This document shows positions 1 through 64,000 of a DNA stretch of 64,000 bases, one piece after another. Origin of the DNA: Craspedostauros australis (taxonomy: Eukaryota; Bacillariophyta; Bacillariophyceae; Mastogloiales; Achnanthaceae). The position numbers were made by a program, and so were the translations under genes. The notes below the pieces were generated by a model. It had not been told where the DNA came from, ran no database searches, and saw only the letters and a program-made list of their open reading frames with translations. Where the stretch lies: the NCBI GenBank assembly GCA_026770025.1, contig JAMXDE010000015.1, positions 682,001 through 746,000 on the forward strand. Direction: 5' to 3'. Each line of letters begins with the position of its first letter. Position 1 is the first letter of the stretch.

Positions 1-1240
1 TGCGTCGCTCGGCGACGCCATTCTGATGATGAGCGTTGACTCCACAGAATGTGATGGTTTGATTTGCCGATGCGACAGCCGTGCGGAACAGCTGCTCAGC
101 GAATCTGCCGTTGTCGGCGTGGTAGTGGTGTATGCGGACACCGAAGGAGTGAGCATAGCGCTCGAAAGCCTGCTTGGCTTGCAGTGTGTCGGCACCAGAC
201 TGGGTGAGCTGCAAGTGAACGTAGTCAATACCGGAGTACTGATCAACGAACACTGTCGCGCATGTGTATCGCGACCAGGTGTGCGTGCCCTTTTGCTGCG
301 GAAGCACCCCAGGTTGGCGAGAGACGATCTGATCGACTGACACGATGTGCCCTGGGAATCGCGCTCGCTTGACGACGCGTGTGATGCGATTTGGCTTGCG
401 CCGGCGGACGGCTTTGCCATAGATGCACCCAGAGCAGAGAGGGAACTCGGCCTTGGCCAAGTGCCGTGGTATGATTCCGTGTGATGCCATGTTGCGCAAG
501 ACACGGAAGGGAAGGTGCCCCAAGCGATGGTGCCACCGGAGTAGCTGTCCCTGTGCATCGGATGCACCAACAGGATGTGTTGCCGACTGATCGCGGACCA
601 GTGTGTCGTTGTCTTGGAGAGGATCGGGCCTCAACTCGGCGAGCTTGGGGTCTTCATGAACCTCCATCATGTCGTCGGGGACGTCGGTGATGTTGAGAAG
701 TTCAGAATCGCTTGAAGGACTGGAGGTAGCGAGGAATGCTGGCGCATGTCGCTTGGCGTGGATGACGGACATCAGAGGCAGGTTGGTGCCAGGATGATGG
801 TAGACAGTTACCTTGTGACGCGAGGAGCGCAGGACTGTGTGGTTGCCGTAGGTTGTGCAGGTACGCAAGTGCCTGCCGTGATGATCGCGGGGACCTTGGT
901 CTGACCATTGCTGTGGACAGAACAGTCGAATACGAAGCCGTGGCGCGTAGTAAGCGTTGGCTATCTTTATCCGCAGTGGTTGGCCGTCATCATCGAGTAT
1001 TGTCCAGGATAGTGTGCCCTTGGATTGGATGGGGATGGACCCTCCAACTCCTTGTATGGCCATGCCGCGGACTGGCTGAAGATCGTTACTGAAGTCACCA
1101 CGTTGTCCAGAGACTGTGGCCGACGTGCAGGTGTCAATTCCGATTGGCACATCACCCATCTGATGCAATGTCGTCTGCATCGCGGAGATGCCTTGCAGTG
1201 CTGTGACTGATAGCATTGATTGGATGGGCGTGCCTTCATG

Positions 1241-2737
1241 TCAGTTCTCGCTTATGTTTCCATCGCTGGGAGTGGAATGCTGGCTACTGTCGTAGTGGCC
1301 ATCGCTGTCGTCGAAGTGGACGTGAGGAGCTGACTTGGCGTGGACCTTGACGGATTTGGACGAGGACGATTTCTTGTCGTGCTGGCGCTTCTTCCCAGAG
1401 GAGTCAGCGTTCTTGCCGGATCGGGCGCGACAGTCGGATGTCTTGTGCTTGCCCCATGCCTTGTGGTTGTCGCACCAGTGGAAGGTTGTTCCTTGGTGGA
1501 CGAAGTGCTTGGGATCATTGCCCTTTGGCGGATCGCGATTGGCGAGAGGGTGGTTGCCGCGCTTGTGGCGAGCCGTCCCTTTGTTGTCTTTCTTGTTGTT
1601 TGCTCGCTTGCCGGATGACTTGTTGAGCGAGGCTTTGAGCTGCTTCGTCTCGGCTCGGAGGGCGAGGAGCTGCTTGTCGCGGGAAAGGCGGTTCCATGTG
1701 CCGGCGTTGACCAAGCTCTGGTACTTGGTTTCAGCAGTGTTCATGAGACTGACGTAGTCCGGAGTGCCGGAGTCGCTGCATCGCTGGATGCGGTTGACGA
1801 ACTCCTCATTGTCTGCTGTGTTGTATGCAGTGATGAGTGCGAAGGTCACTTCGCTGCCGACTGCTTCGCCTTTGGACTGTAGGGTGAAGACTTGATTGCG
1901 AACGTGATCGTTGAGCTTCTTGATGTCGTTGTCGAAGTCTTTGAGCTTCAACCGATGTAGATTCATGCGGATGCTCGTGCTGAGATCATCTGTGTCGATG
2001 CTGACATGAGAGAGGACGACGCGTAGGAGCGTTGGTCCATCCATGAGTCCGTTGATCTCGTATGTGCTGCGCTGCGGCAGGATACGGTTGACGAGGTTGG
2101 GGCTCAGCGAGTTGAGGATGGCGACACCTATGAGGTGCGCAGCTTGCTTCTCGACGCTGTCATTGATGTGACGCAATGTGGCACTGGTGCGCACATGGTC
2201 GATGGTGGTGAGTGGATAGTTGTCGAGGATGTTGTACATGCCTGTTGTTGTGGCGACTTGGAAGATGTCAATGCATTGCATCATCATCGCGCGAGTGCGA
2301 ATGTTGGCAAGGAAGACGTTGATGTTCTCTGGAGCGCCTTCGAACTTGTCGTCGCTGAGCTTCTCTTGTGCTGTCTTGATGAGAGCAGCGCCTGTCTTGG
2401 TTGTTGGGTCGATGAGAGATCCATATGGAGTTACAGCGAACTGTGCTGGTTGCTGGTTGGCTGGCGGATTCGGATTGGCTTGGACAACTGGCTGTGCAGC
2501 TGCTGCTGCTTGGACTTGTGCTGCCACTTGCTGCTGGATGATTTGGACGAGCTGTGCCATGTTCAGAGCGATGGGCTGTCCTCCTGCTTGTGGTGGTTGC
2601 TGTGCTGCTTGTGGTTGCGCAGCTGCTTGTCCTGCAGGTGCGGTTGCGGCTGTGGCGTCGTTGGGTTGGTTGCCTTGATCCGCCATGGTCGCTCTTCGAG
2701 TTTTGTTGTTGTTGTTGGTTTTGGTGCGTGCGACCAA
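1241..2737 (-). CDS. Gag protein of copia element A
   Basis: A 498-residue frame encodes a diatom copia-type Gag. The N-terminus (to about residue 110) is rich in Ala, Gln and Pro. A helical capsid-like body follows (about 120-350). Near residues 405-440 there is a Cys/His cluster (F-H-W-C...H-K-A-W-G-K-H...C) of the zinc-binding kind seen in Gag proteins of diatom copia elements, then a basic, Ser-rich tail. A second Met at residue 17 is an alternative start. The pol region follows directly on the same strand. The family call rests on this Cys/His motif, the position just inside an LTR, and the adjacent integrase. Confidence 0.8.
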   Translation of the reverse strand: MVARTKTNNNNKTRRATMADQGNQPNDATAATAPAGQAAAQPQAAQQPPQAGGQPIALNMAQLVQIIQQQVAAQVQAAAAAQPVVQANPNPPANQQPAQFAVTPYGSLIDPTTKTGAALIKTAQEKLSDDKFEGAPENINVFLANIRTRAMMMQCIDIFQVATTTGMYNILDNYPLTTIDHVRTSATLRHINDSVEKQAAHLIGVAILNSLSPNLVNRILPQRSTYEINGLMDGPTLLRVVLSHVSIDTDDLSTSIRMNLHRLKLKDFDNDIKKLNDHVRNQVFTLQSKGEAVGSEVTFALITAYNTADNEEFVNRIQRCSDSGTPDYVSLMNTAETKYQSLVNAGTWNRLSRDKQLLALRAETKQLKASLNKSSGKRANNKKDNKGTARHKRGNHPLANRDPPKGNDPKHFVHQGTTFHWCDNHKAWGKHKTSDCRARSGKNADSSGKKRQHDKKSSSSKSVKVHAKSAPHVHFDDSDGHYDSSQHSTPSDGNISEN

Positions 2738-2749
2738 ACCAGACGATCA

Positions 2750-3101
2750 GAGCGCGTGTTTCACGTTGCGCAGAGGAAGCGTGTGCAGGTTTTTCACGTG
2801 ACCGGAGGTGTTGGGGGTGAAACCTGTCTGTTCTGAAAAATTATGACTGTGCGGAACGGTCATTTGCTCAACGTGGATCCTACACGTGGTTTGTGCGGTA
2901 TCGTCTGTCCATCGACACCCATCGTTCGGATTCGGCCAGATTCGGGAATTGGCACTAAATCTGCACACCGTAGTGACCGAATATCAATCGTGTATCAAGA
3001 CTCACTCGACTATACTCTCAAATCGAGTCGAATCAAAAAATAGTGAATCACGTTTCAGTCATGGGAGATGGGTACCTAATTTCGATCTAGATGTTGATAC
3101 A
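2750..3101 (-). repeat. 5' LTR of copia element A (inner edge approximate)
   Basis: On the minus strand the LTR starts TGTATCAACATCTAGATCG at 3,101. Its first 100 bases are clearly related to the start of the solo LTR at 22,039, in the opposite orientation within the window. The outer edge is fixed by the switch to element B coding sequence at 3,102. The inner edge, somewhere before the Gag start, was not found; no primer-binding site was recognised. Confidence 0.6.
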
Positions 3102-6100
3102 GCGCACCATCAGACTGAACGACGTGAAGTTCGCACCCAAAATGTGGGTGAATCTGTTCTCAACGAACAAGGCGCTGGAGAATGGATACCAGATCGGCAA
3201 CAATGGTATCATCATGGACATCGCAAACGGCAACAGGAACAAGATCGTGTTCGATCGAGTGTTCCGCACGCGAAATGGTTTCGTGACTGGCGTGCAGATG
3301 CATGCAGTCAAGCCACGCACAGACATCACGGCTGCGGCCGTCACATCGGATCCACCGAAGGGCATCAACGCGTCCACACTCCATCGCATGTTGGGACACG
3401 CCCCACTCGAAGCAATGCAACGAACCGCATCGCACCACGGATGGAGCATCATCGGCACCATGCCGCCATGCAAGCACTGTGCCATCGCCAACGCACGAGT
3501 GAAGAACGTCCCGAAGGCGACCATCGCGAGAGCATCGCGACGATGTGAGCGATTCTTCATCGACATCAGCTACACAAAGCACACGAGCTTCGGAAACAAG
3601 CGGTACTGGGTGTTGATCGTAGACGACCACACAGATTACTGCTGGAGCATCTTCCTCACCAACAAGGGTGACCAACCGGCCTTCCTGAAGCGATTCCTTC
3701 AGAAGATCCGTGCACACATGGACGGCAAGCCAATCATCTTCCGTGGCGACAACAGCGGAGAGAACAAGGCATCCGAGGTCCATCTGCTTGAAGCCGGATT
3801 CGACGTCACATTCGAATACACGGCATCCAACACACCACAGCAGAACGGCAGAGTGGAGCGCAAGTTTGCATACTTGTACACGAAGATGAGATCCATGCTG
3901 AATGGCGCCCAGCTCAATGAAGAGCACAGACATGGTCTATGGGCTGCAGCAGCCAACGTCGCGACCGCGGTCGCCAACATCACCGTGGCAAAGGGACAGA
4001 CCAAGTCGCCACACAACCTATTCTTCGGAGAGGATCCGAAGTATGCAAATGGACTCCGTACCTTCGGCGAAGTTGGAGTCGTCAAGACGGCCTATGGAGG
4101 CATGACGGCGAAACTCCAGAACAGAGGCGAGGCGATGTTGTTCGTCGGATATGCTCCACAGCATGGATCCAGCGTCTACAACATGTACCGCCCATCCACC
4201 AAGTCCATCGTCTGCACCAGAGACGTGAAATGGCTCAACAGATCGTACGGGCACTTCAAGGGTTGGACCTACGGCTCGGACGATGGGAAGCCGGAAGGGA
4301 GTCAGATCGTCGCGACCGATCACGAGCGCCCAACGGAGACTGACGATGACGGATTCATCCTGGTCGGAAGGGAAGGGACAGCGCCGTCCCACACAGCTCG
4401 AACCAAGCCAAAGCAACGCTCTGTGTCATTCGCCGACGCGAATTCTTACCACGTCCTCTCAGATGACGACGACGAGGACGATGACGACACCAACAACGAC
4501 ACGAGCGCGAAGGAGGACTCACCAGGTCTCGCGAGCGAGACGGTGACCACACCAGTGGACGAAGGGACTGCGTCCGAAGAGGAGGTTGACGCAATTCCAG
4601 TCGACGACGACACAGTGACCGACATTGGAGATGTCGCCCCACCGAGTGTCCCGCCAAGCATCCTCCGCACTCTGCCAACATCACGCAAGCGTTCGCACGA
4701 AGCGAACGATGATTCGAAAGCTAGTCGCACCACGACAGCTGATCCCCCAAGACGACCAAGCAAGCGCGATACCACTCGCAGCGAACGACAACAGCGATAC
4801 ATCGAGCGAAGCAAGCATCAAGCAAAAACGAATGCGAAGTCGCGTGCGTCGCTGCCGTCCAACGTGAAAGGAAAGAGCGAATTGCGCAACCTTGCGAACT
4901 ACAACAAGCCAGGAAAGAAAGAGAAGCATGAAGGCAAGCGGTTCACTACCAACCTATCCGTCTTCAATAGGGGAAGCGACACCGACGACGACAAGAGCAA
5001 CACAGACCACGATCAGGACGACAGCGAGGAGACCAACGACGATGACGAGACCAATGGCGACACCACCGACGAGAATGAGGAGAACAACGAAGCTACGGAC
5101 GACGAAGACAGCGATTCTCCTCCATCGGACATCACCAACGCAGTCACAGATGCTCTATTCGGTAACAACGCAATCAGCACCGACGACTTCGAGATAGAGA
5201 TCTGCGCAACCACCGAAGATGAGACAGGAGAGACGCCGACGCACATCGAGCCATCAACCTTCGACCAAGCATTCAACCATCCGAATGCAACACACCGGAA
5301 GGGCTACAGAGCTGCCATCGCAAAGGAGTTCAGTTCGATGGATGCTCGATCCGTCTACAGCAAGATCAAGCGCTCATCCATTCCGAGAGACCGCAGATGC
5401 TGCAAGTGCAAATGGGTGTTTAAACTAAAGCGCAATGGAACCTATCGAGCGCGTCTGGTGGCGTGTGGCTATTCGCAGATCGCAGGAGTGGACTACCAAG
5501 AGCACCACTCGCCTGTCATCCACGACGTCACGTACCGTGTGATGATGGTGATCATGATGCTGCAGAAGATGGACTGCGCACTTGTGGACGTCGTCACGGC
5601 ATTCTTGTACGGCGATCTCGAAGAAGAGGTGTACATGAATTGTCCAAGCGGAATGGACAGCACACCGGATGAAGCACTGCTGCTGCACAAGCCAATCTAC
5701 GGGCTGGTCCAGAGCGCACGCCAATGGTACAAGATGCTGGTGTCAACGCTGAAGGGAATGCGGTTCGACCAGAGCGCGGCAGATCCGTGTCTCTTCCATC
5801 GCAAGACGAAGAACGAAACAGTCATCGTGGCGATCTACGTCGACGACTGCTTCTGCTGCGGACACCAGAAGGCACTCGAGCCATTCATGATCGACATCCA
5901 GAAGAGCAAGTTCAAGGTCACCATCGAGAAGGGTTTGGGTGACTACCTCAGCTGCAACATCCAGCTCAACGCAGACAAGACGAGAGCCGTCCTAAGCCAG
6001 CACATCTGATCCGAAACTTAATCACCGAGTTTGGTGCAGAGGTGGAGAAGATGCAGCGCTACGCGACGCCAGGGACGCCAAGCCAGAGCATTGTTCGCCC

Positions 6101-6852
6101 ATCCGAAGAGAACGGATTGCAGAAGGTAGACGCAGCAGAGCATGCTGACTATCGCAAGGGAGTGGGAATGCTTCTTTTCCTGATCAAGCATTCGCGTCCC
6201 GACATCGCCAATCCTGTCAGGGAGCTGACGAAGGTACTGGATGGACCGACCAAGGCTGCAACCAAGGAGATGCGACGTATCATCAAATACGTCATTGACA
6301 CGAAGCACTACGGTCTGAAGATCCATCCCGTCATGACAGACAGCAGCGCATGGAACATGGAGATGTTCTGCGACAGCGAATACGCCGGAGACAAGGACAC
6401 TCGCATCAGTGTCGGCGGATTCATTCTCTACCTCTGTCAAGTCCCTATCCTCTGGCGATCCAAGGCGCAGAAGGCAGTGACCCTCAGTTCATCAGAGGCA
6501 GAGTACATCGCGCTATCCGAAGCAGCGAAGGAGATCTTCTTTGTGATGCAACTCCTGGAGAGTGTGGGAGTGCCAGTGAAGACTCCAATCACTGTGAGAG
6601 TCGACAATGTTGGAGCGATCTTCATTGCAAAGAATCCCTCAACATCGCAACGCTCCCGCCATATCGACGTACGCCATCATTACGTCCGCAACATGGTGAA
6701 TGACAAGCTCATCGAGATCATCTTCGTCAAGTCAGAGAACAATCGAAGCGACGGCTTCACGAAGAACATCAAGTCAGAGCTACAGCGCGAGCACGAGAAG
6801 ACCTACCTACACACTGGCGACAGCAGCAAATGACTGACGCCTACAGGAAGGG

Positions 6853-7451
6853 TGTCGGAATGTGTGTACTCGGATGTGTATGCATCAGTCACACTTGCTT
6901 GCCATCATCTAGACTATTTGGTGGCGGAATCACGACACAAAACTATGACGTCACAGCGATACCATCGCTGTACCATGAGAACACTGCGATACTACGGCGC
7001 CAGGATACCGCGATACCAGCGGATACCACAGTATCCACCACACGTGACATCACATCAAGACCTTACCTACCAGGTCTACAGGAATGAAATATGTTTTGAA
7101 CATTCCACCAGATTCGATCAATCATCAGATTCGATCAATCATCGGATTCGATCAATCATCAGATTCGATCAATCATCAGATTCGACCAATCATCGGATTC
7201 AACAAAACCAGAGAGACGACAATGTTGACAATCAAGTCAACATCAACGAGCAACATGAGAGCAATGTGCATGGAGGTGCAAGAGGATTGCACCAAGCAAT
7301 GAGAGCAAAGAAGAGATGGATCAAGAGAGCATCTTGATCATCTCATTCCTCACGCTCGCTCATCAACAATCAATAGCAATAACAGTAACAGAAACACTTT
7401 GAGAAAGAGTGTTGACTACTACCGATTCTCCGTGCGCGGAGCCTTCCAACA
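6853..7451 (+). repeat. 3' LTR of element B
   Basis: Begins TGTCGGAATG just after the RNase H region, preceded by a purine-rich tract (ACAGGAAGGG) that matches the polypurine site of element C, and ends CCAACA, the same terminus as the element C LTR. Length is about 599 bp. The partner LTR is not in the window, so no age can be estimated. Confidence 0.65.
7109..7206 (+). repeat. 17-bp tandem repeat inside the element B LTR
   Basis: Five full units and a partial sixth of CAGATTCGATCAATCAT, with A/G and T/C variants between units. It lies entirely within the LTR. Nothing similar is present in the LTRs of element C. Confidence 0.9.
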
Positions 7452-7597
7452 CTCCACCCTCTTGTACTCTCTTGTGTATGGTATTCCCCCATCCTCAGCC
7501 TTTGGCACACTTTATCCGCTTTCCATATTCCCTCCACTCGTATTCTGTCCAACCTCTCCGCTTCTCTTTCCATTCCGGCTGTCCATTCTTTCTCGGC
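7452..7597 (-). pseudogene. Fragment of the buried minus-strand frame
   Basis: Between the LTR of element B and the target duplication of element C, the minus strand reads as an open, Glu/Arg-rich segment. The matching segment on the other side of element C (15,455-15,523) has the same strand and a similar charged composition, consistent with element C having inserted into a reading frame that once ran across both. The family is unknown. Confidence 0.4.
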
Positions 7598-7603
7598 CTC
7601 TCG

Positions 7604-8387
7604 TGTCGAGATGTACATGTGAGTATATGTCAAGATGTACGTGTATATGTGCATCGTTCACCCGTTATTCTCTCATACGCACTTGGACGGTATAACTACA
7701 TTCGTGTCGATAGTATACTGTGATTCGTCAGAATTACAGGGGAATGGAACACATGAAAAGGGGCAAGATTTCTGGAGGAAATTTGCAAATAATGATTTCT
7801 GAGAGAATCAGAAGATCGTCCGTCCATGCATCAATGGTACCAAGGGAATCTCGAGGTACTTCCCAACTAAACCTCAGATGACAATATCATCTGACAGACT
7901 ACTGCATCACCAATGGAACGTGACATCTGGAGAGCAGAAGGACGCCTACTGATGTCGACAGGATGTCAACATGTCACCACGTCGACAGCTGTCTCCAAGT
8001 CAGAGCAGGAGGCGAAGATACGATGACCCATGAAGATCATGGATACTGAAGGTGAACTTCAAATGGTAAGTACTCATGGAGTAGAAGCCAGTACTGAATG
8101 AACAGAGTGTCGAATGCGGAGTACGCATCAAACACGAAGGATCGTGTAGCATGAGCACACGATGTTGAGAGAGAGAATACAGAGAGGAGCGAGAGAGGAT
8201 CTCGCGTACCGACTCATAGTCGGAGACCGAATCTACGAAACAGATTGAAGCGCCAAGAGCATCAGGCAAGAGAACGAACGGACACCGAGAGTATCGGAGT
8301 GCCAACGTAATGAAATAGCAAACAGACGACTATCAACCAACACCATCTTCCACGATCGTAGGTTACCGTGAGCGGAACTTGCCAACA
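7604..8387 (+). repeat. 5' LTR of element C
   Basis: 784 bp, TG...CA ends, about 99% identical by eye to the 3' LTR. It should carry the Pol II promoter of the element, although no individual box was identified. An 82-bp leader (8,388-8,469) separates it from the Gag-Pol start. Confidence 0.95.
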
Positions 8388-8469
8388 CGTTTATAAACGA
8401 TAGATCAGGGCGAGCCCGCGAATCGTATCGTGCGAGGAAGACGAACATCATTCAAGAGCAGCAGGCTGA

Positions 8470-11400
8470 ATGAGCGAGGAAGAGGAATTGAAAGACATCC
8501 CTCTGTCCAATCCGGCTATCAAGAGAGAAGAAGGCGCGAGTGAGACTCCACCACGACAAGAGAAGGAAGCAGCCGCGGCTACTGTCCTATCAGGCGCAGA
8601 CGCAAGCGCGATCGACGAGACCGAAGAAGAACGGTCTGCAAGACTACATCGTAAGGAGAAGAGGATTCTCAAGGCGATCAAGCAAGAGGAGACTGGTGTG
8701 ACGAAGAGCATTCGCACAGCCAAACAGGGTGGGAAAAGTGAGACACCACCAGGAGGAGAATTTGTGACGAAAACAATCTCCGCGCAACAACAGGCGAAAA
8801 TCGAAGAATCGGCAACACAGAAACCGACGGAAATCAAGGGCGCGAGCGCACCAACGACGAAACAACGAACCAACATGGCGACATCAGCCAACATGAACAA
8901 GCGACGCATCAAGGCGCCGATGTTCAGCGGTGAACAGGAAGACTACAGTGCATGGGAGTCCCAAGCGAAGGCATACGCTCGTGCACAAAAGACAAGAGAC
9001 GTGATGTTGGGCAAGACCAAGGTACCAACGATGAAGGAGATCGCGGCAGCCGCCGATGAAGACAAGGAAGCGATGGAGGAGATCTACGAATTGGGATGCG
9101 ACTGCTTCAGCGATCTGATCCTCATGATGGATGCAGAGAAAGGAAAAGGCAAGCAGGCCATCCAATACATCAACCAATGCATCTCCGACGACTACCCGGA
9201 AGGAGACGCACACGCAGCATGGAACGTTCTCGCGGAGAAGTTCCGACCATCCGATGCGGTGACGAAGATCAAACTCAAGCGCCAATTCAACAACGAAAAG
9301 ATGAAGAGAGACACGGACCCCGACATCTACATCACGCAACTCGAGAGTCTACGATCGCGTCTCCACGATGTCAAGTATGAGATCACGGACGAGGAAATGA
9401 TCATGCAGATTCTCAGCACGGTGAGCGTGGAATACAAAACCCACGTCGTGAACCTCCAACATCAACTCACGTTCAATCCGGAACTGGTTACCATCAACAC
9501 GATCAGAGGAGTACTCCGTACTGCATACGCCACCCACAGAGGAGGCAAGGCATACGTCGACGATTTCCAAGACAGCAACACGAAGAGCAACGACACCGGC
9601 TTCACAAGCACCGGTAACTTCAAGGGTACTTGTCACAACTGTGGCGTGTATGGCCATAGATCCGCCGATTGCCCAGAACGCAAGAAATCGAACAACAAGA
9701 AAAACAACAACAACAACAACAAAATGAACGGAAAGCGCAACAAGGGAAGCGGCTTCAAGGGCAAGTGCAACTACTGCGGCATCTTCGGACATCGTGAGGC
9801 GGAGTGCCGAAAGAAGAAGTTCAACGAAAGCAAGAAGAACAACGAACAAGCCAACGCGGCTACGGAAGGACACGACAAGAGCGGGCACGAGATGGTACTC
9901 TCAGCAAAGGACATGCCGCTCTGCATGTTGGTGTCCGACGACTACATCGAAGACTCCTTCTTCGATAACTTCGAATACATCGGGAGCGACGACGAAGTGC
10001 AGGATGATGAGATCATCCCGGAGTGGCTCAGCGAGGAGCCAATCATCCACGAGGTGGACCCAAGACGCGAAGTAAGCTACGAATGCTGCTTCAACGCGCA
10101 CGATCTGATCGGTTCATACGGCGACGAAACTGAGATGGACGAGGCCAACGATAGCGACATCGAAGAGGCCATGAGCGATGACGACGACGACGACGCCAAC
10201 GAGGACGGCGCAGATGAAGACGACGAAACGAACGGCGGCGCAGCGCCGCCTCCTCCAGCGGCGGGGAACAACAGATCGGGCATCTTCGACGAGGATGACA
10301 GCGACGAATCCGAGGACGGCAATCATCCAGACGACAGCTTCAATCCAAACGAGCGTGTCGTCTACCCAGGGAATATCGACTTCCCACCAATCGAGGATCC
10401 CAACAGGTCCAACTACCTCCATCGTCATGACACCATCCCATATGCAACAGAAACAGCATTGGTGATCCAGAAGCAACTCATCTTCGATGCAGTGATGGAA
10501 GCAGGAGTGAGCCTGTTCCCAGGAATCGAACGAGGAGTACTCAGACCGATATGGGTCAACATGATGGGATCCATCCTATCCGAGAACTTCAGATCAATTG
10601 AAGAGATTCTCGCCAATTCGGTTGTGATCAATCGCATACTGGAAGCAGCCGAGACAGAGACGATCCCAGAGACGGATCTTCATTACATCCTTGGAGGATG
10701 TATGCGCGTACTCTTACGCGAACGACCACGGGTCCATCCATACGATCCAGCCACAGGATCTCATCGGAACAGTACGATTCCATCGGACTACGCACAACTA
10801 CCCGATGACATGGATGACGGAGATCATCATCCTCCATACGACGAAGATGGAGTTCACGAAGACGATGATGATGGCAGCTTCGACGACGAGATAGCTGCGG
10901 CAGCTGTGGAGCAACTCCACGAGCTGAGCACCAAGTACAAGGACAAGGTCAACAAGAACACCTGGCTCGCTGACAGCGGAGCTTCGTGTCACATCGTCAA
11001 TTCAGACGCCGCTCTCTTCAACGTGCGGTACATCAAGTCCTTCGTCCAAGTGGGAGACAGCACGAAACTGGACTCTCCCAAGATGGGGTCCATTCGCTTG
11101 AAGGTCAAGCAACGAAACAACACTGGCCACGTCATCCGGCTCGATGATGTGAAGTACACACCCAAGATGGCGGTGAACCTTTTCTCTACGAACAAGGCTC
11201 TGTACAACGGTTACCAGCTTGGTAACAACGGCATTCTGATGGACATCATCAACGGATCCGGAACGAAGATCGTGTTCGATCGAGTCTTCCCCACATCCAA
11301 CGGATTCATCACGGGAGTGCAGATGCATCCCATCATGCCAACAGACGACGACAAAGCTTGCACAAGCATCGTCAAGAATCCATCCAAGGAGATCAGCGCG

Positions 11401-14400
11401 GTGAACCTGCACCAAATGCTCGGCCACGCGCCACTCGAGACCATGAAGCGGACGGCCACTCAGTACCGATGGAAAATCATCGGCGAGATGCCAGTGTGTC
11501 GCGACTGCGCGGTCGCGAACGCAAGAGTGAAGAATATTCCGAAGGCAACCATTCCAAGAGCCACTCGCCGCGGCGAACGGTTCTTCATTGACATTAGTTA
11601 CACTAAACACATAAGCTTCGGAGATAAACGCTACTGGACCCTGATCGTGGACGACTGCACGGATCACTGCTGGAGTTTCTTTCTCAAGAACAAGAGTGAT
11701 CAACCAGGGTACATCAAACGATTCGTTCAAACGATCAAGTCACAGACTGGTGACCAACAGATCACCTTCCGAGGTGACAATAGCGGAGAGAATAAATCCA
11801 CGGAGGATATTCTCATCGATGCAGGACTCAACGTGAAATTCGAATACACGGCATCGAACACGCCGCAACAGAATGGCAGAGTGGAACGCAAGTTCGCGTA
11901 CCTCTACACCAAGATCCGCTCCATGCTCAACGGAGCACAGCTCGACGAAGAGTATAGGCATGGCCTGTGGGCAGCAGCTGCTAGCACTGCCACCGCCATC
12001 GCCAACATCACCGTAGCGAAGAACCAGAAGGAGTCACCACATCGACAATTCTTCGGCAACGATCCACCATATGCGGATGCACTCCGCACATTTGGAGAGG
12101 TGGGTGTTGTGAAGACTACCTACGGCGGGATTACCGCCAAACTCAAGAACAGAGGAGAAGAGATGGTGTTCATTGGATATGCACACCAACATGCATCAGG
12201 GGTCTACAACATGTACAGACCACCGACCAAGTCACTCATCTGTTCACGAGACATCAAGTGGCTCAACCAATCATACGGACAGTTCCGTGGCTGGGCACCA
12301 GCACCAAACATATCCAACGAAACAGGAACAACGGACGCAGACGGCTTCACAACCATCGGACGGAAGGGAGCAACGCCAAGGACGGCAACGCGTCAAACAT
12401 CGGAAGCGAAGAGAGTATCTTTCGCTGACAGCAACAGGTACTACATCCTATCAGATAGCGATGATGAGGATAATGAGGACGACGGAATAGTGACTCAACT
12501 AATCCAAAATAACGAGAAGGATCGGAGCGAATCTAATCATGAGGATGACGAAATCCTACCCTCCGGCGACGAAGCCGATGACGAGATAGGTGTCACTCCT
12601 CCGAACACACCAGGGAGGTCTACACATGATACACCATCCAAATCTCCACCAAGCAAACCAAGCAAGCGTGACATAGCTAGAAAGGAGAGGATCCGACGTC
12701 ACGAAGCACGAGGCAGAAAGGGAGAAACTAATCCCAAGTCAACTACAGGGAAGAGCATTCCCAGAGCTCTGCGCGAGCTCGCAGACTTCAACGAACGAGG
12801 TCGAAAGGAAGAAGGCTATGAGAGTGATCCATCATCCAACGAGGCGAGTGACGAACTCAGCGACGAGATGATCGACGACTCCAACAACGAAACTACAGAT
12901 GATGAAGAAATCGAAGACAAAGACGAAGAGATCGAGATCACTCATCATAGCACAACAGGACTGTACGGAATGAATGCAATCATCACCGAATCACCAGCGA
13001 TCGACATCGGACTGTCGATGCAGGACGAAAACAAGGAACCAGAGAAGCACATCGAACCTACAACGTTCAACGGAGCCTTCAATCATCCAGATCCTATCCA
13101 TCAGAAGGGATATCGAGCAGCCATCAAGAAGGAGTTCGACTCCATGGATATACGAAAGGTATACAGCAAGATCAAACGAGACGCCATCCCACGCGGCCGC
13201 AGATGCTGCAAGTGCAAATGGGTCTTCAAGCTGAAGCGTGATGGCACACATCGAGCGCGGCTCGTTGCATGTGGCTATTCACAAGTCGCAGGAGTAGACT
13301 TCCAAGAGCATTACTCACCCGTCATCCATGACGTGACCTATCGGGTCATGATGGTGACTATGCTAATCAAGAAGATGGACTGCGCACTCGTCGATGTCGT
13401 AACGGCATTCCTACATGGAGACCTCGACGAGGAAATCTACATGAACTGTCCCAACGGGATGGATCATCAACCAGACGAAGCCCTGACCCTACACAAGCCA
13501 ATCTACGGACTTGTGCAGAGCGCCAGGCAATGGTTCAAGATGTTGGTATCGACCCTCAAGAATATCAACTTCGAACAGAGCGCAGCAGATCCGTGCCTGT
13601 TCTACAGGAAGACGAATGAAGGAAGCATGATCGTAGCCATCTACGTGGACGATTGCTTCTGTTGCGGAGACTCCAAAGCACTGGAGACATTCCTGAAGGA
13701 CATCCAAGGTAGCAAATTCAAGGTGACAATCGAGCGCGGACTCGGAGACCACCTCAGCTGCAACATCGAACTGAACCATGACAAGACTAAAGCGACATTA
13801 CGTCAACCACACCTTATCCGACACCTCATCAAAGAGTTCGGAACCAAGGTTGAGAAGATGCAACGCTATGGGACACCGGGAACCCCGGGTCAAATCATCG
13901 TACAACCATCCGAAGATAACGGACTGCAGAAGGTCGGACCGGAAGAACATGCCGAATATCGCCGAGGCGTCGGTATGCTACTCTTCCTCATCAAGCACTC
14001 GCGACCGGATATCGCGAACCCTGTGAGGGAACTCTCCAAGGTATTGATCGGGCCCACCAAGGCCGCAATGAAGGAGATGTATCGGATCATCAAGTATGTA
14101 ATCGATACAAAGGACTATGGATTGAAGATCCATCCAGCGCGTCCAGACGACGACGGCTGGGACATGGAGCTCTTCTGCGATAGCGAATATGCAGGAGACA
14201 AGAACACGAGAATCAGCGTAGGAGGGTTCATCCTATACCTGTGCAAGGTACCAATCCTTTGGCGATCCAAGGCACAGAAGGCCGTCACACTCAGCTCATC
14301 CGAAGCAGAATACGTTGCCCTTTCCGAAGCGGCAAAGGAGATCTTCTTCGTCATGCAGCTACTCGAAAGTGTGGGCGTCCCAGTGAAGACACCGATCAAG

Positions 14401-14640
14401 GTCCGTGTGGACAACATCGGAGCGATCTTCATCGCCAAGAACCCATCAACATCCCAACGATCGCGGCACATCGACGTGCGCCATCACTACGTGAGGAATA
14501 TGGTAATCAACAAAACCATCGAAATCATTTTCGTCAAATCCGAGCAGAACACAAGCGACGGATTCACCAAGAACATCAAGGCCGACTTGCAACGTGAACA
14601 TGAGAAGTCGTACCTTGACACATCGAGAACATTCGAATGA
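8470..14640 (+). CDS. Gag-Pol polyprotein of copia element C
   Basis: A single 2,056-residue frame. Gag (residues 1 to about 450) ends in two CCHC knuckles, C-H-N-C-G-V-Y-G-H...C near 390 and C-N-Y-C-G-I-F-G-H...C near 435. A long acidic, low-complexity spacer follows (about 480-830), unusual in length between knuckles and protease. Then come protease (L-A-D-S-G-A near 835), GAG-pre (L-H-Q-M-L-G-H near 980), integrase core (about 1,030-1,200), a second acidic linker (about 1,300-1,500), reverse transcriptase with Y-V-D-D near 1,725, and RNase H (S-E-A-E-Y near 1,945). The order PR-INT-RT-RH defines Ty1/copia. Gag and Pol share one frame, so their ratio would depend on processing rather than frameshifting. 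Confidence 0.95.
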   Translation: MSEEEELKDIPLSNPAIKREEGASETPPRQEKEAAAATVLSGADASAIDETEEERSARLHRKEKRILKAIKQEETGVTKSIRTAKQGGKSETPPGGEFVTKTISAQQQAKIEESATQKPTEIKGASAPTTKQRTNMATSANMNKRRIKAPMFSGEQEDYSAWESQAKAYARAQKTRDVMLGKTKVPTMKEIAAAADEDKEAMEEIYELGCDCFSDLILMMDAEKGKGKQAIQYINQCISDDYPEGDAHAAWNVLAEKFRPSDAVTKIKLKRQFNNEKMKRDTDPDIYITQLESLRSRLHDVKYEITDEEMIMQILSTVSVEYKTHVVNLQHQLTFNPELVTINTIRGVLRTAYATHRGGKAYVDDFQDSNTKSNDTGFTSTGNFKGTCHNCGVYGHRSADCPERKKSNNKKNNNNNNKMNGKRNKGSGFKGKCNYCGIFGHREAECRKKKFNESKKNNEQANAATEGHDKSGHEMVLSAKDMPLCMLVSDDYIEDSFFDNFEYIGSDDEVQDDEIIPEWLSEEPIIHEVDPRREVSYECCFNAHDLIGSYGDETEMDEANDSDIEEAMSDDDDDDANEDGADEDDETNGGAAPPPPAAGNNRSGIFDEDDSDESEDGNHPDDSFNPNERVVYPGNIDFPPIEDPNRSNYLHRHDTIPYATETALVIQKQLIFDAVMEAGVSLFPGIERGVLRPIWVNMMGSILSENFRSIEEILANSVVINRILEAAETETIPETDLHYILGGCMRVLLRERPRVHPYDPATGSHRNSTIPSDYAQLPDDMDDGDHHPPYDEDGVHEDDDDGSFDDEIAAAAVEQLHELSTKYKDKVNKNTWLADSGASCHIVNSDAALFNVRYIKSFVQVGDSTKLDSPKMGSIRLKVKQRNNTGHVIRLDDVKYTPKMAVNLFSTNKALYNGYQLGNNGILMDIINGSGTKIVFDRVFPTSNGFITGVQMHPIMPTDDDKACTSIVKNPSKEISAVNLHQMLGHAPLETMKRTATQYRWKIIGEMPVCRDCAVANARVKNIPKATIPRATRRGERFFIDISYTKHISFGDKRYWTLIVDDCTDHCWSFFLKNKSDQPGYIKRFVQTIKSQTGDQQITFRGDNSGENKSTEDILIDAGLNVKFEYTASNTPQQNGRVERKFAYLYTKIRSMLNGAQLDEEYRHGLWAAAASTATAIANITVAKNQKESPHRQFFGNDPPYADALRTFGEVGVVKTTYGGITAKLKNRGEEMVFIGYAHQHASGVYNMYRPPTKSLICSRDIKWLNQSYGQFRGWAPAPNISNETGTTDADGFTTIGRKGATPRTATRQTSEAKRVSFADSNRYYILSDSDDEDNEDDGIVTQLIQNNEKDRSESNHEDDEILPSGDEADDEIGVTPPNTPGRSTHDTPSKSPPSKPSKRDIARKERIRRHEARGRKGETNPKSTTGKSIPRALRELADFNERGRKEEGYESDPSSNEASDELSDEMIDDSNNETTDDEEIEDKDEEIEITHHSTTGLYGMNAIITESPAIDIGLSMQDENKEPEKHIEPTTFNGAFNHPDPIHQKGYRAAIKKEFDSMDIRKVYSKIKRDAIPRGRRCCKCKWVFKLKRDGTHRARLVACGYSQVAGVDFQEHYSPVIHDVTYRVMMVTMLIKKMDCALVDVVTAFLHGDLDEEIYMNCPNGMDHQPDEALTLHKPIYGLVQSARQWFKMLVSTLKNINFEQSAADPCLFYRKTNEGSMIVAIYVDDCFCCGDSKALETFLKDIQGSKFKVTIERGLGDHLSCNIELNHDKTKATLRQPHLIRHLIKEFGTKVEKMQRYGTPGTPGQIIVQPSEDNGLQKVGPEEHAEYRRGVGMLLFLIKHSRPDIANPVRELSKVLIGPTKAAMKEMYRIIKYVIDTKDYGLKIHPARPDDDGWDMELFCDSEYAGDKNTRISVGGFILYLCKVPILWRSKAQKAVTLSSSEAEYVALSEAAKEIFFVMQLLESVGVPVKTPIKVRVDNIGAIFIAKNPSTSQRSRHIDVRHHYVRNMVINKTIEIIFVKSEQNTSDGFTKNIKADLQREHEKSYLDTSRTFE

Positions 14641-14660
14641 CCGAATGCACACAGGAAGGG

Positions 14661-15448
14661 TGTCGAGATGTACATGTGAGTATATGTCAAGATGTACGTG
14701 TATATGTGCATCGTTCACCCGTTATTCTCTCATACGCACTTGGACGGTATAACTACATTCGTGTCGATAGTATGCTGTGATTCGTCAGAATTACAGGGGA
14801 ATGGAACACATGAAAAGGGGCAAGATTTCTGGAGGAAATTTGCAAATAATGATTTCTGAGAGAATCAGAAGATCGTCCGTCCATGCATCAATGGTACCAA
14901 GAGAATCTCGAGGTACTTCCCAACTAAACCTCAGATGACAATATCATCTGACAGACTACTGCATCACCAATGGAACGTGACATCTGGAGAGCAGAAGGAC
15001 GCCTACTGACGTCGACAGGATGTCAACATGTCACCACGTCGACAGCTGTCTCCAAGTCAGAGCAGGAGGCGAAGATACGATGACCCATGAAGATCATGGA
15101 TACTGAAGGTGAACTTCAAATGGTAAGTACTCATGGAGTAGAAGCCAGTACTGAATGAACAGAGTGTCGAATGCGGAGTACGCATCAAACACGAAGGATC
15201 GTGTAGCACGAACACACGATGTTGAGAGAGAGAGAGAATACAGAGAGAAGCGAGAGAGGATCTCGCGTACCGACTCATAGTCGGAGACCGAATCTACGAA
15301 ACAGATTGAAGCGCCGAGAGCATCGGGCAAGAGAACGAACGGACACCGAGAGGATCGGAGTGCCAACGTAATGAAATAGCAAACAGACGACTATCAACCA
15401 ACACCATCTTCCACGATCGTAGGTTACCGTGAGCGGAACTTGCCAACA
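14661..15448 (+). repeat. 3' LTR of element C
   Basis: 788 bp; starts TGTCGAGATG 20 bases after the Gag-Pol stop and ends CCAACA. Its four extra bases relative to the 5' LTR fall in a GA-repeat tract. Confidence 0.95.
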
Positions 15449-15454
15449 CTCTCG

Positions 15455-15523
15455 CTCCAGTCGACACGCTTGCTTGCTTGCTTTGTGCCGCTTCAGGTAC
15501 GCTTCGTACACCTTGTTGAATCT
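15455..15523 (-). pseudogene. Fragment of the buried minus-strand frame
   Basis: A short open minus-strand segment, Lys/Glu-rich, between element C and tRNA-like repeat copy 1. Its right end, AATCT (15,519-15,523), is the target duplication of the repeat; the partner AATCT is at 18,767-18,771, where the frame remnant resumes. Confidence 0.35.
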
Positions 15524-15712
15524 TGAAAGAGTACTATCGAAAAATCACAAGGGGAGAGCAAAAGCAAAGCACCATGCCGGGATTCGAACCCGGAACCTCA
15601 GTGAGAATTACTGGTGCTCTACCGTTGAGCTACAGGCGTTGCGATTGCTGATCCGAACACAAGTGAAATTTACAGATAGTGGGGGCTACGGGAGTAACGT
15701 AATTTGCACTAT

Positions 15713-15728
15713 CCCTTCATGACCCAGG
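15713..15728 (+). repeat. Left terminal inverted repeat of the piggyBac element
   Basis: CCCTTCATGACCCAGG, an exact inverted match to 18,732-18,747. It begins CCC, as piggyBac termini usually do. Confidence 0.95.
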
Positions 15729-15877
15729 TCCAACGCGTTCATTATATCCTTTTTTTCGGCCCGTGTTAAATTTTGAACGAGGTTTCCCTACCAGGAGCTA
15801 CGACAGAAAGCTTTCTTTTTTAATCTAGTTCGGAACCATTCTTCTTATTCACACGGTTTTACTAGTAAAAAAATTCG

Positions 15878-18376
15878 TCAGCCCTGATCCTGACCATGGT
15901 ATGTAGCCCAGTGTTGCTTGCAGATGTAGACATCACAGATGTTGCACATCCTTCTCACTCTTTTCGGTTTCACCCCTGCCTTTCTGTCTTTCTTTGCTTT
16001 CGCCTTCAAGAACGCACAGTATGTGCAGGTCCGCTGGCACCCTTCTCTCACGATGAGCTCCTTGTGGTCGTGATACTCTCCTGTCAGTCTCTTCAAACTC
16101 AGCCTTGGTGACTTTCTGCTCATTCTCGATGCTGTTCGGATCGATCTTGGCACTGGCCTTGATGGTGTGGTTGCCTGTGCCCTTGCCCTTGTTAACCTCG
16201 ATTCATACATGACACCTTTTGCAACAAGCCGTTCAATCATCTGCAAACCAAATGCCTTGTGCTCCAATTGATGCTCCTTTTCGACCAGCATGTTGTGGGC
16301 GATCCAGGCATTCACCCTCAGGATGTCCAGCAGGTGAAACATCAGGGGCATCCACACTCGTCGGCATCGGAGATTCGGTCTGTAGTAGGCGATGAACTGA
16401 TCGCACTTGTCCACGCCTCCCATCCAGTGATTGTAGTCGTCAATCATCTTCGGTATGCGAATCCTCACGTTCCAATTGCTCCCCCACACTTGTTTGAGGT
16501 GAGGCTTGTTCGTCTGGGTCTCCCTTGGCTTGTGGCAATCCTTCTGCACTGTCTCATTTCCGTAGTGGATGGTGCTGACCATCAAGACAACATTGTTGTC
16601 GACCCATCTTGTGATGACGTGATCATCAGATTGTGTCCACAGATACAGCGAATTGAAGCGTCCATCCTCAATATCTTTCAGCTCCTTCGGAGGGAAGCCA
16701 CGACGATTCCGAGCAGTGCCAACGATTCCCAGCCCCATTCTCCTGGAGTTCTCAATCACAGTCTTTGTTGTGAAAAGATTATCCATCGCCACGATGTGCC
16801 CCAAATTTGGATCAAGAACAGCCATCAACTCTTGCACTGTTTTGTTGATCTTCGTTGTCTTATCCAGTCTTCCAGCAGGAAGTATATGGTACATGAACCC
16901 AGATGCAGAGCAGCACAGCGCGAAGAACTTGTATCCTTCTTTGATGGGCTTTTGCTTTATGCGATGGGTTTGGCTTGATCGGCCTTTGAAGCGTACCATC
17001 ATCTTGTCAATGGAGCAGGCAAACCCTGGCTTTGCGCACACCTTCTGAGAGACCCGGTTGGTATGGTCCAGCAGAAGTTGGACCTTGGCATACCATGAGC
17101 GATTGGAAATGATCACAGGGGGTATCGAAGGTGGTGGTGGTGCAGGTTTGCAGGCTGCCCTGCTCTCGGACCCATGTGGGGCAACATTGTCAGAGAGGTT
17201 GGATAGCGTTGATGAAGATGTTGACGCATCAACTGACGTTCCAGAAGTTGTGGCCGTCTGCGATGATGATCTGGTGCCGCGGCTCTGATCTGTTGGAGAG
17301 ACATCATCATCCATATTGTCTGCAGATGTATCGCTGCTGTCAATTGAAGAATCTGACTGGCCATCCGATTGTTCAGCCATTGCAGTGAGATGGATGTGAT
17401 TCCAAATGACTTGGTATCGTGCTCTTGTCATGTATGTCATGAGCTCGTGAGAAGGAATGGAAATGGAAGCAGCTCTCCAGTAGTCCCTCTTTGCAGGGGC
17501 GCCGAAGAAGCCCATGTAGAAGTACATTGCAAGGAATATGTACAGTTCACATACTGTCACCAGTTCAGCCTTGGATCGACTGTTTCGAATATGATTGTTG
17601 GTGTGAAGCTGGATGCTCTCCACAAGAGTCTCAGGGAAGAAGATTTCCAAGATGCTCTTGATTGTGGTGGCAATATTTGGTAGTCCACGGAACTTGGGCT
17701 TGTGATTGCCCACAGGGAGTGGTGTGTAGTTGTTTCGATGGTTGCTGTTGATGTTGATGGTGTACTGACTGCCATCAACTGTTGCACGGGTGCCGATGCT
17801 TTCCTGGTTCCCAATGCTTCCTTCAGATGGGTCAGCTGTGATTGCAAAGTCAGTTGTGATGGTTTCATTCGATGGGCTGGCATCAGTTTTGATGCATGCA
17901 GTGTTGCTCTGATTGGATGCCGTCTCCATCTGCGTGGCCATACGTGTTGACATGCATGTGGCCATGCGCCCAGCAATGCCAGATGGATTGCTGACGATGC
18001 TCGTTCCATCCACTGCAGGTAGTGTGACAATGCCGGCATCAATTTTGCGATCCACTGCAGGTGGAATGATGATGCTGGCATCAATTTTGCCCTCCACCGC
18101 AGGTGGAACAATGATGCTGCTCTTGCCATTGGTGTGCATGGTGGTTGATGAATGATTGGTTGTTGGCGGGTTGTCGTCGAGGCCCCTGAGGGTGGTTGAA
18201 TCCAGAGGCAGCCATTTGCATGGAGGAGACCGATTCAACTTTGGAGAATCATTGAGGAAAACCACATGCGGACGAGAGCTGGTGTAGGGGAGATCAGGCT
18301 CTGCGAAGAAGGACGGCTGGCTGCTGGTTGGTGTGGAAGGTGGCTCCTTGCGCTTGGCACTGGTGAACTTGACCAT
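15878..18376 (-). CDS. piggyBac-family transposase (DDE_Tnp_1_7)
   Basis: An 832-residue protein, longer than the usual 550-650. Residues 1-225 are a low-complexity extension with three imperfect repeats of an I-I-x-P-P-A-V-x-x-K-I-D-A unit (about 88-123). The catalytic domain spans about 228-700, with an acidic Ser/Thr insert at 335-415. Candidate catalytic aspartates are D457 (S-I-D-K-M-M), D532 (M-D-N-L-F) and D656 (G-G-V-D-K-C-D), matching the DDD arrangement of the family. A Cys-rich tail (C780, C784, C787, C811, C814, C819, H822) resembles the C-terminal zinc-binding domain that binds transposon ends. The frame is uninterrupted. The start is the first Met, 371 bp inside the right terminal repeat. 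Confidence 0.95.
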   Translation of the reverse strand: MVKFTSAKRKEPPSTPTSSQPSFFAEPDLPYTSSRPHVVFLNDSPKLNRSPPCKWLPLDSTTLRGLDDNPPTTNHSSTTMHTNGKSSIIVPPAVEGKIDASIIIPPAVDRKIDAGIVTLPAVDGTSIVSNPSGIAGRMATCMSTRMATQMETASNQSNTACIKTDASPSNETITTDFAITADPSEGSIGNQESIGTRATVDGSQYTININSNHRNNYTPLPVGNHKPKFRGLPNIATTIKSILEIFFPETLVESIQLHTNNHIRNSRSKAELVTVCELYIFLAMYFYMGFFGAPAKRDYWRAASISIPSHELMTYMTRARYQVIWNHIHLTAMAEQSDGQSDSSIDSSDTSADNMDDDVSPTDQSRGTRSSSQTATTSGTSVDASTSSSTLSNLSDNVAPHGSESRAACKPAPPPPSIPPVIISNRSWYAKVQLLLDHTNRVSQKVCAKPGFACSIDKMMVRFKGRSSQTHRIKQKPIKEGYKFFALCCSASGFMYHILPAGRLDKTTKINKTVQELMAVLDPNLGHIVAMDNLFTTKTVIENSRRMGLGIVGTARNRRGFPPKELKDIEDGRFNSLYLWTQSDDHVITRWVDNNVVLMVSTIHYGNETVQKDCHKPRETQTNKPHLKQVWGSNWNVRIRIPKMIDDYNHWMGGVDKCDQFIAYYRPNLRCRRVWMPLMFHLLDILRVNAWIAHNMLVEKEHQLEHKAFGLQMIERLVAKGVMYESRLTRARAQATTPSRPVPRSIRTASRMSRKSPRLSLKRLTGEYHDHKELIVREGCQRTCTYCAFLKAKAKKDRKAGVKPKRVRRMCNICDVYICKQHWATYHGQDQG

Positions 18377-18731
18377 GATGGATGATCAGTGTGGTGATGT
18401 GATGATGTGATGTTGTGATCTTTTGATTTTATGATGTGATGGGAAGGGGAGATGTGACGACAAAATGGGATGGAGAGACCGAAATTGGGAGGGACGGGCT
18501 CGCCGAATCAATTTTTGCGACAGTCCCGCTGGCCAAAAAACGATTCACGAGTAGTTCAGGCTCTGATTGCGACACAGGCATCCTAACAACCCCATCGAAA
18601 GCGACACATGGCTGGATCGCCCATCTCTCAAGCTTTCTTCAGGTATGAAGAAAATGATATGTTACACGTAAACGTCGACGTCAAAATGGAGAATCCGTGA
18701 AATTTTTTTGCTATTTGGATTCACTATAGGC

Positions 18732-18747
18732 CCTGGGTCATGAAGGG
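18732..18747 (+). repeat. Right terminal inverted repeat of the piggyBac element
   Basis: CCTGGGTCATGAAGGG, the exact inverse complement of 15,713-15,728. The next bases are ATACG, not TTAA. Confidence 0.95.
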
Positions 18748-18771
18748 ATACGTATTTGTGCTGATAAATCT

Positions 18772-18974
18772 TCGCACTATCCGTGGGTCTTCTGTTTTAC
18801 TCGCCGTGTGACAGCCTTTCTAAGCGAGGGCATTGATTGTCCCAGCACCGCTTCCATGCATACATCTATCCACAGGCATCTGTGATCTGCCTGCTTTATC
18901 TGTATGCCTTTGTCCCAATTGCTGGCTCCTGCTCCTTCCACTCTCACTGCCACTGATGCAAATATACCATTGAT
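18772..18974 (-). pseudogene. Fragment of the buried minus-strand frame
   Basis: An open minus-strand segment of about 60 codons with a protein-like composition, cut on the right by the solo LTR at 18,975 and on the left by tRNA-like repeat copy 1. No family recognised. Confidence 0.4.
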
Positions 18975-19779
18975 TGTTGGCAAGTTCCGCTTACGGTAAC
19001 CTACGATCGTGGAAGATGGTGTTGGTTGATAGTTGTTCATTTGCTATTTCGTGACTTGGCTACTCTGATCCTCTCAGTGTACACCAGTTCTCTTGCCTGA
19101 TGCTCTCGGTGCTTCAATCTGTTTTGTAGATTTGGTCTCCAACTATGAGTTGGTATGCAAGATGCTCTCTCACTCCTCTCTGTACTCTCTCTCTCTCTCT
19201 CTGTCTCAGCATTGTGTACTTCGTGTTACGCAATACTCCGTGTTTGATGCATGCTCTGCATTTGACACTCTGTTCATTCAGTACTGGCTTCTACTCCATG
19301 AGTACTTACCATTTGAAGTTCATCTTCTGTATCCATGATCCTGATGCCCTTCGGTCATCGGATCTTTGTCTCCTGCTCTGACTTGGAGACAGATGTCGAC
19401 ATGGTGACACCATGACATCCTGTCGACGTCAGTAGGCATCCTTCTGCTCTCCAGATGTCACGTTCCATTGGTGATGCAGCAGTCTGTCAGATGATATTGT
19501 CATCTGAGGTTTAGTTGGGAAGTACCTTGAGATTCTCTTGGTACCATTGATGGATGGACGGACGAGATTTCCAATTCTCTCAGAAATCGTCGACTGCAAA
19601 TTTCCTCCAGAAAATCTGCTCATTTTCGTGTGTTCCATTTCCACTGTAATTCTGACGAATCACAGCATACTATCGACACGAATGTAGTTGTACCGTCCAA
19701 GTGCATATGAGAGAATAATGGGTGAACGATGCACATACACTCGTACATCTTGACATATTCACGCATGTACATCTCGACA
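18975..19779 (-). repeat. Solo LTR of the element C family, older copy
   Basis: About 805 bp, minus orientation, with the same termini (TGTCGAG...CCAACA) and overall sequence as the element C LTRs but visibly more diverged, including an expanded CT tract near 19,185-19,205. The five bases on either side (TTGAT and CTCGT) do not match, so the target duplication has decayed or the LTR arose by recombination between copies. Confidence 0.9.
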
Positions 19780-20727
19780 CTCGTCCTTGTCGTGCACCTC
19801 ATCCGGTTGGTCATCCATGTTGATGGCTTGTGTATCACACTGGACCGTCGGTGGTCTTTCTTCCATTCCCTGTTGTGTTCCTTGTCTGTCTGGTTTAAGT
19901 CTCGCGTTTTCTTCGCTCGTCGTTATCAGCATTCGTTGGAGATCCTCCTTCTGTTTCTGCATTGCTGCCATCATCGCTCTTGTCGTCCCTGTTGTTCGCC
20001 CTGTGCTCCCTGACAATGTCGAGGTCACCGACCCTTGCGCTTGTGCCTCCAATATCTTTCCCATCTGTCCCTGTAGGATTGCCAACTTTTGTCGTCGCGG
20101 TCCTGTGGTTTGCCTGCTTCCTCCTGTCAGCAACGACGTCACAGATTCTTCTTCTTCCCTTTTCTTCTGCGCCTTTTGTTGTTGTGCTGCCTTCGTTTCC
20201 CTGATTCTTCTCCATGCTTTCTTGTCTCTCATTGATGGATTGGTATCTTCTTCGCTGTAGTATTTCTCCTTCCTGACTCCGCTCTCGTATCATTCCTCCT
20301 CCTCGTCACTGGATACCTGCTCTGTTTTGTTTGTCAAGAAATGCATATCCTCATCCATCATCCTTGCTGCTTCCACTTCCTTGTCCTTCTCCAAGATCAT
20401 TCTTTTTGTTTTCTCGTCCCATCTCATCGTCTTCGCCTCAACTCGTGCCATCAATGTAAACACTCTTTCTACTTCGTTGCATTAGTCGGCTGTCAGCTTG
20501 ACCAGCAATCGTTTTGCTATCATCCTTGCCTTTGCTGTTTTGTCCAGGTGGAACTGAAGCACGTATCCATTACCTCTCCACTGTTTGTCAATCAATGCGA
20601 AGAGTGGGGTCTTAGTGTTGCCTGTCGTTGACTTGATCTTCATGATCATCTCTTGAAGTGTCAGGTGTGAGCCTTCTGGAATCTCCTGCAGGCACTCTGG
20701 GATGATGTTGTAGGTGGTCATTGCTAC

Positions 20728-20934
20728 TATCAGCACAAAACCGAATAGTGCTAAGAACGTTACTCCCGTAGCCCCCACTATCTATAAATTTCACTTGTGT
20801 TCGGATCAGCAATCGCATCGCCTGTAGCTCAACGGTAGAGCACCAGTAATTCTAACTGAGGTTCCGGGTTCGAATCCCGGCATGGTACTTTGCTTTTTGC
20901 TCTCCCCTTGTGATTTTTCGATAGTGCTCTTTCA
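20728..20934 (+). mobile_element. tRNA-like mobile repeat, copy 2 (uninterrupted)
   Basis: 207 bp from TATCAGCACAAA to ATAGTGCTCTTTCA, bounded by GCTAC on both sides (20,723-20,727 and 20,935-20,939). The tRNA-like core at about 20,818-20,888 has the A-box TAGCTCAACGG, the B-box GGTTCGAATCC, a CAGT/ACTG anticodon-type stem, and a TTTTT terminator 15 bases on. It sits inside the decayed minus-strand frame. The ends carry a short imperfect inverted match around AGCAC. There is no A-rich tail. Confidence 0.85.
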
Positions 20935-22038
20935 GCTACTACTTGGAGGCACCATTCCATCTACCTTTCTCTCAATTCGAACCATCCCTTCCTCATGTCC
21001 GTGTTTACGATGCCTGAGAGTGGGATGATGATCCTCATTCAGACTCCAAGTGGGAACTTCTTTGACTGCGTGCTATAGTACACTTCCAGAATCTTCGATA
21101 CCAATGCCCTGTCTTCCGTGCTTGACTCCACATGAAGGGATTGGGGATCACTTTTTGTATCCCTGTTTGGGTCATACTTCTCTCTGTCCAAGATTCGTTT
21201 CCATGTGATCGCTACTTGCATCTTTGCTAGCTTGGTAAGCTCTTCCTCCAAGGCTTCTGTGTCGATTTGGCAGGTCGAGTATAGCAGCCATCCCAGCATT
21301 GTTGTAGATGGTGCTTGAATTTTGGCTACCTCGAACCTACCTCCAATGTGTTGGAAGAAGTCAGTCAGCTCTCCAGTGATTCGGCTGATCTGCTCTTTTG
21401 CCTTTATCTTCACCCTTAGATATCATTTCTCTTGTGCGGCCTTGTAGATTGGTCGTACGCCTTTGAAGAACTTCTTCAGGTTCGTCATGTCGGTAGGGAA
21501 TGACTCCATTGCGTGGACGATTGTTTGATCTTTGTAGGGATTCCATGGCAAGAGTTTCGCCATTGTGTTCACTCTCTGTATCGACCATAGGAACTCCTTG
21601 CACCACGCAATGGCTGCATCGATGGCTGTTCCTGCGTTGTTGGCTCCGTCCCCTCCTTCGATCATCATCTGCACGTCGCAGTATCTTGTCTCCACTGCAT
21701 TCTCCTTCGTGCACTTCCCCCATTTCACTCTGCTCTCATTGCTGCCTGCTTGTGTGGCTTCGTCACAGTCCATTGCTTGTTCCTTGATTCCTGGATCCCC
21801 TCTTTTCTTTGTGTGCCATCCAGTTGCTGGTGGTTGTGATGATCTCCACTTCTCCTGTTGGTCTTGTTTCATCTTTTCCTTCCATTGCTCTGGTCATCGC
21901 CTTCTCCCCCTCCTTCCCTGATCCTTGCAGGTCCTTCCTGTTGTGTGGTTGTTCCTCTTGCAAAGTGTGTCTTGGGCTTCGGACCGTCCTCTTCTTGCTC
22001 TCTCCTGTCTCCTCTTTCTTCCCCTTGTGTGCCTCGTT

Positions 22039-22785
22039 TGTCAACATCTAGATCGCAATTTAGGCTAACATCACACATGACTGGAACGTGATTCGACTCG
22101 ATTGATAGTATAGTCGAATGAGTCTTGATGATGCGAATGGTGTTCGGGTTCTATTGTCATCAGATATGACGTAGGCACTGACATCAGCGAATGACGTCAG
22201 AGGATCGTCACTGAGGTCCGAGGAATTAAGAATAAATGTTAGTTATGGTATGTTGACTTGTCTAGTGACGCCAGGTGCATCGGTGAGCACGTGGCAACAA
22301 CAATTAGGAAATAGTCCTGTGATGTCAGGGATGATGCAAGCAATCTACTGATGTCAACAGTTGGGATATATGAATCCTATGGGATTCCAAGACCAGCCAA
22401 GACCGGGCAAGATTAGACAAGATCAGACAGAGATGTAGAAAGACCCAAGAGGAGAAATAACACAAGTCACTGCGCAAAGCAGACAACACCCTTGGGCAAC
22501 AAAGTAGAAAATATGCCTGATGTAACATGAAGACATCAAGCAGATCAGTAGGAAGACCTGATGATGAATCAGGCAAGATTGTAGAAATGGTGCATGAACG
22601 CATCAGATTAGGATGAGTGAGATCTTGTGCTCACAATTTCAAACTCAATCATCAATTGACTACAACTAACTTAGAACACAACAAACACCAAACATCTCCA
22701 ACTTCACCTGACGGATTGATCACCCAGGCGGTGTCGTAAGTGCAGTGTTTGGTGCCCTTGACTTGTATGCAATTGCTGATTATCA
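22039..22785 (+). repeat. Solo LTR related to the element A LTR
   Basis: About 747 bp, starting TGTCAACATCTAGATCG and ending TATCA, flanked by the 5-bp duplication TCGTT (22,034-22,038 and 22,786-22,790). Its first 100 bases match the 5' LTR of element A. Minus-strand open sequence resumes on both sides, so it inserted into the decayed frame and later lost its internal part by LTR-LTR recombination. Confidence 0.75.
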
Positions 22786-23540
22786 TCGTTCTCTCCTTCC
22801 TTTGTTGCTCTCTCCCATTTGTCGGACCATTCAATTTCTTCTTCACTGCTTTCTTCATCGTTGTCTCCTTTTGGGTCCTTCCTGTCTAGTGTGTTGCTCT
22901 CTGCAGTCTTGTTGTCTTCAGCCTTGTCCATTGGTGCAACCTTGCTTGATTGCTCTTCCATCTTGTCTTCTCCCTTCTTGCTTCCTTCTGCCTCTTTCTG
23001 CTCTTCCTTTTCCATGTCTTTGGTGTTTTTCATCTTCCCCTACTTCTTGCTCATCACCTTTCTGATTGCATCTTTGGATGATCCCATGTATTGCTGTCCT
23101 GTTTTCTCTTCTTTCCCATTGATCCCTTCCTTCTCAATGCACTGCTTGCACACAACTGGGAATCCTCTTGGCATTGTTAGCCCTTCTTCTGGCTTGATCC
23201 ACGCTCTACATTCCCTGTGTGCTGGCTCTCCACATGCAGTGCATCTAACTGCCACCACTGCCTTTCCTCATCCTTTGCAGTACTTTCCTGCTGCACACTC
23301 GACCTTGCGCACTCCTTGTCCTTGTTGTCCATCGTTCTTTTCCATTTCCGCACTGTTCTTTCTTCTGCTAAGCCCTCCTTTGGCCTCTCTCTCCCCTCTG
23401 TGTCCTCCTGTGGTTTTGTTGTTGGTTGCTCCTCTGATGTACACTTCTATCAGCATTTGCCCTGACGGTCATGTCATCTTGCTGCTTGGTGTCGTCATTG
23501 TTGGTTCGTTGCTTTACTAGTTAATTTTCTTGTCTGTTGT

Positions 23541-24225
23541 CTTTCTTTGATTTGTTTATTCGTGTTGTTTTGCTGTGACAATTTCTTCTGGAATTTTTGT
23601 TCCGTTTGGAAATTGTACACTGCTCCACTCATACTCTTTGCAAGGTGCGCGCACATGCTGTTGCGTAGCTACTTGGATCGCGGGTATGTTACAACGACTC
23701 GTGCGTAGACATGGTACTTTTTCAGGCGTTCAATTGAGAACCACCCATCAACCAAGATCGACTCACCACCACAAACTCAGAAGAAACCAGAACCCCAACC
23801 AAAGAGCGAAGGACATCGAAGAAGAGATCTCATTTGCAACGGGCATGAGTGGATGCGCAAACCGATCTCACATCGACCATGGCCATCCATCATTGATTGC
23901 TCCAGCAGCAAGGATACAGCGACGAGACACACCCGCACCTGTCAACGACAGCGCACGAGAATCCAAATTCCCAACGGTGCCATCTCGTGCAAGGGTCCTT
24001 TGGGACAACATCTTCGGACAGCTTGTCTGCGCCATCCATTCTTCCGATCCGCGTGAGAATTCTGCTAGAGCTTGGCTCCTGCTCGATTACCCCACGCACT
24101 CAATCGCAGTACAAGCTATTGTGCGAGAAGGAGTGTTCTACTCTATACTCGTACATCCGATGCGTTTACATCGCAAGAACGCCGGCCGCCGATCTGCTGG
24201 ATCCGCAAGGAGGAGATCTGCCTTC
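23541..24225 (+). other. Upstream region of the TrhO-methyltransferase gene
   Basis: About 685 bp between the repeat nest and the chosen start at 24,226. The reading frame of the gene stays open back to 23,575, but translated composition there is not protein-like and shows no domain, while a good leader peptide starts at 24,226. It is read as promoter and 5' leader. No clear TATA box was found. Confidence 0.5.
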
Positions 24226-27174
24226 ATGAGGCGAGGTTCGCTTTCGACCATCAGCGGCTGTGCTGTGTTCGTGGCATCCGTCACGATGATGACGAGCATG
24301 GCCACCATGGCAAGAAGCGTGGCTGCATGGCAAGGATCGCCGTTGCACACAACAGCAGCACGACGGCATCTCTTCGCCAACAAGATCTCGATTCTCCATG
24401 GTGCGCAGCATTCCAGGCAGCAAACACTCATTCCTTCAGCTGCTGCTGTTGCTGCTGCTCGTTTGCCGTGGGGTGCGTCCCTCTTCCAAACCGGAACCTC
24501 TAGCGATGCAGGCGGTGACAATGGAATAGCGGCGGTATCTGCATCTACGACGGCGTCAGGGACGAGCACTGCCACCACGAACCGAGTCCCGACCAACCAA
24601 GAAATCGTGGAGCGTCGGTTGGATGCAATCAAAGAAAAGCGGTTGGCCCGTCAGCAATCTTCGACGCAACGTCGTGAGCGCAACCTGCATCTCAAAAGGT
24701 TGCTACACACGCAATCAGGTGGTGCTGATTACGCTGTCCCTCCCCTGTACGCCGTCAAGGTGTGGGTCGCAGATGGCTTTCGCGATGAATTGAAATTGAC
24801 GGGACGGGAAAAGCGTGGCAGGGTATTCTTGGAACGCAGCAAGGTCCAGACCTTCCATGATCTCAAGGGTGAGATGCATGCTTTCTTCCGTGCCTTGCGC
24901 AAGGATACGTACCTGCTGGAGGCTAGCTTGCCGGTCGTCACGGAAGAGGGCACCATCCTGTCGCCGTCGGAATATGATGACGATGCGACCGAATCATGGC
25001 CGATTCGTACCGATGCGGACGTCGCGCGGGCGTTCCGGGCAGCAGATGACCTCTTCCAATCGAACACGACCAACTTGGTGCGTCCATCGATGGTCATTTC
25101 CGTCCTGGAGAATCCGGATGCTCCCAAACCTCCACCGATTCCATCGTATTTGGTGGATCTGCCCGATCCACAAGATGCCGAAACCATGACGATGATCTCC
25201 TTCTACAGCTTCCCACCGAACGGTGGCATCGACGACCCCGAGCAGTTTGCGGCACAGCTACGCAAGACATGGAAGCCATTCCATGCCCTCGGACGTGTTT
25301 ACGTGGCGCACGAAGGCGTCAATGCGCAGATGAGCATCCCATCGAACGTGCTGGACAACTTCATGGAATGCTGCCGATCCATACCGGAGCTCGAACACAT
25401 GGAGAATGACATCAACATCGATCCTAAACCATTGACTATGGAAGAGTTCGCAGTGGCTGGCGTTCCCAACCGTGGCAAACCAGCGCCGCCGTTCCGCAAT
25501 TTGCACGTTCGGGTGCGTCATCAGGTGGTCGCGGATGGGTTGGACAAGTCTTTGGATTGGCAGTCGGCCGGGTACGATATGCCGCCGCTGGAGTGGCATG
25601 AGACTCTGAAGCAGGCGAGCCAACGCGCGAATGAAAAATCTGGCTCGAATGCAACCGCGAGTGCGGACGCTTTGGACGCCCCGCCCATTGTGCTGGACTG
25701 CCGCAACACGTACGAAACGGATGTCGGTATTTTCGATGGAGCCGAGCCGCTGAACACTGACAACTTCCGAGATTCATGGGATGTCCTGAAGGAACGGCTG
25801 GCGGATACACCGAAAGATGCCCCTATCATGACGTACTGCACGGGCGGCATCCGCTGCGTCAAGGTGGGAGCCTACCTGACGCAGGAGATGGGCTTCACCA
25901 ACGTGTCGCGATTGGCGGGTGGCATCATCGCCTACGACCGCACGGTCTCGCAGGAGGTTCCAGACGAAGAATCCATGTTCAAGGGCACGAACTTCGTCTT
26001 CGATGGTCGGCTGGGCCGCAGCATCACAGATGATTCCCTCGCCGTTTGCATCACATGCGGCGGGCAGACTTCGTTGGTGAGCAACTGTCGCAATGACAAT
26101 TGCCACAAGCGCATGGTCCAGTGCGAGCGCTGCCGCACAGACTTCATGGGCACATGCTCCGACGCATGCCGCACCCGCGTCATTAACGGTGCCATGGCTC
26201 CACGTCGTGGGACGCCAGGTGGCGGCGTTTCCGGTGAGGAAGACGATTCGCAAGATCTGGATTCTTCCAGCGGCGAGACAATATCCACAACAACGTACGA
26301 TTCCATCGACGACTACAGCATCGGCCATTCCACGTCTGCGCCATGCTTGTTCTCTGAAATGGAGCTCAACACGAGAGCCTTCTTTCCTTCGGGTGCCCAC
26401 ATGGTGTCCGGCGAATCGCAAGGACGGTTTCTGACCCAGCTCACCGCCATGGCACGCGAAGGCCGCGTGCTGGAATTGGGAACGTTCAGCGGATACGCGA
26501 CGGCGTGCTTTTGGGAAGGTGCGCGCGATGCCGGTGCCGCGATGCAAACCACAGGAAACAAGGATCATGGTCCGTACATTTTGACGATGGAACGGGATCG
26601 ACGCGCCTTTCAGCTGGCCCATGCGCAGCTGAAGGTGATTGGTGAGCAGGGCATGGAGGGCGCTGCGAAGGAGATGGCAGCTTTGCGTGATGATCCTTCG
26701 TCGCTGCCGGAGTTGCAAGACACCAAGATCACGCTGCCGCCGTTGGATGGCGTTGCTGCATGCGATATGTGGCATGTGACGGATGCCCTTGCCACCGTCG
26801 AAGAATTGGCCGCGGGCAAAGGTGGGGATGACCAACCCGCACCATTCGACATTGTCTTTGTCGATGCCGACAAAACGCGGCTGTTGGATTACGTCGAGGC
26901 CTGCCTGGCCAACGACAACGTGCTGAAGAAGGGTGGCATGATTTTGGTCGACAACGTACTGTGGAAAGGCCTCGTGCTGGAGGCAAGCCAGGGAAGCTTC
27001 ACCTCCGTCGCGGACACGCACGATGCCGGGAAGGAAGAGCTGCGCAAGAATCGACGCGCGCGTAAACTGGCAACGCAGATGCATCGATTCAACGAGGCCA
27101 TCGCCAAAGATGAACGGGTGGATGTGCAATTGTTTCCCATCCGCGATGGTCTCAGCATGATACGGAAGAAGTAG
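24226..27174 (+). CDS. Fusion of TrhO-type tRNA U34 hydroxylase and TrmR-like O-methyltransferase
   Basis: A 982-residue protein. Residues 1-36 form a hydrophobic leader ending in a V-A-A-W site like the diatom plastid cleavage motif. About 140-290 is an unassigned domain. From 323 comes a TrhO (YceA/UPF0176) N-domain, then a rhodanese domain with the catalytic loop Y-C-T-G-G-I-R-C (Cys538) and the family's C-terminal Cys cluster (608 to about 650). After a Ser/Asp linker, 713-982 is a class I SAM-dependent O-methyltransferase of family 3: motif I V-L-E-L-G-T-F-S-G (748), V-D-A-D-K (about 875-880), D-N-V-L-W-K-G (909). In bacteria TrhO makes ho5U34 in tRNA and TrmR methylates it to mo5U34. 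A plastid role is inferred. The Met at 24,226 was chosen because it begins the leader; the frame is open further upstream. Confidence 0.88.
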   Translation: MRRGSLSTISGCAVFVASVTMMTSMATMARSVAAWQGSPLHTTAARRHLFANKISILHGAQHSRQQTLIPSAAAVAAARLPWGASLFQTGTSSDAGGDNGIAAVSASTTASGTSTATTNRVPTNQEIVERRLDAIKEKRLARQQSSTQRRERNLHLKRLLHTQSGGADYAVPPLYAVKVWVADGFRDELKLTGREKRGRVFLERSKVQTFHDLKGEMHAFFRALRKDTYLLEASLPVVTEEGTILSPSEYDDDATESWPIRTDADVARAFRAADDLFQSNTTNLVRPSMVISVLENPDAPKPPPIPSYLVDLPDPQDAETMTMISFYSFPPNGGIDDPEQFAAQLRKTWKPFHALGRVYVAHEGVNAQMSIPSNVLDNFMECCRSIPELEHMENDINIDPKPLTMEEFAVAGVPNRGKPAPPFRNLHVRVRHQVVADGLDKSLDWQSAGYDMPPLEWHETLKQASQRANEKSGSNATASADALDAPPIVLDCRNTYETDVGIFDGAEPLNTDNFRDSWDVLKERLADTPKDAPIMTYCTGGIRCVKVGAYLTQEMGFTNVSRLAGGIIAYDRTVSQEVPDEESMFKGTNFVFDGRLGRSITDDSLAVCITCGGQTSLVSNCRNDNCHKRMVQCERCRTDFMGTCSDACRTRVINGAMAPRRGTPGGGVSGEEDDSQDLDSSSGETISTTTYDSIDDYSIGHSTSAPCLFSEMELNTRAFFPSGAHMVSGESQGRFLTQLTAMAREGRVLELGTFSGYATACFWEGARDAGAAMQTTGNKDHGPYILTMERDRRAFQLAHAQLKVIGEQGMEGAAKEMAALRDDPSSLPELQDTKITLPPLDGVAACDMWHVTDALATVEELAAGKGGDDQPAPFDIVFVDADKTRLLDYVEACLANDNVLKKGGMILVDNVLWKGLVLEASQGSFTSVADTHDAGKEELRKNRRARKLATQMHRFNEAIAKDERVDVQLFPIRDGLSMIRKK

Positions 27175-27606
27175 GTTGGCACGGAAGATGCGACAGTAGG
27201 TATTATATAATAATATTTAGTTTAGGCAACATTAGAATTGGTACGTTGAGTTGTTTTGGTTCGTGGCTACACTCGCTCCGTAGATACGAGTTGAGTGGGC
27301 TCGGGCACGTGTCGCGGAAGCGAAGGCAATGACACGAATCCTTCCCATTGGCTGTTGTTGTGATGGTGCAGAATCCGCGCAGAAAAGAACGTTCGAGAAG
27401 GAACATGGATCCTGGCCCATGATGACACATGAAATGGAAGCAACAGGGACACCCAACATTTTGTCCAGAAGATCCATCTTGAACGTGATTGAAAGTTTTC
27501 GACATGACATTTTCTCTCTTTTGACAGAACTGATCGAGAAAACGATAGTGTTGCTCATTTTTACTAGTTTCCAAAATTTGTGAAATAGCGGTTTCCTTGG
27601 TTGTCA
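27175..27606. other. Intergenic, no gene seen
   Basis: 3' flank of the TrhO-methyltransferase gene. Short open stretches on both strands lack domains or protein-like composition. AT-rich sequence just after the stop (TATTATATAATAATATT near 27,200) probably belongs to the 3' untranslated or polyadenylation region. Confidence 0.5.
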
Positions 27607-27760
27607 TCAGTTGACGGAGTGAGACAAAGTTGGACAAAGTCAGACAAAGTTGGACAGAGTGAGACAAAGTTGGACAGAACTCGGCAAAAATGGACAATAG
27701 CAAATCGACTTTGACAAAATTGGACACAATTGGACAAAGTTGGGCAAAGTCATCCAAACA
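27607..27760 (+). repeat. Degenerate 10-bp minisatellite, left arm
   Basis: About 14 units of a GACAAAGTTG-like decamer, with a strict 10-bp period and drifted units. The array at 29,785-29,940 is the same motif in inverted orientation. Confidence 0.85.
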
Positions 27761-29784
27761 CAGACATGAGCCAAGCACACGTGTAAACAAAAATGACTAC
27801 GGAGACAAGTGAATTCTATTTTGCAGCGTAAATCTGTCTTAATTAGTTGTGTTACACTTCCTCCCAAGATAAACGATGAAGTTCTGATGACGAGCCTCTT
27901 GGTAGATGCGTTCCTTGAACTTCGTATGACTAAATGGAGCATACTCAGGCCAGCTTTGTCGCAGTTGGAACGGTGTTAAATGTGTGTGGCTTCCATCCTT
28001 GATAGCGTGGCAGAGAAGCATCTTTGCGACAGACACAAAATAGGCTCCCCCGGTGGTTGTGTTTCTGTCGTGGGTGGAGTTGCCCGTTGTTCACCAAGGT
28101 GTTGGATTCCATCAATCAGTGTCTGAGCTTCTTCACCATTTGCTTCCGATGATTGCAAAGCCTAGCTTCAGACTGACTGAAAACAACATCAATGGATCCT
28201 GCCAGGTGAGAATAGCACAACTCCCATGCCTCAACATCAGCAACCTCTTCCTCTTCCACTGGCAATGTACCAGAAAGATCCTCAAGGATGATTTCTCTTG
28301 CCTGACTTCCCCTCCATTGTGCAGTACCAGATGAAAGGAGGAGCAGAACTATTTGAAACTTGAGTTCTGGTGCATGTTCCCAACAATTCTCCCATCACTG
28401 ACAAATCACAACAACAGAAGGTTATCGCATTTCACATTCACACCCCTGTACTAATGTCACAACTGGCAATCACATTCGGATTTCACATTGGTACTCATGA
28501 CTCATTCGCGACCTACGAAGAAAGACAACCAAAGTGGCTGGACTAGCTTCTCTTCTGTAGAACAGAATTCTATTTTAGACTTATCAGCACAAATACATAT
28601 AGTGCTAAATCTCATTACTCCGGACGCCGCCACAATCTATTTATTTCACTTGTGTTTGGTTCAGCAATTGCAACGCTTGTAGCTCAATGGTAGAGCGCCA
28701 GTAATTCTCACTGAGGTTCCGAGTTCGACTCCTGGCATGGTACTTTGCTTTTGCTTTCCCCTTGTGATTTTTACGGTAGTGCTCTTTCAAGACTGCTCTG
28801 GTCTGGATGCTCTGTTGCATGTTATCGCATCACATGTTGAGACAAAAATGATGGTAGGATCATTAATGGGTGTGTCCTGAGTTGCATGCAATGCATATCT
28901 CTCTTTCTCCTCTTCATAGCCTAGTATTGTGAGATTGTTGTTGCCATCTCTTCTGTCGCAACTTTGCCACTACCAGAAGTCCAATAACAGAGGCGCAAGC
29001 ACTTCGTCCCTGCTACTTCCTGACTTGTTCAAGTCTCTCTTGCCAATATCAATGGCAGAGACTTCTTGATCACCATATCATGGAGATGGATCAGCAGTTT
29101 GCTGTCCAATAGAAGCTCCTCATGCAGTCTACACAGAACTATTGCTATGGCACAATAAGTTGGTTGGAGGCCACCAATTACGTCCGCTATGGCAATCAGG
29201 AGCTCCAAAGGATGCAAAATGCGTGTTGGTCCAAGTTCCTGGTCATATCAGAGGGCACCGATCCTCAGAGAATCCAGGAACACACCATGTATGATGCATC
29301 GGATGAAATGGGCAATGAGCAAAGCTTCCTTGGCTGGACTATGAAGGGAGTCACTGCTAATTGCACGCAAATATCATAGATGACGTTTGCAGGCATATCC
29401 AACATTGCTTTCACTCTCTATTGCTCCATGTATCCTTCACACTAGAATGCTAGCTTCTGCTTTGCTAGCATGCCAATGCATCCATCATCAGTATGACAAA
29501 GATGACGGAACACTATTGTACATGAAGAGATATGATTGGGCGTTTATTTCGTTTTGACATGTGGAAGGTCTATTGCCGGGACTGCGACGTGAAACTCGAT
29601 TGTGTTTCAATTTCCGAGGGGGGGAAATTCGCATGTTGCCCCTCCAAAAATATCTCGATGAGGTTATATTGTACTGTGGGAATTGCTATTTGTAATACAA
29701 TATCACTCATATCAGAGCGAAGTCGCAGGTCCATAGTCTGGAGAGAGCAACTGATTCATCGCCCACTCTAATTTCCGTCATCAG
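27761..29784. other. Degenerate block between inverted minisatellites
   Basis: About 2 kb with no intact gene. The minus strand at 27,840-28,160 has a short open stretch with a T-P-x-x-L-R...P-E-Y-x-x-F pattern, and 29,030-29,220 keeps another protein-like remnant, both suggesting decayed repeat-borne frames. tRNA-like repeat copy 3 lies inside. The block and its inverted arms may be one dead transposon of about 2.4 kb; no transposase motif was recognised. Confidence 0.4.
28582..28789 (+). mobile_element. tRNA-like mobile repeat, copy 3
   Basis: 208 bp, TATCAGCACAAA to GGTAGTGCTCTTTCA, flanked by AGACT on both sides (28,577-28,581 and 28,790-28,794). The core (about 28,672-28,742) keeps an A-box (TAGCTCAATGG) and a B-box with one change (AGTTCGACTCC). 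It is more diverged than copies 1 and 2, so older or from another subfamily. It also supplies an empty version of the piggyBac insertion site (GCACTATATG when read in reverse). Confidence 0.85.
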
Positions 29785-29940
29785 CCTGAGTCTCGCTTTG
29801 TCCGGCTTTGTCTGATTTTGTCTACTTCTGTCTGACTTTGTCTGACGCTTTCTGATTCTGTCTGGTTTTGTCTCACTTTGTCTCATTTTGTCTAATTCGG
29901 TCAAATTTTGTCTGACATTGTCTGCCATTGTCCAACTCAT
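29785..29940 (-). repeat. Degenerate 10-bp minisatellite, right arm (inverted)
   Basis: About 15 units of a GTCTGACTTT-like decamer with exact 10-bp spacing, the reverse complement of the motif at 27,607-27,760. Just outside each array there is a weak inverted match (TTC-TTG...TTGTCATC-G), which may be the remains of terminal repeats. Confidence 0.85.
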
Positions 29941-30249
29941 TTTCAGGCACAATTTCGGATCTCAGATGACAATTGCAAAGAAGCAAAAATATCCATTTTT
30001 CCTTTCGAGAACAATTTCTCAGAAATAATCCTCCATTATCGAGTCCCGTAATGAGTAGTTGACCCAGAAAAACTCATGAAATGGACAATTTGTTGGGTGT
30101 CCCAGATCAAAAGACCCATCAACGTTCTTTTCGTTTCGTCAGTCGTCATCCTTCTTCGCACAACATTCAATCGAATCCAAACAGAGACACAACATCACAA
30201 CAACAGCATAACAACAACAGCAGGAGGTTGCTCCATCTCTGCTGCCACC

Positions 30250-32295
30250 ATGCGTTTGATCCTTCCACCGTTGCTGGCCGTGGTGCTGGCATCGTCCGCG
30301 TCCGCATGCTCGGTCTTTCTCGTTGGCAAAGGTACGCATTATATTGTCGTAAGGCATAGTACCATACGCCAGAACATGCGAATGCGAGTGCCACGCAGCG
30401 CTTGCCTGTTCAGCAGATATAGTAGAGTGCTGTCTCTCGCATGCAGGCCAGAGCCTGAATACTGACTCCTCCCAATTCCTCACCATCCTGTGACACCCGC
30501 TGACTCTCCACCCATCCCACCACTCGCAACAACAGACGCCAGCTCCGAAGGATCCAGCATGGTGACGCATTCCAACGATGGCGAAATGGATACGGATCCG
30601 CGCTTGGTCAGAATCCCCGCCAAGACCTACACGCAGGATGGTGACAAGCGCCCAGTCTACTTCACCCCGGAAGACTACCCACGATACGTTGGCACGGAGC
30701 GCGGCCTGATCCCGGAGTACTTCCCAACTGCCGACCATCCAACTCCATTCGAAGCCATTGGCACTGCACCGAACTTGGGATTGAAATTCGGCAATGGTGA
30801 TGCTGCCACGACATTCGCGTACCTGGAGGACACGTACGGCGTCGTCAACGAGGCCGGGCTCGCGATGGGGGAATCCACCTGCTCCGGCGTGTTCGGTGCC
30901 GTGCCGTTGGGGCAGAAGGACGGTACAGCGCTTTGGAGCATCGATCAGCTCACGCAGATCGCGATGGAGCGTGCCGCCACGGCGCGCGAGGCAGTCCAGC
31001 TCATGGGGGAATTGGCGGAGTACCATGGTGGCTTTTACGGTGCCGGTCAATTTGAAGGCACAGCCGAATCGTTGGCCATCACGGATAGCCAGACGGGAGA
31101 AGGGTGGCTGTTCCACATCTTGCCCGATCCCACCGGGACATCCGCCATCTGGGCCGCGCAGCGCATTCCCACGGACGGGTTCGCCGTGCTTGCCAACATG
31201 TTCGTCATCCGCGAGATCGATCCCGACGACACCGCAAACTACCTCATGAGCGACAACGTGCATTCCGTGGCCACAGACTACGGCTGGTACGATGCGGACA
31301 CCGACGGTCTGCTCGATTTCACCAAGGTCTACAGCGACGGAGAGTACTCCCACAAGTACTACAGCGGCCGTCGCATGTGGGGTGCCTACAGGCTGGTGTG
31401 TCCCGAAGTCATCACGCGCGACGATTACGTGGATTTGCAGTCCGATCCAGCCTTCCCCGTGTACTGCAAGGCCAACAACGTCGCCGTGCAAGATATCATG
31501 GCCTTGCATCGCGAGTACTACGCCGGGACGAAGTACGATCTCACGAAATCGGGCAATTTGGGCGGAGGAGCATTCTCGTCGCCGGACCGATGGAAGGAGG
31601 GCGGCAACGAAGACAAGGTCGGCGGGGCGTGGGAACGTGCTATCGCCATGTTCCGAACATCCGATACATTCATCGTACAAACATCGGTGGGTGCTGTTGT
31701 TGCTGATTCTGATGGCACTACCACTGCGTCTCCATCTGAACCGGTCTTGTGGTACGGACCCTCGGCAGCGCTGTCCACTGTCTTCACACCCTTCACCGTA
31801 AGCATGCCGGACATCCCCGCCACCTTCCGCAGCGCCAATCCATACAAAATGGAACGCACATCTGCCTTTTGGGCCACCACAGTGATCAGCAACATCTCCA
31901 ACCTCAAGTGGTCCTACATGATCCAAGACATTCGCGCCTTGCAGTCGCAGCTGGAATCCGCATCCGTCGAACTTGTCAAGCAAAATACGCCGCTGCAGCC
32001 ACAGCTCCTCCTGGACAACGCGCAGCGCATCGTCGATGCCCAGTGGCAATTGTCCGATCAGCTCCTGTTCAAGTACGCCAACGGCTTTATCAATGAGCCG
32101 GATAACTTGGCGCAGATCGTGGGGTATCCTGAATGGTGGTTGGAATCGGTGGAGTTCGTGGATGGCCCGCCGCCACCACCTACCGACCCCAAGTGCTGCA
32201 ATCCGGAGCCAGTGAAGAAAACGACGACCGGTGAGAGTGCAACGACGCAGCATCTTCGAACGCAAAAGTTGCCGATTCTCGCGTGGACTGCATGA
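30250..32295 (+). CDS. Secreted C69-family dipeptidase (one intron)
   Basis: Spliced gene: exon 1 is 30,250-30,331, the intron 30,332-30,535 (GT...AG, with CTGAC branch-like bases near 30,500), exon 2 is 30,536-32,295; product 613 residues. The join gives V-G-K-D-A-S-S-E-G-S-S, the N-terminal signature of peptidase family C69 (PepD-like Ntn hydrolases, which cleave dipeptides). A signal peptide (1-19) ends S-A-S-A directly before Cys20, the expected nucleophile, so signal peptidase alone could expose it. N41-D42 matches the conserved Asn/Asp of the family. The body has Y-G-V-V-N-E-x-G-L-A-M-G-E-S-T, also typical. The ATG is in a strong context (GCCACCATG). It is likely secreted, vacuolar or in the ER lumen. 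Confidence 0.9.
30332..30535 (+). other. Intron of the C69 dipeptidase gene
   Basis: 204 bp, starts GTACGC and ends CAACAG. It interrupts a codon after its first base. It separates the signal peptide and catalytic Cys from the rest of the enzyme. The splice is inferred from restoration of the C69 signature. Confidence 0.8.
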
Positions 32296-32638
32296 TCAAC
32301 CACGTTGCTCAATCAGAATTGCACCACACATACTTGTGCGCACACTTGTATTGCAAGAATATCTATGCAGCAACGCAAGAATGCAGAGCAAAGTGCCAGT
32401 TCGACGAAGGTGAAAGTGCAGGTAGCGATGGATATGGAGTCTATGATAGTTGATTTTTGTATTGGTATGGTTGTGCTTTGATGTGGAAAATGGAGATGGT
32501 TGGTGGGTATGTTGTTGTTTCTGGATTGTTGGATGTGGTTTGTTGCTTTCGTGCGATGTTGCAGATTGTGTGTTTGAGATGTGAGTGGTACCAACACGCA
32601 TTGAGTACTCGTACGTACCCGCATGTCAGAGAGGTACT
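32296..32638. other. Convergent 3' intergenic region
   Basis: 343 bp between the ends of the dipeptidase (plus) and acetyltransferase (minus) genes. It presumably holds both 3' untranslated regions; nothing else was seen. Confidence 0.6.
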
Positions 32639-35600
32639 TCATGGTTTGATGGAGACCGGAACCGGAATGAAGTCATCATTGTCGTTGCGGATTTCATGAC
32701 ATGATCCGCACAATTCTTCCGGTGTCCACGGGACGGTGGTGACTGGCGTCTGCGCAGCCTTCTTGCTCCCGACTGACGATGATCGTTGCCGTTGTCGTTC
32801 TGCGTGCTTCTTGGTTCGGTGCCATCGCACCTTTTGGATCGTCTTTTTGCAGCTCGTGCAATGCGGGACGATGCCTGGAGCGTCGTCATTCTGGAGGTAG
32901 TAGACCAGCATCTTCGTGCTGTACTTTGCATGTCGCAAAGTGTCGAACTCGAAGTGCCGGTATTGGGAAAATTCCAACAGAGTGTGTCTGGCGTCGGCAA
33001 TCTTTGATCGGAAGGTAGGTGGTGCTGTTGACGACGGCGTTGTTGTTGCTGCTGTTGTTGTCTTCGTGCGGAAAGAGGCTGCGTACTGTTGATACTCGGC
33101 CTGCTTTGCCTCGACCGCTGACATGTTCGTTGTTGGTGTCGGCGATGTCGTGGTGGTTGAGGTATTTGCGTCAGTAGGTTTGGATGGACCACCCAACGAG
33201 CAAGTGAACAGGGTCAGACGCATCCGGCGCACGCAGTCTGCCACTTCTTCACCCAGCCATGATTGTCGACGTTTTTTGTTCGCAGCCGATGACATGCCAG
33301 AGCCTGTTGACGCGGTCGTGACGGATGCACCTCCGGATGCTGACGGAGTCGTGTTGGATGATGTTGCGCAGCAAGTCGAGCCACGGCGTTTCTTGCCGCC
33401 GGATTTCTTGCTTGAGGTCTTGGCAGAGGTGCGGCCAGGGTTGTTCTTGCTGGATGGCGAGCTTGATTTCTTCATCAGAAATGTGTCGTCGCCGCACATG
33501 CGCTCATGGACGGCCTCAGGTCCGCCCGTAAGCAAATCCAGCTTCTTGGGCTGCTGCTGCTGTTTGGGCGGAAGGACTCCGGTTGATACGACTGTCACTG
33601 ATGAGGAGTGTTGGCAACCTTGGCTGCTGCTGGTGCTGTAGATGGTACCGGAGTGGAGTTGGGATTGCGCATCGGGCGACAGTTCACGTTCAGACTGAGT
33701 GTTGGCGTGAGAGTTGGAGTCCTTGATGGACTGCGCGGAAAATGTCGATGTGTCCATGGATGATCCACCGAGAGACTTGGAGCAATCGATCGATGGATCA
33801 TCCTCAATGACAACACTGGTTGTCGCATGGGGCGTCATGACTGTAGCCGATGCCTGCTTTGGCCCATGCACGGCAATGATGTGATCCAATGCCATATTCA
33901 TCGAGGTAAACATGCTTCGGGACGGCTGCACTTGCGCCTGTCCTTGTCCCTGTCCCTGTTGGTGCTGGTCTGTGCTGGATGATGCTTGCTCAGTTGGCCA
34001 GTGCATGCACAGGGCATCGAGCTCTTGGTAGAAGATGTCCAAGACTTCTGTGGCCTTGAGGTGCACAAAGTGTCCAGGCGGGTTGAAACGCTTTGCATTG
34101 GCGACCATCAACTCCACGTCATCGATGACCTCCCGAAGTGTGTAGTATTCTCCGATAGTGCACTTCGAGTAGATGGTTGCAAGGTCCATGGGCTTGGTGA
34201 CGATCTTGTGATAATCCTTCAGCTTGAGAGCAGCCGCATTCACCGGTTTGCGGAAGGCCGCCGCAGATGGGTGCGTGATGATGCGCTCTCGGATCAGCGA
34301 GGCAATCTGAACGGCGGGGCATGGATCCAGATCTTGGAAGTTGGTGGGGGTGACATTCCACACACAGACCTCATGCGTTGACTTGCTCTTCTGGTACCGA
34401 AGCAGACTCGCCGTGTGAATTCGCACAGCCTCCTCCAGCCAAAAATCGCCGTCCAGGAGTGGCGGGGCCAGCATGCGTCCATCGTGCAAAGACACGCCAG
34501 ATGCAGATCCGTCTGCTGCTGCAGCTGCTGCATGGTGTGCATAGGCCTGCTTGACTTGGTTCAGAGGAGTTTGGAATTCGCTTTCGTACAGACTCTTGAT
34601 GTCCGTGATGACCCCGCAATCAACGCCACGGCTGAGCACGGAGTTGTACCACGCAGTCAGCCGATCTTGGTTGGGCGTCCGTTGCGATGCTGGATGATTC
34701 CAAAAAACGAAGGAACTCCCCTTCGATGGTGGGCACGCCCAAATCTGCGCCGTCTCGAATCCTTGCTCTCTTGCTGTTGCAAGGTACGCGACGATGATCT
34801 CGTGGTACACGGTCGTCCGGCACTTGCGGGGGCGGAAATGCTCCACAGAATCAAGGTACGCGATGTACACCCTCTTTGCGTGGGGTGCTTTGACAGTGTG
34901 GTTGTCCGTCGTGCAGCGCTGGCCTGTTTGTTCGTTCTCAACCTCGTATTCGTCATTGCCTTCGTATTCCTGGACGTACATGGAGAAGACGGAGACGTCG
35001 TGGCCGTCGATTCTCTGGAACAGCATGATCGCTTTTTGGTTGTAATTCACTCTCTTCGGTGGTTTCACAACGCGGCCTCCATGGTGTGCGGCACCATCCG
35101 CATTCATGCGAAAATGTCTACGGATGGCGTCCGGGACCACGAATGATCGGTCGCAGTCAGAGACGATGCGAACGGTGATGGTTGCGCCAGCGTTGGGAAT
35201 GGCCTGCACCTTGGACCGCACCTTGTCTTCGATGAAAGACGAGATGGCGCACTTGGGGAGGCTGTCTGCGGTGGGCATGCCATCGCCGGGAGTGGTGCTG
35301 TTGTCAGATACGATGCTCGACATGGGGACGGGGGCGTCATACCCACTCATGTACGTGTACAGCGCGTGCTCGGGAATGATGGCGTCCTCGCTCTGGTTTG
35401 TGTGGCTGACGCTCGGCGTTGCTGAGATGTTTCTGCACGGCGGACAGAAGAAGTTGTCCCTCGAATGGACGGCAGGGTTGAACATGGCGCAGATCTGATG
35501 CATGCCGATGTCGCACTTGCTACATGTGATCCATTTCTCCGCCACCTCCTCGTCGTTCTTTCTCTTGAGGAGATGTTGCTTGTAGATGACGGGGTCGTTG

Positions 35601-36859
35601 GGATTGCGTGGCAGCGTCGGAGGGAGGTTGGCGTAGCATCGTTGGCAGTATTGCTGGGTGCCGTCTCTTGTCACGTGGTATTGGGCACCCTTGCGAAGTC
35701 TCGCTCCGGCGCAGGCCTGTCCTTGGCAGATGACCAAACTCGGTTCGTGGAGCAGGCACCCTTGCAGACACATGGCGCATTCGCGTCCATGGCATTCGTC
35801 GCAGCGGTGCTGTTGATGATTGTGGGCACTGATCGAGAGGGAGCTCGAACAGGATCGCTTGCGCTTGAGCGTCGGGGCAGATGGTAGTTCGCTATGGTGG
35901 AAGGACGTGCGTCGCCCGGCTGGCCTTGCACGCGGGGACAGTGCTGACAGTACAGGTAGAGCTTGCGATGCAGTGGGAGGCGCGGTGGCTGCAACCGGCA
36001 TGCATTGAGCTGTTGCCGTCGGTAGGCTCTGCGCAGATGCTGGGATACTGCTTGTGGAAGGAGCTACGGTGGCAATTGGGACAGCTACGGCAACCGCCTG
36101 CGCGATTGGTGGGTCGCTGGGTGTGGGATCCAGCGTTTGGTAGGCGTTTTCAAAGATTACCAGGAGCTGCTTGGCAGCGTTGTGGACGGCGTTGTGCGGT
36201 GGGTTGTACTTCATGGCGTTATGGAATGTGAGTCGAACGTCCGCCGCCACGTCGCTTCTGCATTTGTACGCGACTGCATGGAGCCTGCGTTTGACGGTTC
36301 CGAGATCCATGGGTTGTGCGATGATGCGTAAGTAGTCTGGGAGCTTGAGGGCTGCAGGATCGACAGGAGAGTTGAAGATCCCCTTGCGGTTGTGTGCCTG
36401 ATGCATCATCAGCTTTGAAAGGATTGATCGCATTGGCTGCAGCTCAACCTCCAGCCGGATTGCTGTGAGATGAAGGCTCAGGAGCTGACGATCGCGTAGC
36501 GGGTCAGCGGACGATGGTTGCGTGTTCATCGATGCTGACAGTGGTGGCAGCAGCACTTTCGAGTTGGGTTTTCTGTTTTCATCCACATGGGCGGCGACCA
36601 TCGCAGCGTCCTCGATGTGGGTTTGAAGTCCTGGCACCTTGATGACATTCTTCTCGCAGCTAGGATATTGCATCGGAAGTGGGGAGACGATGTTGTCGTA
36701 GGACACGAGACGGCAGATCCGGGGCCGCTTGCGACCCAGCGCAGGGGATGCGAGCGTCTGTTCCAGCACTTGAGACTGTTTATGTGGGGACGATGATGGC
36801 GCTGCTGACTGTGGTGCATGGGGCCCATCGTTGCCGCCGTTCCCTTGATCGCCAGTCAT
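32639..36859 (-). CDS. p300/CBP-type histone acetyltransferase with two bromodomains
   Basis: A 1,406-residue nuclear protein. Bromodomain 1 spans about 141-245 (P-D-Y-L-R-I-I-A-Q-P-M-D-L-G-T-V, then Y-N-P-P-H-N). A Cys/His-rich zinc region (353-410) and PHD finger (445-475) precede the KAT11 acetyltransferase domain (about 535-770), recognised by R-V-Y-I-A-Y-L-D-S-V...R-P-R-K-C-R-T-T-V-Y-H-E-I and I-W-A-C-P-P. Bromodomain 2 is at 850-950 (K-I-V-T-K-P-M-D-L-A-T-I, F-N-P-P-G-H). The tail is low complexity, ending in a C-x-x-C pair set (about 1,330-1,390). The family acetylates histone tails as a co-activator. Animal p300 has one bromodomain before the HAT and ZZ/TAZ2 after; here a second bromodomain takes the downstream position and no TAZ was recognised. 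Confidence 0.93.
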   Translation of the reverse strand: MTGDQGNGGNDGPHAPQSAAPSSSPHKQSQVLEQTLASPALGRKRPRICRLVSYDNIVSPLPMQYPSCEKNVIKVPGLQTHIEDAAMVAAHVDENRKPNSKVLLPPLSASMNTQPSSADPLRDRQLLSLHLTAIRLEVELQPMRSILSKLMMHQAHNRKGIFNSPVDPAALKLPDYLRIIAQPMDLGTVKRRLHAVAYKCRSDVAADVRLTFHNAMKYNPPHNAVHNAAKQLLVIFENAYQTLDPTPSDPPIAQAVAVAVPIATVAPSTSSIPASAQSLPTATAQCMPVAATAPPTASQALPVLSALSPRARPAGRRTSFHHSELPSAPTLKRKRSCSSSLSISAHNHQQHRCDECHGRECAMCLQGCLLHEPSLVICQGQACAGARLRKGAQYHVTRDGTQQYCQRCYANLPPTLPRNPNDPVIYKQHLLKRKNDEEVAEKWITCSKCDIGMHQICAMFNPAVHSRDNFFCPPCRNISATPSVSHTNQSEDAIIPEHALYTYMSGYDAPVPMSSIVSDNSTTPGDGMPTADSLPKCAISSFIEDKVRSKVQAIPNAGATITVRIVSDCDRSFVVPDAIRRHFRMNADGAAHHGGRVVKPPKRVNYNQKAIMLFQRIDGHDVSVFSMYVQEYEGNDEYEVENEQTGQRCTTDNHTVKAPHAKRVYIAYLDSVEHFRPRKCRTTVYHEIIVAYLATAREQGFETAQIWACPPSKGSSFVFWNHPASQRTPNQDRLTAWYNSVLSRGVDCGVITDIKSLYESEFQTPLNQVKQAYAHHAAAAAADGSASGVSLHDGRMLAPPLLDGDFWLEEAVRIHTASLLRYQKSKSTHEVCVWNVTPTNFQDLDPCPAVQIASLIRERIITHPSAAAFRKPVNAAALKLKDYHKIVTKPMDLATIYSKCTIGEYYTLREVIDDVELMVANAKRFNPPGHFVHLKATEVLDIFYQELDALCMHWPTEQASSSTDQHQQGQGQGQAQVQPSRSMFTSMNMALDHIIAVHGPKQASATVMTPHATTSVVIEDDPSIDCSKSLGGSSMDTSTFSAQSIKDSNSHANTQSERELSPDAQSQLHSGTIYSTSSSQGCQHSSSVTVVSTGVLPPKQQQQPKKLDLLTGGPEAVHERMCGDDTFLMKKSSSPSSKNNPGRTSAKTSSKKSGGKKRRGSTCCATSSNTTPSASGGASVTTASTGSGMSSAANKKRRQSWLGEEVADCVRRMRLTLFTCSLGGPSKPTDANTSTTTTSPTPTTNMSAVEAKQAEYQQYAASFRTKTTTAATTTPSSTAPPTFRSKIADARHTLLEFSQYRHFEFDTLRHAKYSTKMLVYYLQNDDAPGIVPHCTSCKKTIQKVRWHRTKKHAERQRQRSSSVGSKKAAQTPVTTVPWTPEELCGSCHEIRNDNDDFIPVPVSIKP

Positions 36860-39256
36860 GTTGGCGTTGCCGTTGCTGTTGGATGGTCTGTCGTCATGAT
36901 GGCAATGAAGTTGCAGAGAAGGGGATGCAAGTGGAACAATGGAAGAATGGGTTAGTGTGGTTCTGGAATGGGACGTGTTGATGCGACATAAAAGATTCCA
37001 CGAGTCCTGTTGGTGTTGTTGTTATGGTTTGGGTTGATGTCCCGTCCAAACGTGGATAATCAAAGGTGCGACTGTTTGTGTCACGCTTGTGGCTGGAGGA
37101 ATTGAATGGTCTGTCCGTCTCGACGAGAAGTGCGATGTCCGTGGGGAATGTACTGGAGGCTACACACAGCATTGGACCCAATGAGAACAACAAGACCGAC
37201 AAAGCCAAAAACAGACAGAAAATGACAAAGAAATGCGAACAAGACGCCAAAGCAACACAAAGCCGAAACACGAAGAGAAACAGAGAGAGAGCATCACAGC
37301 ATCAGAACATCAACACACACACAAGCAGACCACCACCCTCACTCATGCACCATCACGGCCAAGAAGTCCGTCGAGCATCCACACCACTGACCAAGCCACC
37401 AGACGCCGGCATGTAACCCGACCAAACCATGTCTTCTCGAAGAGGTGCGGTTCGAAGAGTCAGCGGGTTCGAGGATGTCATGATCCGCGTCGAAGGGAGA
37501 AGATGGGCCCAACCATGCACCCATTCATCAATTCCTCAGAGAGGAATTATCTGGAGCTGATACCAATCACGCACCTCGTCATCGTCGGGTGTTGCCAGGT
37601 ATGATCCAGTGTGTGTATGTGTGTGTGCATGTGCATGTTTTGGTTGTTGCATCGTATTGGTTGGGTTGGGAGGTTGTTTGATGGGTCCCTTTTTTCAGGC
37701 GTTTTTGGTGGATGGTTGAGAGGAGGTGGGCGGGTTTCGGATTTTCGTGGTTGCGGTGGTGGAGGCACGACTAACCCGCCATGGTCGATCTTTGATTTCC
37801 TGTGCCTGTTGTTGTTGTTGGTGGTGGTGAAAGGGCTTCTGTTGATCGTGGTGTGGTGGTGGCTGGCCTGTGTTTCGCCTTCGTCAGGGGTGAGGGACAA
37901 CCGGTGCGGCGGACAACAACAGGCAAGGACGGAATCCTCGCAAGTCTGAAACGGGACTTGCGAAGTCCTTCGAAGCATCGTGCCACAATTTGCTTACCTT
38001 TGGCTTGCGTGAGACTAATTTGGAGGAATCGAGATTCCAGGTTCCTTTTTTGTTCTGCGATTGGCTTGTGTGGTGATTGATTGATTGATTGGGTGGTGGT
38101 GCGAGGTTCGAACCGTCACGGTACGACAACGCGCTTGTTCTGGTGTGTTGTTTTGTGTGTCGTTGTTTTTGCGTTGCTTTGCTGTTGTGTTTCGTGAGGC
38201 AAAAAGTAAACCTCGTACGTGTCAGCCAACCCGACCAAACCGAACGACAGCGTCTCGTTTGGATTGGTTGGTGGCAAAAATGAAATTATGGAGGGAGCGA
38301 GGGTCAAGTTTTGTCAATGTTTCGGAGTTGGGTTTCTACGGCGCTTCTGGTACTTCGCCAACGGGTCGTTTGAAGTTCGCCAATGCCGCCGTTGTTTCTT
38401 GCGGCGTCGAGCGTGTTCGTCGTGAGGAACTGTGCGTGGATGCACGAGTGTGGATTGGAGAGGGATACCATCCATCATTGGTGAGGATGGTGTCGGCAAC
38501 ATCGCGCATCCGCGCGCAAAAGAGAAGAAGAGCAATGACTTGTGATCGCGATCCAGTACTCATTCCACTAAACCCTCACATACGAGCGAATTGTACCACG
38601 TGTCACGAGACAGCACACATCAAAACCATGTCTCCATCAGAAAAAAGATATGAGCACTCCTGCACCAATCAGAACGCATCATTGGTTCAGAACATGGATC
38701 TGATACTCCCCAGCGTCGGGAAAATGCTTGGCTGGCGAGCCTCCCTTCGTCCGTTTCCGCCACAGAACGTCGCCGATTGTCAAGTATTTCCGTATCTTGG
38801 GTGGCGGAATTTTCCGATCGCTGGGGAGGCCGAAGATGTCATTGCTGTGCGTCATTTCTTGTCCAGCGAATTCGTTGAGTTCGCTTCGAGTGTTGTCCGT
38901 TTGTTCGTTGATGGTATCGACACTGACATGATACGGTATCTTGGTAGTCGAAACCAGCGTTGTTGGTACCGTGACGTTCAACGGGCCTCTTGTTGTTGTG
39001 AAGTTGTTGTGTTGTGCACAAGGGAGAAAAGACGACATACAACCTGCGGATGCCAAGACCATCTCTCCCACACTTTGCGGATGCACTCGCAACTGTTTCG
39101 CAAGGCAATAGAACAGGCGGTGACAATCCAAGTGCTGGTGATACCCCATGTCGATGTTGCTTGGAAGTCAATGAAGTACTGGAGAGTCGTAGTGGAAGAA
39201 ACAGCAGAGCAGCAGCAGAAGAACAAGAAAAGAAACAGGCGACCATCTATCTTCCC
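36860..39256. other. Intergenic between acetyltransferase and glycosyltransferase genes
   Basis: 2.4 kb between two divergent genes, so it should hold both promoters. GT-rich and CA-rich stretches are frequent (for example TGTGTGTATGTGTGTGTGCATG near 37,610 and an ATTG tetranucleotide run near 38,077). Apart from the doubtful frame at 38,085-39,260, no gene was recognised. Confidence 0.5.
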
Positions 39257-39260
39257 ATGA
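38085..39260 (+). CDS. Doubtful 391-codon open frame upstream of the glycosyltransferase
   Basis: Uninterrupted for 391 codons with no coding gene opposite, which is long for chance. But the product is rich in Cys, Arg, Trp and His, has no domain or transmembrane pattern, and its end overlaps the glycosyltransferase start by four bases in another frame. The region also has to contain that gene's promoter. It is most likely a chance frame in stop-poor, GT-rich sequence. Confidence 0.15.
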   Translation: MIGWWCEVRTVTVRQRACSGVLFCVSLFLRCFAVVFREAKSKPRTCQPTRPNRTTASRLDWLVAKMKLWRERGSSFVNVSELGFYGASGTSPTGRLKFANAAVVSCGVERVRREELCVDARVWIGEGYHPSLVRMVSATSRIRAQKRRRAMTCDRDPVLIPLNPHIRANCTTCHETAHIKTMSPSEKRYEHSCTNQNASLVQNMDLILPSVGKMLGWRASLRPFPPQNVADCQVFPYLGWRNFPIAGEAEDVIAVRHFLSSEFVEFASSVVRLFVDGIDTDMIRYLGSRNQRCWYRDVQRASCCCEVVVLCTREKRRHTTCGCQDHLSHTLRMHSQLFRKAIEQAVTIQVLVIPHVDVAWKSMKYWRVVVEETAEQQQKNKKRNRRPSIFP

Positions 39261-41224
39261 GTGTTTCCAGCGGCCGTCCGGCATTGGCCGATGCCAATGC
39301 AGATGGAGATACGAGCATGGACAATGGCAGCCAACGAGGCATGGAGAAGCTTGCTGCGTCGGAAGCAGAGCATCAGAGGCACGACAAATCGCACAAGCCA
39401 AGGCAGTGGCACAAGCAGAAGCAGATGCAGCGACAGAAGTCGACTCAAGAAGGCAGGCCTGCCTCCAAGGGCAAGCCGGTGCTGTTCCTGATAGTCTTCG
39501 CAGCCAGCTTCATCATCACCATTCGAGTAGTCTACACGACCCTGCAGCTGTCTGTGGATGATTCCAGCAACATCTCTGCTGGTTTCGAGCCGCCCCTCGA
39601 TGATCCAAAATCTCCCATTGCCATGTTGAGCAGCGTCGACAATTCAACAGCGACGTCGGCGCAAACAGTGCAATCAGCGCAATCGATCCATGCCAGGATC
39701 GAACCTGTTGCCATAAAGCCCACCACGAAATCAACGACCACGAAACCATTGGCGGCAACCTCAAAAACAGTTGCGGAACTTATGAAATGCGGCGTCCACA
39801 AAACGGAGCCATTCTTCAACATCTCGGCCTTCCGACTGGAAGGACCGATCGCGGCGCCGGGCATCACGCAGTACCGACCTCTGCGAGTTGCATTCGGTAC
39901 CGCGTTGCCCATGCAGGGCGAGAGCATCCACGTCATGTACGATGGCATCAAAATGTCCAATTTCATGGAGATGGTGCAGATGTGCAATCTAGTCACGAAG
40001 AACTGGATCAACACGACGGAGGAACCGACCACGAGGAAGCGGGCCAAACCCATCATCCACAAGCACAGAGATCATCCCAACAACTGTACGGTGCATGCCG
40101 AAACGCACGTCGAGCTGTGGGTCCTGGATGTCATCCGCGCACGCAGCCAAAAGGTGTTTGCGAACAACACCTTCCTGCAGCAGCTGTGGTTCGACGGGGT
40201 TGATTCGCCTTGGAAGCTGCTGCTGGTGGACTACTCGGATCGGTTCTACGCCGGCAATTTTTACAACAAAATATTGGTGCATGACAACATCACGGACCGG
40301 TCCATCCAACAGGGCATTCAGGACAAAGCGCATATCCGAACTGCCACGAGGATGATCATTCGACACCGCTCCTACGATGAAAAGAAGAAGCGTCTCAACC
40401 TTGGTTACGTGGAGATGCCAACGAACGCGAACACGTTGGGAGGACCGACGAAGCACACATCGTACACCGTCCGCACGGACCATGTCCAGCAGATCAAGCA
40501 GATCCTTAGCTCCCGCGTATCGGCGGTGGGAGAAACGCAGTCCCTGCAGGACCTGTTCCACGGCACCGACGACCCCGCCGCGCATTGGAACGCGATCTAC
40601 AATGGCCGACAGATACGGGCCGACGTGTGTCTGCCACCGCCCTACAGCCTCATCCGCGATGCCGTCGACGTGGCGCATTTCTGGCCCATGACGAAGAGCG
40701 CTTACGGCCACTACCGCAACGCCGTCACGATCGTCGTGAAGCGTTTGCAGGGCGCGGTGCTGCCTGGCAAGGGCACCAAGATCCAGACCATCACCGCGGT
40801 GTCCGGCGCGCCTGGTCGACAGGGACGCAATGAGGCCTCGTCGGCCTACGCGGAAGCCACGTTGTCGGCCAAGATCGTGATCGTGACGGGGCGCGACAAT
40901 TGGGAAGATCATTATCGGTTGATGGAAGCGCTGTCGGCCGGTGCGATGGTCCTATCGGATGTCATGCTGTCGCTGCCGAAAGGATTGCAGAATGGGACGA
41001 GCCTCGTGTTCTTTCGAGACTTGCAAGAATTGCCCCGCCACATCGAGTACTATTTGGAGCACGACGAGGAACGGCAAGACATCGCCAAGCGCGGTTGGGA
41101 GGTTTCGATGGGCTACCATCGGGCGCATCATCGCATGGAAGAGCTGATCTTCGGCTGCCCGCTGACGCAAGTGAATGTGCCGTACGAGGAGATGTGTCCT
41201 GAAGCGACCAACGCGGAGCGATGA
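39257..41224 (+). CDS. Type II membrane glycosyltransferase-like protein
   Basis: 655 residues from the Met at 39,257, which gives a typical Golgi type II layout: a 73-residue basic cytosolic tail, one transmembrane helix (74-95), a Ser/Thr-rich stem to about 190, then a lumenal domain with many N-x-S/T sites. The last 120 residues (A-Y-A-E-A-T-L-S-A-K-I...E-D-H-Y-R-L-M-E-A-L-S-A-G-A-M-V-L-S-D) match the C-terminal part of GT-B glycosyltransferases, where donor nucleotide sugar binds, followed by a helix with the D-x-E-E-R-Q-D-I-A-K-R-G pattern of that group. Donor and acceptor cannot be told. The frame is open further upstream to 39,014, but that part lacks a plausible N-terminus. Confidence 0.75.
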   Translation: MSVSSGRPALADANADGDTSMDNGSQRGMEKLAASEAEHQRHDKSHKPRQWHKQKQMQRQKSTQEGRPASKGKPVLFLIVFAASFIITIRVVYTTLQLSVDDSSNISAGFEPPLDDPKSPIAMLSSVDNSTATSAQTVQSAQSIHARIEPVAIKPTTKSTTTKPLAATSKTVAELMKCGVHKTEPFFNISAFRLEGPIAAPGITQYRPLRVAFGTALPMQGESIHVMYDGIKMSNFMEMVQMCNLVTKNWINTTEEPTTRKRAKPIIHKHRDHPNNCTVHAETHVELWVLDVIRARSQKVFANNTFLQQLWFDGVDSPWKLLLVDYSDRFYAGNFYNKILVHDNITDRSIQQGIQDKAHIRTATRMIIRHRSYDEKKKRLNLGYVEMPTNANTLGGPTKHTSYTVRTDHVQQIKQILSSRVSAVGETQSLQDLFHGTDDPAAHWNAIYNGRQIRADVCLPPPYSLIRDAVDVAHFWPMTKSAYGHYRNAVTIVVKRLQGAVLPGKGTKIQTITAVSGAPGRQGRNEASSAYAEATLSAKIVIVTGRDNWEDHYRLMEALSAGAMVLSDVMLSLPKGLQNGTSLVFFRDLQELPRHIEYYLEHDEERQDIAKRGWEVSMGYHRAHHRMEELIFGCPLTQVNVPYEEMCPEATNAER

Positions 41225-41378
41225 GATGATGAATGTCCGACTGCAACACACAGTTACCACGTACTCATAGAGGAGTATGAATGGTCGCTGGGTAGTTGCT
41301 GAATAATGCGAGTACTCTTGGAGTGCCACATTCCTTCATACTCTGTAATATTGTGAAATATAGAACTATACTATTGCT

Positions 41379-42512
41379 CTACGTACTCTGTTCCAACCCC
41401 GCCATGTGCGCTGTACAGTCCTTTGGCTTGACGGCATCGAACCACAGGCTGGTGTAGACGTTCTCGCCCTCCTTGAGATCATCCCTTGACAATCTACCCA
41501 TGTGATTTTGGGTCTTGACCTCAAAGTCCTCCGCGTTGCGCTTGTCGTGTTTCTGGGATCGTTTGATCTTTCCGATGGTTTCATCCTTGTCGTAGGCATC
41601 GGGGGCGGAGAAGAAATCGCCCTTGTAGTCGTAATGCTCCCTCTGCACGATTTGGAAGCCGACCGATTGGAAGATGGGGCACAGATTGTCCACGGTCCAC
41701 GCCACCATGTGCTTCTGACCATGCCCCGAGCTCGTGCCACCGGCGCGGATGTACTGCTGGTAGCTGGGACTGGGCTTGTATCCATCCGGCACGGCAACAC
41801 GAAATGTTCCTCCTGGTCGCATCATGGCGAAGGCGGCTGCGGCAACGCGCTCGACCTGGATGGGATCGAAATGCTCCAGCACGTGCTCCGCGAAGACGAC
41901 GCGGAGACCGTTGTTCGCCGAGTGGGTGAGACTGAGCCAGCTTTGGAAGTAGAAGAGATCGAGCTGCGGTCGGTCCGTGCACAGTGTTTTGGAATTTATG
42001 GTGGCATGATTGCACAGACCGCTCGCTTTGGGACCGGCTCCGATGGACACCGCGCTGACGGTCTTCATGATTTTGCGTGCCTCCAGCTCCTCCTCGGATG
42101 GTTTGTAGCCGCTGTACTCCTCCAGAAAGAACTCACGCGGTGATTGCATGCAATCGACCATGATGCTGTCCGTGTCGTATGCGCTGCAAAGGCGCTGGAA
42201 GGATCGCTGCAGGCAGAGATCCTCCTTCTTGGTGGACGTCGCGCTGCTGCTCGTGGCAATCGAAGCGAAGTCGGTATCTGACAGCATGAAATGTTTGCCT
42301 CTCATGCTACCACCGCTCGCAGTGTCAACGGCCCAATCAAAGGAATCGTAGACTGGCACCGGTCGCAGGTACACAGCGCGCAAGATGACAAGGCCAGCAA
42401 TGCCAAGGCAAGTGCTGAGTTTGATTCCGAAGGGAAGCGTTGGTTGGACCCTGTTTGCCCGGGATCCTGCATTCCGCGTTATCGATTTGATGGGTCTTCC
42501 GACTGGCGCCAT
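41379..42512 (-). CDS. Membrane-anchored SAM-dependent methyltransferase (type 11-like)
   Basis: 377 residues with a basic N-terminus and one membrane helix (about 29-50), so a type II anchor. The body has the late part of a class I methyltransferase fold: E-H-V-L-E-H-F (209-215), M-M-R-P-G-G-T-F-R-V-A-V-P-D (230-243), and a final S-L-W-F-D-A-V strand. The usual glycine-rich motif I is not obvious; S-I-G-A-G-P-K-A-S-G-L (156-166) is the best candidate. The substrate is unknown. It converges on the glycosyltransferase gene with 154 bp between stops, and both products look lumenal, so a shared glycan substrate is possible. Confidence 0.75.
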   Translation of the reverse strand: MAPVGRPIKSITRNAGSRANRVQPTLPFGIKLSTCLGIAGLVILRAVYLRPVPVYDSFDWAVDTASGGSMRGKHFMLSDTDFASIATSSSATSTKKEDLCLQRSFQRLCSAYDTDSIMVDCMQSPREFFLEEYSGYKPSEEELEARKIMKTVSAVSIGAGPKASGLCNHATINSKTLCTDRPQLDLFYFQSWLSLTHSANNGLRVVFAEHVLEHFDPIQVERVAAAAFAMMRPGGTFRVAVPDGYKPSPSYQQYIRAGGTSSGHGQKHMVAWTVDNLCPIFQSVGFQIVQREHYDYKGDFFSAPDAYDKDETIGKIKRSQKHDKRNAEDFEVKTQNHMGRLSRDDLKEGENVYTSLWFDAVKPKDCTAHMAGLEQST

Positions 42513-43450
42513 TTTGTCTTGAATGTGCTATGCTATGCTGCGATATGTTGTGCGATGCTCTGCTCTGCTCTGCGTCTTCACAATGGAACCCAACTGTGCT
42601 ATGATGATTGCTGGTGTCGAATTCAATTCAATTCAATTCAATTTATTGACTATCCTCTCCTGATCGACTCGGTTTGCTCTGCTCATCTGCTGCGCCGTGT
42701 TATTCCTCGTGTCTTCTGGAACCAATGAGAATGAAGGAATAGAGTATGATTGTCGTTGCTGTTGTTGCGATCGTCGTTGGCACCATCCATAGCCATCGCA
42801 GCAACAATCCAAAGTCAAAGCAATGACAAGAAATGGGAGAAATGACGACAAAGAGTGTGCAGAGCATGTAGAACAACCGTGAGAACGTGAGCGCATTCCT
42901 CCAATCCAAGAAGTACTCCGTGTACATGCGTTGCATCCGATGAACTGGACAGCATACGGTAACCGTCATTCATACAACAGCACAATCTATCCCCCCACTA
43001 TTGCCATCGCCATCGCCGTCGCTCGTCGCAATAGCTGAACTTACATCCAAGAAGTTGGTGTTGCTCCTGTTTTGTGTCAGCTCTGGTTGGAACAAGATCA
43101 ACAACAACAACAAACAAACAAATGCGACAGGAGGCAAATACCCTTCTGTTCACGGTGTTGTTCCCGCCAGTCCAAAATCGTCATCCGGTCAACCACGGTT
43201 GAGAAGCGTGTTATATGTATGTGTGACGTTAGCTGGCAGTTAAGACTCAGCTGTCTTGGCGCGAGTTTTGACAATCCACGAAACAAGAACATGGTCACAA
43301 TTTCATCATCGTCGTTACCATTGTTGTTCATCCAACATGGCTATCTGATGCCCGCATGGCTGCTGCCACCAACATTCACGCACATCCTAGATATGTATTC
43401 TGATGTTATAATGCATAACATCCATCACTGTCTTTGTCAGTCTCCGTCGT
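42513..43450. other. Intergenic, no gene seen
   Basis: 938 bp between the start of the methyltransferase gene and the end of the AlkB fusion gene. It contains short repeats such as AATTC pentamers near 42,620-42,640 and GCTATG/GCTCTG runs near 42,530-42,570. No protein-like frame. Confidence 0.5.
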
Positions 43451-44896
43451 CTAGTATTTGGTCCCGGTCGTGGAGGCCTTGGAGAAGAAATCGCGTGCGG
43501 CGCGTTCCTGCTTCGAACGTCGCACGCGTTCAATCAGGTTGCGATAGAAGTGCATGCCGCAGAAGAAGGCCCCCGTGACCCCGCCTGCCACCAGCACATC
43601 CGATGCGCGTCCGCGTGCGCGCCGTTTGGACAGAAGGATGGAGGACAGCGCGCAGAACCCGGCAAGGAAGCAACCGTTCTCGACCAGCTCCATGTTCCGA
43701 ATGTCGGCGACGTCCTTGGTCTCGACACCTTGCCCGAACAGCCGGCCCGTCCGCAGATCCATGTAGGTGGTGACATTGCGCAGGGTGAGGCTGATGCGCG
43801 GCATCGTGCTGTCCTCGTTGGCCAGGATGGAGTGCGTGAAGCGCTTGTTCGTCTTGGGTCCCATCACGAGCATGGAGCCGTGCGGCAGGCGGATGCGGGT
43901 GATGTCGCGCGGTTCGGCACGGCGTCGCAATTCCAGGATGCGCTCGTCGCCGAGACTGACGCTGACGATGACGCTGGCATGATTCAGATCCAGATCCTTG
44001 TCGCTGTGGTGTGCGATGTGATCCTTGCCATCACGATAAAAGTTGGTGACGCAGTGGTTCATGGTCTGATGCACGAGCGGTTGCAATCGCTTCTCGACTT
44101 GCGCCTTGACCCTCTTCGTAGTGGGGCTCCAATCGAACGTATCCCACTCGTCGCCTTGGTAGTTGCCGGGGTATCGGTACACGGGAATGATGGCGCCGTT
44201 CTCGAGCGAGGTAGCTTGCAGGTTCTGCAACCGCGGCAGCTCCTCTCCCTTGGCACCCTGGAAGCCATCGAAGTTGAGCTCGTGGATGAGCTTGGAGACC
44301 AGCAGGAACCTGGTGTCGGGCGCGGTCTCCTCGATGACGTTGAGGATGAGCTCCGCATCGCCAGCGGCGATTCCGTAGAGATCCTTCGTGATGGCGGACT
44401 GCGTGAGATCGTAGTGCATCGGCGTCGTCGCGCCATGGAACTGGCGGTGCAAGGCCAACCGCGTCACCGCAGCGTAGCATTGCGACAGCCGCCCGCACGT
44501 GACACCCAGCAGCTGGTCTCCAAAGTAGCGCACGACGCCGACAGCCAGAATGGCGCCACCCGGCTGCTCCAAGATCGTCGCCTTGATGGCCGGCAGCACC
44601 GAATTCTCCGGTTCTCCATCTTCGGACCATTTGCAGACGACGTCGGGCTGGCGCTTCAGTGCCACGACGGGCACATGCGCGGCATCGGGGTGCTGGGCCT
44701 TGAGGATCTTCTGGAGGACGAAGGCGTCGTCGAGGGCGCGGCAATCCATGCAGTAGGCGATGAACCTGGAATCGGCGACTTCGATTTCTGCGAGAGGGAC
44801 GGCCTGTTCGGTGGCAGAACTTGCATCCGGCGAGGCCGCTGTTGGAGACAGTGCGCGGGATGCGGGAGGTTCGGGCGCGGAAGGAGTGGATCCCAT
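43451..44896 (-). CDS. UPF0029/IMPACT domain fused to an AlkB-type Fe(II)/2OG dioxygenase
   Basis: 481 residues from the Met at 44,896; the frame extends 86 codons upstream through a tandem repeat that looks untranslated. Residues 38-155 are a UPF0029 (YigZ/IMPACT N-terminal) domain: S-R-F-I-A-Y-C, D-D-A-F, E-D-G-E-P, and V-V-R-Y-F-G-D-Q-L-L-G. About 190-375 is an AlkB dioxygenase: N-F-Y-R-D-G (285-290), Fe ligands H297-S-D299 and H355, 2-oxoglutarate arginine R367 with R373 (R-x5-R). AlkB proteins remove alkyl groups from nucleic acids by oxidation. Two hydrophobic stretches (about 405-425 and 433-450) near the C-terminus suggest membrane attachment, unusual for AlkB. Substrate and location are unknown. 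Confidence 0.88.
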   Translation of the reverse strand: MGSTPSAPEPPASRALSPTAASPDASSATEQAVPLAEIEVADSRFIAYCMDCRALDDAFVLQKILKAQHPDAAHVPVVALKRQPDVVCKWSEDGEPENSVLPAIKATILEQPGGAILAVGVVRYFGDQLLGVTCGRLSQCYAAVTRLALHRQFHGATTPMHYDLTQSAITKDLYGIAAGDAELILNVIEETAPDTRFLLVSKLIHELNFDGFQGAKGEELPRLQNLQATSLENGAIIPVYRYPGNYQGDEWDTFDWSPTTKRVKAQVEKRLQPLVHQTMNHCVTNFYRDGKDHIAHHSDKDLDLNHASVIVSVSLGDERILELRRRAEPRDITRIRLPHGSMLVMGPKTNKRFTHSILANEDSTMPRISLTLRNVTTYMDLRTGRLFGQGVETKDVADIRNMELVENGCFLAGFCALSSILLSKRRARGRASDVLVAGGVTGAFFCGMHFYRNLIERVRRSKQERAARDFFSKASTTGTKY

Positions 44897-45417
44897 GTTG
44901 GCGCTGTGTTCACCGTTCAGAGATGTGAATGTGGGTGTGAATGTGGGTGTGAATGTGATGGTGGTGTTGCGACAATTCCGTTTGTGTGTTGGGACGTGTT
45001 GTTCCTTTTGTGGATTCATGGAACGGATCCATGGAATGGATCCATGCAGAACGATCTGATCTCTGGTTGTTCCGTTGGTGCGCGAAGTTCGCCTCCTCTC
45101 CGGCACAAAGAGAGAGAATCCTTGTTCTGTGTTGCGAGGATTCTTTTCTTTCACGTTTGGTCTTTCGCGTTTGAGTCACGACCAATGACCATCGCTCTTG
45201 TTTGTCCGAGTCATGTCAACGGCCACAGTGCCAATGGCCGCCACCACCCAACGCACCAAAGAGCCGCACAACGGTTCACAACACTCACATTGCGGCCACT
45301 TGGACAGGACATTCGACTTCCAATGGAACAATAGAATAACAGAGCAGAACAGAGCAGAGCACTCTTGGGCGATACACCACCTGCGCATCCCATTGCGACT
45401 CAAAACCAAACGAAACG
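44897..45417. promoter_or_regulatory. Shared bidirectional promoter region
   Basis: 521 bp between the divergent starts of the AlkB fusion (minus) and the NXPE-like gene (plus). It includes a 12-bp tandem repeat, GTGAATGTGGGT, three times at 44,924-44,959, just upstream of the AlkB-fusion start, and a palindrome-rich stretch near 45,018-45,045 (GGATCCATGGAATGGATCC). No TATA box was identified with confidence. Confidence 0.5.
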
Positions 45418-47046
45418 ATGCCGACGAATGGAACATCGAAAGTCGGTGTGCGACCACCGCATCGCACAACCCAGAAGAAGCAAAACACCAGGGGGAACCT
45501 GAAAGTCGCTGCGGCGCTGGTCGTTGCCTTTCTGTGCGGAGTGTTCCTGCCGCTGAAGGCAACAGTGTTCATGACCAAGGCCGGATCTCTGCAGGTTTCT
45601 ATCAACGACATCCCGTTGAGCAAGGAAGTCGCGGCGACTGATGATGCAGACGACGTGACCAATGCAACGCAAGTGCCGCGCAGGCACAAAGTCTTGCCGC
45701 AAGCATTGACACCAAGCCAAAGGCAGCGTCTGCAACAAAAACGACTGCAGCAGCATCTTGCAGACAATGAACGGCTTGTCGCGTCGGAGATGGTTCGAAT
45801 CCCATCGGCGCCGGATGAGACCGCCATCAGGGACCTGAAACGCGCATTCAAAACAGATGAGATATACGAGGAATTCATGCAGAATGCCACCTGCGTGCCC
45901 ACGGCCCAATTTGAGCTCCACATCCAGACGATCGAAGACACAGAATCGAAACGAACGACGGTTCGATACGTCATCCAATCGCTGGACGAGAAAGGAACGC
46001 TCAAGATGATGGGCGGCGATGAGTTCTTCCCCGTCTTTTACGATGCCAGACGCACGGAGATGAATCCCATGTACGGTCGCGTCATTCCATCGGCCACCGC
46101 GCACGTGCACGACAACAACGACGGCACGTACGTGCTGCGATTCGAAGAGCCGCCCTTCGAGAAGCCGATCGGGGAGCTGTACGGCCATGGCTCCTTCGTG
46201 CTGTACTACGAATACACGTGCGGCATAGGTCGTCTCACGCGTCCCGCCAAGGACGATTGGAACGACGGAGGGTACATGTACACCAACTACACCACGCTCA
46301 ACTTGACGACGCCGGAGATCCAACCGTTCGAGTACCCGCCCGAAGTTCAGGATTCCGAGAATCGCGTCGGGGCAACTGTGGATTTCTCGTCGTACGACCG
46401 CGTCATATGCTTTGGAGATTCCGTGTTGGACAACTTTTGTGGCAGGTATTACGGCCGCAAGAACTTCTTCGAGTATCCCAACCTGAAGGTCGATGAAAAC
46501 ATCGGATCGATCTTCCGATACGACATATGGAGAGAGAAGGTACCGGAGGTGCTGAATCGCACGCACGCAGAAGATCTGGAGCTGGCCAACGACCCGACGA
46601 AGAAGGTGGCCATGATCCTCAACAGCGCCGCTTGGGACATCAATGGCTACGAGGGCCCCGCGCAAGACACCAACTTCACCGCCAGCATGCGCATGTTCCG
46701 TGAGGCCATCGAGTTTTACCGCGAGGCGTACCCCAAGGTCACGTTGCTCTGGAAATTGCCCCAACCCTTCCACATGTCGGTGCTGCCACGCGCTCATTGC
46801 AAGCCCGACTGCATGGCACGCGTCAAGTACACCAGCATATCGACGGCACGGTTCCTTCACGACGAGCAGAATCGGCTGATGGAGGAGCTCAACGTTCCCG
46901 TGCTCAACGTCTGGAATGCGGCCTACCTCAGCTTTCATTGGCACATGCCGAACGACGCCACGCACTGGCACAAATGGCAGAACGGTTTCTTCATCGACAT
47001 GTACTACTTTGATCCGGCCAAGAAGCAGACTGTGCCGAGGCCGTAG
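45418..47046 (+). CDS. NXPE/PC-esterase-like type II membrane protein (SGNH fold)
   Basis: 542 residues. A basic tail, one membrane helix (29-47) and a lumenal region with several N-x-S/T sites give a Golgi-type type II layout. About 150-280 resembles the filamin/Ig-like domain of NXPE proteins (V-H-D-N-N-D-G-T-Y-V-L-R-F). The C-terminal half is an SGNH hydrolase-like domain: block I F-G-D-S (Ser335), an N-S-A-A-W-D block, and the closing D513-A-T-H516, giving a Ser-Asp-His set. Related proteins add or remove acetyl groups on glycans (the plant TBL acetyltransferases and animal CASD1/NXPE group share this fold). Reaction direction and substrate are unknown. It shares a promoter region with the AlkB fusion. 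Confidence 0.75.
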   Translation: MPTNGTSKVGVRPPHRTTQKKQNTRGNLKVAAALVVAFLCGVFLPLKATVFMTKAGSLQVSINDIPLSKEVAATDDADDVTNATQVPRRHKVLPQALTPSQRQRLQQKRLQQHLADNERLVASEMVRIPSAPDETAIRDLKRAFKTDEIYEEFMQNATCVPTAQFELHIQTIEDTESKRTTVRYVIQSLDEKGTLKMMGGDEFFPVFYDARRTEMNPMYGRVIPSATAHVHDNNDGTYVLRFEEPPFEKPIGELYGHGSFVLYYEYTCGIGRLTRPAKDDWNDGGYMYTNYTTLNLTTPEIQPFEYPPEVQDSENRVGATVDFSSYDRVICFGDSVLDNFCGRYYGRKNFFEYPNLKVDENIGSIFRYDIWREKVPEVLNRTHAEDLELANDPTKKVAMILNSAAWDINGYEGPAQDTNFTASMRMFREAIEFYREAYPKVTLLWKLPQPFHMSVLPRAHCKPDCMARVKYTSISTARFLHDEQNRLMEELNVPVLNVWNAAYLSFHWHMPNDATHWHKWQNGFFIDMYYFDPAKKQTVPRP

Positions 47047-47622
47047 CGGTGATATTGATTGCTCCATGAGTTCAGACTACATTATACAATATAATACAAT
47101 GCAATGCAATAGAGTACGTATCGCGTATTGTAGTTGTATTGGCCAAGGACATTGTTTGAATCTTGATCTACATTCATTTTTAGACTTAAGAAATGCGAAG
47201 TCTTCTCCATTTCGCTCTGGCGACACATCCGGTCATCCAGACAAACTGACAGAATTGCTGACGAAGCGCGCAAACGTGTGGCAAAGGAAGATCGTGCAAC
47301 AAGGCTGACAGCTGCGTGTTGATGACGCCAGCAGAGCAACAAAGAAGAATCTGTGTGTCGTGTTGTTGCGAATCCATTTCGTTGGGCATCTCCTGCAATC
47401 ATCCTTGTTCGTTGCCACTCTCAGCTTCTCCACACGTGATCAATCAGGCAGAGAGTAGGCACAGCGCATACTTGGTGCGACGATCGACACAGACATCCAC
47501 ATTGTCATTGCACATTGTCATTGCACATATTCTACATATTATACTCTGCAATCGTTCCTCAAACAATTCCGTGGCAAAGCACAAGAGCAATAGCAATAGC
47601 ACTCTAATAGTAATTCAGCAAC
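47047..47622. other. Intergenic: 3' flank and ClpS-like gene promoter
   Basis: 576 bp. It begins with a TA-rich run (ATTATACAATATAATACAATGCAATGC near 47,080-47,105), and a TATA-like CATATTATAC lies near 47,535, about 90 bp upstream of the ClpS-like start. No gene. Confidence 0.45.
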
Positions 47623-48228
47623 ATGCAAATCTCAATGAACGCCTGCCTCCTGTTGGCGCTGGGCCTCGTCAGCACCTTGACCCAGACGGCCGCCTTCGCA
47701 CCGCGGCCCTCCTTCCGCGTGAGCACAACGCAACGCTACTCCACGGTGATCGACGCCCCCACCAAGGAGGACATCGAGCGACAGACGCGACGCAGCGACG
47801 AGGACCTGCTCGGCAACCCCGATGAGAACCTGGTCGACGCCATCCGCAAGCAGGGACCGCTGGAATACCTCGAGGACGACCCCAACGAATCGCGCGAGAT
47901 CGACGATCCCTTCCACATCCTGCTGCTGGACCAGACCTACGACAAGCCCAAGATCACCGTGCCGTACGTCACGCAGAGTCTGGAGTACGTGCTGGACATG
48001 CCCACGGAGGACGCGTCGGATCACGCGCAGTTCTGCCAAGACAACGGCATGTCCTGTCTGGGCACGTGGAGCCGCGAGGAATGTCTGAATTTGGGCAAGC
48101 AGCTGCAGGTCCGAGACCTGGTGTGCCGCGTCGTGCCGTTCTGCGAAGGTGGGCAGCGCCCGTGGCAAGCGTCGAAGGATGCGGCCAGCGATCGTTTCTC
48201 CAATCTGCGGGATGCCGGGTTTAACTGA
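47623..48228 (+). CDS. Plastid-targeted ClpS-like adaptor
   Basis: 201 residues. A signal peptide (1-23) leads into T-A-A-F-A-P, the ASAFAP-type motif whose Phe marks import into the complex plastid of diatoms and relatives; a short Ser/Arg-rich transit stretch follows. Residues 96-173 align with the ClpS core: F-H-I-L-L-L-D at the first strand, a helix (Y-V-T-Q-S-L-E-Y-V-L), and S-C-L-G-T-W-S-R-E-E-C where ClpS has A-x-C-G-V-x-T-x-E. ClpS hands N-degron substrates to the ClpC/ClpP protease. The His that clamps the substrate N-terminus in bacterial ClpS is not evident (F-C-Q-D there), so binding may differ. The targeting call is strong; the family call is moderate. Confidence 0.68.
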   Translation: MQISMNACLLLALGLVSTLTQTAAFAPRPSFRVSTTQRYSTVIDAPTKEDIERQTRRSDEDLLGNPDENLVDAIRKQGPLEYLEDDPNESREIDDPFHILLLDQTYDKPKITVPYVTQSLEYVLDMPTEDASDHAQFCQDNGMSCLGTWSREECLNLGKQLQVRDLVCRVVPFCEGGQRPWQASKDAASDRFSNLRDAGFN

Positions 48229-49236
48229 GAACAGTCGGAGCAGTCCCAGTGTTCTTTTTGACGGCTCGATCAGCGAGTCGGATGGTGGTGGGCAGTTCAC
48301 TGGTGAGTTGATTCGGTCATTCGCTTATTTATTCATGGTCTGGTTGCTGGCCCAGTTGCTTAGTTGCGGATGTCTATCACCATGGATGGACGGGTCCGTT
48401 GCGATTCGGAATCGGTCTTGATGGCTGGACAGATGAGCAGGATGGAACGAAATGGAGTCGACTCCCTGCCTCCTTCTTTGTGGACGATCTGATGCCGGAC
48501 GATGACGACGACCCAAGGCATCCGTTTAGTAGACAATCATTATTACAATTATGTATGATGAGTACATTATTCTAGTAGAATACATGACACTCTGCTCGTA
48601 CGAGCCTATTCTATGCATGGAAGAAGCGTTGCGCGAGCAAAGTTCAAGTCATGCTATGCTTTGTTCAGCTTACGAGCCTTCCACACAAGTATAAGTATAA
48701 TGTAATGTAATGTAATAGTAATCTGCAACAGAAGAGCAGAGCCTGGATGTGTCGTGCAAGTGCTCGAACTCCATTCTTCTCCACATCTTGTTCCTGTCCA
48801 ACATGGACCCGAACAAACAGATGATCTTCACGAAGGAGCATTCTGCTTGACACGATCCCTGGCTTCGACACCAAAAGCAGATGTTGGCAGCTCCGTGAAT
48901 GATTTCATTTGTGGAGATTTAATGCTGAACTTTTGGCGGAAGCATGAAGATCCAAAAAAGATTCTTGCCTCTGAAACCAACCACCACTTCTTGTTGATGT
49001 GAACATCCGACGAAATTGCGCCACATCCGTCGTGGATCTTATCGGCAAAGCTGTCGGACAGAGCATGCGCACATGGCAAGAGTCGGATGTCTCACAATCC
49101 GCACACCTGATGATCTGCATGGCATTATTGTACATCATAGAATATTATATTGAATAAAATAATACGTCATTGTAGACACAACATCCATTCCAAGCGCAAC
49201 AGCAGACGCATCAAGCAAGAGGAAGGAAGATCCACA
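48229..49236. other. Intergenic, no gene seen
   Basis: 1 kb between the ClpS-like and ABC transporter genes. TA-rich stretches lie near 48,530-48,590 and 48,690-48,720. AT-rich ATTATATTGAATAAAATAATACG at 49,144-49,166 is a plausible core promoter for the transporter. The small open frames present have no protein-like features. Confidence 0.45.
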
Positions 49237-51186
49237 ATGGCACAACAGCGCTCGCATCTCTCATTGGAGGATGACTACCATGCTCATCACCGCTTCCTCC
49301 CTCAGAACGAGGAATTGGTGCATGTCTCCACGCCCCTTCTTCTGCTGTCCATGACGCCACTCATCCTCGTTGCGTTCGTGTCGTACTCCATGAATCTGCA
49401 CTTGGAATCGGCCATCCTCACGGGTGCTGTCCGGACCTTCATCCAGCTCTCCATCCTGGGGTTCATCTTGGAACCCATCTTCCGCGAAGGGACAGAGCAC
49501 TGGTACATCGTCATCCTCTACTGTCTCTTCATGGTCCTCCTCGCAAGCTACGAGGCCTCCAAACGATCCAAGTACACCTTCCGCGGCATGTTCGTCTTCG
49601 TGCTGCTCAATCTCCTCTCCAACGTCTCCGTCGTCTCCATCTTCGCTTTCGGCGTCATCATCCGACCCCAGCCAGTGTGGGAACCGCAGTACGTCATCCC
49701 CATCGTCGGCATGCTGCTGGGCAACTGCATCAACGGCGTCTCCTTGGCCCTCAACAACATGCTCACCTTGCTGCGAGAGGGATCTAACGAAATCGACCTC
49801 CACCTCGCCTTCGGTGCCACGCCCTGGGAGGCCACAGCCCGATTCATGATGGAATCCGTGCGCACCGGCGCCATGCCGCAGCTCAACAGCATGGCGATCA
49901 TCGGCATCATCAGCATTCCCGGCATGATGACGGGACAGATCTTGGGCGGGGCCTCCGTCGGCGATGCCGCGCGATACCAGATGCTCATCATGTACTTCAT
50001 CGCGGTCTGCGCCTTCGGCACGATCATGGTCGAAGTCTTCGTCGCGGTGTGGGTCTGCTTCGATCGGAAGACCTCCATGCTGCGATCGCGCGAGCGGCTC
50101 ATCCAAATGGATGGCAAGAAGGGCGCCGTGGCGTCGCTGTTGACCTCCCTCGTTGCGGGCGTGTGGCGGCTGGTCACGCAGGGTCGTTTGCTATCGTCAT
50201 CACAATCCAAGCACTCTTCGTCGGCGCTCGTCATCACCGGGAGTACCGTGTCAGAAACGACGTACCTCATGGCGGAATCGCAATCCGAAGTGCAGGCACA
50301 ACCATCTACACGGATACGCATCGAGACGGTCGTCAATCCTTCATTCAGCAGCGACAACAATGACGACGGCGACGCAGTTGCGCAGAAGCAAGCGCCTTCC
50401 TCCACGCCTGTGCTCACGATCGACAATTTCTCCAAATCGTTCAAGCGACCGAGTGCGATACACGCGGTTGCATCGTCTGCAACAAACGGAGCACCCAACA
50501 CCAGCCTGATTCGCGACCCAACCTATTCTAACGGCATCAACAACAACGACGACGACGCAGCATCCATCCTGTTTCAGGGTCTGTCGTGCACGCTGAGATC
50601 GCGTGAGGTGGCCATCATCACGGGACCCAGCGGAAGCGGCAAGTCCACCTTCTTGCGCATGGTGGCAGGCCTTGCATCCGCCGATGATGGCACCATCCGT
50701 CTCGACGGACTCGCGCGCAACAGCATGGACTGGACCGTTTGGAGGTACCATGTGCGGTACGTGCCCCAAAGCAGCGTCACCATTCCGGGCACGCCCAAGC
50801 AGTTCTTGCACAAGGTGCACAACCTGTCGGTGCGCAAGAAAGTGCAAGCGTCGCCATCCTCCGCGTCGTCGTCATCCATGACGTTCATCGACTTGGTGGA
50901 CAGCACCATAAACTACCTGCAAGAATGGAACATGGCACCCGACAGCATCGACAAAGAGTGGTCCATCCTGTCGGGCGGCGAAGGACAGCGCATGCTGCTG
51001 GCCATCGCGTTGGCATCCCAACCGCGCGTGCTGCTGTTGGATGAAAGCACGTCCGCGTTGGATATCCCCACGAAGCTGCTGGTGGAACAAACCATCGTCC
51101 GCGCGTGTCAAGAGACGGGGCTGTGCACGCTGTGGATCTCTCATGACGACGAACAGATCGATCGATTGCGAACGTTGGGCCAGTGA
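49237..51186 (+). CDS. FetB-FetA type ABC transporter in a single chain
   Basis: 649 residues from the Met at 49,237 (an in-frame Met at 49,150 gives an unconvincing 29-residue extension). Residues about 25-280 are a FetB/YbbM (UPF0014) permease with about seven hydrophobic helices and family motifs (G-A-V-R-T-F-I-Q-L near 65, G-M-L-L-G-N near 160, I-S-I-P-G-M-M-T-G-Q near 225). A low-complexity linker (about 310-445) joins an ABC ATPase: Walker A G-P-S-G-S-G-K-S-T (463-471), signature L-S-G-G-E-G-Q-R (578-585), Walker B V-L-L-L-D-E (598-603), and the switch His in I-S-H-D. In E. coli fetA and fetB are separate genes linked to iron export; the plant relatives STAR1/STAR2 act in aluminium tolerance. 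Metal or substrate here is unknown. Confidence 0.92.
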   Translation: MAQQRSHLSLEDDYHAHHRFLPQNEELVHVSTPLLLLSMTPLILVAFVSYSMNLHLESAILTGAVRTFIQLSILGFILEPIFREGTEHWYIVILYCLFMVLLASYEASKRSKYTFRGMFVFVLLNLLSNVSVVSIFAFGVIIRPQPVWEPQYVIPIVGMLLGNCINGVSLALNNMLTLLREGSNEIDLHLAFGATPWEATARFMMESVRTGAMPQLNSMAIIGIISIPGMMTGQILGGASVGDAARYQMLIMYFIAVCAFGTIMVEVFVAVWVCFDRKTSMLRSRERLIQMDGKKGAVASLLTSLVAGVWRLVTQGRLLSSSQSKHSSSALVITGSTVSETTYLMAESQSEVQAQPSTRIRIETVVNPSFSSDNNDDGDAVAQKQAPSSTPVLTIDNFSKSFKRPSAIHAVASSATNGAPNTSLIRDPTYSNGINNNDDDAASILFQGLSCTLRSREVAIITGPSGSGKSTFLRMVAGLASADDGTIRLDGLARNSMDWTVWRYHVRYVPQSSVTIPGTPKQFLHKVHNLSVRKKVQASPSSASSSSMTFIDLVDSTINYLQEWNMAPDSIDKEWSILSGGEGQRMLLAIALASQPRVLLLDESTSALDIPTKLLVEQTIVRACQETGLCTLWISHDDEQIDRLRTLGQ

Positions 51187-51756
51187 AGGCAGTTGCGCCG
51201 GCGGGGATATGAGCTTCCACACAAGTGGAGGGATGGTGACAACGAGTCGATGGATGATGGCAATTGTGCTTGCATGGTTTGGTGCCTGTCGTTATGCTAA
51301 TATGCGTATGATAATAAGCTTATCTCTACTCTCCTCGATTCTCCTCTGCTCTATCCACGTCACGTGGCATAGTCGTACCTGTTGGTAGACTCGGAACGGA
51401 TGAGCATCTCTCATTTCAGTCGTGGTTATTAGGATATCTTTTTTCTGTTCTTCGTTCATGTTCTGTGATGTGTCAAGAGACAGTTGTTGTCTGTTGGTGT
51501 GTGTGCTGTCCTTCCTGTGTTCTTGTTTCGTTTCTGCACTCGCCCACAACCATCACAACCATCACAACCATCAAAGCCATCACAACCATCACAACCACTT
51601 CAATCACAATCACAATCACAATCGTCCCAACTGAGGATCATCTGTCTCCGTTGAACGTCCAGACCATAGCAGGCCATTCCGAGCCAATCGTTTGAGCGAG
51701 AGGAACAAACGCAAACAGAGCAACACTCACCACGCTGCACTCTGCAAGCTGCAACA
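51187..51756. other. Intergenic with CA-rich tandem repeats
   Basis: 570 bp. A 9-bp repeat (CACAACCAT, about six units, 51,545-51,598) runs into a 6-bp CACAAT repeat (51,601-51,624), about 130 bp upstream of the S28 peptidase start. It is probably promoter or 5' leader. No gene. Confidence 0.6.
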
Positions 51757-53472
51757 ATGACGATCAACTGGGCAAAGCCTGCCTTCCTTCTCGTCGCGTG
51801 GATCTGCTGCACAAACGTGCGATCCGCAGATGCGTTGGGACGCCATCGATTCCGCGACATCCTGCAGGACATGCGCAAGACAGATTCCGTTCCATCCGCG
51901 CACGCAGACGATGCGGACGTGCAGGAGCTTTACTTCACGCAACGGTTGGATCATTTCGATCCTGCCGATGTCCGCACCTACCAGCAGCGGTACTTCGTGA
52001 CGGATCGTTACGAACTTGCGAGTGATGTGGCTGCGGGAGAAGTCACCTTTCTTTGCGTCGGAGGTGAGGGTCCTGGCTTCGATGCCTCCGTCCTCATCGA
52101 CTCGGTGCATTGCTCCGGTGATATGCTGGAATTGGCGCATCGTCTGAATTCCAAATTCATGATCAGCGTGCATGTGTACGCGCTGGAGCATCGGTACTAC
52201 GGCAAGTCGTATCCCAAGTTTCCCTCGTCGTCCACGGCAATGACAACAGAGGAGTCTCCTGTGACCAACAAGAACCTCAAGTACCTCTCCAGTCGTCAGG
52301 CGTTGGAGGATTTGGCTCATTTCGTGTCCACGATGAAATCGCGGCAGCAGCAGCACGCCAACAAGGTTGCAGGGAAATTAGGAAATGCCGATGATGAATC
52401 CATCCCGTGGGTCACCTTCGGCGGGTCGTACCCCGGCTTCATGGCTGGCATGGCACGGTACAAGTACCCCCATTTGATCCATTCCGCGGTCTCCAATTCC
52501 GCGCCGCTCCATCTCATCGTCGATTTCCCGCAGTACCAGCAGAGAGTTGGTTGGGATTTGCGATACGAGAAGATCGGCGGCTCTCAGGCATGCTACGATA
52601 TCGTCAAGGCTGGGCACGAACAGGCGGTGGACATGGTGCGCAATGATCCAGTGCATTTGGGCAACATGTTCCATGTTTGCAATCCGGAGACAGTGTTTGA
52701 CGTGATTCGCAATCAAGAGACTTTCCTGGGGGATGGACTCATCTACATTCCAGCCCAGAGCAACGATCCATCCTGCAGTGATTCGCAGCTGTGCAACATT
52801 GGCGACGCATGTGAGGCTTTGATCGCTAAGTTGGGGTCTGATGAAGACGTGAACGAACTTGATGCTCTGGCCTACATCGCCAGCATGGAAATGGGCATCG
52901 ACAATCTTGATAACGAAAACAGCGACAGTGGCAGTGACGACGAAGACGACTGCAACGAGATCAGTTGGCAGGCCATGCTCGAGAACTTGGCCAAACCCAC
53001 CGTGACAGACGAAGGCTGGAGGAGCTGGCTGTGGCAGACCTGCACGGAGGTTGGCTTTTACCAAACCTGCATGGAAGACTGTCCTTACGCATCTTTCTTC
53101 CACATGGTGGACATGGATCTCGAAATCTGCAAAGTCGCCTACAACATCACGAACGTCTACGAAAATGTGCAAGCCACAGCAGATCATTACGGTGACCTCG
53201 ACATCAGCGGTGGATCGCGCATCCTCTCCGTCAACGGAGACGTCGATCCTTGGTCGACGCTCGCGATTCAGAACTCCACGAGAACGGATCTGCCCGCCAT
53301 CATGGTGAAGGGCGCGAGTCATCATTTTTGGACGCACGCAGTGTCACCGACGGATTCTGTGGAAACGCAGCAGGTTCGGGAGCTCATCTACGACACCGTG
53401 ATGGCGTGGTTGGGGATCGGCGACGTTCGTGGCACTCCTGGCAACATTCGTACTAGTGTGAGCACAAACTAA
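51757..53472 (+). CDS. S28-family serine carboxypeptidase (Pro-X carboxypeptidase/DPP2-like)
   Basis: 571 residues with a signal peptide (about 1-27). The N-terminal S28 signature F-T-Q-R-L-D-H-F-D lies at about 61-69, G-G-E-G-P-G at about 103, and H-R-Y-Y-G-K-S at about 148. The nucleophile is Ser224 in F-G-G-S-Y-P-G; the other triad members are Asp497 in N-G-D-V-D-P-W and His522 in G-A-S-H-H. These enzymes remove residues next to proline in lysosomes, vacuoles or outside the cell. An acidic insert (about 385-402, Asp/Glu/Ser-rich) interrupts the helical cap domain. Length is near the family's 480-570. Single exon. Confidence 0.93.
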   Translation: MTINWAKPAFLLVAWICCTNVRSADALGRHRFRDILQDMRKTDSVPSAHADDADVQELYFTQRLDHFDPADVRTYQQRYFVTDRYELASDVAAGEVTFLCVGGEGPGFDASVLIDSVHCSGDMLELAHRLNSKFMISVHVYALEHRYYGKSYPKFPSSSTAMTTEESPVTNKNLKYLSSRQALEDLAHFVSTMKSRQQQHANKVAGKLGNADDESIPWVTFGGSYPGFMAGMARYKYPHLIHSAVSNSAPLHLIVDFPQYQQRVGWDLRYEKIGGSQACYDIVKAGHEQAVDMVRNDPVHLGNMFHVCNPETVFDVIRNQETFLGDGLIYIPAQSNDPSCSDSQLCNIGDACEALIAKLGSDEDVNELDALAYIASMEMGIDNLDNENSDSGSDDEDDCNEISWQAMLENLAKPTVTDEGWRSWLWQTCTEVGFYQTCMEDCPYASFFHMVDMDLEICKVAYNITNVYENVQATADHYGDLDISGGSRILSVNGDVDPWSTLAIQNSTRTDLPAIMVKGASHHFWTHAVSPTDSVETQQVRELIYDTVMAWLGIGDVRGTPGNIRTSVSTN

Positions 53473-54430
53473 GGTAATGTAGAACATGTAATACAAGGAA
53501 AGCTGCTGTTGTTTACCTTCATCTGCGTGCCGTTGTTGTTGTTGTTGTTGTTGTTGTTGGTGTTGGCGTTGTTGTTGTTGCCGCGATGTGCCCAGCGTGA
53601 TGCCGATGTCGAGAGCAGAGTGTCAAGTGGCATTGGAGACAGGGATCGCAGTGATGCTGATGACCTCCCTCATCCGCGCTGCTCGTGGATTGGGCATGTG
53701 TTCGTGCTGTCCCCAGAGTGGGCATCGCACAACAACACCGGCTGAACACGAACGGTCACAAAATCTTGTGTTGTGCCAAGCAAGCGCGTTCACGATCAAG
53801 GCGACAAGTTGGCTTTCATTCGAAGTAATCAATAGATACCAAGAAAGATACCAATCAAATCCCACGAGATGATGGTTCACGAGCTGAAAGATCTATCAGT
53901 CATCGACGGGGTCATCCGAGTAGGCATTCCGCGTGGGAGAAAGGTCATCAGAGGTGTTTGTTTTCGGAAGACTGTTCGTTGCCGTTTGGGAATGTCGAGA
54001 AAAAGTCCCCCAAGATCTTTGGTCATCACGTGTTGCCGCGATGGCTGCTGCTGTTGTTTCTTGCCGCTCGCGTTGTTCCCAAGAAGGAACGCTTCACCTC
54101 TGCGACAACAACAACGACGGCAACGACGACACCAACAGAGCGAAGCAGAGGGGCGTTGCTGAGACATCAGTCACAAGATCCGCATACTCGACTCGTACGC
54201 GGTCTTCAGCGAGCGAAGAAGTGACAGCAACAGACACAAACAAAGTCGGAGCGTGCCACCCAGGTCGCCAACCTCCGAAGTCTTGGAATCACCCTCCACA
54301 CCCCATCGCATCATAATAATACCCCAGACGACTCCTGGACATCCAGCAAGCACAGCAGTCGCAACAGTCGCAACAGTCGCAACAGTCGCAACAGTCACAA
54401 CAGTAGCAGCAACGCAACGCCAACAGCAAG
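53473..54430. other. Intergenic with two simple repeats
   Basis: 958 bp. A GTT trinucleotide tract is at 53,532-53,580. A 9-bp repeat, TCGCAACAG, about five units, is at 54,353-54,404, ending 26 bp before the myosin ATG and so probably in its 5' leader. No gene was recognised. Confidence 0.6.
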
Positions 54431-57400
54431 ATGGGCGAGAAAAAGTCCCAATACGTCTTCATCCGAGATCCAGAGTACGCCTGGATCCCTGCCCAGACAG
54501 TCGACGACGATGGCAAGAAAGCCCAAGTCCGCGTGCCACAGTACCCTGACGAGCAGTCCATCGTCTGCGATGGAGGAGCCTCTGCCGCCAAGTTCGAGGA
54601 CGACGAGGTCCCCCTCAAGGACTACAACCGCGGTGTCTTGCCGATGCAGAATGTGGACGGATCTGGAAACCTGCGCGCCTTCCCAGACATGGTGGAGCTT
54701 CCTTTCTTGCACGAGGTAAGATTGATGCATACAAAGACTCATGTATATATGCAGGGATGGACATCATGCGGTGCCATGTGCTATTTCAAAGCATACAACA
54801 TCATGGAGCAAGATGTAATGTGATATGATCCGGAATCATGTGGTGCAACATCATGCAGCAAGATGCGATGCCCGGTCATTCTCCAATTGGCGAAGGTGTG
54901 CGAAGCCAATCGGACCATGGGTAGCACATGAATGACTTCAGCATCCGTGCACCATGCTTCCACGATGGTGAATGGACTTTGCATGCCATTGTGCCCTTCA
55001 TTTCCACCCATCATCATCATTGTCATCATCGTTGTCATCATCATCATGATCTCACAACATTCCCCACCTATAATCACAACCACAACCACAACAACCACGC
55101 ATACCAACACCCATATCAACACCACTTGCCATGACAGCCCGCCATTCTGTTCAACTTGAAGGAACGTCACGGAAGTGGAAAGCCATACACCCGTACCGGT
55201 GATATCATCATCGCCGTGAACCCATTCCAATGGTTCAAGGAGATCTACACCGAGAAGGTCCGAAACCGCTACGCACGCATCTTGGTCTGGGAGAACGTCG
55301 ACGGAGACCAGCGCAGCCAGGTCGAGCCGCACGTGTACGAGACCTCCGCATTGGCCTACAACGGTTTGGCCTTCGGTGGCAACGACCAGTCCATCCTGGT
55401 GTCCGGAGAGTCCGGCGCAGGAAAGACCGAGACCGTCAAGATCTGCATGAACCACATCGCCTCCTGCCAGCAGGGACCAACCGCCAAGGGCGGCGGCAAC
55501 AACGTCGTCGTCAACCGCGTCCTCGAGTCCAACCCCTTGCTCGAGGCCTTCGGTAACGCCAAGACCCGCCGTAACGACAACTCCTCCCGATTCGGAAAGT
55601 ACTGTCAGCTCCAGTTCGACATGGGCACCAAGGCCGAGCAGGAGTTCCGTGGCCGCGACAAGGCCACCTGCGTCCTCGCCGGATCCAAGTGCGATGTCTA
55701 CCTCCTCGAGAAGAATCGCGTCGTCATGCACGACCCTGAGGAGCGTACCTACCACATCTTCTACCAGATCATCGCCTCCAAGCACAAGACCAAGTACTGG
55801 TCCCACCTCGCCGGCACCACCAACGAGTCCTTCAGATTCGTCGGAAAGGCCCCCACCGACACCATCGAGGGAATGAAGGACGGTGATCACTTCAACGAGA
55901 CTGTCAAGGTCCTCGAGAAGGTCGGCGTCAAGGACGACAACCTCATGACCTTGATGCAGGCCATCATCATCGTGCTGCAGATCGGTAACCTCACCTTCGG
56001 ACCTGATCCAAAGGACGACGAGCGTTCCGTGGTCACCTCCACCAAGGACTTTGCCGCCCTGTCCGAGATCATGTGCGTCCCAGAGGAGGCCATGGAGTGC
56101 AGCTTCACCGAGCGTACCATGAAGACCCGTAACGAAACCTACAAGGTCCCGCTCAACGCCACCGTCGCCAAGGAATCCGCCGAGGCCTTCGCCAAGGAGA
56201 TCTACGGCCGTCTCTTCCTCTGGCTGGTGCGCGCCATCAACGACGCCACCTCCGCCGAGCTCAACTACAAGTCCGGACTCATGGAACACTTCGGTGTCAT
56301 CGGACTCCTTGATATCTTCGGTTTCGAGTCCTTCGTCCGCAACCGCTTCGAGCAGCTCTGTATCAACTACGCCAACGAGAAGCTCCAGGCCAAGTTCACC
56401 GAGGATATCTTCCGCTCCGTCCAGGACGAGTACGAGAAGGAGGGCATTCCGTTGGATGAGATCAAGTACGATGACAACACCGACGTGTTGGACCTCATCG
56501 AAGGAAAGACCGGTCTCCTGGCCATGCTCAACGAGGAGTGCGTCCGACCAAAGGGAACCGACCAAGCCTTCGTCACCAAGGCCCTCGCCGCCAACAAGCA
56601 ATCCCCGTGCCTCTTCCCCAACAAGGTCAACCGCATGGGATTCGGTATCCATCACTACGCCGGAAAGGTCATGTACGATGCCGAGGAGTTCGTCATCCGT
56701 AACCAGGACACCCTCCCAACCGATCTGTCCGACCTCGCCAGTCTGTGCTCCAACGAGATCATCGCCAAGCACATGACCAACGACTCTTGCACCAACTTCG
56801 AGAGCAAGACCAAGTCCGCCCAGGTCGCCAAGAAGGCCCCACCGAAGCGCGCCAAGTCCAACCTCGTCGCCGCCACCGTGTGGGCCAAGTACAAGACCCA
56901 GCTCATGTCGCTGATGAATATGCTCAAGACCACCGAGTCCAAGTACATCCGTTGCATCAAGCCAAACGCCCCGAAGAAGCCGCTGCTCATGCAGCACCTC
57001 AGCACCATCGAGCAGCTCCGTTGCGCCGGAGTGGTCGCCGCCGTGACCCTGTCGCGTTCGGCCTTCCCCAACAGACTCGAGAACTCCGTCGTTCGATTCA
57101 AGTTTTGGCAGATGTGGGACAAGGAGAAGTACCCATCGGAGGGCACGGCTAGCATGTCGCCAGAGGAGAAGCTCACCTGGGACTGCAGGGCCCTGCTCAA
57201 GTGCGCCCTCGCGCCTTTGGCCGAGAACGATCCAAAGACCGGCAAGCCAGTCACCGTGTTCGTCTGCGGTAAGACCCGATCTTACTTCAAGATGGGAGCG
57301 CTAGAGTACCTTGAATCTCACCGCTCCGCCGGCCTCGAGGTCCACGCCATCCAGATGCAGCGTCTCGCCCGTGGCTTCCTCACCCGCAAGCGCCTCCGCG

Positions 57401-58272
57401 GTAGCCAGAAGGCTCGCAAACACGGCGTCAACATGATCCAGAAATGGATGCGCGCCATGATCGCCAAGATGAAGGCGAAGAAGGAGGTCGAGAAGGCCCG
57501 CAAGGAAATGCTCAAGCGCGAAGCCAAGCTCAAGAAGCAGCGCGAGGAGGAGGCATGGAAGCGAAAGCTCGAGGCCGAGATCGCCGAGCGCGAAGGCTCC
57601 GCCAAGCGCGAGTACAAGAAGTACGAAGACCGCGTTGAGGAGCTGAAGGTTCAGCTGAAGGAGGCCGAGGCCCGCGCGGACGAGCGCAGGGAGGAAGGAC
57701 AGGAGCGCATCAACGCGGCGCGCGAAGAGGCCGAGGACCTCAAGGAGAAGCTGGAGACGGAGATCAAGATCAACGCCGCCGAACCAGCCAAGCTGGCCGC
57801 CGCCCAGAAGACCAAGCTCGAGGAGAGCGCCAAGCTCATTGCGTTCTTGCAGAAGGAGAACAAGAAGCTGAAGAGCGCCAACGACAAGGCCAAGAAGGAG
57901 ATGAAGAAGGTGAAGGAGACCAACACCCGCCTCATCCAGGCCAACGAGTCGGCTGGATCATCGTTCGAGATGTTGAACAACCAGTCCAAGAAGCTGAACA
58001 ACAACACTTCCAACCTCACTGGCAACATCGAGAAGTACAAGAAGGCCAACACCAAGCTCCGCGACGACCTGAAGTCCCGCCAGGCCTTCTACAACACCGA
58101 GGCCAAGATCCGCCTCCAGTACCAGAAGACCATGGCCCAGATCCTCGATGTCTTCCAGGACAACTGCAAGGACGCCGACCTCGTCGAGGACATCGTCTGC
58201 ATCGCTTTGGAATGCGAATCCGAGGCCAAGGCTGCCTTGGCGGCAGCCGAGGCATCCGCCCCAGGCCTGTAA
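54431..58272 (+). CDS. Myosin heavy chain (one intron)
   Basis: Exon 1 is 54,431-54,715, the intron 54,716-55,137, exon 2 55,138-58,272; product 1,139 residues. The join restores L-P-F-L-H-E-P-A-I-L-F-N-L-K, a conserved motor segment. The motor (about 70-825) has the P-loop G-E-S-G-A-G-K-T-E (185-193), switch I N-D-N-S-S-R-F-G-K (about 238) and switch II D-I-F-G-F-E (487-492). One or two IQ-like light-chain sites follow from about 830 (I-Q-M-Q-R-L-A-R-G-F), then a charged coiled coil (about 875-1,050) and a shorter helical tail. No cargo domain was recognised, so the class cannot be fixed; it is presumably one of the stramenopile-specific classes. Codon use is highly biased, suggesting strong expression. 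Confidence 0.95.
54716..55137 (+). other. Intron of the myosin gene
   Basis: 422 bp, GTAAGA...GACAG. It contains a CAT/ATC trinucleotide-rich run (about 55,005-55,052) and a CACAAC-rich tract (55,076-55,100) before the acceptor. It is long for this window, where most genes have no intron. Confidence 0.85.
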
Positions 58273-59064
58273 GCGACGGCAGCAGTATTTTCCATGCCGT
58301 GTATGGCCCTGCACGAATCGTTGGTGGTGCACAGACCGAGCACTTGTTGCGCTTGGTCTTGCCCACAGCAGTGAAGTAGCTCTTGGACGCACACTGCTCT
58401 CCCCACGAGGGATGCCGCCGCGCCATCTACGCTTTGATGGCGCGGTGTGCCATGGTACTGGTCCACGCGACAAGTCATGGGATCGTTCTTTGCCACCATG
58501 ACAGGACACGGGCTGGCATGATGGTCATCATCACGACTCCCCAGTTCATCATCATTCAACATGCAAAAACGAAGACACACACAAACACATAGGTTTAATT
58601 CCACAAGCAAGTTATTCACAAAATAGATATGAAAACTCGAGACGAAGGTATTGGTATGAGTGTTGTGCGCAGGTGTGTGCGCGTGGGTATGTGCGATTGT
58701 AGTGGAGATGAGGACGGTGCATGTGGGCAGAACAGCGCGCTGGCATGGCAAGTTCTTCTTGGTGCAGATCTGTGACCTGGTTCTCCAACACTTGAGGAGT
58801 GCGTTCGAGCAAGAGCATCCATCATGAACGCAAACATGCAACCGCCAAGAGTGATATAGTGTTGTTTTCGCGATTGATTTCTATTGTTTGTATGGTGCTA
58901 TATCCTTTTGCGCTTTGATATATGCGTGCGTGCGCGTGTGATGCCTTGCCGTGCTTCCAGAGACGGCAGGCCATTCTCTTATAGTATGCCTTGCTGCTGC
59001 TGCTGCTGATATATGTTATCATGCGTGGATACCTGCGACTCGATGTTAGTGCGCGCATAGCGAT
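58273..59064. other. Convergent 3' intergenic region
   Basis: 792 bp between the ends of the myosin (plus) and PDZ (minus) genes. GT-rich runs lie near 58,650-58,700 and a GCT triplet run near 58,995-59,008. No gene. Confidence 0.5.
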
Positions 59065-60504
59065 CTACCAGACAAGATTCTGCGAACCATCCATCGTGAA
59101 GGACTCGTTGAGATGAAAGTCCGTCTGGCGCTTCTCGACGACGAGCACGACGGTCTCCTTGGAATCGTGCAGCGTCTGCTGTGCCTTCTTGACGCTGATC
59201 TTGGCGCCATCGAAGCTGGTGTTGTTGATGGAGAGGACGCAGTCGCCGACCTGCAGCGATGTGCCTTGGAAGATGGACTTGGCATGGATCTCATCGACGA
59301 CGAGGCAGCTCTTGACCTTCTTCATGACGAGGCCGACCTCCTGCTTCTCGAAGCGCTTGGGGGCCGTGATGCCGACGCGTTGGATGCGGGTTGTGGCGTT
59401 GGCGACGGCCATGTGGATGGAGGGGTTGTCTTGGACGATGGGAGTGGAGTTGTTGGAGTTGTTGGCGTCGTCGCTGGTGGAGCTCATGCTGCCGATGGAG
59501 TTCTCGTCCGATGTGGCCGTGGTGGACGTGGTGTTGTCCGACACGATGGAGGACCAGCCCTGCGACTTCTTGGACTTGATGTAGGAGGGGTTCTTGGGCG
59601 GCAGCTTGGAGTGGTTCGACGACGAGGACGATGCCTTCTTGGCGGGCCTCGTGCGCTTGGCGGGAGCCTCGGAGCCGGCGCGCTCCACGACGATGGTGAC
59701 GTGCTTGGCGGCCTTCTCGACGATGCGCGTGGCGTAGGTGGCATCGGCGTAGCGCAGGAAGTTCATGTCGTTGATGGAGACGACCTTGTCGTGCAGCTGC
59801 AGCGGCGTGTCCTGGAAGGGCGAGAGCTTGTCGATGGAGGCGATGAGGAGGGCGCCGTCCTTGACGACGAGCGCGATGCCCACGTCGTCCTCCTTCTCGT
59901 CCTTGACGACCGTGGCCGTGAGCTGCTGCATGGCCGGCGTTCCGTTGGCGGTCGCGGCGCCGCGATCGAAGGCCAGACTGCCGTCCTTGTTGTGGCGCGC
60001 CACGCCGCGGTACCGCTGCTGCGTGGTGACGTTGTTGTCGTTGGCCTCGTGGGCGCTGTTGTTGCGCAGGAGGGACTGGCTCTTGGCCGGGCGCCTGGAG
60101 ACGGCGTTGGCCTTCTTCACGACGCACGTCACGGCCTTGGGCGTGTTGGTGATCACGCTCATGAGGGCCTCGGCGCCTTCGCCGGGCCGCAGCCGCTTGC
60201 CGTTCACGCTCAGCAGCGTGTCGCCCACCTCCACCTCCGTGTCAGCGAAGAGCCCGTTCTTGGCGATGGCGGAGACGCGCACGCGCCCGTTGTCCTGCAG
60301 CACCAGCTTGATGCCCACCTTGGCCTTCTTGCCCTCCTCAGTGTCCTTGCGCACCGTCACGCTTACGAACTCGTCCTTCTGGTGGCTGGATTTGTGGTGG
60401 GACGATCCGCCCATCAGTGACTTTGACTTCTTCTTTTGTTTGTTTTGCTCTTTGTTTGGTTGCTTGTCTTGTTCTGTCATGTTGTCAGTCATGTTATCTG
60501 TCAT
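59065..60504 (-). CDS. Protein with three PDZ-like domains
   Basis: 479 residues. It opens with a twice-repeated M-T-D-N unit and a Lys-rich segment (21-45). Three PDZ-like modules follow: about 46-131 (V-G-I-K-L-V-L...V-E-V-G-D-T-L-L-S-V-N-G), 196-276 (V-G-I-A-L-V-V...L-H-D-K-V-V-S-I-N-D) and 377-458 (V-G-L-V-M-K-K...L-Q-V-G-D-C-V-L-S-I-N-N). Each has the G-D-x-[VIL]-L-S-[VI]-N core; the carboxylate-binding G-L-G-F loop is weak, so peptide binding is uncertain. Linkers are Ser/Asn-rich. No signal peptide or membrane segment, so cytosolic. It is probably a scaffold; partners are unknown. Confidence 0.8.
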   Translation of the reverse strand: MTDNMTDNMTEQDKQPNKEQNKQKKKSKSLMGGSSHHKSSHQKDEFVSVTVRKDTEEGKKAKVGIKLVLQDNGRVRVSAIAKNGLFADTEVEVGDTLLSVNGKRLRPGEGAEALMSVITNTPKAVTCVVKKANAVSRRPAKSQSLLRNNSAHEANDNNVTTQQRYRGVARHNKDGSLAFDRGAATANGTPAMQQLTATVVKDEKEDDVGIALVVKDGALLIASIDKLSPFQDTPLQLHDKVVSINDMNFLRYADATYATRIVEKAAKHVTIVVERAGSEAPAKRTRPAKKASSSSSNHSKLPPKNPSYIKSKKSQGWSSIVSDNTTSTTATSDENSIGSMSSTSDDANNSNNSTPIVQDNPSIHMAVANATTRIQRVGITAPKRFEKQEVGLVMKKVKSCLVVDEIHAKSIFQGTSLQVGDCVLSINNTSFDGAKISVKKAQQTLHDSKETVVLVVEKRQTDFHLNESFTMDGSQNLVW

Positions 60505-62287
60505 GGTAATAGTATTGTCGTGTGAATTGAGTGTTGTTCTTGGTGTTGTTCTTGGTGTGTTTGTTCAGGTCGGTGTTGGCGCGCAATTGAGCGTTGCCTT
60601 GCCAGTTCGTTAAAATTGGATTTATGAAAACCTCAACGTTGTTGTACTCAGCGTCTTACTCAACTTGCACTCTTCCAGCAGTTGTGTTGCTTTCTGTTGC
60701 TCTCTGTTGCTCTCTGTTGGTTGGTATCTTCAAGGACGAGCACTCCCACCGGTTACGATCTGCGAGCTATCCCTCCAACGCACGTGATCTCCCACGGTAC
60801 CATGCCCCATCCTGTGCCGGATTGGCATCATCGACACGAGAAGAGCCACAGTTTCTGTTTCTGACTTCCCGTGATGTCCCGCTTGCATCCTTGTCCTGCT
60901 CATGGTCACGCGCTTGTGGTGCCCGCAACAGCTTCTTCGCCTCAATTCCTTCTCTTCTGCACGCAACTGCGACAGTGAATAATTTTGTGGCCTCCGATTC
61001 AATTGTCCTCTGGTCTTGCGCGACATGCCCAAATGTCGTACAATGACCACCTTATGACCTGAATGTTATGTGCGAACAGTCCGTATAAATGAACTTCAAA
61101 CGTGAATGACGCAGAGGCACGCGCGCCAAACGAACTTCGCCGACCGCAACACAACGTTCTTGCGTCCAAAATGTGAGAAGCTGCTTTGTCTCAACTAGAT
61201 CCGTGACAATCGTCGCGCTACTACCGTGAGCGACAAGCAACCGACATCAGCGACTCCATGTGAGTTCGTGATAGTGCGTACGTACAGCCATTGACGGCGC
61301 GGTCTTCGTCCACTTTGGTTGCTTTTTAATTCGTCGTCTCTCTGCCTTCATGGCGGGAGGACTTCACGCAATCAAGATTGCTGCGAGTGTTCCAAAAATC
61401 CAAAAATGATCCAGTGGCACATCGCAAAGGGAGAGACATACCGACTTCACCGGCAACCGCCACGGCAACGAAGAGGATGGCGGGCATCACAATAGGTTCC
61501 AGTGAACCACCGAACGACCGGTCGCCGAGAACCAGTGAAGAGTCCGGTCAACCAGGGGAAGAGTCCAATCAATCAGGGGAAGACGAACAGTCCCAACAGA
61601 TAACTCAAGAGCCAAACCAAAGAGACATCGACCACAAACACCCTGCCACAGGTCGACACCAACTGCAACCACCACAACAAACGCAACGCAACGCAACTAA
61701 CCTCGAAAGACAAATGTCTCAAACGAACCATGTCTTCTTGGTGCAGATCTACTCTTTTTTCTGGTTCGGATCGTCCAAAGCACGCTTTTCCCCGCTAAAC
61801 ACCCAACGCCCTACGACCAAAGCTCGCCCAACGCGATGCAACGATAATTTCCACCATGACGATCCACTTTCGTGGTTGTGGAACAATACGTCACTTCGTT
61901 AACGTTCTTCGTTGAACCTGTGATCTTGGTCATTTGGGACATGTGCCAGTTGTCAAGGCTTCAAAAGCCTTTCGCATCGTTTGACGGTTATTTCGTACTC
62001 ATGATTCGAATCCAACGACCAAACCAATACACGACCGAATTGTCTTTCGATTCAAGATCCACTCGTGAACCAGCGACAGATCCAGAAATCCATGTTTGGC
62101 GCGCAATTCATCATGCACATGCACAATCACAGTCATCATTCATTCTGTTCTGTCTCTTGTGATCCTATTATACTATACTTGGAGAGTACTTGGACATCCA
62201 TTGCATGCAGCAATAGCAATAGCAGGATCAGCAAAATCTGGAGTTGCTAGAGCGAGCGATAGATTGTGAAAGGAAAGACGTGCAAAG
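60505..62287. other. Divergent intergenic region, no gene recognised
   Basis: 1.8 kb between the PDZ gene (minus) and the NUMOD3-like gene (plus), presumably holding both promoters. Open stretches up to 174 codons (61,378-61,902) are low complexity, with no motif. A TTCTGTTGCTC unit is repeated near 60,695-60,720. Confidence 0.5.
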
Positions 62288-64000
62288 ATGCCGAGACCAC
62301 GAAGGGAGAGCAGCGGCAAAACGAACGAGGCGAAGAATGCACCCAGCGACGTGGATTGGCGGCCATCCTCATCATCCTCTGATGTCGATGAATCGGATAA
62401 CGATTATGATCGCAGCAAACAGACCAAAATGATGGCGAGAAAACGAGCAGCATCCACAACGCCCAAAAAGAGAAAGCCGCGGAAGTCTGCAGCATCCACG
62501 CAGGCAGACGATGCAGACGATCCAGCCACGATCGACATCACGACCACGGAAACAACGACAGCAGCAGCAGTAACAACAACAGCAACAGCAGCAGCAACAG
62601 CAACAACAACAATCGACGACGACGAATTCCAAACACCCGATGTCTCGGAATCCACCAAGAAACGCCGTCGGCGCATGCGAGATTGGGAAACGTCAACGAT
62701 CGACGACGCCCATACACCCTCGACGTTGCGCAAGACGGCACAGGGCGGATACTCCCACACCAACAGCAGCAAGCGTCTCATCAGCAAGGCCAACACGGGC
62801 AACACGCCGTGGAATAAGGGCAAGATCCGCAGTTCGGCCGATCGTGCCCGCATCTCGGCAGGTGTACGGGCACGCAATCGCGCGCTGTTGTTGCAAAAGC
62901 TCAAGTATCTCGGTATGGCGGAAGAAGAGTATCTGGCCAAGAAGAGGGAGATCAAGTATCTGCGCGAGCGCATCCGACGTGCCAAGACGAAGAATAGGTC
63001 GGCCAGAGGGGCGGAAGAAGAATTGAAGCAAGCCGCGTCGTCCATCGATACGACCGGATTCCGCGTCGACAAGGCCAGTTTGGAAGTGGAGGCGAAGCGA
63101 GAGTTGGATATCAAGCTGCGGGCGGAGGATCTGTTGCCGGAGATCAAGCCCATGCAATCTCTCGTGCCGTCGCAAGATCAGATAGCTTCGCCTGTGCCCT
63201 CCTTGTCACTGCAGGGTGTTGCTGTTGCATCACCGATGCGTTCGAGTGATCGTGCGCATGCGGATCCAACCAACCATGCGAATGACAATGCGAATGACAT
63301 TGCGAATGACGATGATGATGGTCATGATAATACTGGTATGAGCGGCTTGTTCCAAAGCAGCGCTATGGCATCACCGACAGCGGCAAGAAAAAGAGGAATA
63401 TTAGATGAAGACGCTGAGCAAGTGTTATCGCCGACACAAGACATGAAATCGCCACGCCGCCGTCTGCACGCTCCATTTCAACAGACCGCAGACGAACAGG
63501 ACGGCCAAGTTGAGGAGCAATCCACCAATGCAATGGAAAGCGCAAAGGACAATCACGAGGACAATCACGAGGACGCTGCCAATTGGACGAACGATGATGG
63601 CAATTACGAAGAGGATCTGCACGGGCACGAACACGAACGTGGCGATGTTGGCAACAACGAAAGTGTGGCGGATACGACCGAATTCTTCCAGAAGGAAATC
63701 ATCTTCCAACCCCATATCTTCGACCGGAATAAGGTGGAAGCATCGCATAAGCAAATCCACACGAGTGAAGTGAGCGATGATGAGAAGCAGGATAATGGTC
63801 ATCGTGAAGATAATACACACGATGACGCAAAGAAGAGTGTTGGTGGAGAAAGCGTTTTCATAGCGCACGCCACCAAGACGCAAGACAGCGCACCCACGAC
63901 ATACGCTTCGACGTGCCCCACGGGTGGACCCGGCGGCCTGATCTGCTGCAAGCACTGTTGCATGCAGTACTCCTCGTACATGATGACGACCGTGCAGGAT
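62288..64000 (+). CDS. NUMOD3-motif nuclear-type protein (3' end beyond window)
   Basis: An open frame of 571 codons from ATG 62,288 to the right edge with no stop. Residues 1-70 are basic with Lys/Arg clusters like nuclear localisation signals. 83-109 is a Thr/Ala homopolymer-like run. At 168-235 there is a conserved-looking block: N-T-P-W-N-K-G-K, the NUMOD3 signature of small DNA-binding helices, then R-I-S-A-G-V-R-A-R-N-R and a charged helix with E-I-K-Y-L-R-E-R-I-R-R. The rest is acidic and His/Asn-rich, with D-N-H-E repeats near 410. A Cys cluster (C-P-T-G-G-P-G-G...C-C-K-H-C-C) lies just before the edge. It may bind nucleic acid; the function is not known. Confidence 0.75.
   Translation, partial: MPRPRRESSGKTNEAKNAPSDVDWRPSSSSSDVDESDNDYDRSKQTKMMARKRAASTTPKKRKPRKSAASTQADDADDPATIDITTTETTTAAAVTTTATAAATATTTIDDDEFQTPDVSESTKKRRRRMRDWETSTIDDAHTPSTLRKTAQGGYSHTNSSKRLISKANTGNTPWNKGKIRSSADRARISAGVRARNRALLLQKLKYLGMAEEEYLAKKREIKYLRERIRRAKTKNRSARGAEEELKQAASSIDTTGFRVDKASLEVEAKRELDIKLRAEDLLPEIKPMQSLVPSQDQIASPVPSLSLQGVAVASPMRSSDRAHADPTNHANDNANDIANDDDDGHDNTGMSGLFQSSAMASPTAARKRGILDEDAEQVLSPTQDMKSPRRRLHAPFQQTADEQDGQVEEQSTNAMESAKDNHEDNHEDAANWTNDDGNYEEDLHGHEHERGDVGNNESVADTTEFFQKEIIFQPHIFDRNKVEASHKQIHTSEVSDDEKQDNGHREDNTHDDAKKSVGGESVFIAHATKTQDSAPTTYASTCPTGGPGGLICCKHCCMQYSSYMMTTVQD

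What the first reader, a model, noticed from the sequence alone, without database searches (positions are those of the whole stretch)
24226..27174. Single-chain TrhO-TrmR fusion: candidate complete mo5U34 pathway in a plastid
The rhodanese-type hydroxylase signature (Y-C-T-G-G-I-R-C and the following Cys cluster) and a family-3 O-methyltransferase are in one frame. In bacteria TrhO makes 5-hydroxyuridine at tRNA position 34, and TrmR of Bacillus subtilis methylates it to 5-methoxyuridine, as separate proteins. Their fusion here links the two steps directly and supports the methyltransferase acting on ho5U. The N-terminal leader with an A-A-W site suggests plastid import, where wobble expansion would matter for a reduced tRNA set. 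I know of no description of this modification in diatom plastids.
Basis: partly seen in the sequence, partly recalled or inferred. Interest (0 to 1): 0.92.

Follow-up and report, generated by a model that had tools for sequence, protein, structure and literature searches.

The report
Fused two-step tRNA wobble-uridine enzyme
One gene carries, in a single protein chain, an enzyme that adds an oxygen to a key tRNA base and a second enzyme that probably caps that oxygen with a methyl group; such fusions were already noted in a diatom and two water moulds, but this makes it a testable candidate for an unidentified modification in chloroplast tRNAs.

Summary
One open frame (24226-27174, 982 aa; start uncertain) encodes a TrhO-type tRNA U34 hydroxylase followed by a family-3 O-methyltransferase. 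The TrhO half groups with E. coli TrhO (100/99) and keeps the four loop residues essential there. The methyltransferase keeps the metal and lysine positions, but its best tree position is with an uncharacterised Bacteroidota clade, not Bacillota TrmR; the TrmR position is not rejected (AU p 0.22). It carries a TrmR-like basic substrate loop, the most basic stretch of the protein, which its nearest relatives lack. In 118 Bacteroidota genomes this methyltransferase tracks TrhO (61 both, 10/6 one only, 41 neither). I conclude that it is probably a single-chain ho5U-to-mo5U34 synthase that works like TrhO plus TrmR, without filing the second half as TrmR. The fusion is not new: Sakai et al. 2019 report it in Phaeodactylum tricornutum and two Phytophthora species. 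Phytophthora lacks a plastid, so plastid specificity does not follow. The leader looks like an organelle presequence, but does not decide between plastid and mitochondrion and lacks coding signal. Chloroplast tRNAs for Pro, Ala, Val (perhaps Ser, Thr) carry an unidentified U34 modification; this gene gives a testable candidate.

The parts
24226..27174 (+). Single open frame, 982 aa: leader - extra N-terminal region - TrhO - linker - O-methyltransferase (start codon uncertain)
24226..24504 (+). Leader aa 1-93 with no acidic residue; hydrophobic segment aa 9-19 (Kyte-Doolittle 2.18), then SVAA/WQGSP and a basic stretch; organelle presequence-like, but without coding signal
   Evidence: no targeting program available
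24727..25179 (+). aa 168-318, extra region upstream of the TrhO domains; single-sequence model beta-alpha-beta-beta-alpha-beta at low confidence (pLDDT 55.7); no Pfam/NCBIfam family, no fold match at E <= 0.001
25189..25527 (+). UPF0176_N acylphosphatase-like domain of TrhO; R429 and R431 align with K112 and R114 of E. coli TrhO
25666..25935 (+). Rhodanese domain of TrhO
25837..25854 (+). Active-site loop C538-T-G-G-I-R543 (E. coli C200-R205)
25981..26172 (+). Rhodanese_C domain with the cysteine cluster that aligns with that of E. coli and Bacteroidota TrhO
26191..26337 (+). Linker aa 656-704, rich in Gly/Ser/Thr/Asp, in frame, no stop; nearly all under pLDDT 50 in the model
26338..27171 (+). 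Family-3 (class I, metal-dependent) O-methyltransferase, about aa 705-982
26863..26874 (+). D880-A-D-K883: metal-ligand position D880 and catalytic-lysine position K883 (roles recalled from COMT)
   Evidence: D880 and K883 invariant in the 20 rows of alignment A3
26950..26955 (+). D909-N910 metal-ligand positions (roles recalled from COMT)
   Evidence: D invariant, N in at least 90% of rows
27040..27090 (+). Basic segment aa 939-955 in the substrate insertion loop, net +7 over 16 residues, TrmR-like

Best explanation
A nucleus-encoded, organelle-imported bifunctional enzyme that modifies U34 of the tRNAs reading four-codon (NYN-type) boxes. Step 1: the TrhO half uses O2 and its CTGGIR loop to make 5-hydroxyuridine (residues conserved: shown; activity: inferred from E. 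coli TrhO). Step 2: the metal-dependent O-methyltransferase half moves a methyl group from SAM to the 5-hydroxyl, giving 5-methoxyuridine (active-site residues conserved: shown; substrate: inferred from the fusion, the TrmR-like basic loop and the TrhO co-occurrence). A flexible linker tethers the two active sites so that ho5U can be capped on the same tRNA (inferred). Compartment: an organelle (inferred from the leader), plastid favoured if the host is photosynthetic, mitochondrion not excluded.
For: Domain order and single frame. TrhO half in one 10-row clade with E. coli TrhO and eight other bacterial sequences, 100/99; essential E. coli residues C200, T201, G203, R205 conserved, K112 and R114 both Arg; best solved match is TrhO 9j5o, B. 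subtilis, bound to tRNA-Ala. Methyltransferase metal and Lys positions kept. Basic loop: 7 K/R in the 16 residues before a fixed alignment column; 17 of 23 rows of the TrmR clade have 5 or more, 0 of 48 other rows do; the most basic 16-mers of the whole protein lie here although the half is net -11. The closest methyltransferase clade tracks TrhO in 118 Bacteroidota genomes: 61/10/6/41, Fisher 6e-16; among the 89 genomes with a COX1 match under 1e-120, 59/10/6/14, P 4e-6. Literature: the same fusion named in three species (PMC6599085, passages).
Against: Best trees place the methyltransferase outside the TrmR clade; it lacks the TrmR DAAK motif. HMM scores: Bacteroidota group 138.5 bits, SynOMT group 99.3, TrmR group 76.0. 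NCBIfam TrhO score 158.6 is under the 170 cut-off. 6 of 15 Bacteroidota genomes with neither TrhO nor a U32 match still have such a methyltransferase, so the group must have other substrates too, and the Fisher tests ignore kinship. No methyltransferase in the flanks (up to 4 kb) of 80 bacterial TrhO loci. The leader has no coding signal. A chloroplast review says xo5U derivatives were not found in Chlamydomonas by mass spectrometry (PMC8877259, passages).
Confidence: 0.62

Rival explanations
1. The chemistry is as proposed but the site is the mitochondrion (or both organelles), an ancestral stramenopile trait and not a plastid adaptation.
For: Sakai et al. 2019 report the fusion in two Phytophthora species, which have no plastid (general knowledge). 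The leader has no acidic residue in 93 aa and is basic, as mitochondrial presequences are; in-frame starts at 24286-24307 would remove most of the hydrophobic segment.
Against: From the 24226 or 24160 start the leader has a hydrophobic core followed by SVAA/W, the shape of a diatom bipartite plastid signal (motif recalled, not computed with a targeting program).
Confidence: 0.35
2. The methyltransferase half acts on something other than ho5U in tRNA (a catechol-like or other small molecule, or a different RNA site); the fusion is not a mo5U synthase.
For: Sequence and fold neighbours are Leptospira OMT, SafC, SynOMT, PaMTH1 and CCoAOMT rather than TrmR; DADK motif; 6 of 15 genomes without TrhO or U32 keep a relative. 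The authors of PMC6543040 (passages) found no significant activity of TrmR on free ho5U or of Rv0187 on ho5U-tRNA, so relatives differ in substrate.
Against: Fusion to a tRNA U34 hydroxylase, the basic TrmR-like loop and co-occurrence of its clade with TrhO.
Confidence: 0.25
3. Two genes or two transcripts: the linker hides an intron, start or assembly error, so the halves are separate proteins.
For: No transcript data; only one locus seen.
Against: No stop over 982 codons, in-frame coding signal through the linker, and the same kind of fusion reported in three other genomes.
Confidence: 0.04

Closest known systems
TrhO-TrmR (yceA-trmR) gene fusions of Phaeodactylum tricornutum, Phytophthora sojae and P. 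ramorum (Sakai et al. 2019, PMC6599085, passages)
   Same: The same two enzyme types fused as one gene, in stramenopiles
   Different: Those sequences are not held here and were not compared; in the passages I read they serve only as a clue to yceA function. The methyltransferase lineage, leader and extra N-terminal region are described here for this locus only
E. coli TrhO (YceA; sequence taken from an E. coli plasmid record annotated trhO, L156)
   Same: UPF0176_N + Rhodanese + Rhodanese_C region, four essential loop residues, cysteine cluster, one clade 100/99
   Different: The E. coli protein (350 aa) has no leader, no extra region and no methyltransferase; the window protein is on a very long branch; K112 is Arg here
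B. subtilis TrmR (YrrM), tRNA ho5U methyltransferase
   Same: Methyltransf_3 fold, metal and Lys positions, basic insertion-loop segment
   Different: TrmR is a separate protein, often beside a U32 (TrhP-type) gene in its clade; DAAKGQ against DADKTR; different best-tree clade; the loop here is 46 residues against a mean of 28 in that clade, and there are further inserts
Bacteroidota O-methyltransferase clade (uncharacterised; e.g. Bacteroides finegoldii WP_007747759.1)
   Same: Closest sequences found (up to 38% identity), MxSGxxQGR motif, co-occurs with TrhO
   Different: Stand-alone, loop neutral or acidic on average, substrate unknown

Membership tests
TrhO (tRNA U34 hydroxylase) | UPF0176_N, Rhodanese and Rhodanese_C in this order over Pfam cut-offs | tested here: met
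TrhO (tRNA U34 hydroxylase) | Loop residues essential in E. coli (C200, T201, G203, R205) and basic residues at K112/R114 | tested here: met
   C538, T539, G541, R543; R429 (a K-to-R change), R431
TrhO (tRNA U34 hydroxylase) | Groups with a biochemically proven TrhO | tested here: met
   10-row clade with E. coli TrhO, 100/99; long branch 3.06; no cyanobacterial or other eukaryotic TrhO in the tree
TrhO (tRNA U34 hydroxylase) | Score over the NCBIfam NF001133 equivalog cut-off (a model threshold, not a biological trait) | tested here: not met
   158.6 against 170 bits; membership is therefore claimed at subfamily level from tree and residues
TrhO (tRNA U34 hydroxylase) | O2-dependent ho5U34 formation | not testable with these tools
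   needs biochemistry
TrmR (tRNA ho5U methyltransferase) | Methyltransf_3 fold with metal-ligand and catalytic-Lys positions | tested here: met
TrmR (tRNA ho5U methyltransferase) | DAAK/DANK motif of the TrmR clade (23 of 23 rows of that clade) | tested here: not met
   window DADK; 43 of 48 non-TrmR rows also DADK
TrmR (tRNA ho5U methyltransferase) | Placement in the clade of B. subtilis TrmR and U32-adjacent loci | tested here: inconclusive
   best trees place it elsewhere (98/91 and 99/95 for the Bacteroidota set), but the TrmR placement is not rejected (AU p 0.223)
TrmR (tRNA ho5U methyltransferase) | Basic insertion loop | tested here: met
   ordering of the TrmR loop on substrate binding from PMC6543040, passages
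TrmR (tRNA ho5U methyltransferase) | Methylates ho5U34 in tRNA | not testable with these tools
   needs biochemistry; not filed as TrmR
Plastid-targeted protein | Signal peptide plus transit peptide with cleavage motif | tested here: inconclusive
   hydropathy and charge only; start codon uncertain; no coding signal over the leader

The most novel reading that the evidence does not exclude
The protein is imported into the plastid and, as a single chain, makes 5-methoxyuridine at U34 of plastid tRNAs for Pro, Ala, Val, Ser and Thr, thus explaining in ochrophytes the long-unidentified U34 modification of chloroplast tRNAs; and its methyltransferase half reveals a second tRNA ho5U methyltransferase lineage outside the Bacillota TrmR clade, the Bacteroidota clade that co-occurs with TrhO.
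Probability: 0.22. Interest if true: 0.75.

Novelty: new member of a known kind. Interest (0 to 1): 0.45.

Why it matters
A 2022 review (PMC8877259, passages) states that U34 of chloroplast tRNAs for Pro, Ala, Val and possibly Ser and Thr carries a modification whose nature is unidentified, while each of these tRNAs reads a whole codon box. Bacterial xo5U34 is made on tRNAs for NYN codons (PMC6599085, passages), the same kind. A leader-bearing single-chain TrhO-methyltransferase gives a concrete candidate that can be knocked out in a model diatom. The Bacteroidota co-occurrence also points to an unassigned bacterial ho5U methyltransferase.

Tried and rejected
Bacterial fusion or gene pair as ancestor: no methyltransferase match in the flanks held (up to 4 kb a side, shorter at contig ends) of 80 TrhO loci; matching frames listed from 247 genomes of the phylum of G001 (Bacteroidota by its record title), 85 of them with a match, are 352 aa or shorter. 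Viral contigs: two scans, no relatives. U32 (TrhP type) as the partner of this methyltransferase in Bacteroidota: negatively associated (27 both, 44 MT only, 34 U32 only, 13 neither). Respiration alone as cause of the co-occurrence: COX1 is in 109 of 118 genomes, and the association remains among the 89 with COX1 under 1e-120 (59/10/6/14). The rbfA neighbour of the Bacteroides methyltransferase gave no tblastn hit in the 75 loci L081-L155, 70 of which come from methyltransferase searches; these loci are mostly 3-3.6 kb and rbfA is short, so this is a weak negative, but I built nothing on it. Extra N-terminal region: no Pfam or NCBIfam hit, low-confidence model, no fold match at E <= 0.001. A common Bacteroidota donor for both halves: the TrhO half groups as well with E. 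coli, order unresolved, so not claimed. Searches for a description of mo5U or of the fusion in diatoms or plastids: (open-licence PMC only; mostly listings seen); among what I read only Sakai 2019 describes the fusion. The NAR 2018 TrmR paper is not held. After checking, one figure was changed: the probability of the novel case went from 0.25 to 0.22 because the leader shows no coding signal.

Full report
What is there. The frame 24226-27174 (+) translates without an internal stop into 982 aa. Pfam finds UPF0176_N, Rhodanese, Rhodanese_C and Methyltransf_3 in this order, each over its cut-off. The NCBIfam TrhO model scores 158.6 bits, just under its curated 170. Codon usage favours this frame over its +1 and +2 frames in every block from 24475 to the stop, linker included. 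It does not favour the frame from 23575 to 24474, which holds the upstream extension and the leader itself (the codon table includes this gene). Several in-frame ATGs make the true start uncertain. The neighbourhood is eukaryotic nuclear DNA with copia-type elements, a DDE_Tnp_1_7 transposase (piggyBac type, recalled), a myosin and a KAT11/bromodomain protein. No whole genome is held, and I could not test that the host is a diatom.

The hydroxylase half. In a 44-row tree it sits in a 10-row clade with E. coli TrhO, seven Bacteroidota sequences and one Myxococcota sequence (100/99), apart from the Bacillota type. The order inside is unresolved (holding the window with the seven Bacteroidota rows, AU p 0.155; with E. 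coli alone, 0.195) and the window branch is very long (3.06). The residues that Sakai et al. found essential in E. coli TrhO (C200, T201, G203, R205; PMC6599085, passages) are C538, T539, G541 and R543 here; K112 and R114, needed for activity and thought to bind tRNA, are R429 and R431. The cysteine cluster is kept. The best structural match of the AlphaFold2 model (aa 316-982; mean pLDDT 72.7, pTM 0.52) is B. subtilis TrhO bound to tRNA-Ala, 9j5o.

The methyltransferase half. The metal-ligand and lysine positions D880, K883, D909 and N910 are kept (roles recalled from COMT). By phmmer against the PDB it scores highest with Leptospira OMT (72 bits), SynOMT (66) and PaMTH1 (58); COMTD1 has 49.6, CCoAOMT about 43 and TrmR 29. 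By fold, too, Leptospira OMT, SafC, PaMTH1 and CCoAOMT come before tRNA-bound TrmR 5zw4, which is at rank 35 of all matches. Trees of 74 and 72 rows put it with a Bacteroidota clade (98/91 and 99/95) and outside the clade of B. subtilis TrmR and U32-adjacent Bacillota loci. A motif MxSGxxQGR is shared with that clade. Cautions: the window branch is long (1.8-2.0) and pairs with another long branch (L090, 91/39). Holding it together with the TrmR clade costs 11.8 log units and is not rejected (AU p 0.223). The Bacteroidota rows were mostly chosen as best hits in that phylum, while other phyla came in only through PDB chains, Bacillota genomes and a few plasmid hits; CCoAOMT and COMT were not in the trees. 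Group HMMs score it 138.5 (Bacteroidota, 27 rows), 99.3 (SynOMT/SafC, 8), 76.0 (TrmR, 30) and 69.8 (B. cereus type, 10) bits. Its motif is DADK; the TrmR clade has DAAK in 21 and DANK in 2 of 23 rows, while 43 of 48 other rows have DADK. I therefore do not call it TrmR.

Why it may still work like TrmR. The insertion loop before the last helix, which becomes ordered on substrate binding in TrmR (PMC6543040, passages), carries KNRRARK here. Counting K/R in the 16 residues before a fixed alignment column gives 7 for the window; 17 of 23 TrmR-clade rows have 5 or more, and 0 of 48 other rows do. The most basic 16-mers of the whole protein (net +7) lie here although this half is net -11. Second, in 118 Bacteroidota genomes the clade's profile (A2, E <= 1e-25) and TrhO (UPF0176_N, E <= 1e-6) go together: 61 both, 10 methyltransferase only, 6 TrhO only, 41 neither (Fisher 6e-16). 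With only the 50 genomes whose best match exceeds 170 bits counted as having it, the counts are 44/6/23/45 (2e-9). Among the 89 genomes with a COX1 match under 1e-120 they are 59/10/6/14 (4e-6). The tests do not correct for kinship. Six of 15 genomes with neither TrhO nor U32 still have a relative, so not every member can be a ho5U enzyme. No such methyltransferase was found in the flanks (up to 4 kb) of 80 TrhO loci.

Localisation. From 24226 the leader has a hydrophobic core (aa 9-19), then SVAA/WQGSP and a basic stretch, with the first acidic residue at aa 94. That fits a bipartite plastid signal (recalled), but a shorter start gives a mitochondrial-looking leader, the stretch has no coding signal, and no predictor was available. 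Sakai et al. name the same fusion in two Phytophthora species, which have no plastid (general knowledge). So organelle import is likely but inferred, and plastid import is unproven.

What is known. Sakai et al. 2019 (PMC6599085, passages) already state that yceA is fused with trmR in Phytophthora sojae, P. ramorum and Phaeodactylum tricornutum (they call them bacterial species). They also say that trhO homologues are widespread in eukaryotes, which suggests xo5U-type modification there. A coconut survey lists ho5U34 with two TrhO homologues, one predicted chloroplastic and one nuclear (PMC10298058, passages). A review of chloroplast tRNA modifications reports an unidentified U34 modification in tRNAs for Pro, Ala, Val and possibly Ser and Thr, different from cmo5U, and says that xo5U derivatives were not found in Chlamydomonas (PMC8877259, passages). 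I found no description of mo5U in a plastid in ten searches of open-licence PMC (listed under Tried and rejected).

Verdict. Novelty: a new member of a known kind, with a methyltransferase of unexpected lineage. Interest 0.45, because it turns the open question of the plastid U34 modification into a direct test; not higher, because the fusion was already described and the substrate and compartment are inferred.

Noticed in passing
window 49150-51186 (+): UPF0014 (FetB-like, recalled) membrane domain and ABC ATPase fused in one frame: a single-chain version of what I recall as a two-gene bacterial transporter.
   Followed up: no
window 43451-45154 (-): UPF0029 domain fused to a 2OG-Fe(II) oxygenase domain (AlkB type, recalled).
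   Followed up: no
window 15575-15634 (-) and 20823-20882 (+): Two near-identical tRNA-like sequences (Rfam tRNA, 35 bits each; neither called by ARAGORN) in a 153-nt inverted repeat, 95% complementary, on either side of a DDE_Tnp_1_7 transposase frame.
   Followed up: partly
window 14653-15451 and 18972-19787: About 800-bp inverted repeat (88% identity over 817 columns) starting just after the end of the copia-type element frame at 14640; probably LTR copies.
   Followed up: partly
window 55618-55689 (-): ARAGORN tRNA-Asp call inside the myosin motor frame, not found by Rfam at the gathering threshold: probably false.
   Followed up: partly
genomes G037, G069, G080, G119 (unnamed, phylum of G001): The matched parts of TrhO and of a U32 (TrhP-type) gene lie about 0.9 to 2.2 kb apart: the two alternative ho5U hydroxylases as neighbours.
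   Followed up: no
L159:2489-3472: Bacteroides finegoldii (plasmid record): the methyltransferase relative lies between pyruvate kinase and rbfA, a ribosome-binding factor gene; no rbfA hit at the other loci tested.
   Followed up: partly
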